From Actinomyces sp. oral taxon 171 str. F0337 (GTDB taxonomy: Bacteria > Actinomycetota > Actinomycetes > Actinomycetales > Actinomycetaceae): a stretch of DNA of 64,000 nt. Position numbers and translations under genes: made by a program. The stretch spans positions 2,232,001 to 2,296,000 of the forward strand of contig NZ_CP040005.1 in assembly GCF_005696555.1 (NCBI RefSeq), in the 5' to 3' direction. The notes beneath the pieces are model-generated. The model was not told the origin of the DNA and searched no databases. It was given only the letters and a program-made list of their open reading frames with translations. Below are positions 1 to 64,000 of the stretch, one piece after another. Position 1 is the first letter of the stretch; each line of letters begins with the position of its first letter.

Positions 1-34
1 CCACGCCGACGGCGATCATGAGCCAGTCGGTCAT
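1..34 (-). CDS. 5' end of a leftward gene, possibly a CNNM/hemolysin-type membrane protein (partial)
   Basis: Reading leftward, an ATG at 34 opens a frame encoding MTDWLMIAVGV before the window edge. A strong Shine-Dalgarno (ggggagga) sits about 7 bases upstream, so a real start is likely. The hydrophobic beginning suits an integral membrane protein. Its divergent position next to kgd recalls the CorC/HlyC-CNNM family in related actinobacteria, but eleven residues cannot establish this. The rest of the gene lies outside the window. Confidence 0.5.
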   Translation of the reverse strand, partial: MTDWLMIAVGV

Positions 35-396
35 GCGAGATCCTCCCCCACGTGGAGTGCGACGTGGGCGCCGGAGGAGGACGAGTCGGGGTGAGGGTGG
101 TCAGAGGCGGGCGAGGAGGCGCGGTGCGTGCGGGTGCGGCGCCTGCGGGCCCGACGGAAAGCCGATCGCATAGTGACCGAACGGTACCACCGCGGCCTTC
201 CTCCAGGACTGTCACAACCCGGGCACGAAGCGACATCACGGTCGAGACACGCGTGTGTCCTTGGTCCCGCATTTACTCGCTTGAGACACCCTTCGCCTTC
301 TAGGATGTCCGATGAATGCCGCCGTTCCTCCCCCGGGGTCCCGCTGAGGCTCCCAGTGCCGGAACGGGAGACTGACAAGCTCCGAGGAGACCCGAC
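35..396. other. Divergent intergenic region upstream of kgd
   Basis: This 362-base stretch separates the leftward gene from kgd and I see no long gene in it. A candidate -10 (TAGGAT, 301-306) lies five bases before an ATG at 312. That ATG opens a 12-codon frame (312-347) encoding MNAAVPPPGSR and ending in TGA, a possible leader peptide. The kgd ribosome binding site (gaggaga) lies at 384-390. Confidence 0.4.
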
Positions 397-3300
397 GTGC
401 CCACGCAGGACCAGACCAGCCCAGGCTTCGGCGCCAACGAGTGGATGGTGGAGGAGATGCGGGCCGCCTGGTCAGCGGATCCCTCCTCCGTGAGCCCCCA
501 GTGGCGAGAGCTCTTCGAGACCGATCCGAGCGCCGGCCTGCACCGGTCAAGTAACCCTTCGAATGGCTTCGCGTCGGCGGCTGCCGGTGGTCCGCGCCGG
601 GCCACCATCACGCCTCAGGTCGCCTCCCCCCTGCGTCACTCCTCCGCCGTCCAGGACGTCACGCGCTCAGACCTTCCGCCGGCCCCGCCGTCGGACACCG
701 CTCCCCCGACCTCGCCTTACGCCCAGCGTCTGGCCGCCCACCCCGCGCACGACCTGGAGGGCGACGGCTGCGAGGAGAGATCCGTCCGGCTCAAGGGGGC
801 GGCGGCCCGCACCGCCAAGAACATGGACGACTCCCTGTCCATGCCCACGGCCACCTCCGCCCGGGCCGTGCCCGCCAAGGTCCTCATCGAGAACCGTGCC
901 GTCATCAACAGCCACCTGGCCCGCACTCGCGGCGGCAAGGTCTCCTTCACCCACCTCATCGGCTGGGCGGTGGTCGAGTCGCTGGCCGAGATGCCCTCGA
1001 TGAACGTCGCCTACGGAGTCGACGAGGCCGGCAAGCCGGTCCTGCACGAGCCCGCCCACGTGGCCTTCGGCCTGGCCATCGACGTGCCCGGCGCTGACGG
1101 GCAGCGCCGACTGCTGGTGCCCTCCATCAAGCAGGCCGACCTCATGGACCTGTCCCAGTTCGTTGAGGCCTACGAGGCCATCGTGGCCAAGGCCCGCGAC
1201 AACAAGCTGGACCTCGACGACTTCCGCGGCACCACCGTGACCCTGACCAACCCCGGCATGATCGGCACCCTGCACTCGGTGCCTCGCCTCATGCCCGGCC
1301 AGGGACTCATCGTGGGGGTCGGCAGCATGGACTACCCGGCCGCCTTCGCCGGTGCGAGCCCCGACACGCTGGCCCGCCAGGCCATCGGCAAGGTCGTCAC
1401 CCTGACCTCCACCTACGACCACCGCGTCATCCAGGGCGCCGCCTCGGGCGATTTCCTGCGCCTGGTGGAACGCAAGCTCCTGGGACTGGACGGCTTCTGG
1501 AACCGGGCCTTCGAGTCCCTGCGCATCCCCCTCGAGCCGGTCGCGTGGATGCGTGACACCACCTACGACCCCGAGCTGGAGACCGGCAAGCCGGCGCGCG
1601 TGGCCGAGCTCATCCACGCCTACCGTCAGCGCGGACACCTGGCCGCCGACAACGACCCGCTCACCTACCGCCTGCGCCGCCACCCCGACCTGGACATCAC
1701 CTCCTACGGGCTGAGCCTGTGGGACCTGGACCGCTCCTTCCCCACCCGGGGGCTGGGCGGGCGCGATCGGGCCACCCTGCGCGAGATCCTCAAGATGCTG
1801 CGCGACGCCTACTGCCGCACCGTGGGCGTGGAGTACATGCACATCCAGGACCCGGCCCAGCGAGCCTGGTGGCAGGAGCGCCTCGAGCGGGACTGGGAGA
1901 ACATCGGCGATGAGGAGCGCCGTCGGATCCTCACCAAGCTGGAGCAGGCCGAGGCCTTCGAGACCTTCCTGCAGACCAAGTACGTGGGCCAGAAGCGCTT
2001 CAGCCTCGAGGGAGGGGAGTCCCTCATCGTGGCCCTGGACCGCCTGCTCGACGCCGCAGCCCACGACGGCCTCGACGAGGTCGTCATCGGCATGGCCCAC
2101 CGCGGCCGCCTCAACGTGCTCACCAACATCGCCGGCAAGTCCTACGCCCAGGTCTTCGACGAGTTCGAGGGCAACGGCGTCATCGAGGGCGCCGGCACCG
2201 GGGACGTCAAGTACCACCTGGGCACCGTGGGCGTCTTCTCCGGGACCGACGGCGTGTCCACCCGCGTCTCCCTGGCCGCCAACCCCTCCCACCTGGAGAC
2301 GGTCGACGGCGTCGTCGAGGGCATCGTGCGCGCCAAGCAGGACCGCATCGGCCTGGGCGAGAAGGGCTACACGGTCATGCCGGTCCTCGTCCACGGTGAC
2401 GCCGCCTTCGCCGGCCAGGGCGTGGTCTACGAGACCCTCAACATGAGCCAGCTGCCCGCCTACCGCACCGGCGGCACCGTCCACATCGTCGTCAACAACC
2501 AGATCGGCTTCACCACCGGCTCGGCCTCGGCCCGTTCCACCATCTACGCCACCGACCTGGCCAAGGGCCTGCAGGTGCCGATCTTCCACGTCAACGCCGA
2601 CGACCCCGAGACGGTGGCCCGTACCGCACGCCACGCCTACGAGTACCGGCGCACCTTCCACAAGGACGTCATCATCGACCTCATCTGCTACCGGCGCCGC
2701 GGGCACAACGAGGGGGACGACCCCTCGATGACCCAGCCGCTCATGTACCGGCTCATCGACTCCCTGGACTCCACCCGAGGGGTCTACACCTCCGCTCTCG
2801 TGGGGCGCGGCGACGTCACCCCGCAGGAGGCCCAGGAGATCGCCAAGAGCTACCAGGACGAGCTGGAGAGGATCTTCACCGAGGCCCGCCTCCAGGTCAC
2901 CGGGGGCAAGGTCTCCGATACCGACGCCGAGACGACCAACACCTCCGCACAGGACCTGTCGGACCCCACGAAGGTGGGCGTGCCCCTGTCCTCCCTGGAG
3001 ATCCCCTACTCCCAGCAGGCGGGCATCGGCATGATGCTCGGCTGGACCTCGGCCGTGCCGCGCGATGTCGTCGAGCGCATCGGGGACGCCCAGGTCTCCT
3101 GGCCCGAGTCCTTCACCGTCCACCCCAAGCTCCAGGCCATGCTCTCCAAGCGCCGCGAGGCCACACGCGAGGGCGGTATCGACTGGGGGCTCGGAGAGCT
3201 CATCGCCCTGGGGAGCCTGCTCATGGAGGGCGTGCCGATCCGCCTGGTCGGCGAGGACGCCCGCCGCGCCACCTTCGCCCAGCGTCACGCCGTCCTGCAC

Positions 3301-4221
3301 GACCACACCTCCGGTCAGGAGTGGACGCCCCTGAACTTCCTCACGCCGGACCAGGCGCCCCTGGAGATCTACGACTCGCTGCTCAGCGAGTACGCCGCCC
3401 TGGCCTTCGAGTACGGCTACTCGGTGGAGCGGCCCGAGGGGCTGACCATGTGGGAGGCCCAGTTCGGCGACTTCGCCAACGGCGCCCAGTCCGTCATCGA
3501 CGAGTACGTCACCTCCGCCGCCCAGAAGTGGGGGCAGCGCTCCGGCCTGGTCATGCTGCTCCCCCACGGCCAGGAGGGGCAGGGACCGGACCACTCCTCA
3601 GCCCGTATCGAGCGCTACCTGCAGATGTGCGCCCAGGACAACATGCTGGTGGCCCAGCCCTCCACGCCCGCCAGCTATTTCCACCTGCTGCGCGAGCACA
3701 CCTACCGCCGCCCACGCCGTCCTCTCATCGTCTTCACCCCCAAGCAGCTGCTGCGTCTGAAGGCCGCCTGCTCACCGGTGGAGGACTTCACCTCCGGCAC
3801 CTTCCAGCCGGTCATCGGGGAGACCGACGACGCCGTCCTAGCCGCGGCGCAGAAGCAGAACGTGGACCGGGTGCTGCTGTGCTCGGGGCGCGTCTACTAC
3901 GACCTGCTGGCCCACCGGACCAAGATCGGGGACACGGGCACGGCCATCGTCCGCCTCGAGCAGCTCTACCCGCTAGATGCCTCTGCCATCGCCGAGGCGC
4001 TGGCTCCCTTCAGCGGGGCCGAGCTCGTGTGGGTTCAGGATGAGCCCGCCAACCAGGGCATGTGGCCCTACCTGGCGCTCAACCTGCCGACCGACCTGAC
4101 CGGCGGTGTCCTGCCCACGCTGGTCTCCCGGCCCGAGGCCGCCGCCCCGGCGGTGGGCACCGCCGGCCTTCACCGCGCCCAGCAGGAGGAGATCATCCAC
4201 CAGGCCTTCACCCGGGACTGA
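397..4221 (+). CDS. kgd: Multifunctional 2-oxoglutarate metabolism enzyme KgD (2-oxoglutarate dehydrogenase E1 with fused succinyltransferase domain)
   Basis: This 1274-residue protein has the actinobacterial KgD architecture. A short N-terminal segment (WMVEEMRAAW, as in SucA N-termini) is followed by a Pro/Ala-rich linker. Next comes an E2-type acyltransferase domain at about residues 130-370 (catalytic TYDHRVIQGA near 350), then a thiamine-diphosphate E1 domain to the C-terminus (GMAHRGRLNVL, NPSHLETVDGV, NNQIGFTT, RRGHNEGDDPS). In characterised KgD this assembles with lipoylated E2 and E3 and converts 2-oxoglutarate to succinyl-CoA or succinate semialdehyde in the TCA cycle. The start is GTG 397, chosen for the Shine-Dalgarno gaggaga six bases upstream. 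No lipoyl domain is visible, as expected. Length is normal. It is a stand-alone gene. Confidence 0.95.
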   Translation: MPTQDQTSPGFGANEWMVEEMRAAWSADPSSVSPQWRELFETDPSAGLHRSSNPSNGFASAAAGGPRRATITPQVASPLRHSSAVQDVTRSDLPPAPPSDTAPPTSPYAQRLAAHPAHDLEGDGCEERSVRLKGAAARTAKNMDDSLSMPTATSARAVPAKVLIENRAVINSHLARTRGGKVSFTHLIGWAVVESLAEMPSMNVAYGVDEAGKPVLHEPAHVAFGLAIDVPGADGQRRLLVPSIKQADLMDLSQFVEAYEAIVAKARDNKLDLDDFRGTTVTLTNPGMIGTLHSVPRLMPGQGLIVGVGSMDYPAAFAGASPDTLARQAIGKVVTLTSTYDHRVIQGAASGDFLRLVERKLLGLDGFWNRAFESLRIPLEPVAWMRDTTYDPELETGKPARVAELIHAYRQRGHLAADNDPLTYRLRRHPDLDITSYGLSLWDLDRSFPTRGLGGRDRATLREILKMLRDAYCRTVGVEYMHIQDPAQRAWWQERLERDWENIGDEERRRILTKLEQAEAFETFLQTKYVGQKRFSLEGGESLIVALDRLLDAAAHDGLDEVVIGMAHRGRLNVLTNIAGKSYAQVFDEFEGNGVIEGAGTGDVKYHLGTVGVFSGTDGVSTRVSLAANPSHLETVDGVVEGIVRAKQDRIGLGEKGYTVMPVLVHGDAAFAGQGVVYETLNMSQLPAYRTGGTVHIVVNNQIGFTTGSASARSTIYATDLAKGLQVPIFHVNADDPETVARTARHAYEYRRTFHKDVIIDLICYRRRGHNEGDDPSMTQPLMYRLIDSLDSTRGVYTSALVGRGDVTPQEAQEIAKSYQDELERIFTEARLQVTGGKVSDTDAETTNTSAQDLSDPTKVGVPLSSLEIPYSQQAGIGMMLGWTSAVPRDVVERIGDAQVSWPESFTVHPKLQAMLSKRREATREGGIDWGLGELIALGSLLMEGVPIRLVGEDARRATFAQRHAVLHDHTSGQEWTPLNFLTPDQAPLEIYDSLLSEYAALAFEYGYSVERPEGLTMWEAQFGDFANGAQSVIDEYVTSAAQKWGQRSGLVMLLPHGQEGQGPDHSSARIERYLQMCAQDNMLVAQPSTPASYFHLLREHTYRRPRRPLIVFTPKQLLRLKAACSPVEDFTSGTFQPVIGETDDAVLAAAQKQNVDRVLLCSGRVYYDLLAHRTKIGDTGTAIVRLEQLYPLDASAIAEALAPFSGAELVWVQDEPANQGMWPYLALNLPTDLTGGVLPTLVSRPEAAAPAVGTAGLHRAQQEEIIHQAFTRD

Positions 4222-4353
4222 GACCAGGCCGGTCATCACCGATCCGTCCCCGGTCAGCCCCATCGAAATGCCGTCAGCCTCCCCCGTTACGACGCAAGGT
4301 CACGATAATGTCAAGGCAGCATGAGGAATCATGAGGCATGAGGAGGCGCTGTC

Positions 4354-4947
4354 ATGCGTGAGACGAGGCTGAGCTTCATCGGCGACGAGCTGGTGGCCGG
4401 TCATGGTGACGGGCGCGCTCTGGGATGGACGGGCCGGGTCATGGCCCGTACGCCCCGGGACGCCGACATCCTGTGGACCTCACTGGCGGTTCCCGGTGAG
4501 ACGACCGCCCAGATGTCCGACCGCTGGGGGCCCGAGGTGGCACGGCGCTCCACGCACACCGGCATCAACCGGCTCGTCGTGGGACTGGGAGTGGCCGACG
4601 TGATCGCCGGCATATCATACGCCCGCTCACGCCTGGCCCTGGCCAACATCCTCGACACTGCCGCCTCCGACCACCGCGAGTGCTTCGTCGTCGGGCCCCC
4701 TCCCCTGCCGGAGGCCGATCCCGACGCCACCGCCCAGCTGTCCCAGGCCGCCGAGGAGGTGTGCCTGCGCCGCAATGTGCCCTACGTGGACGCCTTCGAG
4801 CCGCTGCGCAACCACGAGCAGTGGACGGCCGACGTGGCTGCCGCCGGCGGCACGCACCCGGGCCAGGCCGGATACGGTCTGCTGGCCTGGCTGGTGCTGC
4901 ACCGCGGCTGGTACGAGTGGCTCGGCGTCGAGCGCCCCGAGTCCTGA
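4354..4947 (+). CDS. SGNH/GDSL-hydrolase-fold protein lacking the usual catalytic residues
   Basis: This 197-residue protein has an SGNH-hydrolase outline. Block I reads FIGDELVAG where GDSL enzymes have GDS, so the nucleophilic serine is Glu. Block III reads GLGVADV where G-N-D is usual, so the oxyanion Asn is Ala. Block V reads GGTHPGQAGY, keeping His but with Gly in place of Asp. Ser, Asn and Asp are therefore absent while the fold signature remains. No signal peptide is present, so it is probably cytoplasmic. The start at ATG 4354 follows gaggagg. It is transcribed alone, 132 bases after kgd, and ends at a strong bidirectional terminator. A pseudo-enzyme or a different chemistry is inferred. 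Confidence 0.7.
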   Translation: MRETRLSFIGDELVAGHGDGRALGWTGRVMARTPRDADILWTSLAVPGETTAQMSDRWGPEVARRSTHTGINRLVVGLGVADVIAGISYARSRLALANILDTAASDHRECFVVGPPPLPEADPDATAQLSQAAEEVCLRRNVPYVDAFEPLRNHEQWTADVAAAGGTHPGQAGYGLLAWLVLHRGWYEWLGVERPES

Positions 4948-4970
4948 GACCCGACGGCCCCGGTTACGTC

Positions 4971-5007
4971 ACGTCGGCCGGTCACCGCTGCGGTGACCGG
5001 CCGACGT
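4971..5007. terminator. Bidirectional intrinsic terminator between the SGNH gene and bL37
   Basis: A perfect 16-bp stem (4971-4986 pairing with 4992-5007) encloses a five-base loop, gctgc. It lies between two convergent genes and can serve both. There is no clear U-tract on the plus side (ctgctatatc follows). Confidence 0.8.
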
Positions 5008-5048
5008 CTGCTATATCTCAGGGCGTTGCGCTCAGCGCGCCACCCGGC

Positions 5049-5123
5049 TCAGGCGTTGGGACGCTTGCCGTGGTTGGCGCTGGACTTGGCGCGTGCACGA
5101 CGCTTACGACCGCGCTTGCTCAT
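5049..5123 (-). CDS. 50S ribosomal protein bL37 (AURKAIP1/COX24-type mini protein)
   Basis: This 24-residue, Arg/Lys-rich protein starts MSKRGRKRRARAK and ends ANHGKRPNA. It matches the tiny actinobacterial protein recognised in mycobacterial ribosome structures as bL37, which binds rRNA in the large subunit. ATG 5123 is preceded by the Shine-Dalgarno gaggagg at good spacing. It lies downstream of sigH-rsrA on the same strand, the usual actinobacterial arrangement, and ends at the terminator at 4971-5007. It is too short for default gene callers. Confidence 0.9.
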   Translation of the reverse strand: MSKRGRKRRARAKSSANHGKRPNA

Positions 5124-5295
5124 CACTGCCTCCTCGTGTCTTGACTCGCCCCACGAGGGGGCACGGAACGCCGCCAATTCTCGCACACGGCAACGCGCCC
5201 CGGCCAGTCTCGCACCGCCGACCAGCCGGTGAAGGAGACCACACGTCACTGCTGGCGACGACGACACGGAGCCGGGATGGCCCGGGGCCGCCCCC

Positions 5296-5739
5296 TCAGT
5301 CGCGCTCGAAGCGGACGGTCCGGGAGGACTCGACCCTGGACTCCACGATGCGCACCACCTGTCCGGAGGCGGAGGCCCGAGTCCGGGTCGTGGTCGACGT
5401 CGTCGTCACGCTCACCGCGGTGGCGCGCAGGGCCGACAGGCGCCCAAGGACCCGGGCGCGCAGCTCGGGAGGGGCCTGCTCGGCGCACCGCGAGCGCAGG
5501 ATCTCACGCAGGTGGGTCTCGGCGTCGGCGATGCGCGAGCAGTGCGAGCAGGTGGCCACGTGCTGGGCGAGGCGCTCGGCGAGGTCGGCGGTGCACTCGC
5601 GGTCGAGGAAGGCCTCCAGGTGGGCGCGGGCCTCGGCGCAGGAGCAGTCCTGGGAGCCGTCCGTAGTCTTAAGGGTCTTGGGGTTCTTGGCGGGCTCAGC
5701 GTTGTCGCTGCTGGTTCCCGGTTTCATGCGGTCTGTCAT
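5296..5739 (-). CDS. rsrA: Zinc-binding mycothiol-system anti-sigma factor RsrA/RshA
   Basis: This 147-residue protein has the ZAS signature of disulfide-stress anti-sigma factors: an N-terminal Cys in [10 protein letters not shown], then HVATCSHC, giving the HxxxCxxC zinc and redox-switch cluster. RsrA-family proteins bind SigR/SigH in the reduced state and release it when the thiols oxidise. The C-terminal third (Thr/Arg/Ser-rich) is less conserved. The start ATG at 5739 overlaps the sigH stop codon in an ATGA arrangement, implying translational coupling and near-equimolar production of sigma and anti-sigma. Confidence 0.92.
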
Positions 5740-6404
5740 TTCTCCTCCTCCCCGTACCCGTACTCGCGGGCGTAGTCGGCCAGCAGCTCGCGCAGCTGGC
5801 GGCGCCCTCGGTGCAGCCGGGACATGACGGTCCCGATGGGCGTGTCCATGATCTCGGCGATCTCCTTGTAGGAGAAGCCCTCCACGTCCGCCAGGTAGAC
5901 GGCCAGGCGACGGTCCTCGGTGAGCTGACCCAGGGCGTCCTTGATGTCGGAGTCCGGCAGGGCGTCCAGGGCGAGGTTCTCCGCGCTGGGCAGCCCCACC
6001 GAGTCGTGGGAGGCGGCCCGGTGCAGCTGCCAGTCCTCGACCGTCTCCGCGTCGGACTGGAGCGGCTCGCGCTGCTTCTTGCGGTAGGAGTTGATGAAGG
6101 TGTTGGTCAGGATCCGGTAGAGCCAGGCCTTGAGGTTGGTGCCGGGCCGGTACTGGTGGAAGGAGCCGAAGGCCTTGGCGTAGGCATCCTGCACGAGGTC
6201 CTCGGCATCGGCTCGGTTGCGGGTCATGCGTAGGGCGGCGCCGTAGAGCTGGTCCAGGTAGGGCAGGGCCTCGGCCTCGAAGCGGGCGGCGCGGGCGGCC
6301 TCGTCCTCACCTGCCGGCGCCCGGTCCAGACCGTGCGCAGCATCGCCCGGATCGATCACCTCGTCCAGGGCGATCTCATCTGTGTGGTCGTCGATGTCCG
6401 TCAT
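5736..6404 (-). CDS. sigH: ECF RNA polymerase sigma factor SigH/SigR
   Basis: This is a group-12-type ECF sigma factor for thiol-oxidative stress. Region 2 is visible in [19 protein letters not shown] and [20 protein letters not shown], and region 4 in [14 protein letters not shown] followed by [14 protein letters not shown]. From ATG 6404 ([10 protein letters not shown]) the protein is 222 residues, close to family length. The frame stays open upstream, with in-frame starts at 6467, 6489 and 6617, so a longer isoform is possible (see the promoter at 6627-6653). A -10-like TAGGCT (6413-6418) lies just upstream of ATG 6404. The gene overlaps rsrA by four bases and is probably autoregulated. 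Confidence 0.9.
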
Positions 6405-6626
6405 CAACCATGAGCCTAACGTGCCCAGGGAGTCCTCGGCCTCACCTGCGCCGAGAAGCTCGGTCATCGTGGCGACTCGTCCCGGCATGCGGCGGTGCCG
6501 ACGGTGCCCGTCCTGGCGACCGGATCGCTCATGACGACCTCGTGGCCCGCCCGGCGGTGCGCCCCGTCGGCGTGCGGTCCGGCTCAACGACGGCACGGTC
6601 GGCTGCTGAGTGCTCATGTCCCGGCC

Positions 6627-6653
6627 AACACGATGACGCCCCGGATTCATTCC
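6627..6653 (-). promoter_or_regulatory. Candidate SigH/SigR-type autoregulatory promoter
   Basis: On the minus strand GGAAT (6653-6649) and GTT (6629-6627) are separated by 19 bases. This resembles the SigR consensus GGAAT-N18-GTT with one extra base. The predicted start point falls at or next to ATG 6617. That ATG is in frame with sigH and would add 71 residues to the N-terminus, making a leaderless long isoform. Confidence 0.5.
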
Positions 6654-6736
6654 CCGTCCGCGTTCAGCGAGGCACGCGCCACGTTCGAACGGCGATATTG
6701 CTGGCCCGAGCCGCCCACGTAGGCCAGGATGGGGGC

Positions 6737-7237
6737 ATGAACATTCTGCGATCCTTCGCCCGCCCCATGCTCGCTGCACCCTTCATCGTCGATGGGCTCG
6801 ACGCCCTGGTGCGTCCGTCGCGCCACGTGGAGAAGTTCGAGAAGGTCGCCCCCACGCTGGAGCGGGTCGGCCTGCCACCGGTGCTGGCCGCCGACGCCCG
6901 GCTGCTCACCCGCGCCTCGGGTGCCGCAAGCCTCGTGGCCGGACTGGGGCTGGCCGCCGGCCGAGCTCCCCGCACGAACGCCACCATCCTGGCCGCCCTC
7001 AACGTACCCCTCACCGTGGTCAACAACCCCGTGTGGACGGTGAAGGGGACGCAGGCCCGTAAGGAGGCCCTCTCCGGGCTGCTGCGCGGGGCCGCCCTGG
7101 GGGCCGGGCTCGCGCTGGCCGCCGTCGATCGTCAGGGCAGGCCGTCACTGGCCTGGCAGGTGCGCAACGCCCGCCAGCAGCGTGAGGCGATGCAGGCCGC
7201 CCAGCAGGCCGTCCAGCAGCGCCACGTGACCGCCTGA
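6737..7237 (+). CDS. DoxX-like small membrane protein
   Basis: This 166-residue protein begins [20 protein letters not shown] and has hydrophobic segments consistent with four short membrane helices, for example around residues 55-75 and 110-130, with a basic, Gln-rich tail. The sequence pattern is that of DoxX/DoxD-family proteins, which occur in oxidative-stress-linked membrane complexes in actinobacteria; the exact role here is unknown. ATG 6737 is preceded by a G-rich stretch (ggatggggg). A leaderless start from CAGGAT six bases upstream is also possible. It is divergent from sigH, so it may share stress control (inference). Confidence 0.75.
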
Positions 7238-7446
7238 GGCGCCGACGTCGGAACCCGTCGGCCCCTGGCCCGGGTCAGACGTCGGTTCACCGCCACCGTC
7301 TAGAACGCTCCGGTAGCTGTCACCTGGGTGTCACGGGCGGCGGCTACTCTCACCCCGGTCCGCTGCCGACCGGTCGCGGCGCCCTGACGCGCCCGCACCA
7401 CCTCATCACCACACGCAGACACGTCATCGACACGCAGGGAGCACTC

Positions 7447-9723
7447 ATGACCGTCCAGTCCGCCCAGCCGGCTCAGGCAAGCCAGACGACCCAGTCGAAG
7501 CAGGCTGAGGAGCCCGACATCGTCTACACCTGGACCGACGAAGCCCCGATGTTGGCGACCCACTCCTTCCTGCCGGTCGTGCGCGGTTTCGCCCAGCGGG
7601 CGGGCGTGAGCGTCGGCACGGCGGACATCTCGTTGGCGGGACGCATCCTGGCATCCTTCTCCCTGGCCGACGACGACCTGGCCCGCCTGGGTGAGCTCAC
7701 CCAGTCCCCGGCGGCCACGATCATCAAGCTGCCCAACATCTCGGCCTCCCTGCCCCAGCTCAAGGCCGCCATCGCCGAGCTTCAGGCCCTGGGCCACGAG
7801 ATCCCCGACTACCCCGACTCCCCTGCCACGCCCGCCGAGCGGGAGGCGCGCGCCGCCTACGACGCCGTCAAGGGCAGCGCTGTCAACCCCGTCCTGCGTG
7901 AGGGCAACTCGGACCGGCGCGCCCCGGCGGCCGTCAAGGCCTACGCCCGCTCCCACCCGCACTCGATGGGGGCCTGGTCGCCCGAGTCGCGCACCCGCGT
8001 GGCCACGATGGGGACCGGGGACTTCCGGCGCAATGAGCGCAGCGTCGTCGTGCCCGAGGCCGGCACCCTGCAGATCCGGTTGCGCCCGTCCGACGGCGGC
8101 GATCCGATCGTCCTGCGGGAGTCGCTGCCGGTGACGGCCGGGGAGGTCGTGGACGCCACCTTCATGAGCGCCGCCGCCCTGGACGAGTTCCTCGCCCGAC
8201 AGGTGGCCGCCGCCAAGGATGAGGACCTGCTGCTGTCGGTGCACCTCAAGGCCACGATGATGAAGGTCTCCGACCCGATCATCTTCGGTCACGCGGTGCG
8301 CGCCGCCCTTCCGGGCGTCTTCTCCACCTACGGGCGGGTACTGGCCGAGGCGGGTCTGCGCCCCGAGGACGGGCTGGCCTCGATCCTGGCGGGCCTGGAC
8401 TCGCTGCCCCAGGGTGAGGAGATCCGCGCCGCCATCGAGGCCGAGCTCGCCGCCGGGCCCCGCCTGTCCATGGTGGACTCCGACCGCGGCATCACGAACC
8501 TGCACGTGCCCAGTGACGTCATCATCGATGCCTCCATGCCCGCCATGATCCGTGCCGGCGGCCACCTGTGGGGACCGGACGGCCAGACCGCGGACACGCT
8601 CGCCGTCATCCCGGACTCCTCCTACGCCGGGGTCTACCAGGCTGTCATCGAGGACTGCCGAGCCCACGGGGCCCTGGACCCGGCCACCATGGGCTCGGTG
8701 CCCAACGTGGGTCTCATGGCCCGCAAGGCCGAGGAGTACGGCAGCCACGACAAGACCTTCCTCATCCCGGCCGACGGCACCGTGGAGGTCGTCGCGGTCG
8801 AGGACGCGGGCGCCGAGCCCGGTGCGGTGCTGCTGTCCCACGAGGTGGCCGCCGGCGACATCTGGCGGGCCTGCACCACGCAGGACGCCCCCGTGCGCGA
8901 CTGGGTGCACCTGGCGGTCACGCGGGCCCGGGCCACCGGTGCCCCGGCCGTCTTCTGGCTGGACCCCGAGCGTGGCCACGACGCCGTCCTCATCGACCTG
9001 GTGCACCGTTACCTGGCAGGTGAGGACACCGAGGGCCTGGACATCCGCGTCCTGGACCCGGTGGCGGCCACGCGCCTGTCCCTGGAGCGCGCCCGCCGCG
9101 GCGAGGACACCATCTCGGTGACCGGCAACGTGCTGCGTGACTACAACACGGACCTCTTCCCCATCCTCGAGCTGGGCACGAGCGCCAAGATGCTCTCGGT
9201 GGTGCCGCTGATGAACGGCGGCGGCCTCTATGAGACCGGGGCCGGGGGCTCGGCCCCCAAGCACGTGCGCCAGCTGCTCGAGGAGGACTACCTGCGCTGG
9301 GACTCCCTGGGCGAGTTCCTGGCCCTGGCGGAGGCCTTCCACCACGTGGGCCAGGTCAGTGGCAACGAGCGCGCCGAGGTGCTGGCCGACGCCCTGGAGG
9401 CCGCCACGGCCCGGCTGCTGGAGGAGAACCGTTCCCCGGCACGCCGCCTGGGGCAGATCGACAACCGCGGCTCGCACGCCTGGCTGGCCCTGTACTGGGC
9501 CCGCGAGCTGGCCGCGCAGGAGACCAGTACCGAGCTCGCCGCCGTCTTCTCCCCGATCGCCCAGCAGCTCGAGGCCTTCAACGACACGATCCAGGCCGAG
9601 CTGCTGGCCGTCCAGGGCTCCCCGGTGGACATCGGCGGCTACTACCGCCCCGATAAGGCCCTGACCGACGCCGTCATGCGTCCCTCGACCACCCTCAATG
9701 CGGTCATCGAGGCGCTCCAGTAA
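7447..9723 (+). CDS. icd: NADP-dependent isocitrate dehydrogenase, monomeric type
   Basis: This 758-residue protein is full length for the monomeric (IDH-II) class of isocitrate dehydrogenase. Recognisable blocks include [47 protein letters not shown] and the C-terminal [15 protein letters not shown]. It oxidises isocitrate to 2-oxoglutarate with NADP+ in the TCA cycle, upstream of the KgD reaction encoded 6 kb away. The first ~20 residues are a Gln/Ala/Ser-rich extension. The start ATG 7447 follows cagggag at normal spacing. The gene is apparently monocistronic. Its stop codon forms part of the 8-bp repeat at the left edge of the AIPR insertion. Confidence 0.96.
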
Positions 9724-9810
9724 ACTCACATAAAGTAAGGAGTACAAGAGCAACCCATATTCTAAGGATCAAAGAAATCAGCGAATCAGCACCTCGAAAG
9801 GAAATACAGC

Positions 9811-11607
9811 ATGCACGCCCTAATCGAAAAACGTGCAAACAAATTTGCAAGAGACTACGGTTTCGATGTTTCAGACGCAGAAAAATTTGAACTCTATACT
9901 GCGGCAGTATACCTCCATCGGTATATAAAAGGAGACAAGGAACAAATCAGGTCAGCAGTTATGGGCGGCGGGTCAGACGAAGGAATAGATGTCGCTGCCG
10001 TAATCGTCAACAATGAAGTCGTGACGGACCCAAAAGAAATAGAAGACAGGATATCAACTCAACCATCCAATTCAGCTAAAGTAATTTTCATTCAAGCCAA
10101 AACAAGTGAAGGCTACGACGCCAAACTGATTTCAAAGTTCCTTCACGGCGTTGAGGCTGTTGCAAAATATGCAATGAAGCCCGGGTCTATCAAACTACCA
10201 CCCCAACTAGTCGATATCGCAAAATTACTAGAATGCATCGCCGACAACGGAAAGTATTTCGACGATTTTAGAATTCCATGTGAGTTGTACTATGTCACCA
10301 CCAGCGCGAACGACGGACAGAACGTCACCAATGATCTTCAAATATCAGAAGCTTTAACTAGAATCAACGATCTGCAAGTCTACAACGAGCACCTCACTAT
10401 TCGAACCCAAGGCTACAGGCAGATTGACGCAAAGGAAAAAGAGAATCGAGGACCTCAAAAGGTACAGTTTAATTTCGAGAAGTCCCTCGCAATTTCCGGG
10501 GGAGACGACGTCGACGACCCCATATCATATATTGGCGTTATTTCCGCAAAGGAACTTATGAAATTACTTTGCGACGAAAGTGGGCTGCGTCCAGGGATAT
10601 TCGACGACAACGTCCGACTTCATCTTGGAGGGAAGAACTCTGTAAATCAGCGCATCTACAAGACTCTCGAATCCGAGCAGCGCAGCAACTTTCCCTTCCT
10701 AAACAACGGCGTCACAATGATCGCCACAAGACTTGAAGTGCATGGCAATAGGATGTTGGCTTCAGTATATCAGATCGTCAACGGCGGACAAACGAGCAAC
10801 CAGATTGTTCAGTGGGCAGATTCCCTAAACGAGAGCAAGAAAAACGACTTACTGTCTTCAGTTTGGATTCCCATAAAAATAATCGTGTCTACCAATCCTG
10901 AAATCAGAGCAAACGTGACGGTCTCAACCAACCTGCAAAGCGCAATCAGTAATGCCGACATTCAAGCTAGTTCCCAGATAGCAAAAGAAGTCGAGAGCTA
11001 CTTCGACCGATCGGGATCCGAGGGGCTTCGCTATGAAAGGCAGCGTCGCGGAGAAGGGCTCCCTTTCGCCAGGACAAGAGTATTTAGTACATTAGAACTC
11101 GACAGGGCCGTCGCCGCTACCGTCTTCGGAGACTCCAACAAGGCTATATCTGACTCCAAAGAACTCCAGGAAGAAAATTCTTATGTTTGGGGAGACTACC
11201 CACCCGAACTCTTTTATTATGCGGCATGGGTTACGTACCGGGTGGAACGACACATCGCACGAACGGCAAATCATTCAGTCCTGCGAGCGGCGAAATATCA
11301 TATTGCCATGATGGCTTCAGCTATAGCTCTTCCCGAGTTTATCAGTAACTTCGAAGAAGAAGACAACGAAAAAATACAAGATAGATTAACGAAAATGAAG
11401 AGTCCCCTGAGGAAAAAACTTAAAGCGGCGCCAAATAATCAGGAAAAAATTGATGCCGCTATATCGATATCTGCCAATGAAACCTATGATTACTTTGCGA
11501 ACACCCTGCAAGAAGAAGGTGGGAGCCTACGGAAAGATCATGTCAGAGGTCTACAGCACCAAAAGGCGCTTCTTGCGAGAGTGAGAGATACGAGGGCATC
11601 CCTTTAA
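9811..11607 (+). CDS. AIPR-family (abortive infection phage resistance) protein with nuclease-like N-terminus
   Basis: This 598-residue protein is encoded in AT-rich DNA unlike its neighbours. The central region carries the AIPR hallmark: FPFLNNGVTMIA (near residue 295-305) followed by QIVNGGQTSNQIV (NGGQT near residue 324). The N-terminal 100 residues contain GSDEGIDVAAV (Asp60) and IQAKTSEG (Gln95-x-Lys97), spaced like a PD-(D/E/Q)xK nuclease core. AIPR proteins are associated with phage resistance; DNA cleavage here is inferred. ATG 9811 has a good Shine-Dalgarno, gaaagga. It stands alone with no partner gene, and its codon use indicates horizontal acquisition. Confidence 0.82.
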   Translation: MHALIEKRANKFARDYGFDVSDAEKFELYTAAVYLHRYIKGDKEQIRSAVMGGGSDEGIDVAAVIVNNEVVTDPKEIEDRISTQPSNSAKVIFIQAKTSEGYDAKLISKFLHGVEAVAKYAMKPGSIKLPPQLVDIAKLLECIADNGKYFDDFRIPCELYYVTTSANDGQNVTNDLQISEALTRINDLQVYNEHLTIRTQGYRQIDAKEKENRGPQKVQFNFEKSLAISGGDDVDDPISYIGVISAKELMKLLCDESGLRPGIFDDNVRLHLGGKNSVNQRIYKTLESEQRSNFPFLNNGVTMIATRLEVHGNRMLASVYQIVNGGQTSNQIVQWADSLNESKKNDLLSSVWIPIKIIVSTNPEIRANVTVSTNLQSAISNADIQASSQIAKEVESYFDRSGSEGLRYERQRRGEGLPFARTRVFSTLELDRAVAATVFGDSNKAISDSKELQEENSYVWGDYPPELFYYAAWVTYRVERHIARTANHSVLRAAKYHIAMMASAIALPEFISNFEEEDNEKIQDRLTKMKSPLRKKLKAAPNNQEKIDAAISISANETYDYFANTLQEEGGSLRKDHVRGLQHQKALLARVRDTRASL

Positions 11608-11739
11608 CATCTGCATCGCTGACATTCCATACTCTATGCATCTTGACACGCACCTTGAATAGTGGCGCTGTCACACAATGCTTCTGAGCACCTGCTTTCT
11701 ATCTGAGAGCCGTCGATCGCTACGCTCTCCAAACCAGCA

Positions 11740-11779
11740 CAGATGTGAGGCCCCAACTGCAGTTGGGGCCTCACATCTG
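11740..11779. terminator. 40-bp perfect palindrome before aroA
   Basis: Positions 11740-11779 form an uninterrupted perfect palindrome centred on CTGCAG, with 20-bp arms starting CAGATGTGAGGCCCCAAC. It could fold as a strong hairpin ending AIPR transcription. There is no U-tract, and it overlaps where the aroA -35 would be, so an operator role is also possible. Confidence 0.6.
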
Positions 11780-11780
11780 C

Positions 11781-11786
11781 CATAAT
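11781..11786 (+). promoter_or_regulatory. Candidate -10 for leaderless aroA
   Basis: CATAAT ends exactly six bases before ATG 11793, which has no Shine-Dalgarno. Transcription would start at the A of the ATG. Confidence 0.45.
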
Positions 11787-11792
11787 AACTAG

Positions 11793-13232
11793 ATGGCATT
11801 AAACTCATCTCCCGGAGCCCCAGCGATCTCGTGGCGGGCACCGGTGGCGGCCGGGGGGCTGGACGCCGTCGTGGAGCTGCCGGGGTCGAAGTCGCTCAGT
11901 GCCCGGGCCCTGCTCCTGGCCGCCGTTGCCGACGCGCAGACGACGCTCACCGGGCTCCTGCGCTCGCGCGACACCGAGCTCATGCTCGCCGCCTTGAGCG
12001 TGCTCGGCGCCCGCTTCGAGGACCTCAACGAGACCGGCACCCGGCTGCGCGTCACGCCCGCTCCCCTGCCACTGCATGTGCAGACCGGATCCGACGGCAT
12101 CGGACGCATCGACGTCGGCCTGGCCGGGACCGTCATGCGATTCGTGCCCGCCCTGGCCGCGCTGGCCGACGCCCCGGTCATCTTCGACGGGGACGAGGCC
12201 GCCCGGCGCCGCCCCATGGCGCCTCTGCTCGACGCGCTGGCCTCCCTGGGCGCGGAAGTCACCCACCTCGGTGAGCCCGGCTTCCTGCCCTTCCGAGTCG
12301 CCCCCGGCGACGGCGCCCTCCTGCGAGCCGAGGGCGCCCGGGTGGCGGTCGACGGCTCGGCATCCTCCCAGTTCGTCTCCGCCCTGCTGCTCCTGGGCGC
12401 TCTCCTGCCCGGCGGCCTGGAGCTCACCCCCACCGGGCCGGTGCCCTCGCTGACGCACGTGGCCATGACGGTGGAGACGCTGCGCGAGCGGGGCATCGCC
12501 GTTGACGAGCCCGCCCCCGGGGCCGGTGACGGCGAGCGCACCTGGCGGGTCCACCCCGGCCACCCCCTCGGCGGACGGGTGGCCATCGAGCCGGACCTGT
12601 CCAACGCCGGCCCCTTCCTGGCGGCGGCCCTCGTGGCCGGGGGCCGGGTCAGCATCCCCCACTGGCCGACGGCCACGACCCAGGCCGGCGACGCCTGGCG
12701 CGAGGTCCTCCCCCGCCTGGGCGGGGAGGTGACACTCACCGACGGGACTCTCACGGCCCGCGGCACCGGGCGGCTGACCGGGATCCACGCGGACCTGTCC
12801 GACGTCGGCGAGCTGGCCCCCACGGTGGCGGCCCTGGCGACCCTCGCCGGGGCGCAGGGCCACACCAGCACCCTCACCGGCATCGCGCACCTGCGCGGGC
12901 ACGAGACCGACCGCCTGGCGGCCCTGGCCGCCCAGATCCGCCTCCTGGGCGGGGAGGCGGAGGAGAGCAACGACGGGCTCATTATCCGCCCCGCACCGCT
13001 GCACGGCGCCGCCCTGCGCTCCTACGCCGACCACCGGATGGCCACCTTCGCCGCCATCATCGGCCTGAGCGTGGACGGGGTGAGCCTGGACGACGTCGAG
13101 TGCACCTCCAAGACGCTGCCCGGCTTCACGGACCTGTGGGCCGCCATGCTGGCCACTGCCGCCTGTGGGGACCGCACCGGAGCGACCGCTGGGGCACACG
13201 TTCAGCTGACGCCCCCGGGAGATGGCGCCTGA
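11793..13232 (+). CDS. aroA: 3-phosphoshikimate 1-carboxyvinyltransferase (EPSP synthase)
   Basis: This 479-residue shikimate-pathway enzyme transfers enolpyruvate from PEP to shikimate 3-phosphate. Visible family motifs include LPGSKSLSARALLLAA near residue 29, DVGLAGTVMRF, the substrate-binding DGSASSQFVSALL and the C-terminal LRSYADHRMA. The annotated ATG lies inside the right repeat of the AIPR insertion, and its first codons (MALNSS) are AT-rich. The insertion may therefore have supplied the start. A GTG at 11844 (residue 18) is a possible ancestral start. No Shine-Dalgarno is visible. The stop overlaps the rsgA start by one base (TGATG). Confidence 0.94.
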   Translation: MALNSSPGAPAISWRAPVAAGGLDAVVELPGSKSLSARALLLAAVADAQTTLTGLLRSRDTELMLAALSVLGARFEDLNETGTRLRVTPAPLPLHVQTGSDGIGRIDVGLAGTVMRFVPALAALADAPVIFDGDEAARRRPMAPLLDALASLGAEVTHLGEPGFLPFRVAPGDGALLRAEGARVAVDGSASSQFVSALLLLGALLPGGLELTPTGPVPSLTHVAMTVETLRERGIAVDEPAPGAGDGERTWRVHPGHPLGGRVAIEPDLSNAGPFLAAALVAGGRVSIPHWPTATTQAGDAWREVLPRLGGEVTLTDGTLTARGTGRLTGIHADLSDVGELAPTVAALATLAGAQGHTSTLTGIAHLRGHETDRLAALAAQIRLLGGEAEESNDGLIIRPAPLHGAALRSYADHRMATFAAIIGLSVDGVSLDDVECTSKTLPGFTDLWAAMLATAACGDRTGATAGAHVQLTPPGDGA

Positions 13233-14353
13233 TGGCTCGCCGCGACATCGGCACCGACGACCCGCGCGTGAGGGTCCGCCCCGGTCGGGGCTCACGCCCG
13301 CGCACCAAGCAGCGACCCAGCCACGCCGACGCGGCCCTGGGCATGGTCACCCGCATCGACCGCGGCCACTACCGCATCCGCCTGGACGAGCCGGACCTCA
13401 CCGAGGACTCCAGCGGCAACATCACCGCCATGAAGGCCCGCGAGCTCGGTCGGGGCAAGGTCGTCGTCGGCGACCGGGTCGCCGTCGTCGGGGACACCAG
13501 CGGCCGCAAGGGCACCCTGGCACGCATGGTCCGCATCGAGGAGCGCACCACCCTGCTGCGCCGCAGCGCCGAGGACGGGGACACCGCCGGCACCGAGAGG
13601 GGGATCGTCGCCAACGCGAACCAGCTCGTCATCGTCACCGCCGTGGCCGACCCCGAGCCGCGCCCACGCATGATCGACCGCTACCTCGTGGCCGCCTACG
13701 ACGCCGGCATGGAGCCACTCATCGTGCTCACCAAGACCGACCTGGCCGACGCCGCCCCGCTGACGGACCTCTACGGCCCCCTGGGCGTGCGCTGCCTGGC
13801 CACGAGACTGAGCCCCCACATCGCCGGGACCGAGCCCTCCCAGACCGGTGGGGACCAACGGCCCGACGACGGCGTCGAAGCGGTCCGCCAGGCGCTCAAC
13901 GGCGCATCCTCGGTACTCGTGGGCCACTCCGGAGTCGGCAAGTCCACGCTCATCAACGCACTCGTACCCGGAGCCGACCGCGCCACCGGACACGTCAACG
14001 AGGTCACCGGCCGAGGTCGCCACACCTCCACCAGTCTTCAGGCCCTCGAGCTGCCCGGGGGCGGCTGGGTCATCGACACCCCCGGCGTGCGTTCCTTCGG
14101 GGTTTCCCACGTCGGCAGCACCGACGTCCTTCGGGGCTTCCCGGACCTGGCCTCCGTGGCCGAGGACTGTCCTCGCGGGTGCACCCACGAGGACGACGTC
14201 GTCGACTGCGCCCTGGACGCATGGGCCGGCACGGCCGACGGGCCGGCCGCACCGGGAGCCTCGGTGGCTCCCGAGGATCGACGCGCACGGGTGGAGTCCT
14301 TCCGCCGGCTGCTGGCGCCCTCGCTGGAGGCCGAGGATCCCAGCCGCCCCTGA
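13232..14353 (+). CDS. rsgA: Ribosome small subunit-dependent GTPase A
   Basis: This 373-residue circularly permuted GTPase assists 30S subunit maturation. The motifs appear in permuted order: G4 (LTKTDL), then G1/P-loop (GHSGVGKSTLINALV), then G3 (DTPGVRSFG). An OB-like N-terminal domain precedes them and a C-terminal zinc knuckle follows (DCPRGCTHEDDVVDCAL, with three Cys and one His). The N-terminal ~35 residues are basic and Arg-rich. Start ATG 13232 shares a base with the aroA stop, so the two are co-translated; aroA-rsgA pairing is common in actinobacteria. The larger open frame beginning upstream inside aroA is not used here. Confidence 0.94.
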   Translation: MARRDIGTDDPRVRVRPGRGSRPRTKQRPSHADAALGMVTRIDRGHYRIRLDEPDLTEDSSGNITAMKARELGRGKVVVGDRVAVVGDTSGRKGTLARMVRIEERTTLLRRSAEDGDTAGTERGIVANANQLVIVTAVADPEPRPRMIDRYLVAAYDAGMEPLIVLTKTDLADAAPLTDLYGPLGVRCLATRLSPHIAGTEPSQTGGDQRPDDGVEAVRQALNGASSVLVGHSGVGKSTLINALVPGADRATGHVNEVTGRGRHTSTSLQALELPGGGWVIDTPGVRSFGVSHVGSTDVLRGFPDLASVAEDCPRGCTHEDDVVDCALDAWAGTADGPAAPGASVAPEDRRARVESFRRLLAPSLEAEDPSRP

Positions 14354-14600
14354 AGCACCCCTGAGCACGGGCGGCGCCCTTCCGGGAGCATCACAATTTC
14401 GTCGACAGCGGGATCCTTCTCCCTGAGGGTCGTTTGTCCTGCCACCGGGCGACGACCCGACAGAAACGGCGTCAGTACTGAGTTTTTTCACGCTTCAATG
14501 GACTCACTATTGGACATCATGTGCTAGAACTCACATCACAGAGCCGTTGCAGGATTCAACTACACACCGATTTTGACGGTTCCCACAAGCGAAAGCGCGA

Positions 14601-14606
14601 TAGTCT
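14601..14606 (+). promoter_or_regulatory. Candidate -10 for leaderless regulator gene
   Basis: TAGTCT is followed by exactly six bases and then ATG 14613. A TTGACG lies further upstream at 14573-14578 but its spacing (22 bases) is long. Confidence 0.5.
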
Positions 14607-14612
14607 CATGAC

Positions 14613-15344
14613 ATGCACAACCGTCCGACTCCTCCGCTCCCACGTCCCGCCCTGGGCGACCTGTCCGCACGCGCCAACCTCTCTGCGGCGCGCCGGCGCG
14701 TCCTGGAGGTCGTGGAGGCTTCAAACGACGCGATGACGGCCGTTCAGGTCGCCAGCGCACTCAACCTGCACCACAACACTGTTCGTGAGCACCTCGACGC
14801 CCTGGTTGACGCCGGATTCGTCACGGTGTCCACCAAACCGACGGGTAAGCGGGGCCGCCCGGCCCTGCGCTACGCCTCAACGGCCCCCGACCCCCAGCAG
14901 ATGGTCGACGCCTACCTGCTGCTGCTCGACGCGATCGCCGACACCCTGGGCGAGGGCGAGGAAGCCCGGGCCACCGCTCTGGAGATCGGTCGCCGCTGGG
15001 CCGAGCTGACCCCCGGCACCGTTGCCGAGCCCACGGTCGACGGCGAGCAGGTGGACCGGGTCACCGCCCTCATCCCCTACCTGGCGGTCATGGGCTTCGC
15101 CCCGGAGGTCTCCGGTGACACCGTCGTCCTGCGCTCCTGCCCGCTCATCACGCGCAACCACCGGCCGCGCGACCTGGTGTGCACCATGCACGAGGGTTTC
15201 CTACGGGCCGTCGTCGGCCCCGACCCGGCTGCCTACGAGCGCCTCAAGTTCCTGCCCAACGGGCCTGACGGCTGCCAGATCGGCTCGACTCAGCCCATCC
15301 ACGAGGAGCCGGACCTCAAGGTCGTTCACGCCGACGTCGCCTGA
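14613..15344 (+). CDS. Winged-helix transcriptional regulator, SufR/ArsR-like with conserved cysteines
   Basis: This 243-residue protein has an N-terminal winged helix-turn-helix (SAARRRVLEVVE to HHNTVREHLDALVDAG, wing GKRGRPALRY). The C-terminal domain has three cysteines, in LRSCPLI, LVCTMHEG and DGCQIG, like the iron-sulfur-binding SufR subgroup. It could therefore sense redox state, NO or Fe-S status; that is family-based inference. No suf genes are nearby. It converges on the nirK operon, which makes control of nitrite/NO genes plausible. No ribosome binding site is present; a leaderless start is likely. Confidence 0.8.
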   Translation: MHNRPTPPLPRPALGDLSARANLSAARRRVLEVVEASNDAMTAVQVASALNLHHNTVREHLDALVDAGFVTVSTKPTGKRGRPALRYASTAPDPQQMVDAYLLLLDAIADTLGEGEEARATALEIGRRWAELTPGTVAEPTVDGEQVDRVTALIPYLAVMGFAPEVSGDTVVLRSCPLITRNHRPRDLVCTMHEGFLRAVVGPDPAAYERLKFLPNGPDGCQIGSTQPIHEEPDLKVVHADVA

Positions 15345-15402
15345 CCGCGCTGCTCCAACAGCACCCCATCCACCCGTCCACCACTTCTGAGATTGCAAGG
15401 CC

Positions 15403-15432
15403 TCGGCCCCGGGCACAGTCGTCCGGGGCCGA
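15403..15432. terminator. Bidirectional terminator between regulator and nirK
   Basis: A 10-bp GC stem (TCGGCCCCGG at 15403-15412 pairing with 15423-15432) has a 10-base loop and lies between convergent genes. Confidence 0.6.
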
Positions 15433-15479
15433 AGCAGCGTTCGGTGGCACTCCCAGCCATGGCCTGAGGACGCCGCAGC

Positions 15480-17159
15480 TCAGGGACTGACCTCCAGGAC
15501 GCCGTGAGCACCCTTCTCCATGTCGGCGAAGGAGTGGGACACGAACGCGTAGTGGCCCGGCTCGGAGGCGACGCACTCCACGAAGCCGCCCTGGGCGGGC
15601 TGCAGGCCGAGGGCCTGGGAGCCACCGGACCAGGCGTTGCCGATCTGGCCCGGGCCACCGAGGGTCCAGGCCCCCTCGAAGAAGACCTGGTCGAACTGCA
15701 GGCCGACGACGTGGAAGGGCGTCGGCAGGGAGGGCCCGGCGGCCATGACCCAGAAGCGCACGCGCTCACCCACCTTGGCCTTGAGCGGCTGCTGGTGGTA
15801 CTGGAAGGCCACCCCGTTGAAGGTCATGAGGTCGGGGGTCTTGGCGGCGATCTTGTCGGTGTTGGGCTCACCGCCCTCGGGACCGAGGTAGACCTCGGAG
15901 GCGACGATGGCGTACTCGCGGTCCACGGCCGGCAGTCCCGGTGGATCGATGATGACGGCCCCGTGCATGCCGGCGGCCAGGTGCAGACTCATCGGCGAGG
16001 TGGAGCAGTGGTAGAGCCAGATCCCCGAGTGCTGGGCCTTGAAGGTGTAGACGAGGGACTCCCCGGGGTTGATCGAGCGCATCGCTTTATCGGGCGGGGT
16101 GATCCCGGCGTGGAAGTCGAGGGAGTGGCTCATCGTGCCGTCGTTGACCAGAGTGATCTCGAAGGTGTCCCCCACCTTGCCGCGCAGGACGGGGCCGGGG
16201 ACCTGCCCGTTGAAGGTCAGGCGCCGTTGGGTGACGCCGGCGCCGACCTGCATGACCTGCTCCTTGACGGTGAAGGTGTGCCGGTGGGTCATGGGACCGC
16301 CGTCGGGGCTGGCGGGGGCCGGCGGCAGAGCGGCGTCGAAGGCCTTGAAGTCGGCGGGCAGGCGGGCCGAGTAGTCGGGAACCGCGTCATTGCCGGAGCC
16401 TGTGTGCTTGCTCTGGCCCCCGCCGTGCTGGTGGCCGCCGGCGGACGCCCCGCCCGCGGTGACGTGGAAGACCATGCCCTGGGCGCGGTGGCCGGCGATG
16501 GAGCACCAGCCCTCGATCGGCCCCGCAACGATGCCGGCGTCGAGGGTGCCCTTGGCTCGGGCGGCGATGCGCCCGGTGGTCTGGCCGGTGGCCAGGACAA
16601 GGTCGTGGACCTGATCGGCGGTGTTGTCCAGGGTGATGACAAGCCGGTCGCCGGGGGTGACGTCGACCGTGTCCGGCACGAACCGCAGGCCCTCCACCTT
16701 GATGGTGGCGTTGACGGTGTTCCCGGTGGGCGAGACGTCCTGGGCGGCTCCGCCCTGACCACGGTTGCCGATGACGCTGCCGACGACGACGGCCGCTCCC
16801 GCGGTGAGCAGTCCCATGAGGATGCCGCGGCGGTCAGCTGACTGGAGCAGACCGCCCGATGACGCTGCCGCGGCCCCGCCTCCCGGCGTCGAGCCGGCCC
16901 CGCCAGGCAGGGGGCGTCGGCTGCGGTCGATGGCGGGGGCCGTACCGGCCGTCACCGCTCGACGGCGGACGGCATCGGGCTTGTCGACGCTTGTCCCGGG
17001 GCTCCCGGCAGCGGCATCGCCGGGAGCCGGAGCAGCACTGCTGGTGTCGCTGTTCGCGGTTCCGTTGGCGGCGGTGTCCTGAGCGCCGCCTGCAGTGGCG
17101 TCCTCAGAAGCGGCGGCCTCATCGGGGGATGGTGCCTGCGCGTTGGGCGTCTTGGTCAT
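15480..17159 (-). CDS. nirK: Copper-containing nitrite reductase (NirK type) with extra N-terminal cupredoxin domain
   Basis: This 559-residue protein starts with ~105 Ala/Thr/Pro-rich residues, then a twin-arginine-like hydrophobic anchor (DRRGILMGLL, helix ~112-131). An N-terminal cupredoxin follows with type-1 ligands His185, Cys219, His224 and Met229. The two-domain NirK core keeps the full set: type-1 His345/Cys385/His393/Met398, type-2 His350/His384/His542, and catalytic Asp348 and His483. It should reduce nitrite to NO outside the membrane, the fused cupredoxin passing electrons internally. ATG 17159 has a gaggaa ribosome site and overlaps the preceding gene's stop (ATGA). It is the last gene of a three-gene operon. 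Confidence 0.88.
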   Translation of the reverse strand: MTKTPNAQAPSPDEAAASEDATAGGAQDTAANGTANSDTSSAAPAPGDAAAGSPGTSVDKPDAVRRRAVTAGTAPAIDRSRRPLPGGAGSTPGGGAAAASSGGLLQSADRRGILMGLLTAGAAVVVGSVIGNRGQGGAAQDVSPTGNTVNATIKVEGLRFVPDTVDVTPGDRLVITLDNTADQVHDLVLATGQTTGRIAARAKGTLDAGIVAGPIEGWCSIAGHRAQGMVFHVTAGGASAGGHQHGGGQSKHTGSGNDAVPDYSARLPADFKAFDAALPPAPASPDGGPMTHRHTFTVKEQVMQVGAGVTQRRLTFNGQVPGPVLRGKVGDTFEITLVNDGTMSHSLDFHAGITPPDKAMRSINPGESLVYTFKAQHSGIWLYHCSTSPMSLHLAAGMHGAVIIDPPGLPAVDREYAIVASEVYLGPEGGEPNTDKIAAKTPDLMTFNGVAFQYHQQPLKAKVGERVRFWVMAAGPSLPTPFHVVGLQFDQVFFEGAWTLGGPGQIGNAWSGGSQALGLQPAQGGFVECVASEPGHYAFVSHSFADMEKGAHGVLEVSP

Positions 17160-18532
17160 CGGGTTCCTCTTCGGAGCTGGGCGGACCGGCGGCCCGCGGG
17201 GTCGGAGGTGGGAGCGGCGTCGGCCGGGGTGCGAGGCGTGCGCTTGCGGCGGGAGAGCTGGCGCAGGCTGAGGATCATGCCCACCAGGAGGTAGGAGGTC
17301 ACCAGCGCGGCCAGGGCGCCGGCGACGACGCGCACCTGCCAGGGCGCCGCCGGGTAGAGCGCCAGCAGGAGGCAGGCATTGGCGGCGGTGACCCGGTAGG
17401 CGGCGCAGCGGTCCATGATCGCGTTGGTGGCCCGCGTGGCCGCAGGGCCGCCGCCGAGCATCACCGGGGTGAGGTAGCTCAGGGCCGCCACGAGGATCTG
17501 GAGGGCGAAGCCCGCCGCCAGGGGCAGGCGCAGGACGTGGATGACCTGGCGGGCGGTGGCGGCGTCATCGGCCAGCGCCATGCGGGCCCCCAGGAGGGCG
17601 ACACAGCCGACGAACCAGGCCACCGAGGCCGTGGCGGAGGCCGTGGCGAAGGAGGCCGGTGGGACCCGGCGGGCGGTTCGGTACGCGGGTACGAGGACTC
17701 CGCAGGCACCTCCCAGGTAGACCAGGGTGCCCAGCCCCGCCAGAGGGGGCCACAGCCCGCAGGCGGCCACCAGAGCAGTGCCACCCACGAGGTAGGGCAG
17801 ACCACGGGTGGTCCAGCGCGGCGCGACCGGCTCCATGGGGGTGCGCAGCATCGTGGGCCACAGTACGGTGAGCGTGCCCAGGACCGTGGTACCCACGAAG
17901 CCCAGCAGCATGGTGGTCGTGTGGGCCAGGTAGAAGCCGTCGGCCAGGTCGGAGCGTCCGTGGGCGTTGGACCAGGAGATGAGGAAGCCCAGGAGCGCAC
18001 CAGTGGCCAGCAGGACCAGGGCGACGGCGTAGTGGAGGGCCAGGGACGCCAGGCGCGGGGCGATGGCGCGCCGGTACTGCACGGTGATGGCCACGACGCC
18101 GGCGATGGCCTGGGCCATGACGATGCCCGCCCCGATAAGCGCCACCGCCTGCTGGCCCATGGTGATGCCGGTGAGCACAACGGCCGTGCCGAGGCTGTGG
18201 GCGTAGAGGCGCGCGTCCAGGAGGGCGGCGCCGCCCAGGGCCGGGCGGTGCAGGAGGGTGTCGGCGAAGTGGGCGGACCAGATGGTGATGGCGCTGCCGA
18301 TCCCGCCCAGGAGCAGGGCGTGCAGGGGCAACCAGGTGCCCCAGGAGACCAGGGGGCCCACGATGGTCAGGGCCGCCAGGACGGCGGCGGTGAGCAGCCA
18401 GGCCATGACAAGGGCGTTGCGACGCACCTGGGTGGTGCGCCGGGAGGGCTTCTTGGTGGGACGACCGGGGCCGGGAAGCGAGCCGGGGCGGGGGGCGGAC
18501 CCGGTACCGGGAGAACCGATGGACAGGCTCAT
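17156..18532 (-). CDS. Multi-pass membrane protein, NnrS/heme-copper-oxidase-subunit-I-like
   Basis: This 458-residue protein has about twelve hydrophobic segments and His residues placed at helix ends (LPLHALLLGGIGSA, SLALHYAVALVLL, YLAHTTTMLLGF, QVIHVLRLPLAAGF). The pattern resembles NnrS-type heme/copper membrane proteins linked to NO metabolism. The start is ATG 18532, overlapping the upstream stop in an ATGA junction, rather than the longer open frame. Its stop overlaps the nirK start in the same way. Tight coupling suggests it works with NirK, for instance in electron supply from quinol, heme/copper handling or NO protection. That function is inferred. Confidence 0.72.
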   Translation of the reverse strand: MSLSIGSPGTGSAPRPGSLPGPGRPTKKPSRRTTQVRRNALVMAWLLTAAVLAALTIVGPLVSWGTWLPLHALLLGGIGSAITIWSAHFADTLLHRPALGGAALLDARLYAHSLGTAVVLTGITMGQQAVALIGAGIVMAQAIAGVVAITVQYRRAIAPRLASLALHYAVALVLLATGALLGFLISWSNAHGRSDLADGFYLAHTTTMLLGFVGTTVLGTLTVLWPTMLRTPMEPVAPRWTTRGLPYLVGGTALVAACGLWPPLAGLGTLVYLGGACGVLVPAYRTARRVPPASFATASATASVAWFVGCVALLGARMALADDAATARQVIHVLRLPLAAGFALQILVAALSYLTPVMLGGGPAATRATNAIMDRCAAYRVTAANACLLLALYPAAPWQVRVVAGALAALVTSYLLVGMILSLRQLSRRKRTPRTPADAAPTSDPAGRRSAQLRRGTR

Positions 18533-19842
18533 GCGGGGCGCCCTCCCGCCCGCGACGTCGTCGCCCCGGATGCCGCGGCCGCAGCCGGCGGTCCTGCCCG
18601 GACCGGCTTGCGGATGCTGCCGGAGGTCAGGACACGCCCCAGGGTGAGGACCATGAAGACGAGAATCGCCGCCACTCCCACGGCGCCGCCGACCTTCCAG
18701 ACCGTGGAGGCCTCCGCCAGCAGACCGACGACGCGCACCACCAGGCCGGCGTGAAGCAGAACGTAGGGCAGCCACATGAGCCGGTGGTAGGGCAGGGCGC
18801 GGTGGACGATCGCGGGGATGATGACCGGTGCATGGGCCAGGATCATGGAGAAGGCGAAGCCCACCGTGATGCAGTGGATGACGGTCTCGTAGGCGGCCCC
18901 GTTCAGCCCCTGCAGGCCCCACAGCGACCAGACCGCCCCGGCGACGGCGAGCCACACGTAGCCGGCGAGCATGGAGGCCGCCATGAAGCGCACTCCGCCG
19001 CGCAGGCGGACCGTGCGCCGGGCGACGTCGTGGTAGGCCATGACGACGGCCAGACCCAGCAGGGCCGGTGCGACCACGAGGTAGGAGCCCTGAGCGATCA
19101 GCATCAGGCAGGCGCCCAGGACCGCCGCACCGGACAGCACCTCGACAACGGTCTCCACCATCTCGTCGAGGAAGGCGATGCGGGCCAGCTCCAGGCGCTC
19201 ACCGACGATGGTGAGCGTGGGGAAGAGCAGCCACAGCGGGACGACGTCCTCCATGCCGCGGCCACCCAGCCACAGGATGTCTCCCAGCAGGAGGGCGGCC
19301 GCGCCCATGGCCTCGACGTCGACGGCGGCGCTGGGGGCGCGCCGGTGAACCCGCAGGTAGATGGCGCACAGGATGCCGGCGGCGCCGGTCATGAGTCCCC
19401 TGCCGACAACGTTGGGCGCACCGGCCATGAGGGCCAGGCAGCCCGTGGCACTGCCCAGTGGGGCGAGCAAGGCCCAGGGGGCGCGGGCGGCGACCGCCCG
19501 TTCCAGGGCGATGACGGTCCCCAGGAAGCCGACGAGCATGAGGGGGCCGTGGAGCGCCGCCAGCTCGGCCCCGTCAATGGGCGCCGGCAGGTTGAGACGC
19601 AGGAGCGCGGCGTTGAGTCCCATGAGGATGCAGGCGGCGCCCAGGGCCAGGGCCACCAGGCGCGGTGCCACCCGGATGGTCAGCGCCCGACCGAGCCGAC
19701 CGAGCCGACCGAGCCGGTCGGCCGCGTTGTCAGCCGCGTCGTCGGCATTGGCGGTCCCGTTGGTCACGTCGCCGGCCGCGTTGTCATCAGCGAGCGCCTT
19801 GACCTGCGCGTGCGCGGCCGCCGCCGGCTTGTCCGTCTCCAC
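18529..19842 (-). CDS. NnrS-like multi-pass membrane protein, first gene of the nirK operon
   Basis: This 437-residue protein has a cytoplasmic Ala/Asp-rich N-terminus (~50 residues), including a short RLG tripeptide repeat encoded by 9-base DNA repeats near 19690-19716, then about twelve membrane helices. Motifs such as LHGPLMLVGFLGTVIALERA and IHCITVGFAFSMILAHAPV recall NnrS proteins. GTG 19842 has no Shine-Dalgarno but sits six bases after TACGGT, so the transcript is probably leaderless. Its stop overlaps the next gene (ATGA). It is probably a membrane partner of NirK; heme or copper content cannot be told from sequence. Confidence 0.7.
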   Translation of the reverse strand: METDKPAAAAHAQVKALADDNAAGDVTNGTANADDAADNAADRLGRLGRLGRALTIRVAPRLVALALGAACILMGLNAALLRLNLPAPIDGAELAALHGPLMLVGFLGTVIALERAVAARAPWALLAPLGSATGCLALMAGAPNVVGRGLMTGAAGILCAIYLRVHRRAPSAAVDVEAMGAAALLLGDILWLGGRGMEDVVPLWLLFPTLTIVGERLELARIAFLDEMVETVVEVLSGAAVLGACLMLIAQGSYLVVAPALLGLAVVMAYHDVARRTVRLRGGVRFMAASMLAGYVWLAVAGAVWSLWGLQGLNGAAYETVIHCITVGFAFSMILAHAPVIIPAIVHRALPYHRLMWLPYVLLHAGLVVRVVGLLAEASTVWKVGGAVGVAAILVFMVLTLGRVLTSGSIRKPVRAGPPAAAAASGATTSRAGGRPA

Positions 19843-19848
19843 GACCCA

Positions 19849-19854
19849 ACCGTA
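19849..19854 (-). promoter_or_regulatory. Candidate -10 of the nirK operon (leaderless)
   Basis: On the minus strand TACGGT is followed by six bases (tgggtc) and the GTG start at 19842. No convincing -35 was seen, suggesting an activator may be needed. Confidence 0.5.
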
Positions 19855-19979
19855 TCCAACCGCGCTGGAAACGCCCGCACTCGCATCAACAAGAACGTCA
19901 TAGCCGACACGGCTCCGCGTCGTTGACGACGCTGTCGTCTAAGAAGTTTCGGTAGGTTTGAGAGGCGCAGGTCGTGCCG

Positions 19980-20015
19980 GACGGCCGTTCCCGCTGTGGA
20001 CGGTCGTTCCTGCTG
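19980..20015. promoter_or_regulatory. Two 17-bp direct repeats in the nirK/DUF2249 divergent promoter region
   Basis: GACGG(C/T)CGTTCC(C/T)GCTG occurs at 19980-19996 and 19999-20015, a period of 19 bases with two mismatches. It lies in the 232-base region between the divergent nirK operon and the DUF2249 gene, just upstream of a TAGTAA-containing stretch. It is a candidate operator for a regulator binding in tandem. Confidence 0.45.
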
Positions 20016-20074
20016 GCCCTGCGGTAGTAGTAAGGTCACGCACACCAGTAAGAAACACTCCGAAGGAGACCCCC

Positions 20075-20371
20075 ATGAGCGAGAGCCCCGAGCTGCTGCC
20101 CGTCACTGAGAAGAAGTCCAGCTGCGGCTGCCACGAGCACAGCGACGAGCGCCTCACCCTGGACGCACGCGCCATCCCGCACCGTCTGCGCCACGCCGCG
20201 GTCATCGGTGCCGCCTCCTCCCTGAACCCCGGTGAGGGCTTCGACCTGGTGGCCCCGCATGTGCCCACCCCGCTGCTGGCCCAGATCGACCAGCTGCCCT
20301 TCACCTTCCAGCACACGCTGCTGGAGCAGTCCGAGGGCTTCGCCCGCGTCGAGATCCTGCGCACCGCCTGA
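20075..20371 (+). CDS. DUF2249 domain-containing protein
   Basis: This 98-residue cytoplasmic protein has a CGCHEH cysteine/histidine cluster at the N-terminus. A DUF2249 core follows (LTLDARAIPHRLRHA, then VAPHVPTPLLAQI). Members of this family often sit beside nitrate, nitrite or NO metabolism genes, as here, divergent from the nirK operon. The biochemical role is not established; the Cys/His cluster could bind a metal. ATG 20075 has a clear gaaggag ribosome site. The tandem repeats at 19980-20015 are upstream. Confidence 0.85.
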   Translation: MSESPELLPVTEKKSSCGCHEHSDERLTLDARAIPHRLRHAAVIGAASSLNPGEGFDLVAPHVPTPLLAQIDQLPFTFQHTLLEQSEGFARVEILRTA

Positions 20372-20480
20372 TCCACGCCCCGTCGCAGCCGGTTGGCGGG
20401 AGGCATCCGCGGGTCTGAGCCCTCGGCCATGAGCTCAGGGCCTCATTGGCTCTCACTGCATGCCACCGGCGCGCTCCCGA

Positions 20481-20486
20481 TATGCT
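20481..20486 (+). promoter_or_regulatory. Candidate -10 for leaderless moaA
   Basis: TATGCT is followed by exactly six bases and ATG 20493, with no Shine-Dalgarno. This decides the start in favour of 20493 over 20460. Confidence 0.55.
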
Positions 20487-20492
20487 CAACGC

Positions 20493-21722
20493 ATGACACC
20501 AGCACCGCTCGATGCCGAGGTCGTCGGCCGGAGCAGGATCCGTGGGACCTCCGCGGACCTGCCCGTGCCGGCGACCCGGTCGGTGCTACCCGAGTTATCT
20601 GGACGTCCGGGCCCGTCGGGGCCGGTCCTCTCTGCGGAGACGGCCCCGGAGCCGCCGGCCCTGGCTGACGACGACGTCCCCCAGCAGCTGGTCGACCGCT
20701 ACGGACGCACCGTGCGCGACCTGCGCCTGTCCATCACCGACCGCTGCAACCTGCGCTGCACCTACTGCATGCCCGCGCAGGGGCTCCAGTGGTTGCCCAC
20801 CCCGGATCTGCTGACCACCGCCGAGCTCGCCCGTCTGGGGCGCATCGCCGTCGAGCGCCTGGGAGTGGAGCGCATCAGGCTGACCGGCGGTGAGCCGCTG
20901 CTGCGACGCGACCTGGAGGAGATCATCGGCTCACTGTCCGCGCTGCGGACGTCGACAGGTGTCAAGCCGGACATCGCCCTGACCACGAACGGTCTGGGGC
21001 TGGAGAAACGGGCCACTGGGCTGCGTGCGGCGGGCCTGGACCGCGTCAACATCTCCATCGACTCCCTGGACCCGCAGGACTACGCCGCCATCACTCGCCG
21101 AGACCGGCTCGCCGACGTCCTGACGGGGATCGCCGGCGCCCAGGAGGCCGGCCTGGACCCCATCAAGGTCAATGCCGTGGCCGTGCCCACCACCGTGGAG
21201 GAGCGGGCTCCGCGGCTCCTGGCCGAGTGCCTGCGCCGTGGCTGGCAGCTGCGGTTCATCGAGCACATGCCACTGGGACCGCGCGAGACCTGGAGCAGCC
21301 AGGACGTCGTCGGCGTCGATCAGATCCTGGGGGTGCTGCGGGAGGCCGGCTTCAGCCTCACCGAGGTGGGCCGCCCGGACCGTCGTCCTGCGGCACTGTG
21401 GCGCGTTGCCGCTGGGAGCGCGTCGGGCCAGGACCATCCGGCTGGGACGGTGGGCGTCATCGCCTCGGTCACCGCCCCCTTCTGCTCGGACTGCGACCGC
21501 ACCCGTGTCACGGCCGACGGGCGCCTCATGACCTGCCTTTTCTCCAGTACCGAGACCGACCTGCGCGGCCCCATGCGCGCAGGGGCCGACGACGACGAGC
21601 TCATCCGCATCTGGTCCAGGGCCACCTGGGGCAAGCCTCGCGCACACGGCTCGGACAGTCCCCAGACCGAGGGCGACGGCTTCGCCCGCCCGCAGCGCAC
21701 CATGTCGGCCATCGGTGGCTGA
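20493..21722 (+). CDS. moaA: GTP 3',8-cyclase MoaA
   Basis: This 409-residue radical-SAM enzyme performs the first step of molybdenum cofactor synthesis, GTP to 3',8-cyclo-GTP. The N-terminal SAM-cluster motif CNLRCTYC, the GGEPLL motif, the C-terminal [4Fe-4S] Cys set (FCSDCDRTR and MTCLF) and the terminal Gly-Gly are all visible. The first ~70 residues are a non-conserved Pro/Ala-rich extension, longer than usual. Start 20493 is chosen from the leaderless -10 spacing. It is followed 24 bases later by moaD, forming a small operon. Confidence 0.93.
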   Translation: MTPAPLDAEVVGRSRIRGTSADLPVPATRSVLPELSGRPGPSGPVLSAETAPEPPALADDDVPQQLVDRYGRTVRDLRLSITDRCNLRCTYCMPAQGLQWLPTPDLLTTAELARLGRIAVERLGVERIRLTGGEPLLRRDLEEIIGSLSALRTSTGVKPDIALTTNGLGLEKRATGLRAAGLDRVNISIDSLDPQDYAAITRRDRLADVLTGIAGAQEAGLDPIKVNAVAVPTTVEERAPRLLAECLRRGWQLRFIEHMPLGPRETWSSQDVVGVDQILGVLREAGFSLTEVGRPDRRPAALWRVAAGSASGQDHPAGTVGVIASVTAPFCSDCDRTRVTADGRLMTCLFSSTETDLRGPMRAGADDDELIRIWSRATWGKPRAHGSDSPQTEGDGFARPQRTMSAIGG

Positions 21723-21746
21723 CCCGAGTCGTTAGGAGCCACCACG

Positions 21747-22055
21747 ATGAGTCCTTCCCCCGATCCGTCCCCTGAGACGGTCGCGCAGGCGAGTCCGGAG
21801 CAGATCTCCGTGACCCTGCGCTACTTCGCCGCGGCCGCTGAGGCCGCAGGCCGCCCTGAGGAGCGCCTGGACCTGCCCACCGGCACGACGCTGGCAGGCC
21901 TGCGCGAGCAGCTGGCCGGGCAGGGGCTGGAGATGGCGCGGGTCATCCCGATCTGCAGCTTCTTGGTCAACTCGGTCTCCACCCCGGCGGACTCCCTCAC
22001 GCCCCTGGCCGACGGCGACGCCGTTGACGTGCTCCCACCCTTCGCCGGCGGGTGA
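21747..22055 (+). CDS. moaD: MoaD/ThiS-family sulfur carrier (molybdopterin synthase small subunit)
   Basis: This 102-residue ubiquitin-fold protein ends in the required Gly-Gly (LPPFAGG), which is adenylated and thiocarboxylated before sulfur transfer to precursor Z. Core features are VTLRYFAAAAEAAG near the start and a hydrophobic VLPPF before the tail. The first ~20 residues are a Pro/Ser extension. It lies directly downstream of moaA. Its partner MoaE is encoded on the opposite strand, converging on it, and the activating E1-type enzyme is the moeB-like gene at 38161. Confidence 0.92.
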   Translation: MSPSPDPSPETVAQASPEQISVTLRYFAAAAEAAGRPEERLDLPTGTTLAGLREQLAGQGLEMARVIPICSFLVNSVSTPADSLTPLADGDAVDVLPPFAGG

Positions 22056-22189
22056 GTCTCCCGCCGCGTTCTCGCACCGATCCCACGCCGCGCCCGCATC
22101 GAGGCGGGCGGGTTACGCGTAGCCCCAACCATTTTTTCCGCCCGACTGTGCGAGGAGTGCCCGGCTCAGCGAAGAAGGTGGAGCGGCGC

Positions 22190-22657
22190 TCAGGCGATGT
22201 TGCTCCACTGGGTCGAGCCGTCGGTGAAGGTCTGGCGCTTCCACACGGGCAGGCGCTGCTTGACCTCCTCGACGATCTCGCTGCACACGGCGAAGGCCTC
22301 GGCGCGGTGGTCGGAGCTGACTGCGACCGCGAGCGCCGCCTCCCCAACGCTCAGGTCGCCGACGCGGTGAACGACGCCGAGGGCGCGCACCCGACCCCGT
22401 TGGGCCACGTCCTGGGCGATCTGCTCGACGACCTGGTCGGCCGTGGGGTGGCAGGAGTAGCCGATGCCGGTGACGGCGCGATCAGCGTCATGGTTGCGGA
22501 CCACGCCCTCGAAGGTGACGACGGCGCCGGCGGCCGCGTCCTGGACGGCGTCGGCGAGCTCGGTGACGCTGATGGGAGCCTCAGTGACCTCGGCTCGAAC
22601 CACGCGGGGCGTGGAAGCCGGGAGCGGTCGGCTGGGCTGGTCGGGACTGGACGTCAC
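22190..22657 (-). CDS. moaE: Molybdopterin synthase catalytic subunit MoaE
   Basis: This 155-residue protein contains MoaE features: GAVVTFEGVVRNHD, VTGIGYSCHPTADQ, VRALGVVHRVGDL, the catalytic lysine region VKQRLPVWKRQTF and a C-terminal DGSTQW. It inserts two sulfurs into precursor Z with MoaD. The start is GTG 22657, chosen for the Shine-Dalgarno gaggaga just upstream; the longer open frame to 22759 has no such site. It converges on moaD with 134 bases between them, in which I see no clear terminator. Confidence 0.92.
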   Translation of the reverse strand: MTSSPDQPSRPLPASTPRVVRAEVTEAPISVTELADAVQDAAAGAVVTFEGVVRNHDADRAVTGIGYSCHPTADQVVEQIAQDVAQRGRVRALGVVHRVGDLSVGEAALAVAVSSDHRAEAFAVCSEIVEEVKQRLPVWKRQTFTDGSTQWSNIA

Positions 22658-22839
22658 GGGAGTCTCCTCGATCTGGGCGGCGGGCTGGGCGTCACCGGAT
22701 GGTCGGCCGCGAGCATACCCATGTGGGCACCTCCGGATGAACGGGCATGATAGGGCCACGACGTTCGGGCACTGCCCCGCCCGCGACCGTCCGCTCTGAG
22801 GTCACGACCCCCAGGGCAGCCCGTCGAGAAAGGACCGTG

Positions 22840-24165
22840 ATGGCGCAGATGATTCCCCTGGAGGACTACGTCGCCCAGGTGCTTGGGGCCCTGTCGCCCC
22901 TGGAAGGCAGCCGCCTGGCGCTGGGACAGGCGCACGGCAGGGTGCTGGCCGAGGACGTGACCGCCGCCGTCCCGGTGCCGCCGTGGACGAACTCGGCGAT
23001 GGACGGTTACGCGGTGCGTGCTGAGGATACGACCGGCGCCGGCCCGCAGACGCCCGTGGTTCTGCCAGTGAGCGGGGACGTTCCGGCCGGCGCCGCGCCG
23101 CGTCCCCTCGCTGCCGGAACCGCCCAGCGGATCATGACCGGGGCGATGCTGCCCGAGGGCGCTGACGCCGTGGTCAAGGTGGAGGACACCGACCAGGATC
23201 CCGGCCCGCAACCGGTTCCGGAGCGCGTCGAGATCCACGCCGCAGTGAGCCCCGGTCTCAGCGTGCGCCGAGCCGGGGAGGACGTGACCGCGGGCGATCC
23301 GGTCATGGCGAGTGGGACGAGGCTGTCCGCGGCGGCCATCTCCGCCCTGGCCTCCGTGGGGCTCGGCTCGGTGCTGGTGAGTCCGCAGGTGCGCGTGGCC
23401 GTGGTCTCCACCGGGGCCGAGCTGCGTGACGCCGGTCAGGCGCTTGAGCCCGGAACGATCCCCGACTCCAACTCCCTGCTGCTGGCCGGATTGGTCGCCG
23501 AGCACGGAGCGGTGTGCACGAGCGTGGCCCGCAGCGGCGACACGGCCGAGGCCCTGGCTAAGGTGCTGCGGCAGGCCGCGGCCGACGCCGACCTCATCGT
23601 CACCTCCGGGGGCGTGTCCGCGGGGGCCTTCGATCCCCTGACGATGCTGGCGCAGGCTCAGCAGGGCGAGGCGGTCCCGGTGCACCTGGACTTCGTCAAG
23701 GTGGCCATGCAGCCGGGCAAGCCCCAGGGGCACGGCTGGGTGCTCGCCGACGACGGTCGGCGGGTGCCGATCATCTGCCTGCCGGGTAACCCGGTGAGTG
23801 TCCTGGTGTCCTTCACCACGATCGTGGCCCCGGCTCTGGCCCGGCTGTCCGGTCAGGAGATGGCGGACGGCGGCACCGAGTCGCTTCCGGGCCGGCCTCG
23901 CCTGACGGCGCGTGCGGCAGTGGGCTGGCAGACCCCACCGGGACGGCGCCAGCACGTGCCCGTGCGCTTCACCAAGGCCCCCGCCGGTTCCGACGTCGGT
24001 GACGGCGCGGGCCTGCCCTGGGTGACGCCCACCCACCGGCTGGGCTCCGGCTCGCACCTGGTGGCCTCACTGCCCGCCGCGCAGGCCCTGGCGGTGGTGG
24101 CCGCCGAGGTCGAGGCGGTCGAGGTCGGCGACGAGCTGCCCCTCATCCCGCTATCCGCCTCGTAG
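22840..24165 (+). CDS. moeA: Molybdopterin molybdenumtransferase MoeA (gephyrin-like)
   Basis: This 441-residue protein inserts molybdate into adenylated molybdopterin. Visible motifs are PPWTNSAMDGYAVR near residue 48, GTAQRIMTGAMLP, VKVEDTD, GTIPDSNSLLLAGL, VTSGGVSAGAFDP, MQPGKPQGHG and the GNPVSVLVSF segment. ATG 22840 follows gaaagga at good spacing; the longer frame from 22747 is not supported. It heads a run moeA-moaC-mobA on the plus strand and is divergent from moaE. Confidence 0.93.
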   Translation: MAQMIPLEDYVAQVLGALSPLEGSRLALGQAHGRVLAEDVTAAVPVPPWTNSAMDGYAVRAEDTTGAGPQTPVVLPVSGDVPAGAAPRPLAAGTAQRIMTGAMLPEGADAVVKVEDTDQDPGPQPVPERVEIHAAVSPGLSVRRAGEDVTAGDPVMASGTRLSAAAISALASVGLGSVLVSPQVRVAVVSTGAELRDAGQALEPGTIPDSNSLLLAGLVAEHGAVCTSVARSGDTAEALAKVLRQAAADADLIVTSGGVSAGAFDPLTMLAQAQQGEAVPVHLDFVKVAMQPGKPQGHGWVLADDGRRVPIICLPGNPVSVLVSFTTIVAPALARLSGQEMADGGTESLPGRPRLTARAAVGWQTPPGRRQHVPVRFTKAPAGSDVGDGAGLPWVTPTHRLGSGSHLVASLPAAQALAVVAAEVEAVEVGDELPLIPLSAS

Positions 24166-24259
24166 AGCTCGCGAACCACCCCTCGGGTCGGGACCGCCTG
24201 CGAGGCCCCCGGACCGCGGCCACAACACGTGATCCCACACCCCTTGTGAAGGAGCCCCT

Positions 24260-24763
24260 ATGATTACTCGCCCCGAGATCACCCTCACCCACCTGGACGA
24301 GGCGGGCGCCGCCTACATGGTGGACGTCACTGCCAAGACCCCGACTGTGCGCGAGGCCCGCGCCAGCGCCTTCGTGGCCTGCTCGGAGGTGATCGTCGAC
24401 GCCCTGCGCGGGGGCTCGGTCCCCAAGGGGGACGTGCTCGCCGTGGCCCGCGTGGCCGGGATCGCGGCGACGAAGAAGGTCCCCGAGCTCCTGCCGCTGG
24501 CGCATGTCATCGGCGTGCACGGGGCGCGCGTGGACCTGGAGATCGTCGACGGCGGCGTGCGCATCGAGACCACGGTGCGCACTGCCGACCGCACCGGGGT
24601 GGAGATGGAGGCCCTTACCGCAGCCACGGTGGCGGGGCTGGCGATCGTCGACATGGTCAAGGGAGTGGACCGCGGCGTCGAGCTGCGCGAGGCCAAGGTG
24701 GTGGCCAAGTCCGGGGGGCGCTCAGGGGACTGGGTGCGCGGTGACTGCGGTGACGAGGCCTGA
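24260..24763 (+). CDS. moaC: Cyclic pyranopterin monophosphate synthase MoaC
   Basis: This 167-residue enzyme converts 3',8-cyclo-GTP to cyclic pyranopterin monophosphate after MoaA. Typical motifs are MVDVTAKTPTVREARA near the start, KGDVLAVARVAGIAATKK, PLAHVIGVHGARVDLE and the C-terminal TGVEMEALTAATVAGLAI with catalytic Lys in MVKGVDRGVEL. ATG 24260 is preceded by gaaggag. It lies 94 bases after moeA and just before mobA. Confidence 0.95.
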   Translation: MITRPEITLTHLDEAGAAYMVDVTAKTPTVREARASAFVACSEVIVDALRGGSVPKGDVLAVARVAGIAATKKVPELLPLAHVIGVHGARVDLEIVDGGVRIETTVRTADRTGVEMEALTAATVAGLAIVDMVKGVDRGVELREAKVVAKSGGRSGDWVRGDCGDEA

Positions 24764-24782
24764 GCAGACGGCTGGCACCACC

Positions 24783-25433
24783 ATGAGCACCGCAGACCCG
24801 GCCGGCGCCGCCGATGTCGCCGATGTCGCCGATGTCGTCGTGCTGGCAGGTGGGACCGGCAGGCGGTTGGGCGGAGCCTCCAAGCCCGACGTCGTCGCCC
24901 GAGGGGCGCGCCTGCTCGACCACGTCCTGGCCGGAGTGGAGCGGCTACGGGAACAGGGCCTCGCGCTCGGGCGCGTGTGCGTCGTCGCTCCGGAAGAGGT
25001 CGCGCTGCCCGGCGACGTCCTGCGGGCGCTGGAGGACCCTCCCCTGGGAGGGCCTGTCGCCGGGATCGCGGCCGGGCTGGAGCTCCTGGGCAGGTGCGTT
25101 CCGGTCGTGGGGCTCACCGGGATCCTCACCTGCGACGCCCCGTCCTCCTGGCAGGTGCTGCCGACTCTGCACCGTGCGCTGGCGAAGGCGGGGCCGGAGC
25201 TGGACGGCGTCTGCGCCCGCGACGGTGAGCACACCCAGTACCTGCTGGGCCTCTACCGCCGCCGGGCACTGGCCACGGCCGTGGCCCCAGGCGGCGTACC
25301 TCTGCGGGACACCGCCGTGCGCCGGGCCCTCAGGCCCCTCCGGATCGCAGCGCTGCCCGTGTCCCGTGATGTCGTGCGGGACCTGGATACCTGGGCCGAG
25401 GTCCGCGCCTGGGACGCAGGCCGCTCGGAGTAA
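24783..25433 (+). CDS. mobA: Molybdenum cofactor guanylyltransferase-like NTP transferase (MobA family)
   Basis: This 216-residue nucleotidyltransferase carries the signature VVLAGGTGRRLGGASKPDV near residue 18 and the metal-binding TCDAPSS near residue 119. It attaches GMP to molybdopterin to form the MGD cofactor that NarG needs. The N-terminus has an ADVADVADV tract encoded by tandem 9-base repeats (about 24810-24837). ATG 24783 lacks a strong ribosome site; GTG 24741, overlapping moaC, is an alternative start. It is translated within the moeA-moaC-mobA run. Confidence 0.85.
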   Translation: MSTADPAGAADVADVADVVVLAGGTGRRLGGASKPDVVARGARLLDHVLAGVERLREQGLALGRVCVVAPEEVALPGDVLRALEDPPLGGPVAGIAAGLELLGRCVPVVGLTGILTCDAPSSWQVLPTLHRALAKAGPELDGVCARDGEHTQYLLGLYRRRALATAVAPGGVPLRDTAVRRALRPLRIAALPVSRDVVRDLDTWAEVRAWDAGRSE

Positions 25434-25476
25434 CGGGCCCGCTCAGGCCGATCCGCTCCGTAGCGCACGGTGGCGC

Positions 25477-26010
25477 TCAGTGGTCTCCGCCGCCGAGCTG
25501 CTCCAGGACGTGGGGCACCAGGGGGCCGACGACGGCGACGGTGTCCTTGACCCCGCCGCGAGAGCCTGGGGCATTGACGACCAGGGCTCCGTCGGCACCG
25601 CGGGAGGTCACTCCCACCAGGCCGCGGGACAGTCCCGCCAGCGGCGTCTTGGTCAGCCCGTGGGCGCGGATCTGCGCCTCGATGCCCTCGATACGGGTCT
25701 GCAGCAGTGGCGCCGTGGCCTCCGGGGTGAGGTCTCTGGGGGTGACGCCGGTGCCGCCCGTGGTCAGGACCACCCGCGCGCCGGCGGACACCGCCCGCCT
25801 GATGGCCTCACGCACCGGCTCGACGCCGTCGGGCACGAGGTCCACCGTGTCGACGATGACGTCGTGCTCGGCCAGGAGACGCTGGGCCAGCGGGCCGGAG
25901 AGGTCCTCGCGCTCACCACTGACGCAGCGGTCGGAGACGGTGATGACGGCGCCCTTGACGGGCTCGGGCAGGGCCGCCAGGCCCTTCTGGACGATGGGGG
26001 TCTCGCTCAT
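25477..26010 (-). CDS. mog: Molybdopterin adenylyltransferase Mog/MoaB
   Basis: This 177-residue MogA/MoaB-fold protein has GAVITVSDRCVSGEREDLSG, the substrate loop VLTTGGTGVTPRDLTPEAT and the C-terminal NAPGSRGGVKDTV. It adenylates molybdopterin before MoeA acts. ATG 26010 is preceded by ggtgggg; the upstream extension to 26106 is not needed. It is convergent with mobA and divergent from narK, sharing a 320-base regulatory region. Confidence 0.92.
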   Translation of the reverse strand: MSETPIVQKGLAALPEPVKGAVITVSDRCVSGEREDLSGPLAQRLLAEHDVIVDTVDLVPDGVEPVREAIRRAVSAGARVVLTTGGTGVTPRDLTPEATAPLLQTRIEGIEAQIRAHGLTKTPLAGLSRGLVGVTSRGADGALVVNAPGSRGGVKDTVAVVGPLVPHVLEQLGGGDH

Positions 26011-26330
26011 AGCCCCACCGTAGTCCGCACGAGCGTCCGCTGAACCCCTCACCGCACGAGTCGCTCCCCGAGGGGTTCTCGGCGGTCTCACTCCACCCCA
26101 CATCAATTAGATAACATGAGTTTATCTTAATTTGCTTGCCCCGAGCACGGCCGACCCTCCGTTTTCCCCTTGTATTGCTGAGACAATCACACCCAGCCTG
26201 AAGATCTGACCACAGACCTGCATCATGAGGGCGGCGCGTGCCCGCACGCCCCCTCCCACATCTTCACGACAGCCTCAGGTCCACGGCGCCGTCGCCCAGC
26301 AGACCAGGCCTTACACACAGCAGGAGCCCT
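26011..26330. promoter_or_regulatory. Divergent mog/narK regulatory region with two inverted repeats
   Basis: This 320-base region is unusually AT-rich around 26100-26185. It contains a perfect inverted repeat AGATAA-N7-TTATCT at 26109-26127 and a second, TTGT-N9-ACAA, at 26170-26186. Both are plausible operator half-sites for an anaerobic or nitrate regulator of the Fnr/Crp or response-regulator type. No gene is seen in it. Confidence 0.5.
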
Positions 26331-27662
26331 ATGTCCACGCTTGACACCTCCGGTCGCGTCCTGACAGGGTGGAACCCCGAGGAGCCGGAGAACTGGTCCG
26401 CGAAGATCGCCTGGACCACACTGATCGTCTCGACCTACTCGATGATCCTGGCCTTCTGCGTCTGGTTCCTTCCCAGCGCGATCGCCCCCAAGCTCACCGA
26501 GATCGGCTTCAAGCTCACCGAGAGCCAGCTGTACTGGCTCGCCGCCATGCCCGGCCTGTCCTGCGGCCTGATCCGCCTCATCTACATGTTCCTGCCGCCG
26601 ATCGTCGGCACGCGCAAGCTCGTCGCATGGTCCTCCCTGCTCTACGCACTGCCGATGCTCGGCTGGTTCTTCGCGGTGCAGAGCACCGAGACGAGCTTCG
26701 GGACGCTGCTCGCCCTGGCCTTCGCCTGCGGGATCGGAGGCGGCTCGTTCTCCGGCTACATGCCCTCGACCGGGTACTTCTTCCCCAAGCGGCTGACCGG
26801 TACCGCCCTGGGGATCCAGGCGGGCATCGGGAACATGGGAATGAGCATCATCCAGCTGCTGAGCCCCTGGCTCATGGGTTTCGGACTGCTGGGCATCACC
26901 TGGATCGCCCCCCAGCACGCCGGCAGCGGCCAGGTCTGGGTCCACAACGTGGCCGTCTTCTTCATCCCGTGGACCATCGTGGCCGCGCTTCTCGCCTTCG
27001 CCCTGCTCAAGGACGTCCCGGTCAAGGCCAACATCCGCCAGCAGATCGACATCTTCACCAACCCCGACACCTGGTACATGACGCTCATGTACGTGGCGAC
27101 CTTCGGCCTGTTCTCCGGGTTCGCCGCACAGTTCGGACTCCTCATCAAGAACACCTACGGGCCTCAGTCGGCCCTGGCCGAGCACTTCGACAAGTCACTT
27201 CTGCCCCTGGGGGCGACTTACGCCTTCCTCGGGCCACTGATCGGGTCGGTGGTCCGAATGCTGTGGGGGCCCCTGTGCGACCGCTTCGGCGGGGCCATCT
27301 GGACCTTCATCTCCATCATCGGAATGGGTGCCACGCTGGCCGTCACCACCTTCTACCTCCATCCGACCGATCCGGCGCAGTTCCCCGGGTTCCTGTGGTC
27401 CATGCTGGCGATGTTCTTCTTCTCCGGCCTGGGCAACGCCGGCACCTTCAAGCAAATGCCAATGATCATGCCTAAGCGGCAGGCCGGCGGCGCCATCGGC
27501 TTCACGGCTGCCGTTGCCAGCCTGGGCCCCTTCATCGTCGGCGTCGCCATCGCCTCCCTGGGCACCACCGCCTGGTTCTGGATCTCGGTCACCTACTGCG
27601 CCGTGTGCGCGGTCATCTGCTGGCTGCGCTATGCCCGACCGGGAGCCCCGTTCCCGGGCTGA
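26331..27662 (+). CDS. narK: Nitrate/nitrite transporter NarK (MFS)
   Basis: This 443-residue major-facilitator protein has about twelve membrane helices and the NNP-family glycine-rich signature (ACGIGGGSFSGYMPSTGYFF near residue 135, and FFFSGLGNAGTFKQMPMIMP near 365). Arginines in helices 2 and 8 (GLIRLIY, GSVVRMLWGPLCDR) are positioned like the substrate-binding pair. It imports nitrate and/or exports nitrite for the nitrate reductase encoded next. ATG 26331 has caggag upstream. It lies 221 bases before narG and is probably regulated from the AT-rich region at 26100-26190. Confidence 0.93.
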   Translation: MSTLDTSGRVLTGWNPEEPENWSAKIAWTTLIVSTYSMILAFCVWFLPSAIAPKLTEIGFKLTESQLYWLAAMPGLSCGLIRLIYMFLPPIVGTRKLVAWSSLLYALPMLGWFFAVQSTETSFGTLLALAFACGIGGGSFSGYMPSTGYFFPKRLTGTALGIQAGIGNMGMSIIQLLSPWLMGFGLLGITWIAPQHAGSGQVWVHNVAVFFIPWTIVAALLAFALLKDVPVKANIRQQIDIFTNPDTWYMTLMYVATFGLFSGFAAQFGLLIKNTYGPQSALAEHFDKSLLPLGATYAFLGPLIGSVVRMLWGPLCDRFGGAIWTFISIIGMGATLAVTTFYLHPTDPAQFPGFLWSMLAMFFFSGLGNAGTFKQMPMIMPKRQAGGAIGFTAAVASLGPFIVGVAIASLGTTAWFWISVTYCAVCAVICWLRYARPGAPFPG

Positions 27663-27883
27663 GTTCCAGCATCCGGCGTCCGCCCGGGCCACCCGTAACC
27701 GACTGACGGGGACAACGGCGCGGCGGCTAACGGCTCACCCGCGCGCCTGCCCCGTCGGCGGGGGCGCTCGGTGCCCGTCCGGTCGCCATCGACCCGCCGG
27801 ACCGCCGCGCCCCCACGCTGAACACCGATGAACACAGACACACCATTGACCACCCACCAGCTTCACGGACCAAAGGACCATTG

Positions 27884-30800
27884 ATGAGCACCACCGGCTC
27901 CCAGACCACCGGCCCCGGGATCGTCCCTGGACCCGACCAGCAGGTCGAGAACGCCCCCGGACTGCTCACGCTGGGCTCGTACCTGCGTCGAGGACAAGCC
28001 TCTGCCGACGCCCGCCGCCTGTTCCTGACCGGCGGACGCGAGTCCGACACCTTCTATCGGCACCGGTGGAGCCACGACAAGATGGTCCACTCAACCCACG
28101 GGGTCAACTGCACCGGGTCGTGCGCCTGGGAGGTCTACGTCTCCGACGGCATCATCACCTGGGAGAAGCAGATCACCGACTACCCCACCACGGGACCGGA
28201 CATGCCCGAGTACGAGCCCCGCGGCTGCCCGCGTGGCGCGGCCTTCTCCTGGTACACCTACTCCCCCACGCGCATCCGCTACCCCTACGTGCGCTCAGTC
28301 CTGCTGGACGCCTTCCGTGCCGCGAAGGCCGACAACGACGGCGACCCGGTCGCCGCCTGGGCGCAGGTCACCGATGACCCCGCCACCGCCAAGGCCTATA
28401 AGTCGGCCCGAGGCAAGGGCGGCATGGTGCGCGTGGGCTGGGACGAGGCCATGGAGATCGTCGCGGCCGCCTATGTCCACACCATCCGCGCCTGGGGCCC
28501 GGACCGGATCGCCGGCTTCAGCGTCATCCCGGCCATGTCCCAGGTCTCCTACGGGGCCGGCGGCCGCCTCCACGAGCTCATCGGCGGCACGATGCTCTCC
28601 TTCTACGACTGGTACGCCGACCTGCCGCCGGCCTCACCGCAGGTCTTCGGGGACCAGACCGACGTCCCCGAGGCCGGCGACTGGTACAACTCCCAGTACC
28701 TCATGATGTGGGGCTCCAACCTGCCGCTGACCCGCACCCCGGACGCCCACTTCATGACCGAGGCCCGCTACCACGGGCAGAAGGTGGTGGCGGTCTCCCC
28801 CGACTACGCCGACAACACCAAGTTCGCTGACCAGTGGCTGCGCGTTGCCCCGGGTACCGACGGCGCCCTGGCCCAGGCGATGGGACACGTCATCCTCTCC
28901 GAGTTCCACGTCAAGCGCGAGGAGTCCTTCTTCCTGGACTACATGCGCCGCCACACCGACTCCCCCTTCCTCATCGGCCTGGAGCCCTCCCCCGACGGCA
29001 CCAGCTACGTACCCGGCCGCTTCGTAACGGCCTCCGACGTCAACGGGGTCGCCACCGGTGCCCCGAAGAACGAGTTCCGTCCCCTCGTGTGGGACCGCCA
29101 GCGCGGCCCGGCCGACCCCGGGGGCACCCTGGCCGACCGCTTCACCCCCGAGGGCGAGGGCAAGTGGAACCTGCTCATGGAGGACGTCGACCCGGTCATG
29201 AGCATCCTGGACCTGCACGGCGAGGGCCCCCAGGTTCAGGCCGCCGAGGTGCTCCTGCCCCGCTTCGACCTGCCCGGCTCCTCCACCCCCGAGGGTTCTG
29301 TGGGCGGCGGCGTCGTGCGCCGCGGCGTGCCGGTCACCCGTATCGGGGACCGTCTGGTCACCACCGTCTACGACCTGCTCCTGGCCCAGTACGCCGTCGA
29401 GCGCCCGTCCATGCCGGGCGAGTGGCCCGCGGACTACCAGGACGCCACGGTCCCGGGCACGCCCGCCTGGGCCAGCGAGATCACCGGCGTCCCGGGCCCC
29501 GCCATCATCCAGGTGGCGCGCGACTTCGCCCTCAACGCCGTGGAGTCCGGCGGCCGCTCCCAGATCGTCATGGGCGCGGGCATCAACCACTACTACCACG
29601 CCGACCAGATCTACCGGACGATCCTGGCGCTGACCTCCATGTGCGCCACCCAGGGGGTCAACGGCGGTGGCTGGGCCCACTACGTGGGTCAGGAGAAGGT
29701 CCGCCCGCTCAGCGGCTTCCAGCAGTACGCCTTCGCCCTGGACTGGCACCGCCCGGCCCGGCAGATGATCTCCACGGGCTTCTGGTACATCACCACCGAC
29801 CAGTGGCGCTACGACACCACCTCCGCCGAGCGCCTGGCCTCCCCGCTGGGACCGGGCACCCTGGCGGGCAAGACGACCACCGACGCCATGGTCGAGGCCA
29901 TGAAGCGCGGGTGGACGCCGTCCTACCCCACCTTCAACCGCAGCCCGCTGCTCCTGGGCCAGCAGGCCGCCGAGGCGGGCATGGACCCCAAGGACTACGT
30001 CGTCGAGCAGCTGCGATCCGGTGAGCTGCGCTTCGCCTGCGAGGACCCCGACGCCCCCGAGAACTTCCCCCGCATCCTGTGCTCGTGGCGCACGAACCTG
30101 CTGGGCAGCTCGGCCAAGGGCACGGAGTTCTTCCTGCGCCACATGGTGGGCGCGGACAACGACGTCAATGCCGTCGAGACCCCGCCCGAGCAGCGTCCCG
30201 CCTCGGTGACCTGGCGCGACGAGGCCCCTGTCGGAAAGCTCGACCTCATGTGGACCGCGGACTTCCGCAACACCTCCACCACCCTGCACTCCGACGTCGT
30301 CCTGCCTGCGGCCACCTGGTACGAGAAGCACGACATCTCCTCGACCGACATGCACCCCTTCGTGCACTCCTTCAACGCGGCCATCGACCCGCCCTGGGAG
30401 GCGCGCACCGACTTCCAGGTCTTCCAGACCCTGGCCGGGCTCATCTCCGCCTGGGCGCCGCGCTACCTGGGCACCCAGACCGACGTCGTCGCCGCGCCCC
30501 TGACCCACGACACCCCCGACGCCCTGACGATGGCGCACGGCGACGTGTCCTCCCTGCCCCAGGAGTGGGTGCCGGGAGTGACGATGCCCAAGCTGGTGCC
30601 CACCGAGCGGGACTACACCCAGATCCGGGCCAAGTTCGACGCCCTGGGTCCCCTGGCCGAGAAACTGGGACTGCCCTGCAAGGGCATCATGCTCAAGCCC
30701 GGGCCGGAGGTGGAGCGCCTGGCCCGCAACCACGGGGTCTCCTCCGACGGCGCGGCCGCCGGCCGGCCGCTGCTCGACACCGACATCCGCGCCGCCGACG

Positions 30801-31660
30801 CGATCTTCACGCTGTCGGGAACCACCAACGGGCGCATCTCCACCGAGGGCTGGGACACGCTGTCCAAGCGCACCGGCACCCCGCTGGTCGAGCTCAGCGA
30901 GGAGGAGGCCGGAAAACTCATCTCCTTCGCCGACACCCAGGTCAAGCCCCAGGGAGTCATCACCTCCCCGGAGTGGTCCGGCTCCGAGCACGGCGGCCGG
31001 CGCTACTCGGCCTTCGTGGTCAACGTGGAGCACGCCAAGCCCTGGCACACCCTGACCGGGCGCATGCACTACTACCTCGACCACGACTGGATGCGGGACA
31101 TGGGCGAGTCCCTGCCGGTCTTCCGGCCTCCGCTGGACTTCCACGCCCTGTACGGGGAGGCCGCACCAGGCGCGGTGTCCACGAGCCAGGCGGGCACGGC
31201 GGAGGTCGCGGTGCGCTACATCACCGCGCACAACAAGTGGGCGATCCACTCGCAGTACTTCGACAACCTGCACATGCTCACGCTGGGACGCGGGGGCCAG
31301 ACCATCTGGATGAGTCCCCAGGACGCCGACAAGATCGGTGTCAAGGACAACGAGTGGGTCGAGGCCTACAACCGCAACGGCATCGTGGCGGCGCGCGCCA
31401 TCGTCTCCCACCGCATCCCCGAGGGCATGGTCTTCATGCACCACGCCCAGGAGCGCACCATGAACACCCCGCTGACCGAGTCCAGCGGCAGGCGCGGCGG
31501 GACGCACAACTCGCTGACCCGTATCGTGCTCAAGCCCAGCCACTTCGCCGGCGGCTACGGGCAGCTGTCCTACGCCTTCAACTACATCGGCCCCACGGGC
31601 AACAACCGCGACGAGGTCACGCTCATCCGTCGCCGCAGCAACCAGGAGGTGACTTTCTGA
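27884..31660 (+). CDS. narG: Respiratory nitrate reductase alpha subunit NarG
   Basis: This 1258-residue molybdoenzyme subunit carries Mo-bisMGD and the FS0 [4Fe-4S] cluster. The FS0 ligands are visible as HGVNCTGSCAWE (His72, Cys76, Cys80) followed by PRGCPRGAAFSW. The Asp expected to bind Mo lies in SFYDWYADLPPASP. Later conserved blocks include GWAHYVGQEKVRP and HNSLTRIVLKPSH. Nitrate is reduced to nitrite on the cytoplasmic face. ATG 27884 is chosen over the TTG at 27881 from the Shine-Dalgarno aaagga. The stop overlaps narH by one base. Full length; first gene of narGHJI. Confidence 0.96.
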   Translation: MSTTGSQTTGPGIVPGPDQQVENAPGLLTLGSYLRRGQASADARRLFLTGGRESDTFYRHRWSHDKMVHSTHGVNCTGSCAWEVYVSDGIITWEKQITDYPTTGPDMPEYEPRGCPRGAAFSWYTYSPTRIRYPYVRSVLLDAFRAAKADNDGDPVAAWAQVTDDPATAKAYKSARGKGGMVRVGWDEAMEIVAAAYVHTIRAWGPDRIAGFSVIPAMSQVSYGAGGRLHELIGGTMLSFYDWYADLPPASPQVFGDQTDVPEAGDWYNSQYLMMWGSNLPLTRTPDAHFMTEARYHGQKVVAVSPDYADNTKFADQWLRVAPGTDGALAQAMGHVILSEFHVKREESFFLDYMRRHTDSPFLIGLEPSPDGTSYVPGRFVTASDVNGVATGAPKNEFRPLVWDRQRGPADPGGTLADRFTPEGEGKWNLLMEDVDPVMSILDLHGEGPQVQAAEVLLPRFDLPGSSTPEGSVGGGVVRRGVPVTRIGDRLVTTVYDLLLAQYAVERPSMPGEWPADYQDATVPGTPAWASEITGVPGPAIIQVARDFALNAVESGGRSQIVMGAGINHYYHADQIYRTILALTSMCATQGVNGGGWAHYVGQEKVRPLSGFQQYAFALDWHRPARQMISTGFWYITTDQWRYDTTSAERLASPLGPGTLAGKTTTDAMVEAMKRGWTPSYPTFNRSPLLLGQQAAEAGMDPKDYVVEQLRSGELRFACEDPDAPENFPRILCSWRTNLLGSSAKGTEFFLRHMVGADNDVNAVETPPEQRPASVTWRDEAPVGKLDLMWTADFRNTSTTLHSDVVLPAATWYEKHDISSTDMHPFVHSFNAAIDPPWEARTDFQVFQTLAGLISAWAPRYLGTQTDVVAAPLTHDTPDALTMAHGDVSSLPQEWVPGVTMPKLVPTERDYTQIRAKFDALGPLAEKLGLPCKGIMLKPGPEVERLARNHGVSSDGAAAGRPLLDTDIRAADAIFTLSGTTNGRISTEGWDTLSKRTGTPLVELSEEEAGKLISFADTQVKPQGVITSPEWSGSEHGGRRYSAFVVNVEHAKPWHTLTGRMHYYLDHDWMRDMGESLPVFRPPLDFHALYGEAAPGAVSTSQAGTAEVAVRYITAHNKWAIHSQYFDNLHMLTLGRGGQTIWMSPQDADKIGVKDNEWVEAYNRNGIVAARAIVSHRIPEGMVFMHHAQERTMNTPLTESSGRRGGTHNSLTRIVLKPSHFAGGYGQLSYAFNYIGPTGNNRDEVTLIRRRSNQEVTF

Positions 31661-33357
31661 TGAAGGTCATGGCCCAGATCGCAATGGTGATGAACCTCGA
31701 CAAGTGCATCGGCTGCCACACCTGTTCAGTGACCTGCAAGCAGGCCTGGACCAACCGCGAGGGCACCGAGTACATGTGGTTCAACAACGTCGAAACCCGC
31801 CCCGGTGTCGGCTACCCCAAGGGCTGGGAGGACCAGGACACCTGGTGCGGCGGCTGGGAGCGCACGGCCTCGGGTCGCCTGCGGCCCCGCTCGGGCGGGC
31901 GCCTGCGCCGGTTGGTCAACATCTTCGCCAACCCGGAGATGCCCACGGTCGAGGACTACTACGAGCCGTGGACCTACGAGTACGACCGTCTGCTCTCGGC
32001 ACCCAAGGACTCCCCGGCGCTCCCGGTGGCGCGAGCCAAGAGCCAGCTGACCGGCGAGTACATGCCCACCATCAAGTGGGGTCCCAACTGGGACGACGAT
32101 CTGGGCGGCTCCATGGAGACCCTCCAGCAGGACCCGATCATCGAGGCGATGAGCACGAAGGTGCGCACCGACATCGAGTCGGCCTTCATGTTCTACCTGC
32201 CGCGCATCTGCGAGCACTGCCTCAACCCCACCTGCGTGTCCGCATGCCCGTCGGGCGCCATGTACAAGCGCACCGAGGACGGCATCGTCCTGGTGGACCA
32301 GGACGCCTGCCGCGGCTGGCGCATGTGCGTGTCCTCCTGCCCCTACAAGAAGGTCTACTTCAACCACGCCACCGGCAAGGCCGAGAAGTGCACCCTGTGC
32401 TACCCGCGCCTGGAGATCGGCGAGCCCACCGTGTGCTCGGAGACCTGCGTGGGACGCCTGCGCTACCTGGGCGTCCTCCTTTACGACGCCGACCGCGTCT
32501 CGCAGGCCGCCGCCGTCAAGGACCCGCAGGACCTCTACATGGCCCAGCGCGAGATCCTCCTCAACCCCCACGACCCCGAGGTCGTGGCGGGCGCGCGCGC
32601 CGAGGGCGTCCCGGACAACTGGATCGAGGCCGCCCAGGCCTCCCCCATCTGGGACCTCATCGACACCTACGAGGTGGCCCTGCCCCTGCACCCCGAGTAC
32701 CGCACCATGCCGATGGTCTGGTACATCCCGCCGCTCTCCCCGGTCGTCGACGAGGTTGCGGCCGCCGGCCTGGACGGCGAGAACTACAAGGTGCTGCTGA
32801 CGGCCGTCTCCGACATGCGCATCCCGCTGGAGTACCTGGCGGGCCTGTTCACGGCCGGTGAGACCAACACGGTTGAGCTCGTGCTGCGGCGTCTGGCCGC
32901 GATGCGCTCCCACATGCGCGACGTGCGCCTGGGCCGCGAGCCCGACCCGGCCATCGCCGCCTCTGTGGGCCTGGACGGCAAGAAGCTGGAGGCCATGTAC
33001 CGCCTGCTGGCCATTGCCAAGTACGACGACCGCTACGTCATCCCCACCGCCAAGCCCGAGGTCCCCCGCGGCATGGAGTCCATGGGCAACGACGTCAAGA
33101 CCCTCCTGGGTGAGGGCGCCCCGGCCGGATGCCACCCCGACGTCGCCTCCTTCCACGGCCAGGGCGCTGCCGGCGGCGTCAACAACGGCCCGGTGAGCCT
33201 GCCGCTGCCGACGGTGCGCCGCGAGCCGGTGCCGGCTGCCGGCCCGGGCATGCCGCAGGTCGGTGTGCCTCAGCCGGTGGGGCAGGCTCAGGCGGCCGAC
33301 TCCTCCGCAGGGGCAGCCTCGACCGGCCCTGCGGTCGCAGCCCCGAGGGACCTCTGA
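31660..33357 (+). CDS. narH: Respiratory nitrate reductase beta subunit NarH
   Basis: This 565-residue iron-sulfur subunit shuttles electrons from NarI to NarG. Four Cys clusters are visible: NLDKCIGCHTCSVTC, CEHCLNPTCVSACPSG, DQDACRGWRMCVSSCP (Trp replacing one Cys, as in the [3Fe-4S] centre of the family) and CTLCYPRLEIGEPTVCSETC. The C-terminal ~60 residues are a Pro/Ala/Gln-rich tail longer than in the E. coli protein. ATG 31660 overlaps the narG stop (TGATG), with aggaggtgac as ribosome site. Confidence 0.96.
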   Translation: MKVMAQIAMVMNLDKCIGCHTCSVTCKQAWTNREGTEYMWFNNVETRPGVGYPKGWEDQDTWCGGWERTASGRLRPRSGGRLRRLVNIFANPEMPTVEDYYEPWTYEYDRLLSAPKDSPALPVARAKSQLTGEYMPTIKWGPNWDDDLGGSMETLQQDPIIEAMSTKVRTDIESAFMFYLPRICEHCLNPTCVSACPSGAMYKRTEDGIVLVDQDACRGWRMCVSSCPYKKVYFNHATGKAEKCTLCYPRLEIGEPTVCSETCVGRLRYLGVLLYDADRVSQAAAVKDPQDLYMAQREILLNPHDPEVVAGARAEGVPDNWIEAAQASPIWDLIDTYEVALPLHPEYRTMPMVWYIPPLSPVVDEVAAAGLDGENYKVLLTAVSDMRIPLEYLAGLFTAGETNTVELVLRRLAAMRSHMRDVRLGREPDPAIAASVGLDGKKLEAMYRLLAIAKYDDRYVIPTAKPEVPRGMESMGNDVKTLLGEGAPAGCHPDVASFHGQGAAGGVNNGPVSLPLPTVRREPVPAAGPGMPQVGVPQPVGQAQAADSSAGAASTGPAVAAPRDL

Positions 33358-33358
33358 G

Positions 33359-34120
33359 ATGGTCTCCTTCGTCCGCGCCCCCAGGGTCCTTCAGACCCCT
33401 GCCGAGGTGTACCTGACGGCCTCTCAGCGAGCCACCGTGCACATGGCGGCCTCGCTGCTGCTGGACTACCCGGCCGAGGGCACTCTGGAGACGCGTCTGA
33501 ACGCCGTCGAGGCCGAGCTGGCCACGCTGCCGGCGGAGGTCGCCGTCCTCCTGGAGGAGTTCGTCGCTCAGGCGCGGCGCCGCGGCGAGCGGGCCATGGC
33601 CGAGCACTACGTGGAGGTCTTCGACCGCCGTCGGCGCTGCTGCCTGTACCTGACGTACTACACGGTGGGCGACACCCGGCACCGGGGCGCCGCGCTACTG
33701 GCCTTCAAGCAGGCGCTGGCGGCGGCCGGCTACGAGATGGCCGCTGACGAGCTGCCCGACTACCTGCCGGTGGTCCTCGAGCTGTCCGCGCGCAGCGGTG
33801 ACGAGGTGGCCAGTGCGCTTCTGTCCTCCCACCGTGAGGGCATCGAGGTGCTGCGCAGCGCCCTGGCCGACGCCGCCTCCCCCTACGCGGGGCTGGTGGA
33901 GGCCGTCTCGATGACCCTGCCGCAGATCGACGGGGCCACCGCCGAGCGCGTGCGCGCCCTCGTGGCGGCCGGACCTCCCACCGAGACCGTCGGTGTCACC
34001 GACACCCTGCCCTTCCCGACCATTCCCGTGCGCAACCCGAGTCTGTCCGGTGCACCTACTGTGCCGGGCTCCGTACCAGTCGCCGTTCCTTCCCCCTCAC
34101 GAGCAGCCAGGAGAGCATGA
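33359..34120 (+). CDS. narJ: Nitrate reductase molybdenum cofactor assembly chaperone NarJ
   Basis: This 253-residue all-helical chaperone binds apo-NarG and aids cofactor insertion. Family features include the early YPAEG segment, LLEEFV, EHYVEVFDRRRRCCLYLTYY and LPDYLPVVLEL. The C-terminal 45 residues are a Pro/Ala/Ser tail without family similarity. ATG 33359 lies one base after the narH stop and has gaggga upstream. The longer open frame beginning inside narH is not used. Confidence 0.93.
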   Translation: MVSFVRAPRVLQTPAEVYLTASQRATVHMAASLLLDYPAEGTLETRLNAVEAELATLPAEVAVLLEEFVAQARRRGERAMAEHYVEVFDRRRRCCLYLTYYTVGDTRHRGAALLAFKQALAAAGYEMAADELPDYLPVVLELSARSGDEVASALLSSHREGIEVLRSALADAASPYAGLVEAVSMTLPQIDGATAERVRALVAAGPPTETVGVTDTLPFPTIPVRNPSLSGAPTVPGSVPVAVPSPSRAARRA

Positions 34121-34121
34121 C

Positions 34122-34910
34122 ATGAGCCCGATTCAGCAGAACCTCATGTGGGTGGCCCTGCCCTACGCCAGCCTGGTGCTGCTGGTGGCAGGCATGGTCT
34201 GGCGGTGGCGCACCGACCAGTTCGGCTGGACCTCCCGCTCCTCGCAGTGGAACGAGTCCCGCATCCTGCGCCTGGCCTCCCCCCTGTTCCACCTGGGCTT
34301 CCTCATGGTGATGGGCGGTCACGTCGTCGGGCTCCTGGTGCCCAAGGACGTCACCGAGATGCTGGGCGTCTCCCAGCACATGTACCACCTGGGCGCCACC
34401 TACCTGGGAACCTTCGCGGCCATCCTGACGATCGTGGGCCTGGTCGGGCTCATCTACCGACGCATCGTCGTCAAGAGCGTGCGCCTGGCCACCACCCGCA
34501 ACGACGTGGTCATGTACTGCTTCCTCATCGTCCCGGTCCTGCTGGGAACGGCCGCCACGGTCCTCAACCAGCTCTCCGACGCCCACGGCTACGACTACCG
34601 CGAGACGATCAGCCCCTGGCTGCGCTCGGTGCTGGTCCTCCAGCCGCGCCCCGAGCTCATGGCCGACGTGCCGGTCTCCTTCAAGCTCCACGTCATCGCG
34701 GGCTTCCTGCTCCTGGCGATCTGGCCCTTCACCCGCCTAGTCCACGTGGTCTCCGCGCCCGTGGGCTACGTGACCCGCCCCTACGTGGTCTACCGTTCAC
34801 GCGAGGGGGCCACCTCCACTGCCCGGACCTCACGTGGCTGGACCCCGGTACGGACCCAGGGCACCGGCAACCAGGGGGTCAACGACGTCACTCCCTCCCA
34901 GGGCGCCTGA
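34122..34910 (+). CDS. narI: Respiratory nitrate reductase gamma subunit NarI
   Basis: This 262-residue membrane cytochrome b subunit has five hydrophobic helices and the His residues that bind the two b hemes, for example FHLGFLMVMGGHVVGL and KLHVIAGFLLLAIWPFTRLVH. It oxidises quinol and feeds NarH. It ends in a ~35-residue polar tail. ATG 34122 is one base after the narJ stop, with ccaggaga upstream. Last of narGHJI and 35 bases before modA, so the molybdate genes may be co-transcribed. Confidence 0.95.
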   Translation: MSPIQQNLMWVALPYASLVLLVAGMVWRWRTDQFGWTSRSSQWNESRILRLASPLFHLGFLMVMGGHVVGLLVPKDVTEMLGVSQHMYHLGATYLGTFAAILTIVGLVGLIYRRIVVKSVRLATTRNDVVMYCFLIVPVLLGTAATVLNQLSDAHGYDYRETISPWLRSVLVLQPRPELMADVPVSFKLHVIAGFLLLAIWPFTRLVHVVSAPVGYVTRPYVVYRSREGATSTARTSRGWTPVRTQGTGNQGVNDVTPSQGA

Positions 34911-34945
34911 GCCGGCCGCCCCTGCCTTCAGCGAAAGGACACGCA

Positions 34946-35917
34946 TTGGGTATCTCCCGTCGCGCCGCCATCGCCGCCGTCAGTCTGCTCTCCGCCGTCT
35001 CCCTGGCCGCCTGCGGCGGCTCCGCCTCCAACAGCTCCACCAACGCCGCTTCGGGCGCCGCCTCCGCAAGCGGCTCAGGTGCCCCGCAGAAGGCCACCGG
35101 CGAGCTCAAGGTCCTGGCCGCCGCCTCCCTCAAGGCGTCCTTCACGGAGATCGGGACCCAGCTGGAGAAGGACAACCCCGGACTCCACGTCACCTTCGAC
35201 TTCCAGGGCTCCCAGACCCTCGTCAGCTCGCTGTCCGAGGGCAACGCGGCCGACGTCCTGGCCACGGCCGACGAGCCCACCATGAACAAGGCCGTGGAGC
35301 AGAAGCTGGTCGGCGAGCGCACCGAGTTCGCCACCAACGTCCCGACCCTCATCGTGCCCAAGGGCAACCCCGCCAACGTCAAGGGCATTGACTCCTCACT
35401 CGACGGCGCCAAGCTCGTGGTCTGTGTGGAGACCGCCCCGTGCGGCAATGCCGCCAAGGAGCTGGCCAAGGCCTACAACGTCACTCTCAACCCGGTCTCC
35501 GAGGAGCAGAAGGTGACGGACGTGCGCACCAAGGTCGAGTCCGGTGAGGCCGACGCGGGCGTGGTCTACAAGACTGACGCCGTGGCCGCCAAGGACAAGG
35601 TCGATGAGATCACCATCGACAACAAGGGCGTCGTGAACCACTACCCGATCGCCCAGACCGCCAAGCCCTCCAACCCCGAGGCCGCTCAGGTCTTCATCAA
35701 CGCCATCACCAGCAAACCCGGTCAGGACATCCTGGCCAAGTACGGTTTCGGGAAGCCCGGCGACACCGGTAGCGCAAGTGCCGGGGCGAGCTCCAGCGCC
35801 GGGGGCGCCGCTACGGCCAGCACCGCAGCCGGCGCCGCCCCGTCTCAGGCCGCGACCGCTGAGGGGACGTCCGCCACGGAGACGGACAAGCCCACTGCGG
35901 AGACGACTGCTCCGTGA
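34946..35917 (+). CDS. modA: Molybdate ABC transporter substrate-binding lipoprotein ModA
   Basis: This 323-residue lipoprotein starts at TTG 34946, chosen for gaaagga six bases upstream. A lipoprotein signal ends in LSAVSLAAC, followed by a Ser/Ala/Gly linker. The ModA core has LKVLAAASLKASFTEIG, FDFQGSQTLVSSL and DAGVVYKTDA. It captures molybdate (or tungstate) outside the membrane and hands it to the ModBC fusion downstream. Unusually, the last ~55 residues are an Ala/Ser/Thr-rich low-complexity extension not present in standard ModA; a cell-wall spacer role is conceivable. Confidence 0.93.
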   Translation: MGISRRAAIAAVSLLSAVSLAACGGSASNSSTNAASGAASASGSGAPQKATGELKVLAAASLKASFTEIGTQLEKDNPGLHVTFDFQGSQTLVSSLSEGNAADVLATADEPTMNKAVEQKLVGERTEFATNVPTLIVPKGNPANVKGIDSSLDGAKLVVCVETAPCGNAAKELAKAYNVTLNPVSEEQKVTDVRTKVESGEADAGVVYKTDAVAAKDKVDEITIDNKGVVNHYPIAQTAKPSNPEAAQVFINAITSKPGQDILAKYGFGKPGDTGSASAGASSSAGGAATASTAAGAAPSQAATAEGTSATETDKPTAETTAP

Positions 35918-35959
35918 TGACGTACCTGTCTGGCTCGGGGACCTGGTACACATGATTCT

Positions 35960-38104
35960 GTGAAGCAGATGTCCCCCACTGCGCGCTCCGCGCAGCAGTC
36001 GGTACAGCGGCCCGCCCGCGCCCTCCTGGGGCGTGGGCGGGCCGCTCGTTCCCCTCTGCCGGTACTCGTCACTGTCCTGGCGATCCTGGGGGGCTGCGCC
36101 ATCATCCTGCCTCTGATGGGCATGGGCACTCGTGTGTCCTGGGGGCAGCTGCCCCAGTTGCTGGGAACGCCGTCGGCGCAGGCCGCCCTCTGGTTGTCGA
36201 TTCGTACCTGCCTGACTGCCACACTCGTCTGCGTGGCGCTGGGCATACCACTGGCACTGCTTCTGTCCCGCAGCTGGCCGGGGGTGAGATTCGCACGAGT
36301 CCTCGCGATCCTGCCGATGACGATGCCGCCGGTGGTTGCCGGTATCGCGCTGCTGGCGACCTTCGGACGTCGGGGCGTGTTCGGCACCTACCTGGAGGCC
36401 TGGGATGCTCCGATCGCCTTCACGACGACCGCCGTCGTGCTCGCCCAGGTCTTCGTCGCCATGCCTTACCTGGTGGTCACTCTGGAGGCGGCGCTGCGCA
36501 GCCGCGACACTCAGGCCGAGACCACTGCTCGAACCCTGGGGGCGGGGCCCTGGCGGGTGCTGACGCAGATCACGCTGCCGCTGGCGGCTCCTGCACTGGC
36601 CCGGGGCACCGCCCTGGCTCTGGGCCGGAGCCTGGGTGAGTTCGGGGCGACCATCGCCTTCGCGGGTTCCCGGGAGGGCGTCACCCGCACCATGCCGCTG
36701 GCCATCTACCTGGAGAAGGAGAGCGACGCGGCCACGGCCCTGGCCCTCGCAGTCGTGCTCATCGGGATGTCGTTCATCATCGTCGGGGCCACGACCGTGG
36801 ACTGGTCCGGTCTGGTCGGTGCGCTGCTGAGTGGTCGCCGGGAGCGGGCCGAGCAGGAGGTCTCCTCGTCGTCCGAGCCCTCCTCGGATGAGGAATCCGA
36901 CGGCGACGTGCCCTCTTCCGCGAGCACCGCGTCCACCGAACCGCCCCAGGGCACCGGGCGCGGCCAGGACCTGCACGTCACCTTCGAGCTGCCGGAGCGC
37001 GATGTCGTCGTCAACCTGGAGGTGGAGGCGGGGCGCACGACGGCGCTCATCGGCCCCAATGGCTCAGGCAAGTCGACGGTCTGCTCCGTGGTGGCCGGCC
37101 TGCTTGACGCCGAGAACGGTCACGTGGTGCTCGGCGGACGAGTCCTGGACGGCCCCGGGGGCTTCGTGCGGGCGGGGCGGCGCCAGGTGGCGCTGCTCAG
37201 CCAGCAGCCGGGCGTCTTCACCCACATGTCGGTGCTGGGCAACGTGATGTTCGCGCTGCGCTGCCAGGGGGTGGGCCGCCTGGAGGCGACGCGCCGGGCC
37301 CGCGCCGAGCTGGCCGCCGTCGGGGCCGATCACCTGGCCTCCCGTTCGGGAGGCGCGCTCTCGGGCGGGCAGGCGGCCCGGGTGGCGCTGGCCCGGGCGC
37401 TGGCGACGGGCCCTCGCCTGCTGGTCCTGGACGAGCCGATGGCCGCCCTTGACGTCACCGCCCGCCAGGAGATGCGCCGCCTGGTGGCACGCCGATGCGC
37501 TGAGGAGGGGCTGACGCTGCTGCTGGTGACCCATGACGTCCTGGACCTGACGGCTCTGGCCGAGGACGTCGTCGTCCTGGACCGTGGCCGAGTCGTGGAG
37601 CAGGGGCCGACGGCGCGGGTCCTGCCCGCGCCGCGTTCGGACTTCGTCGCCCGCCTGACGGGGACGGCCGTACTCACCGGGGTCGTTGACGGCGACGCCG
37701 AGGCGCCGGGATTGCGCCTGCCGTCGGGGCAGGTCGTTCATGGCCGCCCCCGGGAGGATGCCCCTGACGGGTGGGTCGGCGAGCAGCGCCACCGGGACAA
37801 CCACGACGAGGTCCACGAGGCCCTGCACCCCGGAGCGCCGGGAATTGCGCTGGTACCGCCCGACGCCGTCGCCCTCTACAGGCAGGCGCCGCACGGCAGT
37901 CCCCGCAACGTCCTGTCCGGCCGCGTGACGGGTCTGGAGCGCTCGGGGGCGCTGGTGAGCGTGCGCCTGGAGCTGGAGGAGGGGCAGCGGCTGTCGGCGG
38001 CGGTCACCGCGGGTGCCGTGGCCGAGCTCGGCATCACCGAGGGCCGGGAGATCTGCTGCGTCATCAAGGCTGTTCAGGTGCGTATCCTGGCTCGCCGGGG
38101 TTGA
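35960..38104 (+). CDS. modBC: ModB-ModC fusion: molybdate ABC transporter permease and ATPase in one polypeptide
   Basis: This 714-residue protein joins a ModB permease (residues ~1-290; LPMTMPPVVAGIALLATFG and LGRSLGEFGATIAFAG) to a ModC ATPase through an acidic Ser/Glu linker (~295-330). The ATPase has Walker A GPNGSGKST (~364), signature LSGGQAARVALARAL (~465) and Walker B LLVLDEP, followed by a TOBE-type molybdate-binding domain. It imports molybdate using ModA. The start is GTG 35960; no Shine-Dalgarno is visible, and TACACA seven bases upstream may serve a leaderless start. ATG 35969 is an alternative. It lies in the nar-mod-moe run. Confidence 0.92.
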   Translation: MKQMSPTARSAQQSVQRPARALLGRGRAARSPLPVLVTVLAILGGCAIILPLMGMGTRVSWGQLPQLLGTPSAQAALWLSIRTCLTATLVCVALGIPLALLLSRSWPGVRFARVLAILPMTMPPVVAGIALLATFGRRGVFGTYLEAWDAPIAFTTTAVVLAQVFVAMPYLVVTLEAALRSRDTQAETTARTLGAGPWRVLTQITLPLAAPALARGTALALGRSLGEFGATIAFAGSREGVTRTMPLAIYLEKESDAATALALAVVLIGMSFIIVGATTVDWSGLVGALLSGRRERAEQEVSSSSEPSSDEESDGDVPSSASTASTEPPQGTGRGQDLHVTFELPERDVVVNLEVEAGRTTALIGPNGSGKSTVCSVVAGLLDAENGHVVLGGRVLDGPGGFVRAGRRQVALLSQQPGVFTHMSVLGNVMFALRCQGVGRLEATRRARAELAAVGADHLASRSGGALSGGQAARVALARALATGPRLLVLDEPMAALDVTARQEMRRLVARRCAEEGLTLLLVTHDVLDLTALAEDVVVLDRGRVVEQGPTARVLPAPRSDFVARLTGTAVLTGVVDGDAEAPGLRLPSGQVVHGRPREDAPDGWVGEQRHRDNHDEVHEALHPGAPGIALVPPDAVALYRQAPHGSPRNVLSGRVTGLERSGALVSVRLELEEGQRLSAAVTAGAVAELGITEGREICCVIKAVQVRILARRG

Positions 38105-38160
38105 GAACTGCGGTACCGGGGCGTTGAGAGAAGTACCGGATGAGGATGAGGGAGGGCCTT

Positions 38161-39471
38161 GTGAGCACCGTTGACCGAAGCACTCGCGATGGCGTCTGCA
38201 GTTCGGTGGTCGCTGAGGAGCGTCTGCGGCCGCTGAGCCGCGATGAGCTGGAGCGCTACCACCGCAACGCGCTCGTGCCGCAGGTGGGGGTCGTGGGGCA
38301 GCAGCGCATCCGCGCGTCCCGGGTCCTGCTCATCGGTGCCGGCGGGCTCGGGGCGCCGGCGGCCCTGTACCTGGCGGCCGCCGGGGTGGAGACGATCGGG
38401 CTCATTGACGACGACGACGTCGACGTGTCCAACCTGCAACGCCAGGTCATCCATGCCACGGCCGCCGTGGGGCGCCCCAAGGTGGACTCGGCGGCCGAGG
38501 CGATCAGGGCGCTCAATCCCGACGTTGAGGTCGTTGCCCACCGGACTCGGTTGACGGCGGACAATGCCCGGGACCTACTGGGCGGCTGGGACGTGGTCAT
38601 TGACGGCACGGACAACTTCCCCACGCGGTACCTGGTCAACGACGCCGCCGTCATGCTGGGGCTGCCGCTGGTGCACGGGGCGGTGCTGGGGTTCAACGGG
38701 CAGGTGGGGGTCTTCGATGCGCGCCGGGGCCCGTGCTACCGGTGCCTGCACCCCGCTCCACCGCCCGCAGGATCGGTGCCCTCCTGTGCGGAGGCGGGGG
38801 TGCTGGGGGTACTGCCCGGCATCATCGGGACGATGCAGGCCGCCGAGGCGCTCAAGCTGGTGATCGGCGGCGGGCAGCCGCTGCTGGGGAGGCTGGCGAT
38901 GCTTGACGCCTGGGGGGCGCATCTGCGGGAGATTCCGGTGGCGAAGAACCCGGCCTGCCCGGTGTGCGGGGAGAACCCGAGTATCACGACGCTGGTTCCG
39001 GAGACTGATGCCTGCGTGAGTCCCCGGACTCCCAAGGCCGACACGCAGCCGCAGGAGCCCGGCTCCGGGGACGTCGTCCGCCGGCAGCCCAGGAGTTCCG
39101 AGTCCAGCTACGCTGCGTCCCCTCGGATTCAGGGAGGCGGTGAGGTCCTGGAGCCCGGGGCAGGGGTGGAGACCGTCTCAGCTGCCGGGCTGAGGAGGCT
39201 CCTGGAGGGCGCCGAGCCGCCGGCGCTGCTGGACGTGCGTGAGGACATCGAGGTGGCGCTCGAGCCGATGGAGGGCGCGCTGCACATTCCGCTGCGCGAG
39301 GTCGTGGCACGGATGGACGAGCTGGATGGGGATCGTCCGACCGTGGTCGTATGCGCCGCTGGCGTGCGCTCGGTCCGAGCCATCGAGGCACTAAGCGCAG
39401 CGAATTACCCCGGTCGGCTTATCAACCTCGAGGGCGGCATGAAGGCCTGGGCGGCCGGAGCAGCCGACTGA
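38161..39471 (+). CDS. moeZ: MoeB/MoeZ-type adenylyltransferase with C-terminal rhodanese domain
   Basis: This 436-residue protein has a ThiF/E1 domain (LLIGAGGLGAPAALYL, DDDDVDVSNLQRQVIH, DGTDNFPTRYLVND, and the zinc CxxC in CYRCLH and CPVCG). A ~70-residue low-complexity linker follows, then a rhodanese domain with active-site VCAAGVRS. It adenylates and sulfurates the MoaD C-terminus, supplying sulfur for molybdopterin. GTG 38161 is chosen for the gggaggg ribosome site; ATG 38140 has none. It closes the nitrate/molybdenum run of genes. Confidence 0.9.
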   Translation: MSTVDRSTRDGVCSSVVAEERLRPLSRDELERYHRNALVPQVGVVGQQRIRASRVLLIGAGGLGAPAALYLAAAGVETIGLIDDDDVDVSNLQRQVIHATAAVGRPKVDSAAEAIRALNPDVEVVAHRTRLTADNARDLLGGWDVVIDGTDNFPTRYLVNDAAVMLGLPLVHGAVLGFNGQVGVFDARRGPCYRCLHPAPPPAGSVPSCAEAGVLGVLPGIIGTMQAAEALKLVIGGGQPLLGRLAMLDAWGAHLREIPVAKNPACPVCGENPSITTLVPETDACVSPRTPKADTQPQEPGSGDVVRRQPRSSESSYAASPRIQGGGEVLEPGAGVETVSAAGLRRLLEGAEPPALLDVREDIEVALEPMEGALHIPLREVVARMDELDGDRPTVVVCAAGVRSVRAIEALSAANYPGRLINLEGGMKAWAAGAAD

Positions 39472-39529
39472 CCGGAGCTTCGGCGTCGGGCGACGCGCTT
39501 CTGGGCATGGGGAAGGTCGTTGTGGTGAT

Positions 39530-39748
39530 GTGAGGTCTACTGACATCCGGGTACCCGAGATGGCGCAGATCAAGCGTTGCTCAACCTGGGTGTTGCTCGC
39601 GACCGGTGATCCTCGGGTGATCCGTCCCGGTCAGGGAATCATTCGCTACTCGTACTCGCCCCTGGGGTGCAAGGATGACTCCTGGATCGATGCTACCGAT
39701 GCCTTCTGCCGCGACCTGGAAGGACTGATCAGATGCCGGGAATACTAG
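39530..39748 (+). CDS. Short ORF of unknown function overlapping the EamA gene
   Basis: This 72-codon frame (GTG 39530; a shorter version starts at ATG 39560) encodes a polar protein including GDPRVIRPGQGIIRYSYSPL. It overlaps the start of the next gene by 16 bases, which suggests real translation and coupling. I do not recognise the family. The end resembles the C-terminal strand-helix of some aminotransferases, so it may be a gene fragment. The start is uncertain because neither candidate has a convincing ribosome site. Confidence 0.35.
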   Translation: MRSTDIRVPEMAQIKRCSTWVLLATGDPRVIRPGQGIIRYSYSPLGCKDDSWIDATDAFCRDLEGLIRCREY

Positions 39749-40623
39749 ATGACCGATATGCCCGGGGCGCGGTGGTGGTGCTCGGTGGGGTCCTGCTCAT
39801 GTCCTTCGATGCAGCCCTCATCCGTGCCGTAGATCAGCCGGCCGGGGTGTTGTCGTTGTGGCGCGGCGTGCTGATATGCGCTGCCATGGTGCTGGCGGCA
39901 GGAGTCTGCCACGTTGCTGGAGTAAAGCAACGCTGGGACAACGAGTGGGCTGCTTGGGGTAACGGACTGATGTTCGGGATGGCATCGGTGGCGTTCGTGT
40001 ACTCCATCGAGAGCACTTCCGCCGCTAACACGCTTTTTATCATGGCTACCATGCCGGTATGGTCGGCAGTTCTGGGACGAGTGTTTCTTCGAGCCAGCAT
40101 CGACCGGCCGACGGTCCTGGCGATCCTGGCGTCGCTGGCCGGTATGACGGTCATCTTCGCTTCACAGCTGTCCAGCGCCGCAGGTCGGGGGGAACTGCTG
40201 GCCCTGCTGGCTGCCGTGTCGATGAGCGGTGGTTTCGTATGCTCCTCCAGACGCCGCTCCAGCCCTTTCCTCACCACTGCCGTCGGTGGGGCGCTGTGCG
40301 CACTCACCGCTGCTGCCCTTCTGCACGGGGTCGAGGCTCCTGATGAGTCCTCCTCATGGCTGCCTCTGGTGGCCGAGGGCTTCGTGGTCATGCCGGTCGG
40401 TCTGGTCTGCTTATCGGTTGGGCCGAAGTTCCTGCCCGTGCACCATGTGGCGATCTTCGTGTTGGCGGAGACGGTGCTGGGCCCGGTGTGGGTGTGGCTG
40501 TTCTTCCGTGAGAATCCCGGGGCGGCCTCACTCGTAGGTGGGTCGGTGGTCATCGGGGCGATCATCGGCCTCAACACGTACTACATTCGCCGCTCAAGGA
40601 GGGAGAGAGCGGGTGCGACGTGA
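39733..40623 (+). CDS. EamA/DMT-family transporter
   Basis: This 296-residue membrane protein has ten hydrophobic segments in two halves, the EamA/drug-metabolite transporter pattern (VVVLGGVLLMSFDAALIRAV at the start; FVLAETVLGPVWVWLFFREN near residue 245). The substrate is unknown. ATG 39733 has ggaagga just upstream, inside the preceding short ORF. Its end overlaps the Nudix gene start. Codon use is slightly less GC-rich than in surrounding core genes, hinting at a separate history. Confidence 0.85.
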   Translation: MPGILDDRYARGAVVVLGGVLLMSFDAALIRAVDQPAGVLSLWRGVLICAAMVLAAGVCHVAGVKQRWDNEWAAWGNGLMFGMASVAFVYSIESTSAANTLFIMATMPVWSAVLGRVFLRASIDRPTVLAILASLAGMTVIFASQLSSAAGRGELLALLAAVSMSGGFVCSSRRRSSPFLTTAVGGALCALTAAALLHGVEAPDESSSWLPLVAEGFVVMPVGLVCLSVGPKFLPVHHVAIFVLAETVLGPVWVWLFFRENPGAASLVGGSVVIGAIIGLNTYYIRRSRRERAGAT

Positions 40624-41035
40624 TAAGCGTGACATGGGGGAGAGTCCGCCAGTCATCAAGTGCGCTGCGGTCGTCCTCCGCGGGAACAGCATGCTGCTTG
40701 TCCGCAAGCGTGGTACGACCGACCTCATTTCTCCTGGAGGCAAGCTGGAGAGGGGGGAATCGCATGTCGCCTGCCTCGCTCGTGAGCTTGATGAGGAACT
40801 CGGGGTCTCGTTGGTGTCGGCCACCTACTTTGGTACCTACGATGACGTCTCCATCTTCGACCGGAGCAGGATGATCACCCTATTCGTCTACATGTGCGAT
40901 ATTGTGGGCGACCCGGTCCCTCGCTCTGAGATCGAGGCCGTAGAATGGGTCCCCGTGACCTGCTCGCCAGGCGATGGGTCAACCTTTCAGAGCAGGGTCA
41001 TTCCTGATATTGCAAGGATGCGTGGCCAATGCTGA
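40613..41035 (+). CDS. Nudix hydrolase
   Basis: This 140-residue protein has a complete Nudix box, running from GGKLERGES to RELDEELGV, near residues 43-65. It should hydrolyse a nucleoside-diphosphate-linked substrate; which one is unknown. GTG 40613 has an excellent aaggaggg ribosome site and overlaps the transporter's end by 11 bases; ATG 40634 is an alternative. Its own end overlaps the HAD gene by seven bases, so the three proteins are co-produced. Confidence 0.87.
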   Translation: MRRDKRDMGESPPVIKCAAVVLRGNSMLLVRKRGTTDLISPGGKLERGESHVACLARELDEELGVSLVSATYFGTYDDVSIFDRSRMITLFVYMCDIVGDPVPRSEIEAVEWVPVTCSPGDGSTFQSRVIPDIARMRGQC

Positions 41036-42123
41036 GCAGCCCGGTGGGCGTAGTGACAGACCTGGACGGGACCGTCGTCTTCGGCCGAGTCGCCGATCCC
41101 CGGCTGTCCCCCTTTATCAGGCGGGCCGCGGGACGTGAGGACATATCGGTCATCGTGGCGACCTCGCGTGCACCCCGAGGAATGGCCGAGGTACTGGGCG
41201 ACGCCGTGGCCTGCCTGGAAGGCTCGGTCTGCCTCAACGGGGCTCTCTTGCGCCTAGGAGACAAGGAGAGGCGCTACCCCATGAGGGCTGATCACGTCCG
41301 CGCCGTCGTGGACGCCGCCTTCCGCGCGGGCATGCCCCTCTACGTGGACCAGGGCAGCTCTTTCACTGCACTGGCGGGCCATGACCCCGCCGCAGATCCG
41401 TGGTCGGGGGAAGTGTCTGAAGCGGTCTCAGATTTCGCTGAGTCTCCAGAGACAGGGGTGGAGAAGAAGTCCCGGCGAAGGGACAGCCAAGATTCCGGGA
41501 CGGCACAGGGCCTCTGGGACGGCCTGGAGCACATGCGGGACTACCCGGATGGCACGTGGTGCACCGACCCGGCGCAGGTACCGACTGAGGATGTGCTCAA
41601 GGTGACGGTCGTCAGCAAAAGGTGCCGGGGCCGTGCGGGGCAGGACATCATCAGGCAGAGCATTACTGATCCGCTACAAGGAGCGGCTGGTCCGGGTACG
41701 AGGGCTGCTGACGCGCAGGATACGGGTGGGCCGGAGCCCGCGAGCACTCTCCAGGACTCGCTGGGGCTACGCCTCGACGGCGTCGTCGCCTACCCGCACG
41801 AGGACGGCGTGGTCGATGTCTGCGCGGCAGGGGTGGACAAGAGCGTCTGCATGAGGCTGCCGGCCGCCTCGGGAGGTGCGGGTACCATGGGAGGGACAGC
41901 CATCATGGGGCAGTCACCGGCCCTTCGCCATCGACCCGTCTCCACGTGGGTCGCGGTAGGCAACGACGCCAACGACGTGGAGATGATCTGCGCGGCAGAC
42001 ATCGGTGTCATTGTCGGGGACGGGCTGAAAGAGGTCAGGGCAAGGAGGCAGACGGTCCGCGTCCCCTCACGCCCTGGCGCGGTGGTGTCCATTCTGGAGC
42101 AGCTGCTTGAGCTGCACCACTGA
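41029..42123 (+). CDS. HAD-superfamily (Cof-type) phosphatase
   Basis: This 364-residue protein has HAD motif I at the N-terminus (VVTDLDGTVVFG) and motif IV near the C-terminus (VGNDANDVEMICAAD). The cap region between is long and contains low-complexity inserts (KKSRRRDSQDSG and a Gly/Ala/Asp stretch near 220). The likely substrate is a small phosphorylated sugar or nucleotide. It overlaps the Nudix gene, and the transporter-Nudix-HAD trio suggests salvage or detoxification of a nucleotide-like compound (inference). Confidence 0.83.
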   Translation: MLSSPVGVVTDLDGTVVFGRVADPRLSPFIRRAAGREDISVIVATSRAPRGMAEVLGDAVACLEGSVCLNGALLRLGDKERRYPMRADHVRAVVDAAFRAGMPLYVDQGSSFTALAGHDPAADPWSGEVSEAVSDFAESPETGVEKKSRRRDSQDSGTAQGLWDGLEHMRDYPDGTWCTDPAQVPTEDVLKVTVVSKRCRGRAGQDIIRQSITDPLQGAAGPGTRAADAQDTGGPEPASTLQDSLGLRLDGVVAYPHEDGVVDVCAAGVDKSVCMRLPAASGGAGTMGGTAIMGQSPALRHRPVSTWVAVGNDANDVEMICAADIGVIVGDGLKEVRARRQTVRVPSRPGAVVSILEQLLELHH

Positions 42124-42591
42124 CGTCACCACCGGCATGTGTGGAGTGCCTGGCGTTTCTCGGACTTGGGGAGATTCTCTTTTCATGAGTAGATATGGGA
42201 GAAGACCATGCGAGCAGCGAAGTACTCAGAGGAACTGCTGGACACAGATCAAGCGTGAAGCGGCCTGTGGAGGACCACCACAGCGGAGGTGACCGAGTCC
42301 TACGATCTTGTGAGCCACAGACGTGGGCAACCGGGCCGCAAGGAAGGTGCATGCCACCGGCCAGGACAGTCAGAAGACCTCCGAGTCGGCTTAAAACTCA
42401 CGAAGCTCAAGGCGGAGGTCCATCAGCTGCGTGGGAGACACGAGTTCCTAAAATGCAGCAGCCTGGCTTGCGAAGGAACAACGTCGGCGACCAAGGTGCT
42501 TGCGAGGGCACGGAACGCGAAGGCGTTGGTGCAGGTGATGCTCCTCTCGGCACGGGCGACGGCCGCAGACGCGCTGGCACTCACGCTGGCC
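42124..42591. other. Gap between the HAD gene and the iron permease, with an IS remnant
   Basis: No intact gene is seen in this 468-base stretch. It holds a decayed transposase fragment (42208-42470, listed separately) and a tail of ~120 bases reaching the end of the leftward permease gene. Confidence 0.6.
42208..42470 (+). pseudogene. Degenerate IS3-family transposase orfA remnant
   Basis: ATG 42208 reads MRAAKYSEELLDTDQA then stops, like the (R)KYSEEL start of IS3-family OrfA. About 120 bases later another frame reads KLKAEVHQLRGRHEFLKCSS, matching the OrfA leucine-zipper end (K-L-R-x-E-x-x-x-L-R-x-x-x-E-I-L-K-x-x-S). The two parts are frameshifted and interrupted, so the element is dead. 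No orfB or terminal inverted repeats were seen. Confidence 0.55.
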
Positions 42592-43707
42592 TCAGCCGGT
42601 CTGCCCGCGGCGGTCGGAGGAGAACATGAGCAGCCAGATGAGGTAGAACCCGCCGACTGCTGCACTGACCAGGCCCACAGGAATCTGAAAAGGGCTGAGC
42701 AGTCGCTGCGCCAGAAAATCGGCCCCGCCCAGCAGCAGCGCCCCCATCGCCGCCGAGGTGATCATCGTGATCCCGGCCGACCGGCTCAACCGGCGTGCCA
42801 GCTGCGGTGCGGCCAGGGCGATGAAACCGATCGGCCCGGCCGTTGCCACGCAGATCGCCGCGAGCACGACGCCGTAGCCGAGCATCGCGCCACGCACCCT
42901 GCCGACCTGCAGTCCCAGGCTGGTCGCGGCGTCGTCGCCCATCTCCAGCAGACCCGCGGGCCGCACGAGCCACACGACCTGGGACAGCAGCACCAGCGCG
43001 GCAAGAGCCAGGGGCCTGACCTGCCCCCAGGAGATCGCGTTGAAGGAGCCGTACTGCCAGGCCTTGGCCGACTCGGCACTGGGAAGACTTGCCTGGGAGA
43101 TGAGGTAGTTATTGGCCGCCGAGAGCATCTCGGAGATGGCGACCCCGGTCAGGACCAGGTTGTCCCCACCCACACCCCCGCGCCGTGAGACGAGTGCAAC
43201 CGCCGCCGCGGTCACGAACCCTCCGACGACCGCACCCGCCGAGACCTGGAGATCACTCGCCGACGCTGCCAGCAGGAGCATGAACAACCCGCCGGTGGAG
43301 GCCCCGGTCGTGAACCCGACGATGTCGGGACTGCCCAGAGGATTTCGCGACAGGCTTTGGAAAACAGCACCTGATAGCGCCAGCATCGCCCCCACCAGCA
43401 CCGCCGCGACCGCGCGCGGAAGCCGCTGGTTGAGGACGAAGAAACGATCCATCTTGCTTCCACCCCCTGTCAGCAGCGTGTGCAGCGCGTCTGCCGCGGA
43501 GATGTTGTAGGCACCGAACAGCACCGAGGCAACCACCACGACCAACGTCGCGGCCAGCGCCAGCACCGTCACCGCGGCGGCCCGCTGGTGGACGAGGAAC
43601 GCCCTCTGTCCTCCAACGCGATACCGCAGCTGGGAGATCGGCGGTCCGAGACGCACCCCCGCGATCAACGACGGCGAGCCGTCGGCCGCCTCCCTCACCC
43701 GCCTCAT
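42592..43707 (-). CDS. Iron-siderophore ABC transporter permease (FecCD family)
   Basis: This 371-residue membrane protein has the FecCD/BtuC pattern: about ten helices, LPRAVAAVLVGAMLALSGAVFQSLSRNPLG split over residues ~95-125, GPIGFIALAAPQLARRL and the final hydrophobic IPVGLVSAAVGGFYLIWLL. It forms the channel with the second permease. The start overlaps the upstream permease stop (ATGA). Its 3' end borders the IS remnant. The ATPase and binding protein are encoded divergently. Confidence 0.9.
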   Translation of the reverse strand: MRRVREAADGSPSLIAGVRLGPPISQLRYRVGGQRAFLVHQRAAAVTVLALAATLVVVVASVLFGAYNISAADALHTLLTGGGSKMDRFFVLNQRLPRAVAAVLVGAMLALSGAVFQSLSRNPLGSPDIVGFTTGASTGGLFMLLLAASASDLQVSAGAVVGGFVTAAAVALVSRRGGVGGDNLVLTGVAISEMLSAANNYLISQASLPSAESAKAWQYGSFNAISWGQVRPLALAALVLLSQVVWLVRPAGLLEMGDDAATSLGLQVGRVRGAMLGYGVVLAAICVATAGPIGFIALAAPQLARRLSRSAGITMITSAAMGALLLGGADFLAQRLLSPFQIPVGLVSAAVGGFYLIWLLMFSSDRRGQTG

Positions 43708-44747
43708 CGCCCTCTCACCCCCATGCGCTGAATGACCATGAGCAGCAGCACCGGACCACCGATGAACGCGGTCACGACGCCCGCCTCCATCTCACCGGAG
43801 TCCAGGATGACCCGCCCCAGGATGTCGGCGGCCAGCAGCAGGACCGGCCCGGCGACGACGGAGACCACCAGCAGCTTGCGCTGATCGGCCCCCAGGGCCA
43901 GCCGCAGCACGTGCGGGACCACCAGCCCGACGAAGGAGATCGGCCCGACCGCCGCCGTCGACGCACCGCACAGGAGGGTGATCGAGGTGAGTGCCAGAGC
44001 CCGAGCGCGCCTCGGGCTGACACCGAGGGCCTGGGCCTGCTCCTCCCCCAGCGCCAGGGCGTTGAGAGTGAGTCCCGAGGCCAGGGCCAGCACCAGTCCG
44101 ACGACGAGGAAGGGCGCCACCCACACCAGCAACTCCGCATCACGGTCCACCAGCGAGCCCAGAACCCAGAAGCGGTAGGAGTCGAAGGTGACGGAGTCGT
44201 ACATCGTGACGGTCCCGGTGATCGACCGCAGGCTCGCCCCCAGTGCCACCCCGGCCAGCACGAGTCTGGCGGGGCCGGCGTCGGCGCTGCGCACTGATAT
44301 GAGATGGACGAGGAAGGCGGCCAGGGCGGCCCCCGCGAAGGCGAACCAGAGGAATTCGCCGACGTCGGTCAGCCCCAGCAAAGACATCGACAGGACCACC
44401 GACAATGACGCCCCCGCGTTGACGCCGAGAATACCCGGCTCGGCCAAGGGGTTGCGGGTCAGGCCCTGCATGACGACCCCGGCCACGGCCAGCGCGGCAC
44501 CCACCATGGCTGCCAGGACGGTCCGCGGCATTCGCAGCTGCCAGACGATGATCGAGGCCACCGTCCTCTCCCCCGGAACGAAGGCGCTCACCAGCTCCTC
44601 CAGCGTCAGACTTTGCGACCCGACGGCCAGGCTCACCAGGCACAGGAGAACGGTCAGCACCGCCAGGACAATGACGACAACCCCTGTAGGGACTCTTGTG
44701 GCCGCACGCCCCGTCTCGGGTTGCGCCCGAAGGGCGATCTCTGCCAC
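43704..44747 (-). CDS. Iron-siderophore ABC transporter permease (FecCD family)
   Basis: This 347-residue permease begins at GTG 44747, with a G-rich ribosome site (gtggggga). FecCD motifs include RMPRTVLAAMVGAALAVAG, VMQGLTRNPLAEPG and GPISFVGLVVPHVLRL. It pairs with the following permease as a heterodimer. It is divergent from the binding-protein gene across only 70 bases, which contain the iron-box-like site at 44800-44818. Confidence 0.9.
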   Translation of the reverse strand: MAEIALRAQPETGRAATRVPTGVVVIVLAVLTVLLCLVSLAVGSQSLTLEELVSAFVPGERTVASIIVWQLRMPRTVLAAMVGAALAVAGVVMQGLTRNPLAEPGILGVNAGASLSVVLSMSLLGLTDVGEFLWFAFAGAALAAFLVHLISVRSADAGPARLVLAGVALGASLRSITGTVTMYDSVTFDSYRFWVLGSLVDRDAELLVWVAPFLVVGLVLALASGLTLNALALGEEQAQALGVSPRRARALALTSITLLCGASTAAVGPISFVGLVVPHVLRLALGADQRKLLVVSVVAGPVLLLAADILGRVILDSGEMEAGVVTAFIGGPVLLLMVIQRMGVRGR

Positions 44748-44780
44748 GTCCCCACCCCCACCTTTTCCTCTGGATGATTC

Positions 44781-44818
44781 TTGATCAAAGCGCCACGACT
44801 GAGGTTAGCCTGAGACCA
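44781..44818 (+). promoter_or_regulatory. Leaderless promoter overlapped by a DtxR/IdeR-like iron box
   Basis: TTGATC (44781-44786) and TAGCCT (44806-44811) are spaced 19 bases apart. ATG 44818 follows the -10 by exactly six bases. The 19-base stretch 44800-44818 matches the DtxR/IdeR consensus at 13 of 19 positions, including an unbroken AGGTTAGCCT core. Repressor bound there would block the -10. Confidence 0.6.
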
Positions 44819-45885
44819 TGACATCCCACTACAGCCGCCGCAGCGCTCTCGCCTTCGCAGGTCTGGTCACCGCCGTCCCCGTCCTCGCCGCCTGCTCCAG
44901 CAAGAAGGCCGACGCCAGCGCCTCCTCGTCCGCCAGGGCCAAGCCCACCTCGTCGGTGCCCACCGGCATGCCCGAGGGCAAGGGCTCGGGCAAGGCCGAC
45001 GGCGTCTTCCCCCGCAAGGTCGCCCACTTCAAGGGCAGCACCGAGATCAAGAAGGCCCCCACCAAGGTGGTCATCCTGTCCACCGGTCAGCTCGACGCCG
45101 CCCTGACCCTGGGTATCGTGCCGATCGGCTCAACCAAGGGCGATGGCGCCGCGACGGTCCCGGAGTACCTCAAGAAGGCCTTCCCCAAGCAGGCTGACAA
45201 GCTGGGCGCCATCAAGGACGTCGGCTCGCGCAAGTCCCCCAGCGTCGAGGACATCGGCAACCTGTCCCCGGACCTCATCCTCGTCAACCAGGCCGGCAAG
45301 GACGACATCGACACCCTCTACAAGTCCCTGTCCGAGGTGGCACCGACCGTCGTCACCCAGGGCAAGAGCGAGGCCTGGAAGCAGGACCTCCTGCTCATGG
45401 CCGACGCCCTGGGCAAGCCGGACACTGCCAAGAAGTGGATCGAGACCTATGAGGCCGACGCCGCGAAGGCCGGCACAACCATCGAAGGCAGCCCCACCGT
45501 CTCCCTGCTGCGCAAGACCAGCGACAAGCTTCGTATCTTCGGGGCGGTCTCTCTGGCCGGCTCGGTCCTGTCCGACATGGGCGTCGCCCGCCCCAGCACC
45601 CAGACCTTCACCGACAACGGCAGCAAGGACATCAGCTCCGAGACCCTGGCCGAGGCCGAGGCCGACTGGATCCTCTACGGGGCGCAGAAGACCCCGAAGG
45701 ATGAGAAGGACAAGGACAGGAACAACACCGAGCTGACCGCCATCCCCCTGTGGGCGGGGCTCAAGGCCGTCAACGACAAGCACGCCGTGCGCGTCGACGA
45801 CGACGCCTTCTTCCTCAACGCCGGCCCCACCGCGGCACGGCTCGTCATGACGACGGTGGCGGACACTCTGCCGAAGAAGAAGTAG
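44818..45885 (+). CDS. Iron-siderophore ABC transporter substrate-binding lipoprotein
   Basis: This 355-residue protein has a twin-arginine-containing lipoprotein signal (YSRRSALAFAGLVTAVPVLA then Cys in LAACSS) and a Ser/Lys/Gly linker. The periplasmic-binding-protein class III fold follows (VVILSTGQLDAALTLGIVPIG, LSPDLILVNQ). It captures a ferric siderophore or heme for the FecCD permeases. No Shine-Dalgarno is present; a leaderless promoter and iron box are directly upstream. The ATPase gene begins three bases after its stop. Confidence 0.9.
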   Translation: MTSHYSRRSALAFAGLVTAVPVLAACSSKKADASASSSARAKPTSSVPTGMPEGKGSGKADGVFPRKVAHFKGSTEIKKAPTKVVILSTGQLDAALTLGIVPIGSTKGDGAATVPEYLKKAFPKQADKLGAIKDVGSRKSPSVEDIGNLSPDLILVNQAGKDDIDTLYKSLSEVAPTVVTQGKSEAWKQDLLLMADALGKPDTAKKWIETYEADAAKAGTTIEGSPTVSLLRKTSDKLRIFGAVSLAGSVLSDMGVARPSTQTFTDNGSKDISSETLAEAEADWILYGAQKTPKDEKDKDRNNTELTAIPLWAGLKAVNDKHAVRVDDDAFFLNAGPTAARLVMTTVADTLPKKK

Positions 45886-45888
45886 TCC

Positions 45889-46755
45889 GTGCCCGGTCCC
45901 GTCTCGACGAAGGCGCCCGCGGACGCCCAGGCCCCCGCCACGGGCCTGGGCGTCCGGGGCATCTCCCTGGCCTACCACCCCAGCCATCCGGTGATCGAGG
46001 ACCTGAGCACGGCCATCACCCCGGGCGCGGTGACGATGATCGTGGGCCCCAACGCCTGCGGGAAGTCCACGCTGCTGCGCGCCATGAGCCGGGTCCTCTC
46101 CCCGGGCGCCGGCCAGGTGGTCCTCGACGGTCGCGATATCGCCACCCTGCCCCCCAAGAAGCTGGCCCGGCGAGTGGGCATGCTCGCCCAGTCCTCCATC
46201 GCCCCGCCCGGGATCACGGTCCACGAGCTGGTGGCGCGCGGGCGCTACCCGTATCAGTCACTTCTTCGCCAGTGGTCGGCGGACGACGACGCGGCCGTCA
46301 CCGAGGCCATGGAGCGCACCGACGTCGTTGGCCTGGCCAACCGGCACGTGTCCGCGCTCTCCGGCGGGCAGCGCCAGCGGGTGTGGGTGGCCATGGCCCT
46401 GGCCCAGCGCACCGACATCCTCCTGCTCGACGAGCCGACCACCTACCTGGACCTGGCCCACCAGGTGGACCTCCTCGAGCTGTGCCGCGACCTGAACGCG
46501 GAGATGGGCACCACGATCGTGGCGGTGCTCCACGACCTCAACCAGGCCTGCCGTTACGGTGACGAGGTGATCGCCATGCGCGCCGGCAGCATCCTGGCCC
46601 ATGGCCGCCCCGAGGATGTCGTCACCGCCGAGATGGTCGAGGAGGTCTTCGGCCTGGCGGTCCAGGTCATCACCGATCCACTCACCGGAACCCCACTGGT
46701 TCTACCGCTTCCGCGCAAGCCCCGGGATACGGCGTCGGCCGGGGAGGCCGGGTAG
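45889..46755 (+). CDS. Iron-siderophore ABC transporter ATP-binding protein (FepC/FhuC family)
   Basis: This 288-residue ATPase has Walker A GPNACGKSTLLRAM, the family VARGRYPYQSLLRQW segment, signature SALSGGQRQRVWVAMALAQ, Walker B ILLLDEPTTYLDLAHQ and the switch histidine in VAVLHDLNQACRYGDE. It energises siderophore import. GTG 45889 lies three bases after the preceding stop; the upstream aag-rich ribosome site is weak, suggesting coupled translation. Confidence 0.92.
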   Translation: MPGPVSTKAPADAQAPATGLGVRGISLAYHPSHPVIEDLSTAITPGAVTMIVGPNACGKSTLLRAMSRVLSPGAGQVVLDGRDIATLPPKKLARRVGMLAQSSIAPPGITVHELVARGRYPYQSLLRQWSADDDAAVTEAMERTDVVGLANRHVSALSGGQRQRVWVAMALAQRTDILLLDEPTTYLDLAHQVDLLELCRDLNAEMGTTIVAVLHDLNQACRYGDEVIAMRAGSILAHGRPEDVVTAEMVEEVFGLAVQVITDPLTGTPLVLPLPRKPRDTASAGEAG

Positions 46756-47002
46756 GGAACGGCGGCGCCCACAACCGGGCTTCGGCCGAGCGCGATCATC
46801 CGTGATCGTCCGCGAGCGTCTCTGCCCGACTGTCGGCATCGGTCTTCGCCCGCTCTCGGGCCGAAGCACGCTGCCCCCAGGCAGAGACCGGTCCCCTGCA
46901 GCCCCACTGGGTGGCCCCGACAGAACCTGCCAGGCGGTGGACCCGCATCGAGGCGCGTGCCTAGTCTTCACGTATCAACCCGAACTGATGTGAGGACTGC
47001 TT

Positions 47003-48058
47003 GTGACTGCTTCTGCTCCCACCCTGCCCACCACCATGCGCGGCGTCGTCATGCACGCCGCCGGTGACGTCCGCGTCGAGGACCGCGAGGTCCCCCACGT
47101 CATCGAGCCCACCGACGCCGTCATCAAGCTCGAGGCCGCCTGCGTATGCGGCTCGGACCTGTGGCCCTACCGGGGCATCTCCCCCGTGGAGGAGGCCCGT
47201 CCCATGGGCCACGAGTACGTGGGCGCCGTCGTCGAGGTCGGCGACGAGGTCAAGAACGTCAGGGTCGGCGACTTCGTCGTCGGCTCCTTCTGCCTGAGCG
47301 ACAACACCTGCGAGATCTGCGAGGACGGCTACCAGTCGCGCTGCGCCAACGGCGGCTTCATCGGGGACACCCAGGCCGAGTACACGCGCGTGGCCCTGGC
47401 CGACGGGCCCCTCGTCGTCGTTCCCGGCGGCAGGCCCGAGGACCCTGAGATCATCGCCTCACTGCTGGCCGCCTCCGACGTCCTGGGAACCGGCTGGTTC
47501 GGGGCCGTCGCGGCTCAGGCCGGCCCCGGCAAGACCATCACGGTGGTCGGCGATGGCGCCGTGGGTCTGTCCGCTGTCCTGGCTGCCAAGGCTCTGGGGG
47601 CTGAGAAGGTCATCGTCTTCTCCCGCCACGAGGACCGGGCGGAGCTCGCCCGCGAGTTCGGCGCCGACGTCGTCATCGCCGAGCGCGGTGACGAGGGCGC
47701 CGCGAAGGTCAAGGAGCTCACCGGCGGCTACGGCGCGCACGGCGTCGTCGAGGCCGTGGGCAACCAGACCTCGATGATGCAGGCCATCGCCTCCTGCCGC
47801 CCCGGCGGGCACCTCGGCTACGTGGGCGTGGCCCACGGTGTCTCCCTGCCCGGGGACCAGCTCTTCTTCGCCGAGATCAACATGCTGGGCGGTCCCGCCC
47901 CGGTGCGCCGCTTCCTGCCCGACCTCATCGACCGCATCCTCAAGCGCGAGATCAATCCCGGCAAGGTCTTCACCCTGCGCCTGCCCCTGGAGGAGGCCCC
48001 CGAGGCCTACAAGGCCATGGATGAGCGCCGCGCCATCAAGGTGCTCCTGGAGCCCTGA
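47003..48058 (+). CDS. Zinc-dependent alcohol dehydrogenase-family protein
   Basis: This 351-residue medium-chain dehydrogenase has catalytic-zinc residues in CVCGSDLWPYRG and GHEYVG. It has a structural-zinc loop with an altered spacing (FCLSDNTCEICEDGYQSRC) and a Rossmann glycine motif (VVGDGAVGLSAVLAAKALGA). The substrate is not predictable; such proteins act on small alcohols or aldehydes. GTG 47003 follows gagga. It is 46 bases upstream of the oxidoreductase gene at 48105, with which it is probably co-transcribed. Confidence 0.88.
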   Translation: MTASAPTLPTTMRGVVMHAAGDVRVEDREVPHVIEPTDAVIKLEAACVCGSDLWPYRGISPVEEARPMGHEYVGAVVEVGDEVKNVRVGDFVVGSFCLSDNTCEICEDGYQSRCANGGFIGDTQAEYTRVALADGPLVVVPGGRPEDPEIIASLLAASDVLGTGWFGAVAAQAGPGKTITVVGDGAVGLSAVLAAKALGAEKVIVFSRHEDRAELAREFGADVVIAERGDEGAAKVKELTGGYGAHGVVEAVGNQTSMMQAIASCRPGGHLGYVGVAHGVSLPGDQLFFAEINMLGGPAPVRRFLPDLIDRILKREINPGKVFTLRLPLEEAPEAYKAMDERRAIKVLLEP

Positions 48059-48104
48059 TCCGAGCCGCACGCCCCACCATCACCGTCTGACAACAGGAGC
48101 GTTC

Positions 48105-48656
48105 ATGAAGACCCTCGTTCTCGTCTTCCACCCCGACATGTCCGCCTCGCGCGTCAACCGGCCCCTGGCGGCCAGGGCCGAGACCCTCGTTGACGACGTC
48201 ACCGTGCGCTACATGTACGACATCTACCCCGACCAGAAGGTCGACGTCGCCGCCGAGCAGGCCGCCCTGGAGACCGCCGACCGGGTCGTCCTCCAGTTCC
48301 CCATGTACTGGTACTCCACTCCCGCCCTGCTCAAGCAGTGGCAGGACGACGTGCTCCTCTACGGCTGGGCCTACGGCTCCACCGGCAAGGCCCTGGCCGG
48401 CAAGGAGCTGCTGGTGGCCGTCAGCACCGGCGGCTCCAGTGACGCCTACAGCCACGAGGCCTCCTACGGCTACACGATCACCGAGCTGCTGCGCCCGCTC
48501 CAGGCGACGGCGAACATGGTCCAGATGACCTACCTCAAGCCCTTTACCACCACTGGGATCCTCACCATCACCGATGAGGCCCTGACTCAGCGGGCCGAGG
48601 ACTACGCGGCCGTCCTGCAGTCCAAGGACCTGCCCGTCCTGGAGCCTCACGGCTGA
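48105..48656 (+). CDS. NAD(P)H-dependent oxidoreductase, flavodoxin-like fold (MdaB/KefF type)
   Basis: This 183-residue protein begins MKTLVLVFHPDMSASRVNR and contains the family segments VVLQFPMYWYSTPALLKQW and YGWAYGSTGKALAGKELL. It is an FMN-type quinone/azo reductase. ATG 48105 has caggag upstream. A paralogue of identical length (183 residues from its own GTG) is encoded 700 bases downstream on the other strand, joined in frame to a TetR regulator. It is likely a quinone or electrophile detoxification enzyme. Confidence 0.9.
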   Translation: MKTLVLVFHPDMSASRVNRPLAARAETLVDDVTVRYMYDIYPDQKVDVAAEQAALETADRVVLQFPMYWYSTPALLKQWQDDVLLYGWAYGSTGKALAGKELLVAVSTGGSSDAYSHEASYGYTITELLRPLQATANMVQMTYLKPFTTTGILTITDEALTQRAEDYAAVLQSKDLPVLEPHG

Positions 48657-48683
48657 GCACACCGGCACGCAGCTTCCACAAGT

Positions 48684-48723
48684 CCGAGGGCCCCAGACCG
48701 GCGAACCGGCCTGGGGCCCTCGG
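48684..48723. terminator. Bidirectional terminator
   Basis: CCGAGGGCCCCAG (48684-48696) pairs perfectly with CTGGGGCCCTCGG (48711-48723). The inner ACCGG/CCGG bases extend the stem around a CGAA loop. It lies between convergent genes. Confidence 0.75.
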
Positions 48724-48740
48724 CGCGTCTCACGGACGTC

Positions 48741-49235
48741 TCAGTCGCCGTCGGCCAGGTCCTTGAAGTAGCGTGCCACCGGCCAGCGCTGGAAGCCGAG
48801 CCCCTCATAGGTGGCGCGGGCCGGGGCGTGCCCGTGGTCCCCGCCGGTCTCCACCATCACCATGGCCATTCCCGCTGCCCGAGCCCGTTCCATGGAGTGG
48901 TTCATGAGGGCCCGCCCGATGCCGCGACGCTGGTAGTCGGGGTCGACGACGACGATATAGACCTCCCCCATCCGGTCCTCGGGGTGCAACCGGGTACACA
49001 CCCAGCCCACCGGGCGCCCCTCGAGGACGGCGACGTCGACGCCGTCGGGCTCACCATCGAGGACCTCGGCGAGATCTGCGACCTGCCGCTGCCGCCAGCC
49101 CTCGGGGTAGAAGGAGTGGTAGACGAAGGCGGGCACGTCCTGCTCCATAAGCGGGAACACCGGGGCCCAGGCGCGCAGGGACAGGTCCAGCAGCGCCTGA
49201 CGCTGCTCCGGCCGGTACGCGACGATCTCAACCAT
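48741..49235 (-). CDS. GNAT-family N-acetyltransferase
   Basis: This 164-residue protein has the acetyl-CoA-binding motif A, VYIVVVDPDYQRRGIGRALM (~residues 92-111), and a C-terminal YEGLGFQRWPVARYFK typical of GNAT enzymes. The substrate is unknown. ATG 49235 has no Shine-Dalgarno but sits six bases after TAGGAT (49242-49247, minus strand), so it is probably leaderless. It stands alone, reading toward the bidirectional terminator. Confidence 0.88.
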   Translation of the reverse strand: MVEIVAYRPEQRQALLDLSLRAWAPVFPLMEQDVPAFVYHSFYPEGWRQRQVADLAEVLDGEPDGVDVAVLEGRPVGWVCTRLHPEDRMGEVYIVVVDPDYQRRGIGRALMNHSMERARAAGMAMVMVETGGDHGHAPARATYEGLGFQRWPVARYFKDLADGD

Positions 49236-49241
49236 GCCAAG

Positions 49242-49247
49242 ATCCTA
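49242..49247 (-). promoter_or_regulatory. Candidate -10 for leaderless GNAT gene
   Basis: On the minus strand TAGGAT is followed by six bases (cttggc) and ATG 49235. Confidence 0.5.
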
Positions 49248-49329
49248 CGGCGCTCCCCATGGATACGCCGGGTCCCCGCCGGTCATCGCGCCGGCAGGGA
49301 CCCAGCAGGCTCGGGACCGCTCAGGAACC

Positions 49330-49881
49330 TCAGCCGAAGATGTCGAGCAGCGGGAGCTCAGGGGTCTGGAGGACCGCGGCGTAGTCATGCGCGCGGCCGG
49401 CAATGGCCTCATCGGTGATCTCCAGGGCACCCACCGACAGGAAGGGCACCGCGTACTTGGTGCCGATGACTCGCGAGGTTCCCTGCATGGGCCGCAGGAA
49501 CTCGTGGATGGTGTAGATGTGTGCGCCCTCGCGGCCGTAGGCGCTGCCGGCGCCGCCGACGCTGACGGCCAGGAGCAGCTCCTTGCCGTGCAGGGCGGTG
49601 CCGGTCGAGCCGTAGGCCCAGCCGAAGGTGAGGACGTCGTCGAGCCACTTCTTGAGCAGAGGCGGGCAGGAGAGCCAGTACATGGGGTACTGCAGCACGA
49701 TCCGGTCGGCGCCCAGCAGGGCCGCCTGCTCGGTGGCCACATCGATGTTGAAGTCGGGGTAGATGTCGTACATGTAGCGCACGGTGATGTTGCCGCCGAG
49801 CGACTCCGCCGCGGCCCCGAGGGCCTTGTTGACCCGAGACTCGGAGATATTGGGGTGGAAGACGAGGACGAGAGTGTTCAC
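49330..49881 (-). other. Possible internally initiated oxidoreductase within the TetR fusion frame
   Basis: GTG 49881 (minus strand) is preceded by agggag about seven bases upstream. From it the frame gives 183 residues, aligning end to end with the oxidoreductase at 48105-48656. It would be a nested in-frame gene. Confidence 0.5.
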
Positions 49882-50658
49882 GGAGGACTCCCTGGTGTCG
49901 TTGGACTGAGATGCGGGGGATGATCCCCGTGAGGCGCCGTCGTCCCCGGCGCCGGAGGCGGACAGGACGTCGCTCAGGCCGGAGAAGCCGCCAATGATGA
50001 CCTCCAGCTTAGGGGCCATCGCACCGCGGTCCAGCCAGGACTCCTTGGGACGGAAGGGGACACGGTCGGTGTCGTCACCGCTGTCCAGCTCCTGCGGCCC
50101 ACGCATGCCCAGGGCGGCACCCGAGCCGCCGAAGCGCTCGTCCCACATACGGGTGGCGACGTCGATGCCTCGCTCGCCCCGACCCGGCTGACGATCGGAC
50201 TCGACGGTCTCGGCCATGGCGACCGCCTGCTGATGGGCGGTCAGAACCGTCGAGAAGGTGTAGTTGAGCGCCAGGTAGGCGTCTTCACTGCGCAGGCCCC
50301 CGGAGACGAGGGCGTTGTGGGCGCGCTTGGCCACGGACATGAGAGGCACGTAGGCCCAGGCCAGGTTGATGAGGGTGTGATCCAGGCCGGGATGAGCATC
50401 GAGCACGTCCCACAGCGAGTCGGAGAGCTGGCGCAGGTAGTCCTGCCAGCTCAGGCCGGTGGGGGGCAGTGTGGCGTCGGCGGAAACACGCTCCAGGCAG
50501 GCCACGAGCAGGTCGTCGCGCGAGCTGACGGTGTGTCCCAGATCAGCCGCGCTCACCCCGAGTCGACGCGCCACCTTGCCCATCGTGAACCGGTCCACAC
50601 CGATCTCAAGGGCAGCCGTGACGACGTCATCCCTGGTAAAACCGGCATTATGCTGCAT
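49330..50658 (-). CDS. TetR-family regulator read in frame into an NAD(P)H oxidoreductase (fusion or nested genes)
   Basis: The continuous 442-codon frame opens with a TetR N-terminus (FTRDDVVTAALEIGVDRFTM, KVARRLGVSAADLGHTV) and a TetR-like ligand domain. After a Ser/Gly/Asp-rich linker, residue 260 begins a flavodoxin-fold oxidoreductase (VNTLVLVFHPNISESRVNK). No stop separates the parts. The oxidoreductase part is 183 residues from a GTG, the same length as its paralogue at 48105, so an internal start is likely as well. ATG 50658 has gggagg upstream. Either a sensor-enzyme fusion or two products from one frame is possible. It may control the neighbouring paralogue and dehydrogenase. Confidence 0.8.
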   Translation of the reverse strand: MQHNAGFTRDDVVTAALEIGVDRFTMGKVARRLGVSAADLGHTVSSRDDLLVACLERVSADATLPPTGLSWQDYLRQLSDSLWDVLDAHPGLDHTLINLAWAYVPLMSVAKRAHNALVSGGLRSEDAYLALNYTFSTVLTAHQQAVAMAETVESDRQPGRGERGIDVATRMWDERFGGSGAALGMRGPQELDSGDDTDRVPFRPKESWLDRGAMAPKLEVIIGGFSGLSDVLSASGAGDDGASRGSSPASQSNDTRESSVNTLVLVFHPNISESRVNKALGAAAESLGGNITVRYMYDIYPDFNIDVATEQAALLGADRIVLQYPMYWLSCPPLLKKWLDDVLTFGWAYGSTGTALHGKELLLAVSVGGAGSAYGREGAHIYTIHEFLRPMQGTSRVIGTKYAVPFLSVGALEITDEAIAGRAHDYAAVLQTPELPLLDIFG

Positions 50659-50903
50659 TGAGCCTCCCGGGTTGGGTCATACTTGTCAGCGTAACGAACC
50701 AATAACAGGCCGCCAAATCGAAGGCATCTATCCACACGATGACGGACGCCGTTCTTCCGCAACATAAAGACAAAAACCATCTCTCGCCACACCGCTCGCG
50801 CGATCCGGGATCTCAAGACGGGATAACGACTCGGCACACCCCGGACGGCCCACCAGGTGGCGCGCCCGATGACAGCGGGGTCTCACCAAGCCCGCTCCCC
50901 CGT

Positions 50904-50909
50904 TACCGT
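50904..50909 (+). promoter_or_regulatory. Candidate -10 for leaderless hisN
   Basis: TACCGT is followed by exactly six bases and ATG 50916, with no Shine-Dalgarno. This supports the 50916 start over longer frames. Confidence 0.5.
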
Positions 50910-50915
50910 GGTGCC

Positions 50916-51809
50916 ATGAGCGAGACTCCCCGCCCACAGCGCCCCGTCTTTCCGGAGCCGCCCGCGGCACCCTCACCGGTAGCGGCGCCCCCCGCTCCAA
51001 CGGCGCCCCCGGCCAAGCAGCGGCGGTGGCGCGACGACCTGCACCTGGCGCACACGATCGCTAACAAGGTGGACAGCCTCACCCAGGCCCGTTTCGACGC
51101 CGGCAACTTCACCGTGGAGACCAAGTCGGACCTCACGCCGGTCACTGAGGCCGACAAGGAGGCCGAACACGTCATCCGCGAGCAGCTGGGGCGGGCGCGC
51201 GGGCGCGACTCCGTCCTGGGCGAGGAGCTGCCCACCACCGGGCACTCCTCGCGCCAGTGGGTCATCGACCCGATCGACGGGACCAAGAACTTCGTGCGGG
51301 GCGTGCCGGTGTGGGCCACGCTCATCGGCCTCATCGAGGACGGCCAGTGCGTCGTCGGGCTGGTCTCGGCCCCAGCGCTGGGGAGGCGCTGGTGGGCCGT
51401 GTCCGGCGGCGGGGCCTGGACCGGGCGGTCACTGAGCTCGGCGCGGCGACTGTCCGTGTCCGGCGTCGACGACCTCACCCGGGCCTCGATGTCCTACTCC
51501 TCGCTGTCGGGGTGGGCCCAGACCAAGCGGCTGCGCGGGATGCTGGGCCTCATGCAGTCGTGCTGGCGCACCCGCGCCTACGGGGACTTCTGGTCCTACA
51601 TGCTCGTTGCCGAGGGCGCCGTGGACCTGGCCGCCGAGCCAGAGCTCGAGCTCTACGACATGGCGGCGCTCGTCCCCGTGGTCACCGAGGCAGGCGGGCG
51701 CTTCACCTCCCTCGACGGCGAGCCCGGGCCCTTCGGCGGCAACGCGGTGGCCACGAACTCACTGCTGCACGACGTCGCCCTGCACCACCTGAGCGCCGAG
51801 ACGGACTGA
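50916..51809 (+). CDS. hisN: Histidinol-phosphatase HisN (inositol monophosphatase family)
   Basis: This 297-residue protein has a Pro/Ala-rich N-terminal extension (~35 residues) and an IMPase fold. The metal-binding motifs are VLGEELP, IDPIDGTKNFVRGVPVW and the C-terminal ELYDMAALVPVVTEAGG. The NFVRGVPVWATLI version matches actinobacterial HisN, which hydrolyses histidinol phosphate in histidine synthesis; a general inositol phosphatase is the alternative. It is monocistronic, with a leaderless start at 50916. Confidence 0.88.
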   Translation: MSETPRPQRPVFPEPPAAPSPVAAPPAPTAPPAKQRRWRDDLHLAHTIANKVDSLTQARFDAGNFTVETKSDLTPVTEADKEAEHVIREQLGRARGRDSVLGEELPTTGHSSRQWVIDPIDGTKNFVRGVPVWATLIGLIEDGQCVVGLVSAPALGRRWWAVSGGGAWTGRSLSSARRLSVSGVDDLTRASMSYSSLSGWAQTKRLRGMLGLMQSCWRTRAYGDFWSYMLVAEGAVDLAAEPELELYDMAALVPVVTEAGGRFTSLDGEPGPFGGNAVATNSLLHDVALHHLSAETD

Positions 51810-51863
51810 GCCGGCCCCGGTTGAGCCGACATTCCCTTCTGCTAGACATCAGCACACCCCGAA

Positions 51864-51890
51864 GTTATAAAAGATCTAAAAGATCTAAAG
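51864..51890. repeat. GTTATAAAAG direct repeat (left) with AAAAGATCT tandem repeat
   Basis: GTTATAAAAG at 51864-51873 recurs at 53101-53110, bracketing the ATPase gene. It runs into AAAAGATCT repeated twice plus a partial copy (51869-51890). TATAAA may act as a -10. Confidence 0.5.
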
Positions 51891-51915
51891 CGCGCAAAAG
51901 TGGAGACGATCACAC

Positions 51916-53028
51916 ATGGCCAACCCCTTCAAACCGACAGCGGGCGCGACGCCTCCGTTGCTTGTTGGCCGCAACCGCGTCATTGAGGAGTTTCTGGAAA
52001 GCCTCGACGACGGCCCCGGAGCGCCTGGGCTCTTGGAACTCATCACTGGCGCCAGGGGCGTCGGGAAGACCGTCATGCTCACCGCTCTGGGAGACTCGGC
52101 ACGAGAGCGCGGCTGGGTGGTCATTGATGAGACCGCACGAGAGGGGCTCATGGACCGACTCGCCGCCGAGTTCACTCGCCAGCTGTCGCAGCTCGCCGGC
52201 AAGGAGCGCTCACGGTTGACCTCCTTGAGCCTGAGCACACCGCTTGGTGGCGGTAGCGCAACACTCGAGCACGCACCCACTCCTGAGCCCTCCTGGCGGC
52301 AGAAGGCGCGAGCACTGACCCAGTGGCTCGCGGAACACGGCACCGGTCTGCTGCTCACGATCGACGAAGTGCATGCCATTCCGCGCGAGGAGCTGCGAGC
52401 CCTGTCCGCAGAGGTGCAGCACCTCATTCGCGAGGGGGCTCCCATCGGCCTTCTCATGGCGGGCCTCCCCAAGGCCGTTGAGGAGCTCCTCAATGACGAC
52501 ATCACCACCTTCCTGCGCCGGGCCGAGCGGATCGAGCTCGGCGAGGTGGCCATCGACGACGTCTGTGACGCCTTGAAGTCGACCTTCGACGCGGGCGAGA
52601 AGGCGCTGAGCAACGACCTGGCTCAGGAGTGCGCGAACGCGACCGGCGGCTACCCATTCATGATCCAGCTCGTGGGGTATCAGGTGTGGAAACACAGTGG
52701 TGACGGCACGGTGACCCAGCCAGCAGTCGCCGCAGGAACAACCGCCGCCCGACTGCGCCTCGGCAACCTGGTGCACGCTCCGGCGCTGCGCGACCTGTCC
52801 GACGTCGACCGCACGATGCTCGTGTGCATGGCCAAGGACGACGGTCCGTCACAGATCGCCGACATCGCCGAACGCATGGACCGCCCCGTCAACTACGTGT
52901 CGGTCTACCGCAACCGGCTGCTCGCCGCCGGAATCATCAAGACCGCCGGATACGGCAAGATCGACTTCGCCGCCCCCTATCTGCGCGAGTACCTGCGCGA
53001 GCACGCAGCACACCTCGTCATGGAGTGA
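51916..53028 (+). CDS. Stand-alone P-loop ATPase with C-terminal winged helix (archaeal-ATPase/STAND-like)
   Basis: This 370-residue protein has Walker A ITGARGVGKTVML (~residue 45), Walker B LLLTIDEVHAI (~150) and a sensor-like GLLMAGLPKAV. A C-terminal winged-helix region (IADIAERMDRPVNYVSVYRN, then GIIKTAGYGKIDFAAPYLRE) resembles archaeal-ATPase/ORC-Cdc6-like regulators. Function is unknown; such proteins can be DNA-binding switches or defence components. ATG 51916 has tggaga upstream. It is flanked by 10-bp direct repeats and is unlinked to its neighbours, suggesting an inserted single-gene module. Confidence 0.75.
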   Translation: MANPFKPTAGATPPLLVGRNRVIEEFLESLDDGPGAPGLLELITGARGVGKTVMLTALGDSARERGWVVIDETAREGLMDRLAAEFTRQLSQLAGKERSRLTSLSLSTPLGGGSATLEHAPTPEPSWRQKARALTQWLAEHGTGLLLTIDEVHAIPREELRALSAEVQHLIREGAPIGLLMAGLPKAVEELLNDDITTFLRRAERIELGEVAIDDVCDALKSTFDAGEKALSNDLAQECANATGGYPFMIQLVGYQVWKHSGDGTVTQPAVAAGTTAARLRLGNLVHAPALRDLSDVDRTMLVCMAKDDGPSQIADIAERMDRPVNYVSVYRNRLLAAGIIKTAGYGKIDFAAPYLREYLREHAAHLVME

Positions 53029-53100
53029 GTCGCAGCAGCCGACGGCCACTCCTCGGCCACACGCCGGGATCACACGGACTGGACTTGCCACGGCTCCAAC

Positions 53101-53110
53101 GTTATAAAAG
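53101..53110. repeat. GTTATAAAAG direct repeat (right)
   Basis: Second copy of the 10-bp sequence at 51864-51873. It could also be the -10 region of uppP, since TATAAA lies ~170 bases before that start. Confidence 0.45.
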
Positions 53111-53275
53111 GGACACAAACTGATACGCGGCCACAGAGTCGGGCCTTTGCCCCGGTGTCGCCGCTCGGCTGAACCGCCACCGCTGCGGCGGGTACCACAG
53201 TTACCCGGCCGTTTCCCCACCTCGTGCGCCGGTAACCTGCCGTGAGTCCACCATCCATCCACCCCAGGAGTCCCT

Positions 53276-54112
53276 TTGAACTGGCTGCACGCCGTCCTCC
53301 TCGGCATCGTCGAGGGCATCACCGAGTTCCTCCCGGTGTCCTCCACCGGGCACCTCAACATTGTCGAGAAGCTGCTCGGCTACGAGATCAACTCCGCGGG
53401 CACGACCGCATTCACCGCCGTCATCCAGGTGGGTGCGATCCTCGCGGCCATCATCTACTTCTGGGCCGACATCGTCCGCATCGTCAGCGCCTGGTTCAGG
53501 GGCCTGAGCAACCCGCGGGCCCGCCAGGACCCCGACTACACGCTCGGTTGGGGCATCATCCTGGGCTCGATCCCGGTGGCCGTCGTCGGGCTGCTGTTCA
53601 AGGACTTCATCGAGGGGCCGGTCCGCTCCCTGTGGGTGATCGCCGGAGCCCTCATCATCTGGTCGGGGGCCATGTGGCTAGCTGACCGCCAGCAGAACCT
53701 CACCAAGGGCATGAAGGACGTGACCGTCAAGGACGCCCTCATCATCGGTGCGTTCCAGGCCCTGGCCCCGGTGTTCCCCGGCATCTCCCGTTCCGGGGCG
53801 ACGATCTCCGCCGGCCTGTTCCTCAAGTTCGACCGGGTGACGGCCACGCGCCTGTCCTTCTACATGGGTATCCCATCCCTGGTCGCGGCCGGACTGCTGG
53901 AGGCCGCAACGGAGGCCAGCACCATCAGCAACACCGTGGGCTGGACGCCCACCATTGTCGCGACCGTCGTCTCCGGCATCGTCGCCTACGCGACCATCGC
54001 CTGGCTGCTGCGCTTCGTGTCCTCCAACAAGTTCACGTCCTTCCTCGTCTACCGCGTGCTGCTGGGCCTGATCATCATCGCCTTGGTAGCCGCTGGCACC
54101 ATCGCCGCCTGA
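53276..54112 (+). CDS. uppP: Undecaprenyl-diphosphatase UppP (BacA)
   Basis: This 278-residue membrane phosphatase recycles the lipid carrier for cell-wall synthesis. The two active-site motifs are visible: GIVEGITEFLPVSSTGHL at the N-terminus and FQALAPVFPGISRSGATI near residue 160. About eight hydrophobic segments are present. The start is TTG 53276, with ccaggag six bases upstream. Full length. It ends before a strong intrinsic terminator. Confidence 0.95.
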   Translation: MNWLHAVLLGIVEGITEFLPVSSTGHLNIVEKLLGYEINSAGTTAFTAVIQVGAILAAIIYFWADIVRIVSAWFRGLSNPRARQDPDYTLGWGIILGSIPVAVVGLLFKDFIEGPVRSLWVIAGALIIWSGAMWLADRQQNLTKGMKDVTVKDALIIGAFQALAPVFPGISRSGATISAGLFLKFDRVTATRLSFYMGIPSLVAAGLLEAATEASTISNTVGWTPTIVATVVSGIVAYATIAWLLRFVSSNKFTSFLVYRVLLGLIIIALVAAGTIAA

Positions 54113-54157
54113 CGGAGTTCTTGCCGCCGATCTCAATTCACCTTCGCCGGCATTCTT

Positions 54158-54199
54158 CACGTGGGGCAACGGATTTCTCCGTTGCCCCACGTGTTTTCT
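54158..54199 (+). terminator. Strong rho-independent terminator after uppP
   Basis: A perfect 15-bp stem (54158-54172 with 54179-54193) has a 6-base loop, ATTTCT, and is followed by TTTTCT. It isolates uppP from the STAND array. Confidence 0.9.
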
Positions 54200-54225
54200 G
54201 TGGTCCTCAGCGTCGGGCTCCGACG

Positions 54226-54269
54226 CCGTACGAATCCTGTTCCGGCATCGTCGTCCGCTTGTACGATAG
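54226..54269 (+). promoter_or_regulatory. STAND-array promoter, copy 1 (diverged)
   Basis: The block from GCCGTACGAATCCTGTTCC to CGCTTGTACGATAG (54256-54269) matches the promoters of copies 2 and 3. Here TACGAT (54262-54267) is followed by an ACG triplet (54275) where the other copies have ATG. The leftmost part resembles the 3' end of a STAND gene. Confidence 0.6.
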
Positions 54270-54351
54270 GCGGCACGACCACCCCCTGGGGTAACCGCAG
54301 ACTCACGAGCCGCTGAGGACGTCGGCTAAAGACGTCGGGGAGATTCGTAGC

Positions 54352-56778
54352 ATGACCACACGCCACCCATCCATTTCTCCCACGCGTATTCGCTTCGGAA
54401 GTCGTCCCGCAATCGCCGCAGGTTTCGTCAAGCGGCAAGGGCAGGATGAGCTCTTCGAGGCCGTCTTCGCTCGCTCCCAGCCTCATACAGTTCTGACGGG
54501 GATGCGAGGAAGCGGCAAGACTCAGTTGGCCGCTGCGGTTGCGGCCAGGTGCGAGGAGAGGGGCTGGCCCCTGGTTGCGTGGATTCATGCAGCCTCACGC
54601 AAGGAGCTCCTTGCCGGTCTCTACGAGCTCGCACTGCGGATCGGTATCGATGCGCCGAAGAACATCCCTCTGGAGGTCATTGTTCAGCGCCTCCTGGATC
54701 AGATGCGCTCAGCAGAGGCAGCGGACCGTCTCTTCGTCTTCGACAACGTGGAGAACCCCGACGACCTGCGAGACCTCATCCCCGAGGGCACTGGAGTCCG
54801 GGCCCTCATCACCACCACGCACCACCTTGACTGGGACGGCCCGGGGTGGCTGCGGTTGACGGTTGGCGCCTTCGAACGGGAGCAGTCGATCACCCTCCTG
54901 TGCGAGCACACCGGTGACACTCACCGCGAAGCAGCTGACCGGATCGCGGAGGTGCTCGGCGACGTGCCCCTCGCCATCACCCAAGCCGCAGCGACAGCAC
55001 AACAGGGTGGATACGCCTCATCCGGCTACCTTGACAGACTGAGTCGTCACCCGCTCGAGTCACGCATCAGTCGCCTCGAGGGCGACGACTACCCGGACGC
55101 CGTCGGCATCGCACTGCTCATGGCCTATGAACAGGCCCTGGAGCAGCTCAGAACCACGCACCCTCAGCAGGAGAGGATCGCCGTATCGCTCCTCGGCGCG
55201 CTGTCCCTCCTGGCTGCTTCCGGAGTGCCGACTCACTGGCTCTTGGCGCTCGACGGCGACTCCGATACAGTACGCGACACTCTGTCTGTTCTGAATAGTG
55301 CTTCCGTCATCCAAGAATCCAGCAACGGCGACAAGACCTTCATTCACTGGCTCCAGGGACACGCGTACCGGGAAACCTACCTGAATGACCAGAAGAAGCT
55401 CGGTGAGGCGCGTACGTGCGCCGCATCAGTTCTCAGCGGGATTGACGTAGACCGCCTAGAGGATGGTGAACAGCGGCGAGACGAGACCCACCATCTCATC
55501 GAGCAGTTTCTCTCAGTCACATCACAGGAATACTCTCATTCACTGTTTTCTGAGCCACAGGTGTCTTCAAAGCTCGCCGAGACACTGCACTACGCGACCA
55601 GCCTTGGGATGTCGCAGCTGGCCCTTGGCCTCACTGACTCCGTGACCCGGGCCTGCGACGTCTTGGGCCCCCACCACCCCGACACCCTCACCTCACGCAA
55701 CAGTCTCGCCGGCTCCTACCGGGATGCGGGCAGGCTCGACAAAGCCATCGCCCTGTACGAGCAGATCCTCGAGGACTCCATCCGCGTCCTGGGTCTCGAC
55801 CATCCCCGCACCCTGACCTCACGTTTCGACCTCGCCGGCGCCTACAGAGCGAGCGGCAGGCTCGAGGAGGCCATCGCCCTGTACGAGCAGGTTTTCAGCG
55901 GCCGCAGCCGCGTCCTGGTCCCCGATGACCGCAGCACCCTCACCGCGCGTGACCATCTCGCCGACACCTACTGGGAAGCGGGCAGACTCGACGAGGCCAT
56001 CACCCTGAAAAAGCAGATCCTCGCAGACGCCATGCGCATCATGGGTGCCGACAGCCCCGGCGCTTCGGCCGCACGTAGTAACCTCGCCGCTACCTACCGG
56101 GATGCGGGCAGGCTCGACGAGGCCATCCCCCTGTACAAGGAGAACCTCGAGGAATTCACCCGGCTCGCGGGCCCCCATCACCCTGAAACTTTGGTCTCAC
56201 GCCACCGCCTCGCTGGCGCCTACCGGGACGCGGGCAGACTTGACGAGGCCATCGCCCTGTATCAGCAGAACCTCACCGACTTCACCCGCCTTGTGGGTCC
56301 CGACCACCCTGAAACCTTGGCCTCGCGCGGCACGCTCGCCGGCGCCTACCGGGATGCGGACAGGCTCGACGAAGCCATCCCCCTGTTCGAGCAGAACCTC
56401 GACGACGTCGCCCGCACGCTGGGCCTCGACCATCCTGAAACCTTGGCCTCACGCCACAGCCTCGCCGGCGCCTACCGGGAAGCGGGCAGGCTCGACGAGG
56501 CCATCCCCCTGTTCGAGCAGAACCTCACCGACTTCATCCGCATCCTGGGTCCCGACCGCCCCGACACCTTCACCTCACGTAGCACGCTCGCCGGCGCCTA
56601 CCAGGCAGCCGGCAGGCTCGACGACGCCATCCCCCTCTTCGAGCAGAACCTCGAGGACCGCACCCGCACCCTGGGACCCGCTCACCCTGTCACTCTCACC
56701 TCGCGCGGCAACCTCGCCGGCGCCTATCGCGCCGCGGGAAGATTTGAGGATGCGGAGAAGCTCTTCGGGACGCCGTGA
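54352..56778 (+). CDS. NB-ARC/STAND NTPase with TPR array, copy 1, lacking the N-terminal domain
   Basis: This 808-residue protein begins directly at the SPTRIRFGSRP segment preceding the NTPase. Walker A is GMRGSGKTQLAAA (~residue 45), Walker B RLFVFDNVENPDDL, sensor ALITTTHHLDW and the NB-ARC GLPL-like GDVPLAITQAAA. A helical middle region follows, then nine 42-residue TPR units of the kinesin-light-chain/TPR_12 type from base 55663. ATG 54352 has gggag upstream. The ~57 bases before it still read in frame like the end of the N-terminal domain of copies 2 and 3, so that domain was lost by deletion. Possible decoy, regulator or remnant. Confidence 0.85.
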   Translation: MTTRHPSISPTRIRFGSRPAIAAGFVKRQGQDELFEAVFARSQPHTVLTGMRGSGKTQLAAAVAARCEERGWPLVAWIHAASRKELLAGLYELALRIGIDAPKNIPLEVIVQRLLDQMRSAEAADRLFVFDNVENPDDLRDLIPEGTGVRALITTTHHLDWDGPGWLRLTVGAFEREQSITLLCEHTGDTHREAADRIAEVLGDVPLAITQAAATAQQGGYASSGYLDRLSRHPLESRISRLEGDDYPDAVGIALLMAYEQALEQLRTTHPQQERIAVSLLGALSLLAASGVPTHWLLALDGDSDTVRDTLSVLNSASVIQESSNGDKTFIHWLQGHAYRETYLNDQKKLGEARTCAASVLSGIDVDRLEDGEQRRDETHHLIEQFLSVTSQEYSHSLFSEPQVSSKLAETLHYATSLGMSQLALGLTDSVTRACDVLGPHHPDTLTSRNSLAGSYRDAGRLDKAIALYEQILEDSIRVLGLDHPRTLTSRFDLAGAYRASGRLEEAIALYEQVFSGRSRVLVPDDRSTLTARDHLADTYWEAGRLDEAITLKKQILADAMRIMGADSPGASAARSNLAATYRDAGRLDEAIPLYKENLEEFTRLAGPHHPETLVSRHRLAGAYRDAGRLDEAIALYQQNLTDFTRLVGPDHPETLASRGTLAGAYRDADRLDEAIPLFEQNLDDVARTLGLDHPETLASRHSLAGAYREAGRLDEAIPLFEQNLTDFIRILGPDRPDTFTSRSTLAGAYQAAGRLDDAIPLFEQNLEDRTRTLGPAHPVTLTSRGNLAGAYRAAGRFEDAEKLFGTP
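55663..56775 (+). repeat. TPR-coding 126-bp repeats, 9 units
   Basis: Units begin at the codon for Leu of LGPxHP every 126 bases (55663 to the last at 56671). Sequence identity between units is moderate, so this array looks older than those in copies 2 and 3. Confidence 0.85.
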
Positions 56779-56821
56779 GAATTCTGTTTCGTCACCGCTG
56801 ACCGCTTGTACGATAGCGGCA
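56773..56821 (+). promoter_or_regulatory. STAND-array promoter, copy 2 (leaderless)
   Basis: Directly after the copy 1 stop, GAATTCTGTTTCG leads to CGCTTGTACGATAG. TACGAT (56809-56814) is followed by six bases and ATG 56821. TGTTTC may be the -35. Confidence 0.6.
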
Positions 56822-59800
56822 TGGCCGATCCCCTCTCCCTCGCTGTCCTGTCTGCCAGCATCACCGGGCTGCTCATGCGCGGAGCCGCTGTGGCCGTTGA
56901 TCCTTCGTGGAGCAGCGCGGCGTCACTGCCAGGCGAGGCCCTCAACGCATGGCGCAGCCTGAGACGTCTGCAACAGGGGCGAGGTGGACAGGAGAATCCA
57001 CTGGAGGCCTCCATCAAGGCCCGACTTCAGAAGCAGGTGGATGACGCCAGCGAACGGTACGAGCGGACCAGCGTCACTCAATCCGCCCTGGCTGGAGCCG
57101 TCACCGAGATGGAGGTGGCACTCACGGAGCTCAGCGGTGACGACGCCGCAGTCATTGAGGCGGTGCGGTTCCCGGACAACTTCGAGACCTACCTCCGACG
57201 GCAAACGGTCGGCCGCCGCCAGAACGTCGAGGCGGCAGCCGAACCCTTCTTCGATGACCTGACCCGCATCGTCGCCGAAGAGTTCATCCGTCTCACGCCG
57301 GGCTCGCGGGCGTTCGACATCGCCGCGCTCAAGCAGCTGCTCGCAGGCCAGGAACAGCTGCTTGCCGGGCAGGAGCAACTGCTGGAGGGGCAGGCAGAGA
57401 CTCACGGACTGCTGGGGGCTATGGCGACGGATATCAAGGAGATCCATGGCGCAATCCCGCGCGGACAATCCGCCTCACCCACGCGGATTCGCTTCGGCAG
57501 CCGCCCCAAGGTCACTACAGGCTTCGTCAAGCGAGAAGGGCAGGACGAGCTGTTCGATGCCGTTCTTACCCGCGCCGAGCCTCGTACGGTACTGACCGGG
57601 ATGCGAGGAAGCGGCAAGACTCAGCTGGCAGCCGCGGTTGCCGCCAAGTGTGAAGAGGGGGGCTGGCCCCTGGTCGCATGGATCAATGCAGCCTCCCGCA
57701 AGGAGCTTGTCGCCGATCTCTACGAACTCGCACTGCGCATCGGTATCAATGCGCCGAAGGATGTCCCTCCGGAGACTATTATTCGGCGCTTCCTGGATCA
57801 GCTACGCTCAGCAGATGCGGCGGACCGTCTCTTCGTCTTCGACAACGTGGAGAATCTCGACGACCTGAGAGACCTTACCCCAAAGGGCGACGGAGTTCGA
57901 GCCCTCATCACCACGACGCGCCACCTTGACTGGAACAGTTTGGGGTGGTCACCAATGGTAGTCGGCGTCTTTGAACGGGAGCAGTCGATCGCTCTTCTCT
58001 GCCAACGCACCGGTGACGCTCACCGAGATGCGGCTGACCAGATCGCAGAGGTGCTTGGCGATCTTCCTGTCGCCGTGACCCAAGTGGCTGCGACAGCAAG
58101 ATGGGGTGAATACACCTTATCCGGCTACCTTGACAGGCTGAGCAATCACCCGCTCGAGTCAAGTATCAGCCGCCTCGAGGGAGATGACTACCCGGACGCC
58201 GTCGGGGGCGCACTGTTCATGGCGTACGAACAGGCCTTGGAACAACTCAGAACCAAGCACCCTCAGCAGGAGAGCGTCGCCACCTCACTCCTTGATATTC
58301 TATCCCTTCTGGCCGCTTCCGGAGTACCGACTCACTGGCTTCTGGCGCTCGACGATGACTCCGACGCAGTCCGAGACACCCTGTCATTCCTGAAGAGAGC
58401 ATCAATTCTCCAAGAATCCATCGACAGCAACAAGACCATCATTCACCGCCTCCAGGGGAAAGTTTACCGCGAAACCTACCTGAGCAATCCAGAGAAGCTC
58501 AACGAGGCACGTGCGCACGCAACATCTCTTCTCAACGAAATCGACGTGGACCAGCTAGAAAATTTTGAACAGCAGCGACAGGAAACACGCAATCTCGTCG
58601 AACAAGTAAGTGCTGTCACACCTCAACACCACTCTCACCCATTATTCTCCGATCCGGATTTTGCTGCACTACTTGCAACGACTCTGCGGAATGCGACCGA
58701 CCTTGGGATGCCACATCTGGCACTTGCCCTTACTGATTCTGTTACGCGGGCGGGCGACACCCTGGGCTCCGATCACCCCAGTACCCTGACCGCACGCCTC
58801 AGCCTCGCCGGCGCCTACCGGGAAGCGGGCCGGCTCCACGAGGCCATCGAACTGTTCGAGCAGAACCTCGACGACCGCACCCGCATCCTGGGCCCCCACC
58901 ACCCCGACACCCTCACCTCACGCGACAACCTCGCCGACGCCTACCGGGAAGCGGGCCGGCTCCACGAGGCCATCGAACTGTTCGAGCAGAACCTCGACGA
59001 CCGCACCCGCATCCTGGGCCCCCACCACCCCGACACCCTCACCTCACGCGACAACCTCGCCTACGCCTACCGGGAAGCGGGCCGGCTCCACGAGGCCATC
59101 GAACTGTTCGAGCAGAACCTCGACGACCGCACCCGCATCCTGGGCCCCCACCACCCCGACACCCTCACCTCACGCAATAACCTCGCCGGCGCCTACCGGG
59201 AAGCGGGCCGGCTCCACGAGGCCATCCCCCTGTACGAGCAGAACCTCGACGACCGCACCCGCATCCTGGGCCCCCACCACCCCGACACCCTCATCTCACG
59301 CGACAACCTCGCCTTCGCCTACCAGACAGCGGGCAGGCTCCACGAGGCCATCCCCCTGTACGAGCAAACCCTCACCGACTCCATCCGCATCCTGGGCCCC
59401 CACCACCCCGACACCCTCATCTCACGCAACAACCTCGCCTTCGCCTACCAGACAGCGGGCAGGCTCCACGAGGCCATCAAACTGTTCGAGCAGAACCTCG
59501 AAGACAGCACCCGCATCCTGGACCCCCACCACCCCAACACCCTGCTCTCACGCGACAACCTCGCCTTCGCCTACCAGACAGCGGGCAGGCTCCACGAGGC
59601 CATCAAACTGTTCGAGCAGAACCTCGAAGACAGCACCCGCATCCTGGACCCCCACCACCCCAGCACCCTCACCGCACGCCACAACCTCGCCAACGCCTAC
59701 AAGACAGCGGGCAGGCTCGAGGAGGCCATCGCCCTGTTCGAGCAGAACCTCGAGGACCACACCCACATTCTGGGACCTGCCCACCCAGGCACCCTCACCG

Positions 59801-60255
59801 CACGCAACAACCTCGCCAGCGCCTACCACGACGCAGGCAGGCTCGATGAGGCCATCCCATTGTTCGATCAGACCCTCGAGGACCGCACCCGCATCCTGGG
59901 CCCCCGCCACCCCAACACCCTGACCTCACGCAACAACCTCGCCATCGCCTACCACAACGCAGGCAGACTCGACGAAGCCATCCCCCTGCTCGAGCAGACC
60001 CTCGAGGACAGCACCCGCATCCTGGGACCCCACCACCCCGACACCCTGACCTCACGCAACAACCTCGCCATCGCCTACCAGGCAACCGGCAGGCTCGAGG
60101 AGGCCATCGCCCTGTTCGAGCAGAACCTCGAGGACCGCACCCGCACCCTGGGACCTGCCCACCCAGTCACCCTCACCGCACGCAACAACCTCGCCGGCGC
60201 CTATCGCGCCGCAGGCAGGATTGAGGATGCGGAGAAGCTCTTCAGGACGCCGTGA
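56821..60255 (+). CDS. NB-ARC/STAND NTPase with N-terminal helical domain and TPR array, copy 2
   Basis: This 1144-residue protein has four parts. Residues ~1-215 form a helical domain with a hydrophobic start (SLAVLSASITGLLMRGAAVA) and a heptad LLAGQEQ repeated three times near 180-200. The NTPase follows (~220-560; GMRGSGKTQLAAA, LFVFDNVENLDDL, ALITTTRHLDW, GDLPVAVTQVAA). After a linker come twelve 42-residue TPRs from base 58762. In this class the TPRs sense a ligand, the NTPase oligomerises and the N-terminus signals; phage defence is inferred, not shown. ATG 56821 is leaderless after TACGAT; the TTG 56806 start is less likely. Confidence 0.87.
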   Translation: MADPLSLAVLSASITGLLMRGAAVAVDPSWSSAASLPGEALNAWRSLRRLQQGRGGQENPLEASIKARLQKQVDDASERYERTSVTQSALAGAVTEMEVALTELSGDDAAVIEAVRFPDNFETYLRRQTVGRRQNVEAAAEPFFDDLTRIVAEEFIRLTPGSRAFDIAALKQLLAGQEQLLAGQEQLLEGQAETHGLLGAMATDIKEIHGAIPRGQSASPTRIRFGSRPKVTTGFVKREGQDELFDAVLTRAEPRTVLTGMRGSGKTQLAAAVAAKCEEGGWPLVAWINAASRKELVADLYELALRIGINAPKDVPPETIIRRFLDQLRSADAADRLFVFDNVENLDDLRDLTPKGDGVRALITTTRHLDWNSLGWSPMVVGVFEREQSIALLCQRTGDAHRDAADQIAEVLGDLPVAVTQVAATARWGEYTLSGYLDRLSNHPLESSISRLEGDDYPDAVGGALFMAYEQALEQLRTKHPQQESVATSLLDILSLLAASGVPTHWLLALDDDSDAVRDTLSFLKRASILQESIDSNKTIIHRLQGKVYRETYLSNPEKLNEARAHATSLLNEIDVDQLENFEQQRQETRNLVEQVSAVTPQHHSHPLFSDPDFAALLATTLRNATDLGMPHLALALTDSVTRAGDTLGSDHPSTLTARLSLAGAYREAGRLHEAIELFEQNLDDRTRILGPHHPDTLTSRDNLADAYREAGRLHEAIELFEQNLDDRTRILGPHHPDTLTSRDNLAYAYREAGRLHEAIELFEQNLDDRTRILGPHHPDTLTSRNNLAGAYREAGRLHEAIPLYEQNLDDRTRILGPHHPDTLISRDNLAFAYQTAGRLHEAIPLYEQTLTDSIRILGPHHPDTLISRNNLAFAYQTAGRLHEAIKLFEQNLEDSTRILDPHHPNTLLSRDNLAFAYQTAGRLHEAIKLFEQNLEDSTRILDPHHPSTLTARHNLANAYKTAGRLEEAIALFEQNLEDHTHILGPAHPGTLTARNNLASAYHDAGRLDEAIPLFDQTLEDRTRILGPRHPNTLTSRNNLAIAYHNAGRLDEAIPLLEQTLEDSTRILGPHHPDTLTSRNNLAIAYQATGRLEEAIALFEQNLEDRTRTLGPAHPVTLTARNNLAGAYRAAGRIEDAEKLFRTP
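58762..60252 (+). repeat. TPR-coding 126-bp repeats, 12 units, several nearly identical
   Basis: Units start every 126 bases from 58762 to 60148. The second to fourth units (about 58888-59265) are almost identical in DNA, including GCGGGCCGGCTCCACGAGGC. This shows recent expansion or gene conversion. Confidence 0.9.
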
Positions 60256-60298
60256 GAATTCTGTTTCGGGGACGCTGACCGCTTGTACGATAGCGGCA
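60250..60298 (+). promoter_or_regulatory. STAND-array promoter, copy 3 (leaderless)
   Basis: Directly after the copy 2 stop, GAATTCTGTTTCGGG leads to CGCTTGTACGATAG. TACGAT (60286-60291) is followed by six bases and ATG 60298. It is nearly identical to the copy 2 promoter. Confidence 0.6.
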
Positions 60299-63200
60299 TG
60301 GCCGATCCCCTCTCCCTCGCTGTCCTGTCTGCCAGCATCACCGGGCTGCTCATGCGTGGAGCCGCTGTGGCTGTTGATCCTTCGTGGGGCAGCGCGGCGT
60401 CACTGCCAAGCGATGCCCTTAACGCGTGGCGCAGCCTGAGACGTCTGCAACGGGGGCGAGGTGGACAGGAGAATCCGCTGGAGGCCTCCATCAAGAGCCG
60501 TCTTCAGAAGCAGGTGGATGACGCCAGCGAAAGGTATGAACTGGCCGGAATCAGTCGATCCATCCTGGCTGGAGCCGTCACCGAGATGGAGGTGGCGCTC
60601 AAGGAGCTCAGCGGTGACGACGCCGCAGTCATTGAGGCGGTGCGGTTCCCGGACAACTTCGAGACCTACCTCCGACGGCGGACGGCCAGCCGCCGCCAAA
60701 ACGTCGAGGCAGCAGCTGAGTCCTTCTTCGACGACCTGACCCGCATCGTCGCCGACGAGTTCATCTACCGCGCTCCAGGCTCGCGGGCTTTCGACATCGC
60801 TGCACTCAAGCAGCTGCTCGCAGGCCAGGAACAGCTACTTGCCGGGCAGGAACGACTACTAGATCAGTACACGAAAACTTACGAGCGCTTGGACAGGATT
60901 ATCGACAACATCCAAAACACACGCGCTCAACTACACGCCACCCCCACACAGATTCGGTTCGGCAGCCGCCCTATGGTTACCACCAACTTCGTTCCACGAA
61001 CAGCGCAGAATCAACTCGTCGACGCCATCTTCTCCCACAACGAGCCTCGTACAGTATTGACGGGGATGCGAGGAAGTGGCAAGACTCAGCTAGCCGCTTC
61101 GATTGCATCCAAGTGCGAAGACGAGAGATGGCCCATCGTCGCATGGATCCACGCGGCCTCACGCAAGGATATTATTGGCGATCTCTACGAGTTCGCGCTG
61201 CGGAGCGGCGTCAACGCAACGAAGGACACCCCTCCAGAGATCATCGTTCGGCGTATTCTAGATCAGCTACGCTCAGCAGATGCGGCAGACAACCTCTTCG
61301 TCTTCGACAACGTAGAAAACCTTGACGACCTGAAACACCTCATCCCTGAAGGTAAAGGAGTCCGGGTCATCATCACCACCACACGTCACCTTGACTGGGA
61401 CAGTCTCGGATGGCACCCAATCACAGTCGGCGTCTTTGAAAGAGATGAGTCGATCACTCTCCTCTGCGAACGCACTGGCGACACTCACCGCGATGCGGCG
61501 GACCAGATCGCAGAGGCTCTTGGCGACCTCCCCGTCGCCATAACACAAGCCGCCACGACAGCCCACAATGAGAGATACACCCTCACTGAATACCTCAGCA
61601 GACTGAACAACTTTCCACTAGCAGCCACTATCGATAAACAAGAAGGTGAACATTACCCACAAGCAATCAGCACAGCCTTATGGCTTGCATGCAAAGCGAC
61701 AATAGGCAGCATCAAGAAGAAGAACTCCACGCAGGGGAAATTATCACTCCATCAGATGAACACGCTATCCCTACTCGCCTCACCGGGAGTACCCATCACC
61801 TGGCTGGAAGATTATAACGACACAGAGAACGCCAAGAAGTCTCTCAGTGCACTATTGAACTCCTCGGTGTGCCAAATCTCAGCAGACGGCAAGAAGGTTC
61901 TAATCCATCAACTTCAAGGACGAGTTTTTAGAGAGAACCATCTCAGCACGAAAACAGAGCTGAACACTGCTGTTTCCACGGCAATTCATGTGCTGGAGAG
62001 CATTAGCACACACACTGAAGACATTCTAGACAGAGAACGACAAGAGACGCAGAACCTCATCGAACAGCTAAGCATCATCGCCTCCCAAGAATACTCACTT
62101 CCTTTATTTGCTGACCCCACCATCGCCACAATACTCGCGAGAACCCTTCAAAATGCCTGGCGACTCGGCATGCATCAGATTACACTCACCCTCATTAATC
62201 CACTCACTAAAGCTAGCGACATTTTAGGGGTAGATCACCCTGACATCCTCGCATCACGTAACAGCCTCGCTGATGCCTACCTACTAGAAGGGCATATAGA
62301 AAAGGCTGTCAAGTTAGTTCAGCAGAATCTCAAGTACTCCAGAAAACTACTTGGAGACACACATCCAGCCACCCTGGCCTCACTCAACACCCTCGCTAAT
62401 GCCAGCCGAGACAGCGGCAATATCGAAGATGCCGCCTCCCTGTTCGAGAAAATCCTCGCTGATCGCATCCGCATTCTGGGCCCCGATCACCCCGACATCC
62501 TGACCTCACGCAATAATCTCGCTGGCACTCTCCAAGAGGTAGGCAAGCTCGAGGAGGCAATCATTCTGTATAAGCAGAACCTAGAGGATTCTAAACGCAT
62601 TCTCGGGCCCAGCCACCCCGGAACTCTCACCTTCCGCAATAATCTCGCTGGCGCTTACCAAGAGGTGGGCAGGTTCGAGGAGGCAATCATCCTACTCGAG
62701 CAGAATCTCAAAGACCGCACTCGCATCCTGGGCCCCGACCACCCCGATACCCTGGCCTCACGCAACAACCTCGCCAACGCCTACCAGGCTGCCGGCAGAC
62801 TCAACGAAGCCATCCACCTGTACGAGCAGAACCTTGAGGACCGCATCCACATCCTGGGCCCCGACCACCCCGATACCCTGGCCTCACGTCACAACCTCGC
62901 CGATGCCTATCGGGACATGGGCAGGCTCGATGAAACCATCCACCTGTACGAGCAGAACCTTGAGGACCGCATCCACATCCTGGGCCCCGACCACCCCGAT
63001 ACCCTGGCCTCACGCAACAACCTCGCCAACGCCTACCAGGATGCAGGCAGACTCAACGAAGCCATCACCCTGCACCAACAGAACCTTGAGGACCGCATCC
63101 ACATCCTGGGACCCCACCACCCCGATACCCTGGCCTCACGCAACAACCTCGCAGTCGCCTACCAGGATGCAGGAAGAATTGACGAAGCCATCACCCTGCA

Positions 63201-63780
63201 GGAACAGAACCTTGAGGACAGCATCCACATCCTGGGACCCCACCACCCGCATATCCTCACCGCACGCAACAACCTCGCAGTCACCTACCACGACGCGGGC
63301 AGGCTCGACGAAGCCATCACCCTGTACGAACAGACCCTCACCGACCTCACCCGCATCCTGGGACCCCACCACCCCAGCACCCTGACCTCACGCAACAACC
63401 TTGCAGTCACCTACCTGGACGCCGGCAGGCTCGACGAAGCCATCACCCTGTACGAACAGACCCTCAAAGACTGCACCCGCATCCTGGGCCCCCACCACCC
63501 CGACACCCTCATCTCACGCAACAACCTCGCCAGCGCCTACCAGGACGCCGGCAGGCTCGACGAAGCCATCACCCTGTACGAACAGACCCTCAAAGACTGC
63601 ACCCGCATCCTGGGCCCCCACCACCCCCACACCCTCACCACACGCCACCACCTCGCCGAGGCTTATCGCGCCGCGGGCAGATTCGATGATGCAGACAGCC
63701 TCTTCAAGACGCCGTCGGACTCCGAAGAGGACGAGCAGAAAGACAGCGAGGACAACCCGGACCAGGAGACCGATAGCTGA
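60298..63780 (+). CDS. NB-ARC/STAND NTPase with N-terminal helical domain and TPR array, copy 3
   Basis: This 1160-residue paralogue has a nearly identical N-terminal domain to copy 2 up to ~residue 185, with LLAGQEQ repeats, then diverges (LLDQYTKTYERLDR). NTPase motifs are GMRGSGKTQLAAS, LFVFDNVENLDDL, VIITTTRHLDW and GDLPVAITQAAT. The region ~61600-62450 is AT-richer with different codon use, then GC-rich TPR units resume (twelve from 62224). It ends with an acidic tail (SEEDEQKDSEDNPDQE) missing from the other copies. The mosaic suggests recombination with a diverged homologue. ATG 60298 is leaderless. Role as for copy 2, perhaps with different ligand specificity. Confidence 0.87.
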   Translation: MADPLSLAVLSASITGLLMRGAAVAVDPSWGSAASLPSDALNAWRSLRRLQRGRGGQENPLEASIKSRLQKQVDDASERYELAGISRSILAGAVTEMEVALKELSGDDAAVIEAVRFPDNFETYLRRRTASRRQNVEAAAESFFDDLTRIVADEFIYRAPGSRAFDIAALKQLLAGQEQLLAGQERLLDQYTKTYERLDRIIDNIQNTRAQLHATPTQIRFGSRPMVTTNFVPRTAQNQLVDAIFSHNEPRTVLTGMRGSGKTQLAASIASKCEDERWPIVAWIHAASRKDIIGDLYEFALRSGVNATKDTPPEIIVRRILDQLRSADAADNLFVFDNVENLDDLKHLIPEGKGVRVIITTTRHLDWDSLGWHPITVGVFERDESITLLCERTGDTHRDAADQIAEALGDLPVAITQAATTAHNERYTLTEYLSRLNNFPLAATIDKQEGEHYPQAISTALWLACKATIGSIKKKNSTQGKLSLHQMNTLSLLASPGVPITWLEDYNDTENAKKSLSALLNSSVCQISADGKKVLIHQLQGRVFRENHLSTKTELNTAVSTAIHVLESISTHTEDILDRERQETQNLIEQLSIIASQEYSLPLFADPTIATILARTLQNAWRLGMHQITLTLINPLTKASDILGVDHPDILASRNSLADAYLLEGHIEKAVKLVQQNLKYSRKLLGDTHPATLASLNTLANASRDSGNIEDAASLFEKILADRIRILGPDHPDILTSRNNLAGTLQEVGKLEEAIILYKQNLEDSKRILGPSHPGTLTFRNNLAGAYQEVGRFEEAIILLEQNLKDRTRILGPDHPDTLASRNNLANAYQAAGRLNEAIHLYEQNLEDRIHILGPDHPDTLASRHNLADAYRDMGRLDETIHLYEQNLEDRIHILGPDHPDTLASRNNLANAYQDAGRLNEAITLHQQNLEDRIHILGPHHPDTLASRNNLAVAYQDAGRIDEAITLQEQNLEDSIHILGPHHPHILTARNNLAVTYHDAGRLDEAITLYEQTLTDLTRILGPHHPSTLTSRNNLAVTYLDAGRLDEAITLYEQTLKDCTRILGPHHPDTLISRNNLASAYQDAGRLDEAITLYEQTLKDCTRILGPHHPHTLTTRHHLAEAYRAAGRFDDADSLFKTPSDSEEDEQKDSEDNPDQETDS
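62224..63711 (+). repeat. TPR-coding 126-bp repeats, 12 units
   Basis: Units begin every 126 bases from 62224 to 63610. The first four are diverged and AT-rich. Later ones are GC-rich and near-identical (for example the units at 63484 and 63610), a gradient of homogenisation toward the 3' end. Confidence 0.88.
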
Positions 63781-63831
63781 CCGCCACAAGGCGCAGTCTT
63801 TGATGTCGGTGGGCTGTGAGACAGTGTCGGC

Positions 63832-64000
63832 ATGCGGATCCTCCACACCTCCGACTGGCACCTGGGGCGCACCTTCCACGGGCGCGTGCTCGATGACGCG
63901 CACGCCGCCTTCGCCGACCACCTCGTCGAGCTCGTCGCCGCCGAGTCGGTCGATGCCGTCCTCGTCGCCGGGGACGTCTACGACCGCGCCATCCCACCCA
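63832..64000 (+). CDS. sbcD: Exonuclease subunit SbcD (5' part)
   Basis: ATG 63832 begins MRILHTSDWHLGRTFHGR, then LVAGDVYDRAIPP, the first two metallophosphoesterase motifs (D-x-H and GDxxDR) of the SbcD/Mre11 nuclease that acts with SbcC on hairpin and broken DNA ends. The gene runs off the window. No Shine-Dalgarno is visible; GACAGT six bases before the ATG may serve a leaderless start. It lies 51 bases after STAND copy 3. Confidence 0.92.
   Translation, partial: MRILHTSDWHLGRTFHGRVLDDAHAAFADHLVELVAAESVDAVLVAGDVYDRAIPP

Follow-up and report, generated by a model that had tools for sequence, protein, structure and literature searches.

Gene array between uppP and sbcD

The window, i.e., the whole 64-kb stretch of Actinomyces DNA that was analysed, contains three adjacent genes, c1, c2 and c3, in a slot bordered by uppP and by what is presumably sbcD, which is followed by an SbcC-like gene (both names given on the basis of N-terminal sequences). 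The features are as follows.

53276..54112, +, uppP (undecaprenyl diphosphatase, BacA family; Pfam BacA 5.8e-84), left border of the slot
54255..54269, +, perfect copy of the promoter core CCGCTTGTACGATAG, ahead of c1
54270..54351, +, c1 leader (tblastn, orthologue leaders)
54352..56778, +, c1, 808 aa, NB-ARC and TPR but no N-terminal domain
54385..55056, +, c1 NB-ARC NTPase, approximate bounds set by comparison with c2
55663..56670, +, c1 TPR array of eight 42-aa units, most with an orthologue at the same position in other species
56802..56816, +, promoter core CCGCTTGTACGATAG before c2; TACGAT ends 6 nt before the ATG
56821..60255, +, c2, NNH1-like domain, NB-ARC and TPR, 1144 aa
56821..57384, +, N-terminal domain of c2 (residues 1-188), helical, with a hydrophobic helix at 4-26 (Pfam NNH1, models)
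57484..58155, +, c2 NB-ARC NTPase, approximate
58762..60147, +, c2 TPR array of eleven 42-aa units, homogenised
60279..60293, +, promoter core CCGCTTGTACGATAG before c3; TACGAT ends 6 nt before the ATG
60298..63780, +, c3, NNH1-like domain, NB-ARC and TPR, 1160 aa
62224..63735, +, c3 TPR array, 12 x 42 aa
63832..64000, +, start of presumed sbcD, right border of the slot, running beyond the window

The first-pass annotation had proposed three adjacent NB-ARC/TPR genes, two of them sharing an N-terminal domain (NTD), and this reading of the domains is backed by both profile and structure searches. Three ORFs are present, c2 and c3 share the NTD, and the 42-residue TPR units are exactly spaced (8, 11 and 12 in c1, c2 and c3) with a 126-bp period detected by TRF (scores 612, 1899 and 1207). 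The layout of N-terminal effector, NTPase and C-terminal repeats fits c2 and c3, while c1 lacks the N-terminal domain. The stretch that runs from the promoter to the end of the NTD is 83-96% identical between c2 and c3, and beyond the NB-ARC their identity is 36-59%. The ORF list has these two genes starting at TTG 56806 and TTG 60283, but the ATG 15 nt downstream (56821 and 60298) is the better start, because the promoter motif overlaps the TTG.

Perfect copies of CCGCTTGTACGATAG occur three times in 64 kb (54255, 56802 and 60279; 0.04 expected), and no further copies with up to two mismatches are found in the window. A near-identical promoter had been claimed for each gene; the core does precede each, but the c1 copy sits 83-97 nt upstream of the ATG, not at the start, and by eye a Shine-Dalgarno-like GGGGAG precedes that ATG. 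A -10-like hexamer ends 6-7 nt ahead of the start codon in 27/27 distinct NTD genes examined, a geometry visible directly in the DNA, which implies that the mRNAs of these genes, c2 and c3 included, are leaderless, as predicted here. In the tree, c1 and c3 each cluster with orthologues from other species (support 100/100) and c2, more weakly, with three others (82/94), and the duplications are therefore old. The tandem amplification first proposed has to be corrected to this extent: the recent turnover is in the repeats.

The NTPase switch and the N-terminal domain

The motifs typical of STAND/NLR switches (Walker A, Walker B, sensor and GLPL-like) are all present in the three genes (GMRGSGKTQ, FVFDNVEN, ITTT and LGD[VL]P), in line with the motifs named in the first-pass annotation. 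Pfam NB-ARC is over cut-off in c3 (8.3e-10), scores 14.1 on the c1 head, under the cut-off of 23.5, and is absent among the 25 matches listed for c2. The NB-ARC profile has only three matches in the PDB at E<=0.01, i.e., ADR2 (E 5.8e-6), NRC1 (0.0012) and APAF-1 (0.0036); ADR2 and NRC1 are plant NLRs. The c2 model has a mean pLDDT of 83.2. With the full-length model, the top Foldseek match is the archaeal STAND-TPR protein 6mfv (E 9.5e-13), and among the 342 matches at E<=0.001 APAF-1 ranks 28th and 43rd and the near-identical Podospora TPR repeats (4y6w/4y6c; 37-38% identity) rank 29th and 31st.

The NTD had been put down as unrecognised, but a Pfam profile search places it in a known family. 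Against the NNH1 cut-off of 27 bits (PF22733), c2 scores 26.5 and c3 24.4, both just under; two of the seven NTDs scanned exceed it (L047 39.7, L043 33.4) and the relatives L075 (25.7), L039 (21.0) and L051 (19.8) do not. The domain in c2 and c3 is thus best read as a divergent NNH1, just under cut-off. We take its start, MADPLSLA, to resemble the N-termini of fungal and plant NLRs. A HeLo, Bell or plant-CC origin was considered and is unsupported by any profile or fold: no HeLo/Bell/4-helix match was found in Pfam on residues 1-66 of ten NTDs, nor in the PDB by profile or fold, where the model is weak at residues 1-57. That the domain acts on the membrane is only a guess, because the NTD has no PDB fold match and residues 1-57 of the model are below pLDDT 50.

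Leaders of c1 orthologues encode a decayed NTD tail containing stops. Among six c1 leaders searched by tblastn with the c2 NTD, G003a gave E 7e-6, G010a 0.007, G006a 0.19, G011a 0.39, the window copy 0.89 and G007a none. Because orthologue leaders still encode this stub, c1 evidently once carried an NTD and has since lost it.

Repeat turnover in the TPR arrays

The c2 repeats have a mean nucleotide identity of 0.85 (maximum 0.99), and within-gene identity is lower for c1 (0.74) and c3 (0.69). When c2 is set against its nearest finished relative, G007b, 1/11 best repeat partners is in register, yet both genes have 11 repeats and come from finished genomes. We read the sensing end of at least one gene, c2, as rebuilt between relatives from near-identical repeats. 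In c1, each species pair has 5-7 of eight repeats in register, with means of 0.84-0.88 on the diagonal and 0.72-0.73 off it, and these repeats appear to be still mostly orthologous and under purifying selection. The protein P0002 equals c2 over residues 1-480 and has a different repeat array, with 5-13 differences from the closest c2 repeat, although it may be a chimera since its contig is only 6.7 kb. Fourteen proteins share an identical 647-aa head but have 14 different arrays of 3-6 repeats, a spread that assemblies, which can miscount, and a clustered database, which favours distinct rows, may inflate. Short-read and metagenome assemblies can collapse 126-bp repeats and give unreliable counts (PMC12222747), so that repeat counts from metagenome contigs are not taken as proof.

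Amino acid change was compared between a face set (helix A positions 10, 13, 17, 20 and 21) and all other positions. This set was picked after the entropy table had been seen, together with a list of TPR ligand-binding positions, and the pN/pS face tests are therefore not blind; entropy of >=2 bits also occurs outside the set, at positions 4, 7, 30, 32, 37, 39 and 41. Across 90 repeat pairs at least 85% identical, pN/pS by a counting method was 2.97 on the face vs 0.86 elsewhere (positions not blind), and 3/10000 random five-position sets reached the face pN of the pooled close pairs. By single gene, face pN/pS was 3.73 in c2, 2.07 in G015x and 1.09 within c1, and not above 1 in G007b (0.83) or c3 repeats 5-11 (0.94); for c1 orthologous repeats it was 0.52 vs 0.47 elsewhere. 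The pN permutation counts per 10000 were 7 (c2), 19 (G015x), 271 (G007b), 713 (c1 orthologous) and 884 (c1 within-gene), and entropy periodicity was matched by 226/10000 permutations for helix A and 6194/10000 for helix B. Amino acid change between close repeats thus appears to fall mostly on a single face of helix A, as in c2 and the pooled pairs, though not in every gene. The initial claim of sensor repeat turnover under ligand pressure is supported for c2 and some relatives, but not for c1, and c3 taken alone has no pN/pS excess.

Distribution, context and candidate role

Among 49 Actinomyces genomes, the uppP-sbcD slot carries such genes in 15, is near-empty in 17, holds other cargo in 11 and is undecidable in 6. 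The genes are therefore accessory, and not the uniform single-copy housekeeping genes that the first-pass annotation had set against its own reading. The NTD is present in 22/49 genomes at E<=0.001 (G011 a remnant, G430 marginal), and some copies lie outside the slot (G015x, G022x, G031, G004, G032 and G034). Since G011 has c1 but no NTD-bearing partner, and G023 and G436 have NTD copies but no c1, there is no obligate partnership, and the idea of c1 as an obligate helper was rejected. A homologue search returned 2035 proteins at E<=0.001, and the 120 matches listed all cover 99-100% of the head. Mobile spread was set aside: 42 plasmid records match, none of them reaching 60% identity or covering more than 80% of the query, those listed (20) begin at residue 209 or later and so lack the NTD, and the head has no match in 50,697 phage records (IMG/VR contigs not included).

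Defence-island enrichment near homologues, which the first-pass annotation had suggested as a check, was not seen in 117 neighbour ORFs when compared with a small control of 31 window ORFs (120 had been selected from 33 homologue loci and three long ones left out). At 1e-15, PADLOC gave 25 family rows, each of one ORF, for the neighbours (including IetA, AbiEi, AbiEii, DrmD, PDC-M60C, SspA, DndA, the PN-superfamily 'Effector', TRIP13 and mad2), and mad3 (2), E1-E2 and pVip for the control. Seven of the 117 match TPR families, and pieces of the genes themselves or paralogues are therefore among them. On c1-c3, PADLOC 2023, a library that may lack NB-ARC-type systems, gave no Avs match, only mad8, TPR and PDC-M71B (E 0.006 to 2e-9).

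The architecture, accessory slot and repeat turnover can be read from the DNA itself. We suggest, with a probability of about 0.58, that the array encodes intracellular NLR-type (STAND) non-self receptors with repeat-shuffled sensors and NNH1-like effectors; an immune role is likely. At rest, the TPR superhelix would keep the NB-ARC switch ADP-bound, until it is released by a foreign protein that fits the inside of the superhelix. The trigger may be phage, a toxin or other non-self. The released NB-ARC would swap its nucleotide and oligomerise, and the clustered NNH1-like domains of c2 and c3 would kill or arrest the cell, perhaps with their first helix, which is hydrophobic, entering the membrane. 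Renewal of the sensing face would occur as near-identical 126-bp repeats are shuffled, gained, lost and homogenised, with selection for change on the helix A face. With its more fixed sensor, c1 is probably a regulator, decoy or scaffold and not a killer, because its effector domain is lost.

A rather unlikely alternative is kin or inter-bacterial recognition, in which toxins or other proteins of neighbouring biofilm strains, or cell parasites, and not mainly phage, are the trigger; this is a narrower form of the non-self receptor reading with another trigger, modelled on fungal het NLRs, which police fusion. The repeat type and face selection do resemble fungal NB-ARC/TPR NLRs of high internal conservation (PMC4986451), a phage-defence context was not found in the phage records or neighbour ORFs above, and the 2035 homologues, with the head covered in all 120 listed, also favour it, but those bacterial STAND systems that have been characterised are directed at phage (PMC10907252 and PMC12931631). 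Neutral slippage, with variation arising only from instability of 126-bp tandem DNA, would be favoured by the exact period and near-identical units, which promote slippage and unequal exchange, and would suit the genes without pN/pS excess (G007b and c3). It is quite improbable given that nonsynonymous change in the pooled close pairs exceeds synonymous change about threefold at the five face positions, not elsewhere, and that neighbouring c1 has the same period yet mostly orthologous repeats.

It is also improbable that the genes form a signalling switch with no non-self role, e.g., sensing envelope stress beside uppP or acting as a MalT-like regulator. Bacterial STANDs have been studied mainly as transcription regulators (PMC7159879), MalT-like TPR profiles match and the preferred site adjoins uppP; however, no DNA-binding family is among the 25 Pfam matches listed per whole protein for c1-c3, uppP still lies beside sbcD in the 17/49 genomes that lack the insert, some copies are elsewhere, and amino acid changes between close repeats cluster on a single TPR face. 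Most improbable is the role suggested by the NCBI family name, a part in a peptide-processing conflict system of FxSxx-COOH/VMAP type. That name is carried by related proteins, c1-c3 score 420, 547 and 633 bits against NF040586 (FxSxx-COOH system TPR protein; cut-off 300), and four Radical_SAM and two Trypco2 matches among the 117 neighbour ORFs of more distant homologues fit such systems in those relatives. However, the best-scoring stretch falls in the TPRs in all three genes, and the FxSxx-type AP-ATPase described in PMC7159879 has a TIR domain, not NNH1. The label is not borne out and the system was set aside, because the genome itself has no FxsB radical-SAM/SPASM maturase (best 32.6 bits vs a cut-off of 370, passed by 0/14 control genomes); the precursor peptide had no match here or in the control genomes.

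Among the known systems closest to the non-self receptors proposed here are fungal NLRs with near-identical repeats, in which high internal identity, changes in repeat number and selection on the concave TPR side are described (PMC4986451 and PMC12222747), e.g., the Podospora NB-ARC/TPR protein Pa_2_10340, with KLC-like TPRs modelled on KLC2, and the HNWD family, with 42-residue WD repeats. Like these, c2 joins an NB-ARC/NACHT switch to near-identical repeats; unlike these, the array is bacterial, its N-terminal domain is NNH1-like and not sesB-like or HET, the paralogue next to it (c1) lacks an effector domain and keeps most of its repeats fixed, and the array is kept in one chromosomal slot. 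The tripartite plan of effector, STAND and repeat sensor is shared with antiviral STAND/bNACHT/Avs systems (PMC12931631 and PMC10907252), but c1-c3 belong to the NB-ARC clade, have no PADLOC Avs match, change their sensors by repeat turnover and would have only a putative immune function. Actinobacterial FxSxx-COOH AP-ATPase-TPR proteins have the same NB-ARC-TPR core, over the family cut-off, but FxsB is lacking here and an NNH1-like domain stands where those have TIR (PMC7159879). The NACHT/STAND sensors of multicellular bacteria diversified by DGRs are also bacterial STANDs with a diversified sensor, but there a reverse transcriptase varies a C-type lectin (PMC10907252), whereas in Actinomyces, as read here, tandem-repeat recombination and selection would do so. 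A more specific form of the non-self reading is possible but less probable than not: Actinomyces would have its own equivalent of the fungal NLRs for allorecognition, leaderless and probably always on, with TPRs reshuffled between strains as near-identical repeats recombine under diversifying selection, an effector-less regulator paralogue of fixed sensor, and one cargo-swapping slot.

No bacterial precedent for the combination of homogenised repeats and face change was found in the open-access literature, and the repeat homogenisation, register loss and one-face change apparent in c2 would be new for bacterial NB-ARC-TPR genes. If true, concerted repeat turnover and TPR-face selection, a rule from fungal self/non-self receptors, would extend to bacteria, and the tentative form would provide a reverse-transcriptase-free route to an individually variable repertoire of intracellular sensors. 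Relatives share a constant head and differ in the sensor, so that comparison of natural alleles can map ligand and specificity in a culturable bacterium, and what bacterial NB-ARC-TPR proteins sense becomes directly testable.

Three genes between uppP and sbcD

The window covers positions 2232001-2296000 of a 3.10 Mb genome assembled as one contig. Its stretch 54352-63780 is filled by three same-strand genes, flanked by uppP and by a gene which we take from its sequence to be sbcD. The genome belongs in Actinomyces, judging from close matches to records named Actinomyces naeslundii, A. oris and A. johnsonii.

Genes of the interval (window coordinates)
c1: start 54352; 808 aa; NB-ARC and 8 TPRs
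c2: ATG at 56821; 1144 aa; N-terminal helical domain, NB-ARC and 11 TPRs
c3: ATG at 60298; 1160 aa; N-terminal helical domain, NB-ARC and 12 TPRs

c2 was modelled with AlphaFold2 from 29 sequences (mean pLDDT 83.2, with low values at residues 1-11, 23-62 and 173-220); the model has a helical domain first, then NB-ARC, then a helical linking region that leads into an extended TPR superhelix. Its top PDB match in Foldseek was the archaeal STAND-TPR protein 6mfv, and the best 50 of 342 matches at E ≤ 0.001 also included APAF-1 (ranks 28 and 43), kinesin light chain TPRs and near-identical TPR-like repeats of Podospora anserina (4y6w and 4y6c, ranks 29 and 31, 37-38% identity). A profile search with the first 480 residues returned three PDB structures at E ≤ 0.01, namely the plant NLRs ADR2 and NRC1 together with APAF-1.

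In c2 and c3 the N-terminal domain (NTD) scores 26.5 and 24.4 bits, respectively, against the Pfam family NNH1 (NACHT N-terminal Helical domain 1) across residues 47-189. Both scores lie below the cut-off of 27 bits, which was passed by two of the seven NTDs scanned (loci L047, 39.7, and L043, 33.4). A hydrophobic helix is predicted at residues 4-26 (in ten genes, the best 19-residue stretch averages 1.4-2.2 on the Kyte-Doolittle scale), and the separately modelled NTD, weak before residue 58, gave no fold match. The domain was found in 7/396 genomes sampled across the order, all in one family, and at E ≤ 0.001 in 22/49 genomes of the genus, with just a remnant in G011 and a marginal match in G430. 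In a pattern scan of GTDB contigs, loci L075 and L080, from records titled Xylanimonas and Sanguibacter, aligned through the NTD at 38-39%. The constituents, NB-ARC, the 42-residue TPR and NNH1, are of kinds already known.

All three proteins exceed the cut-off of NF040586 (FxSxx-COOH system protein). We set this name aside because FxsB was not found in the genome, where the sole match (radical SAM), an ORF at 20460-21722 (+) of the window, is weak at 32.6 bits. Elsewhere the genome holds a second switch-like gene (G000:C1:733688-737047; L187:4689-8048 (-)), with an N-terminal membrane helix seen by eye, a P-loop weakly matching ATPase_2 (18.0 bits, cut-off 33.2) and many near-identical TPRs; a TPR-only gene adjoins it, and PADLOC gave no match for it.

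An accessory slot and its possible growth

The uppP-sbcD interval is an accessory slot. Among 49 genomes of the genus, all of which have uppP, NB-ARC/TPR genes of this kind (NLR genes) lie downstream of it in 15 (G000, which is the present genome, G003, G006, G007, G010, G011, G013, G015, G020, G022, G023, G026, G338, G428 and G436; in G006, G010, G026, G338 and G428 the contig or examined stretch stops before an intact sbcD). The gap between uppP and sbcD is 58-186 bp in 17, other cargo of 757-13012 bp occupies the slot in 11, and six are left unassigned because of a contig end or because sbcD was not nearby. Some NLR copies sit outside the slot.

The slot NLR gene of G020 is broken into pieces (L053:3472-7234 (-)) around an unrelated opposite-strand ORF (5275-6087), and in G029 a candidate HEC-01A/HEC-01B defence pair (L047:9394-11201 (+)) lies between an NLR gene and the adjacent sbcD. 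The G016 slot (L177:12065-14703 (-)) holds an ATPase (AAA_16, below cut-off) and then a TPR protein built from the same 42-residue unit as c1-c3, as if a receptor had been split; the pair had no PADLOC match. Upstream of uppP, at 51916-53028 (+) of the window, lies a gene for an ATPase (AAA_16, with weak matches to winged-helix families); five relatives that have c1 (G003, G006, G007, G010 and G011) share it at 97-99% identity, and it is absent from that position in G023.

Degenerate 5' ends of sbcD occur within the slot once in G003, twice in G010, and also in G026 and G005, the last having a stub but no NLR gene at that site.

Degenerate sbcD 5' stubs
L038:9727-9864
L039:8208-8346 and 2456-2671
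L152:2909-3100
L170:11994-12092

These stubs are possibly scars of serial insertion. In G003 and G010 a stub is joined to the tail of a lost NTD ahead of c1. This arrangement suggests that recombination at the sbcD end brought in further units and, in one instance, deleted the effector domain of c1. The c1 leaders contain a decayed NTD end in G003 (tblastn E 7e-6) and G010 (0.007), with weak matches in G006 (0.19), G011 (0.39) and the window (0.89) and none found in G007; every match contains a stop. The effector domain has thus been lost from c1.

The promoter core CCGCTTGTACGATAG has three copies in the window, preceding c1, c2 and c3, and none elsewhere in it at two or fewer mismatches. The core lies 83-97 nt upstream of c1 in the window and is kept before c1 in G007, G011 and, with one change, G006; none was found there in G003 or G010. 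All rows of NTD genes with an assignable start (28/28) have a TANNNT hexamer whose end lies 6 or 7 nt upstream of the start codon, compared with 26/4006 for all ATG/GTG triplets of the window. These rows are 27 distinct genes, many of them close orthologues (G006b and L066 are one contig; the G004 start was set at an internal Met by homology), and leave out the truncated or broken G034, G020 and G026, plus G431. Such spacing implies putatively leaderless mRNAs and perhaps basal expression of the NTD genes.

Divergence of paralogues and repeat arrays

In a tree of 26 NB-ARC regions, c1 orthologues of six genomes formed one clade (100/100) and c3 grouped with G010b (100/100), while c2 joined G006b, G007b and G010c at only 82/94; the three genes are old paralogues. 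DNA identity between c2 and c3 is 83-96% from promoter through NTD, 48-68% in the linker, 57-81% across NB-ARC and 36-59% beyond: similarity persists at the effector end and falls away at the receptor end.

Repeats within c2 share a mean nucleotide identity of 0.85 (neighbours 0.89, maximum 0.99), and only 1/11 has its best partner in register with G007b, the c2-type gene of another single-contig genome. Other subfamilies behave differently from c2, with 14/14 in register between G015b and G022a. For c1, each species pair has the best partner in register for 5-7 of the 8 repeats, with mean between-species identities of 0.84-0.88 on the diagonal and 0.72-0.73 off it; repeat number is 8 in 6/8 genomes, and 13 and 16 in G003 and G428, both fragmented assemblies. 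Repeats of 126 bp can be miscounted by assembly, as PMC12222747 indicates. An identical 647-residue head occurs in 14 of 120 listed homologues with 14 distinct arrays of 3-6 repeats, a distinctness partly by construction as the database was clustered at 90%. One homologue, P0002, is identical to c2 at residues 1-480 and has nine differences in 481-647, and its nine repeats differ by 5-13 residues from the nearest c2 repeat; this goes beyond repeat collapse, and a chimeric contig could be the cause. We found no description of repeat-turnover NLRs in bacteria among the open-access papers searched.

A gene of G011 (L041:6856-9216 (+)) joins a c1 head to an acidic C-terminal tail of c2/c3 type, its last repeat being nearest to G007b repeat 11 (0.89); it is possibly the product of recombination between tandem copies.

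Position 17 is the most variable (2.94 bits) among 411 distinct repeat units, flanked by near-invariant LA and AY, and helix A spans unit positions 6-21 in the c2 model. Positions 10, 13, 17, 20 and 21 are presumably the helix-A positions lining the TPR groove. Across 90 repeat pairs at least 85% identical, taken from a set of nine genes of which one is c1-type (G003a), pN/pS was 2.97 at these five face positions vs 0.86 elsewhere, and 3/10000 random five-position sets attained the face pN. By gene, face pN/pS was 3.73 in c2, 2.07 in G015x, 1.09 in c1, 0.94 in c3 repeats 5-11 and 0.83 in G007b; orthologous c1 repeats gave 0.52 at the face and 0.47 elsewhere. As the pairs are non-independent and the positions were picked after the entropy table, this is a strong suggestion, not proof, of selection for change at the TPR face. 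For a Podospora NB-ARC protein, PMC4986451 describes this pattern too, with selection acting on the concave face of its KLC-like TPRs.

Proposed action of the array

For c1, whose sensor is more fixed and which lacks an effector domain, a role as regulator, decoy or scaffold is the likelier one. c1 is not obligatory: G011 carries it but no NTD copies, and the reverse holds for G023 and G436. In STAND proteins, according to PMC7159879, a signal meets the C-terminal repeats and NTP-dependent assembly follows; on that scheme the TPR groove of c2 and c3 would be expected to recognise a protein, and their clustered NTDs to carry out the response. Membrane attack by the hydrophobic helix of the NTD is plausible, though without fold support, and the output of c2 and c3 would most likely be cell death or arrest.
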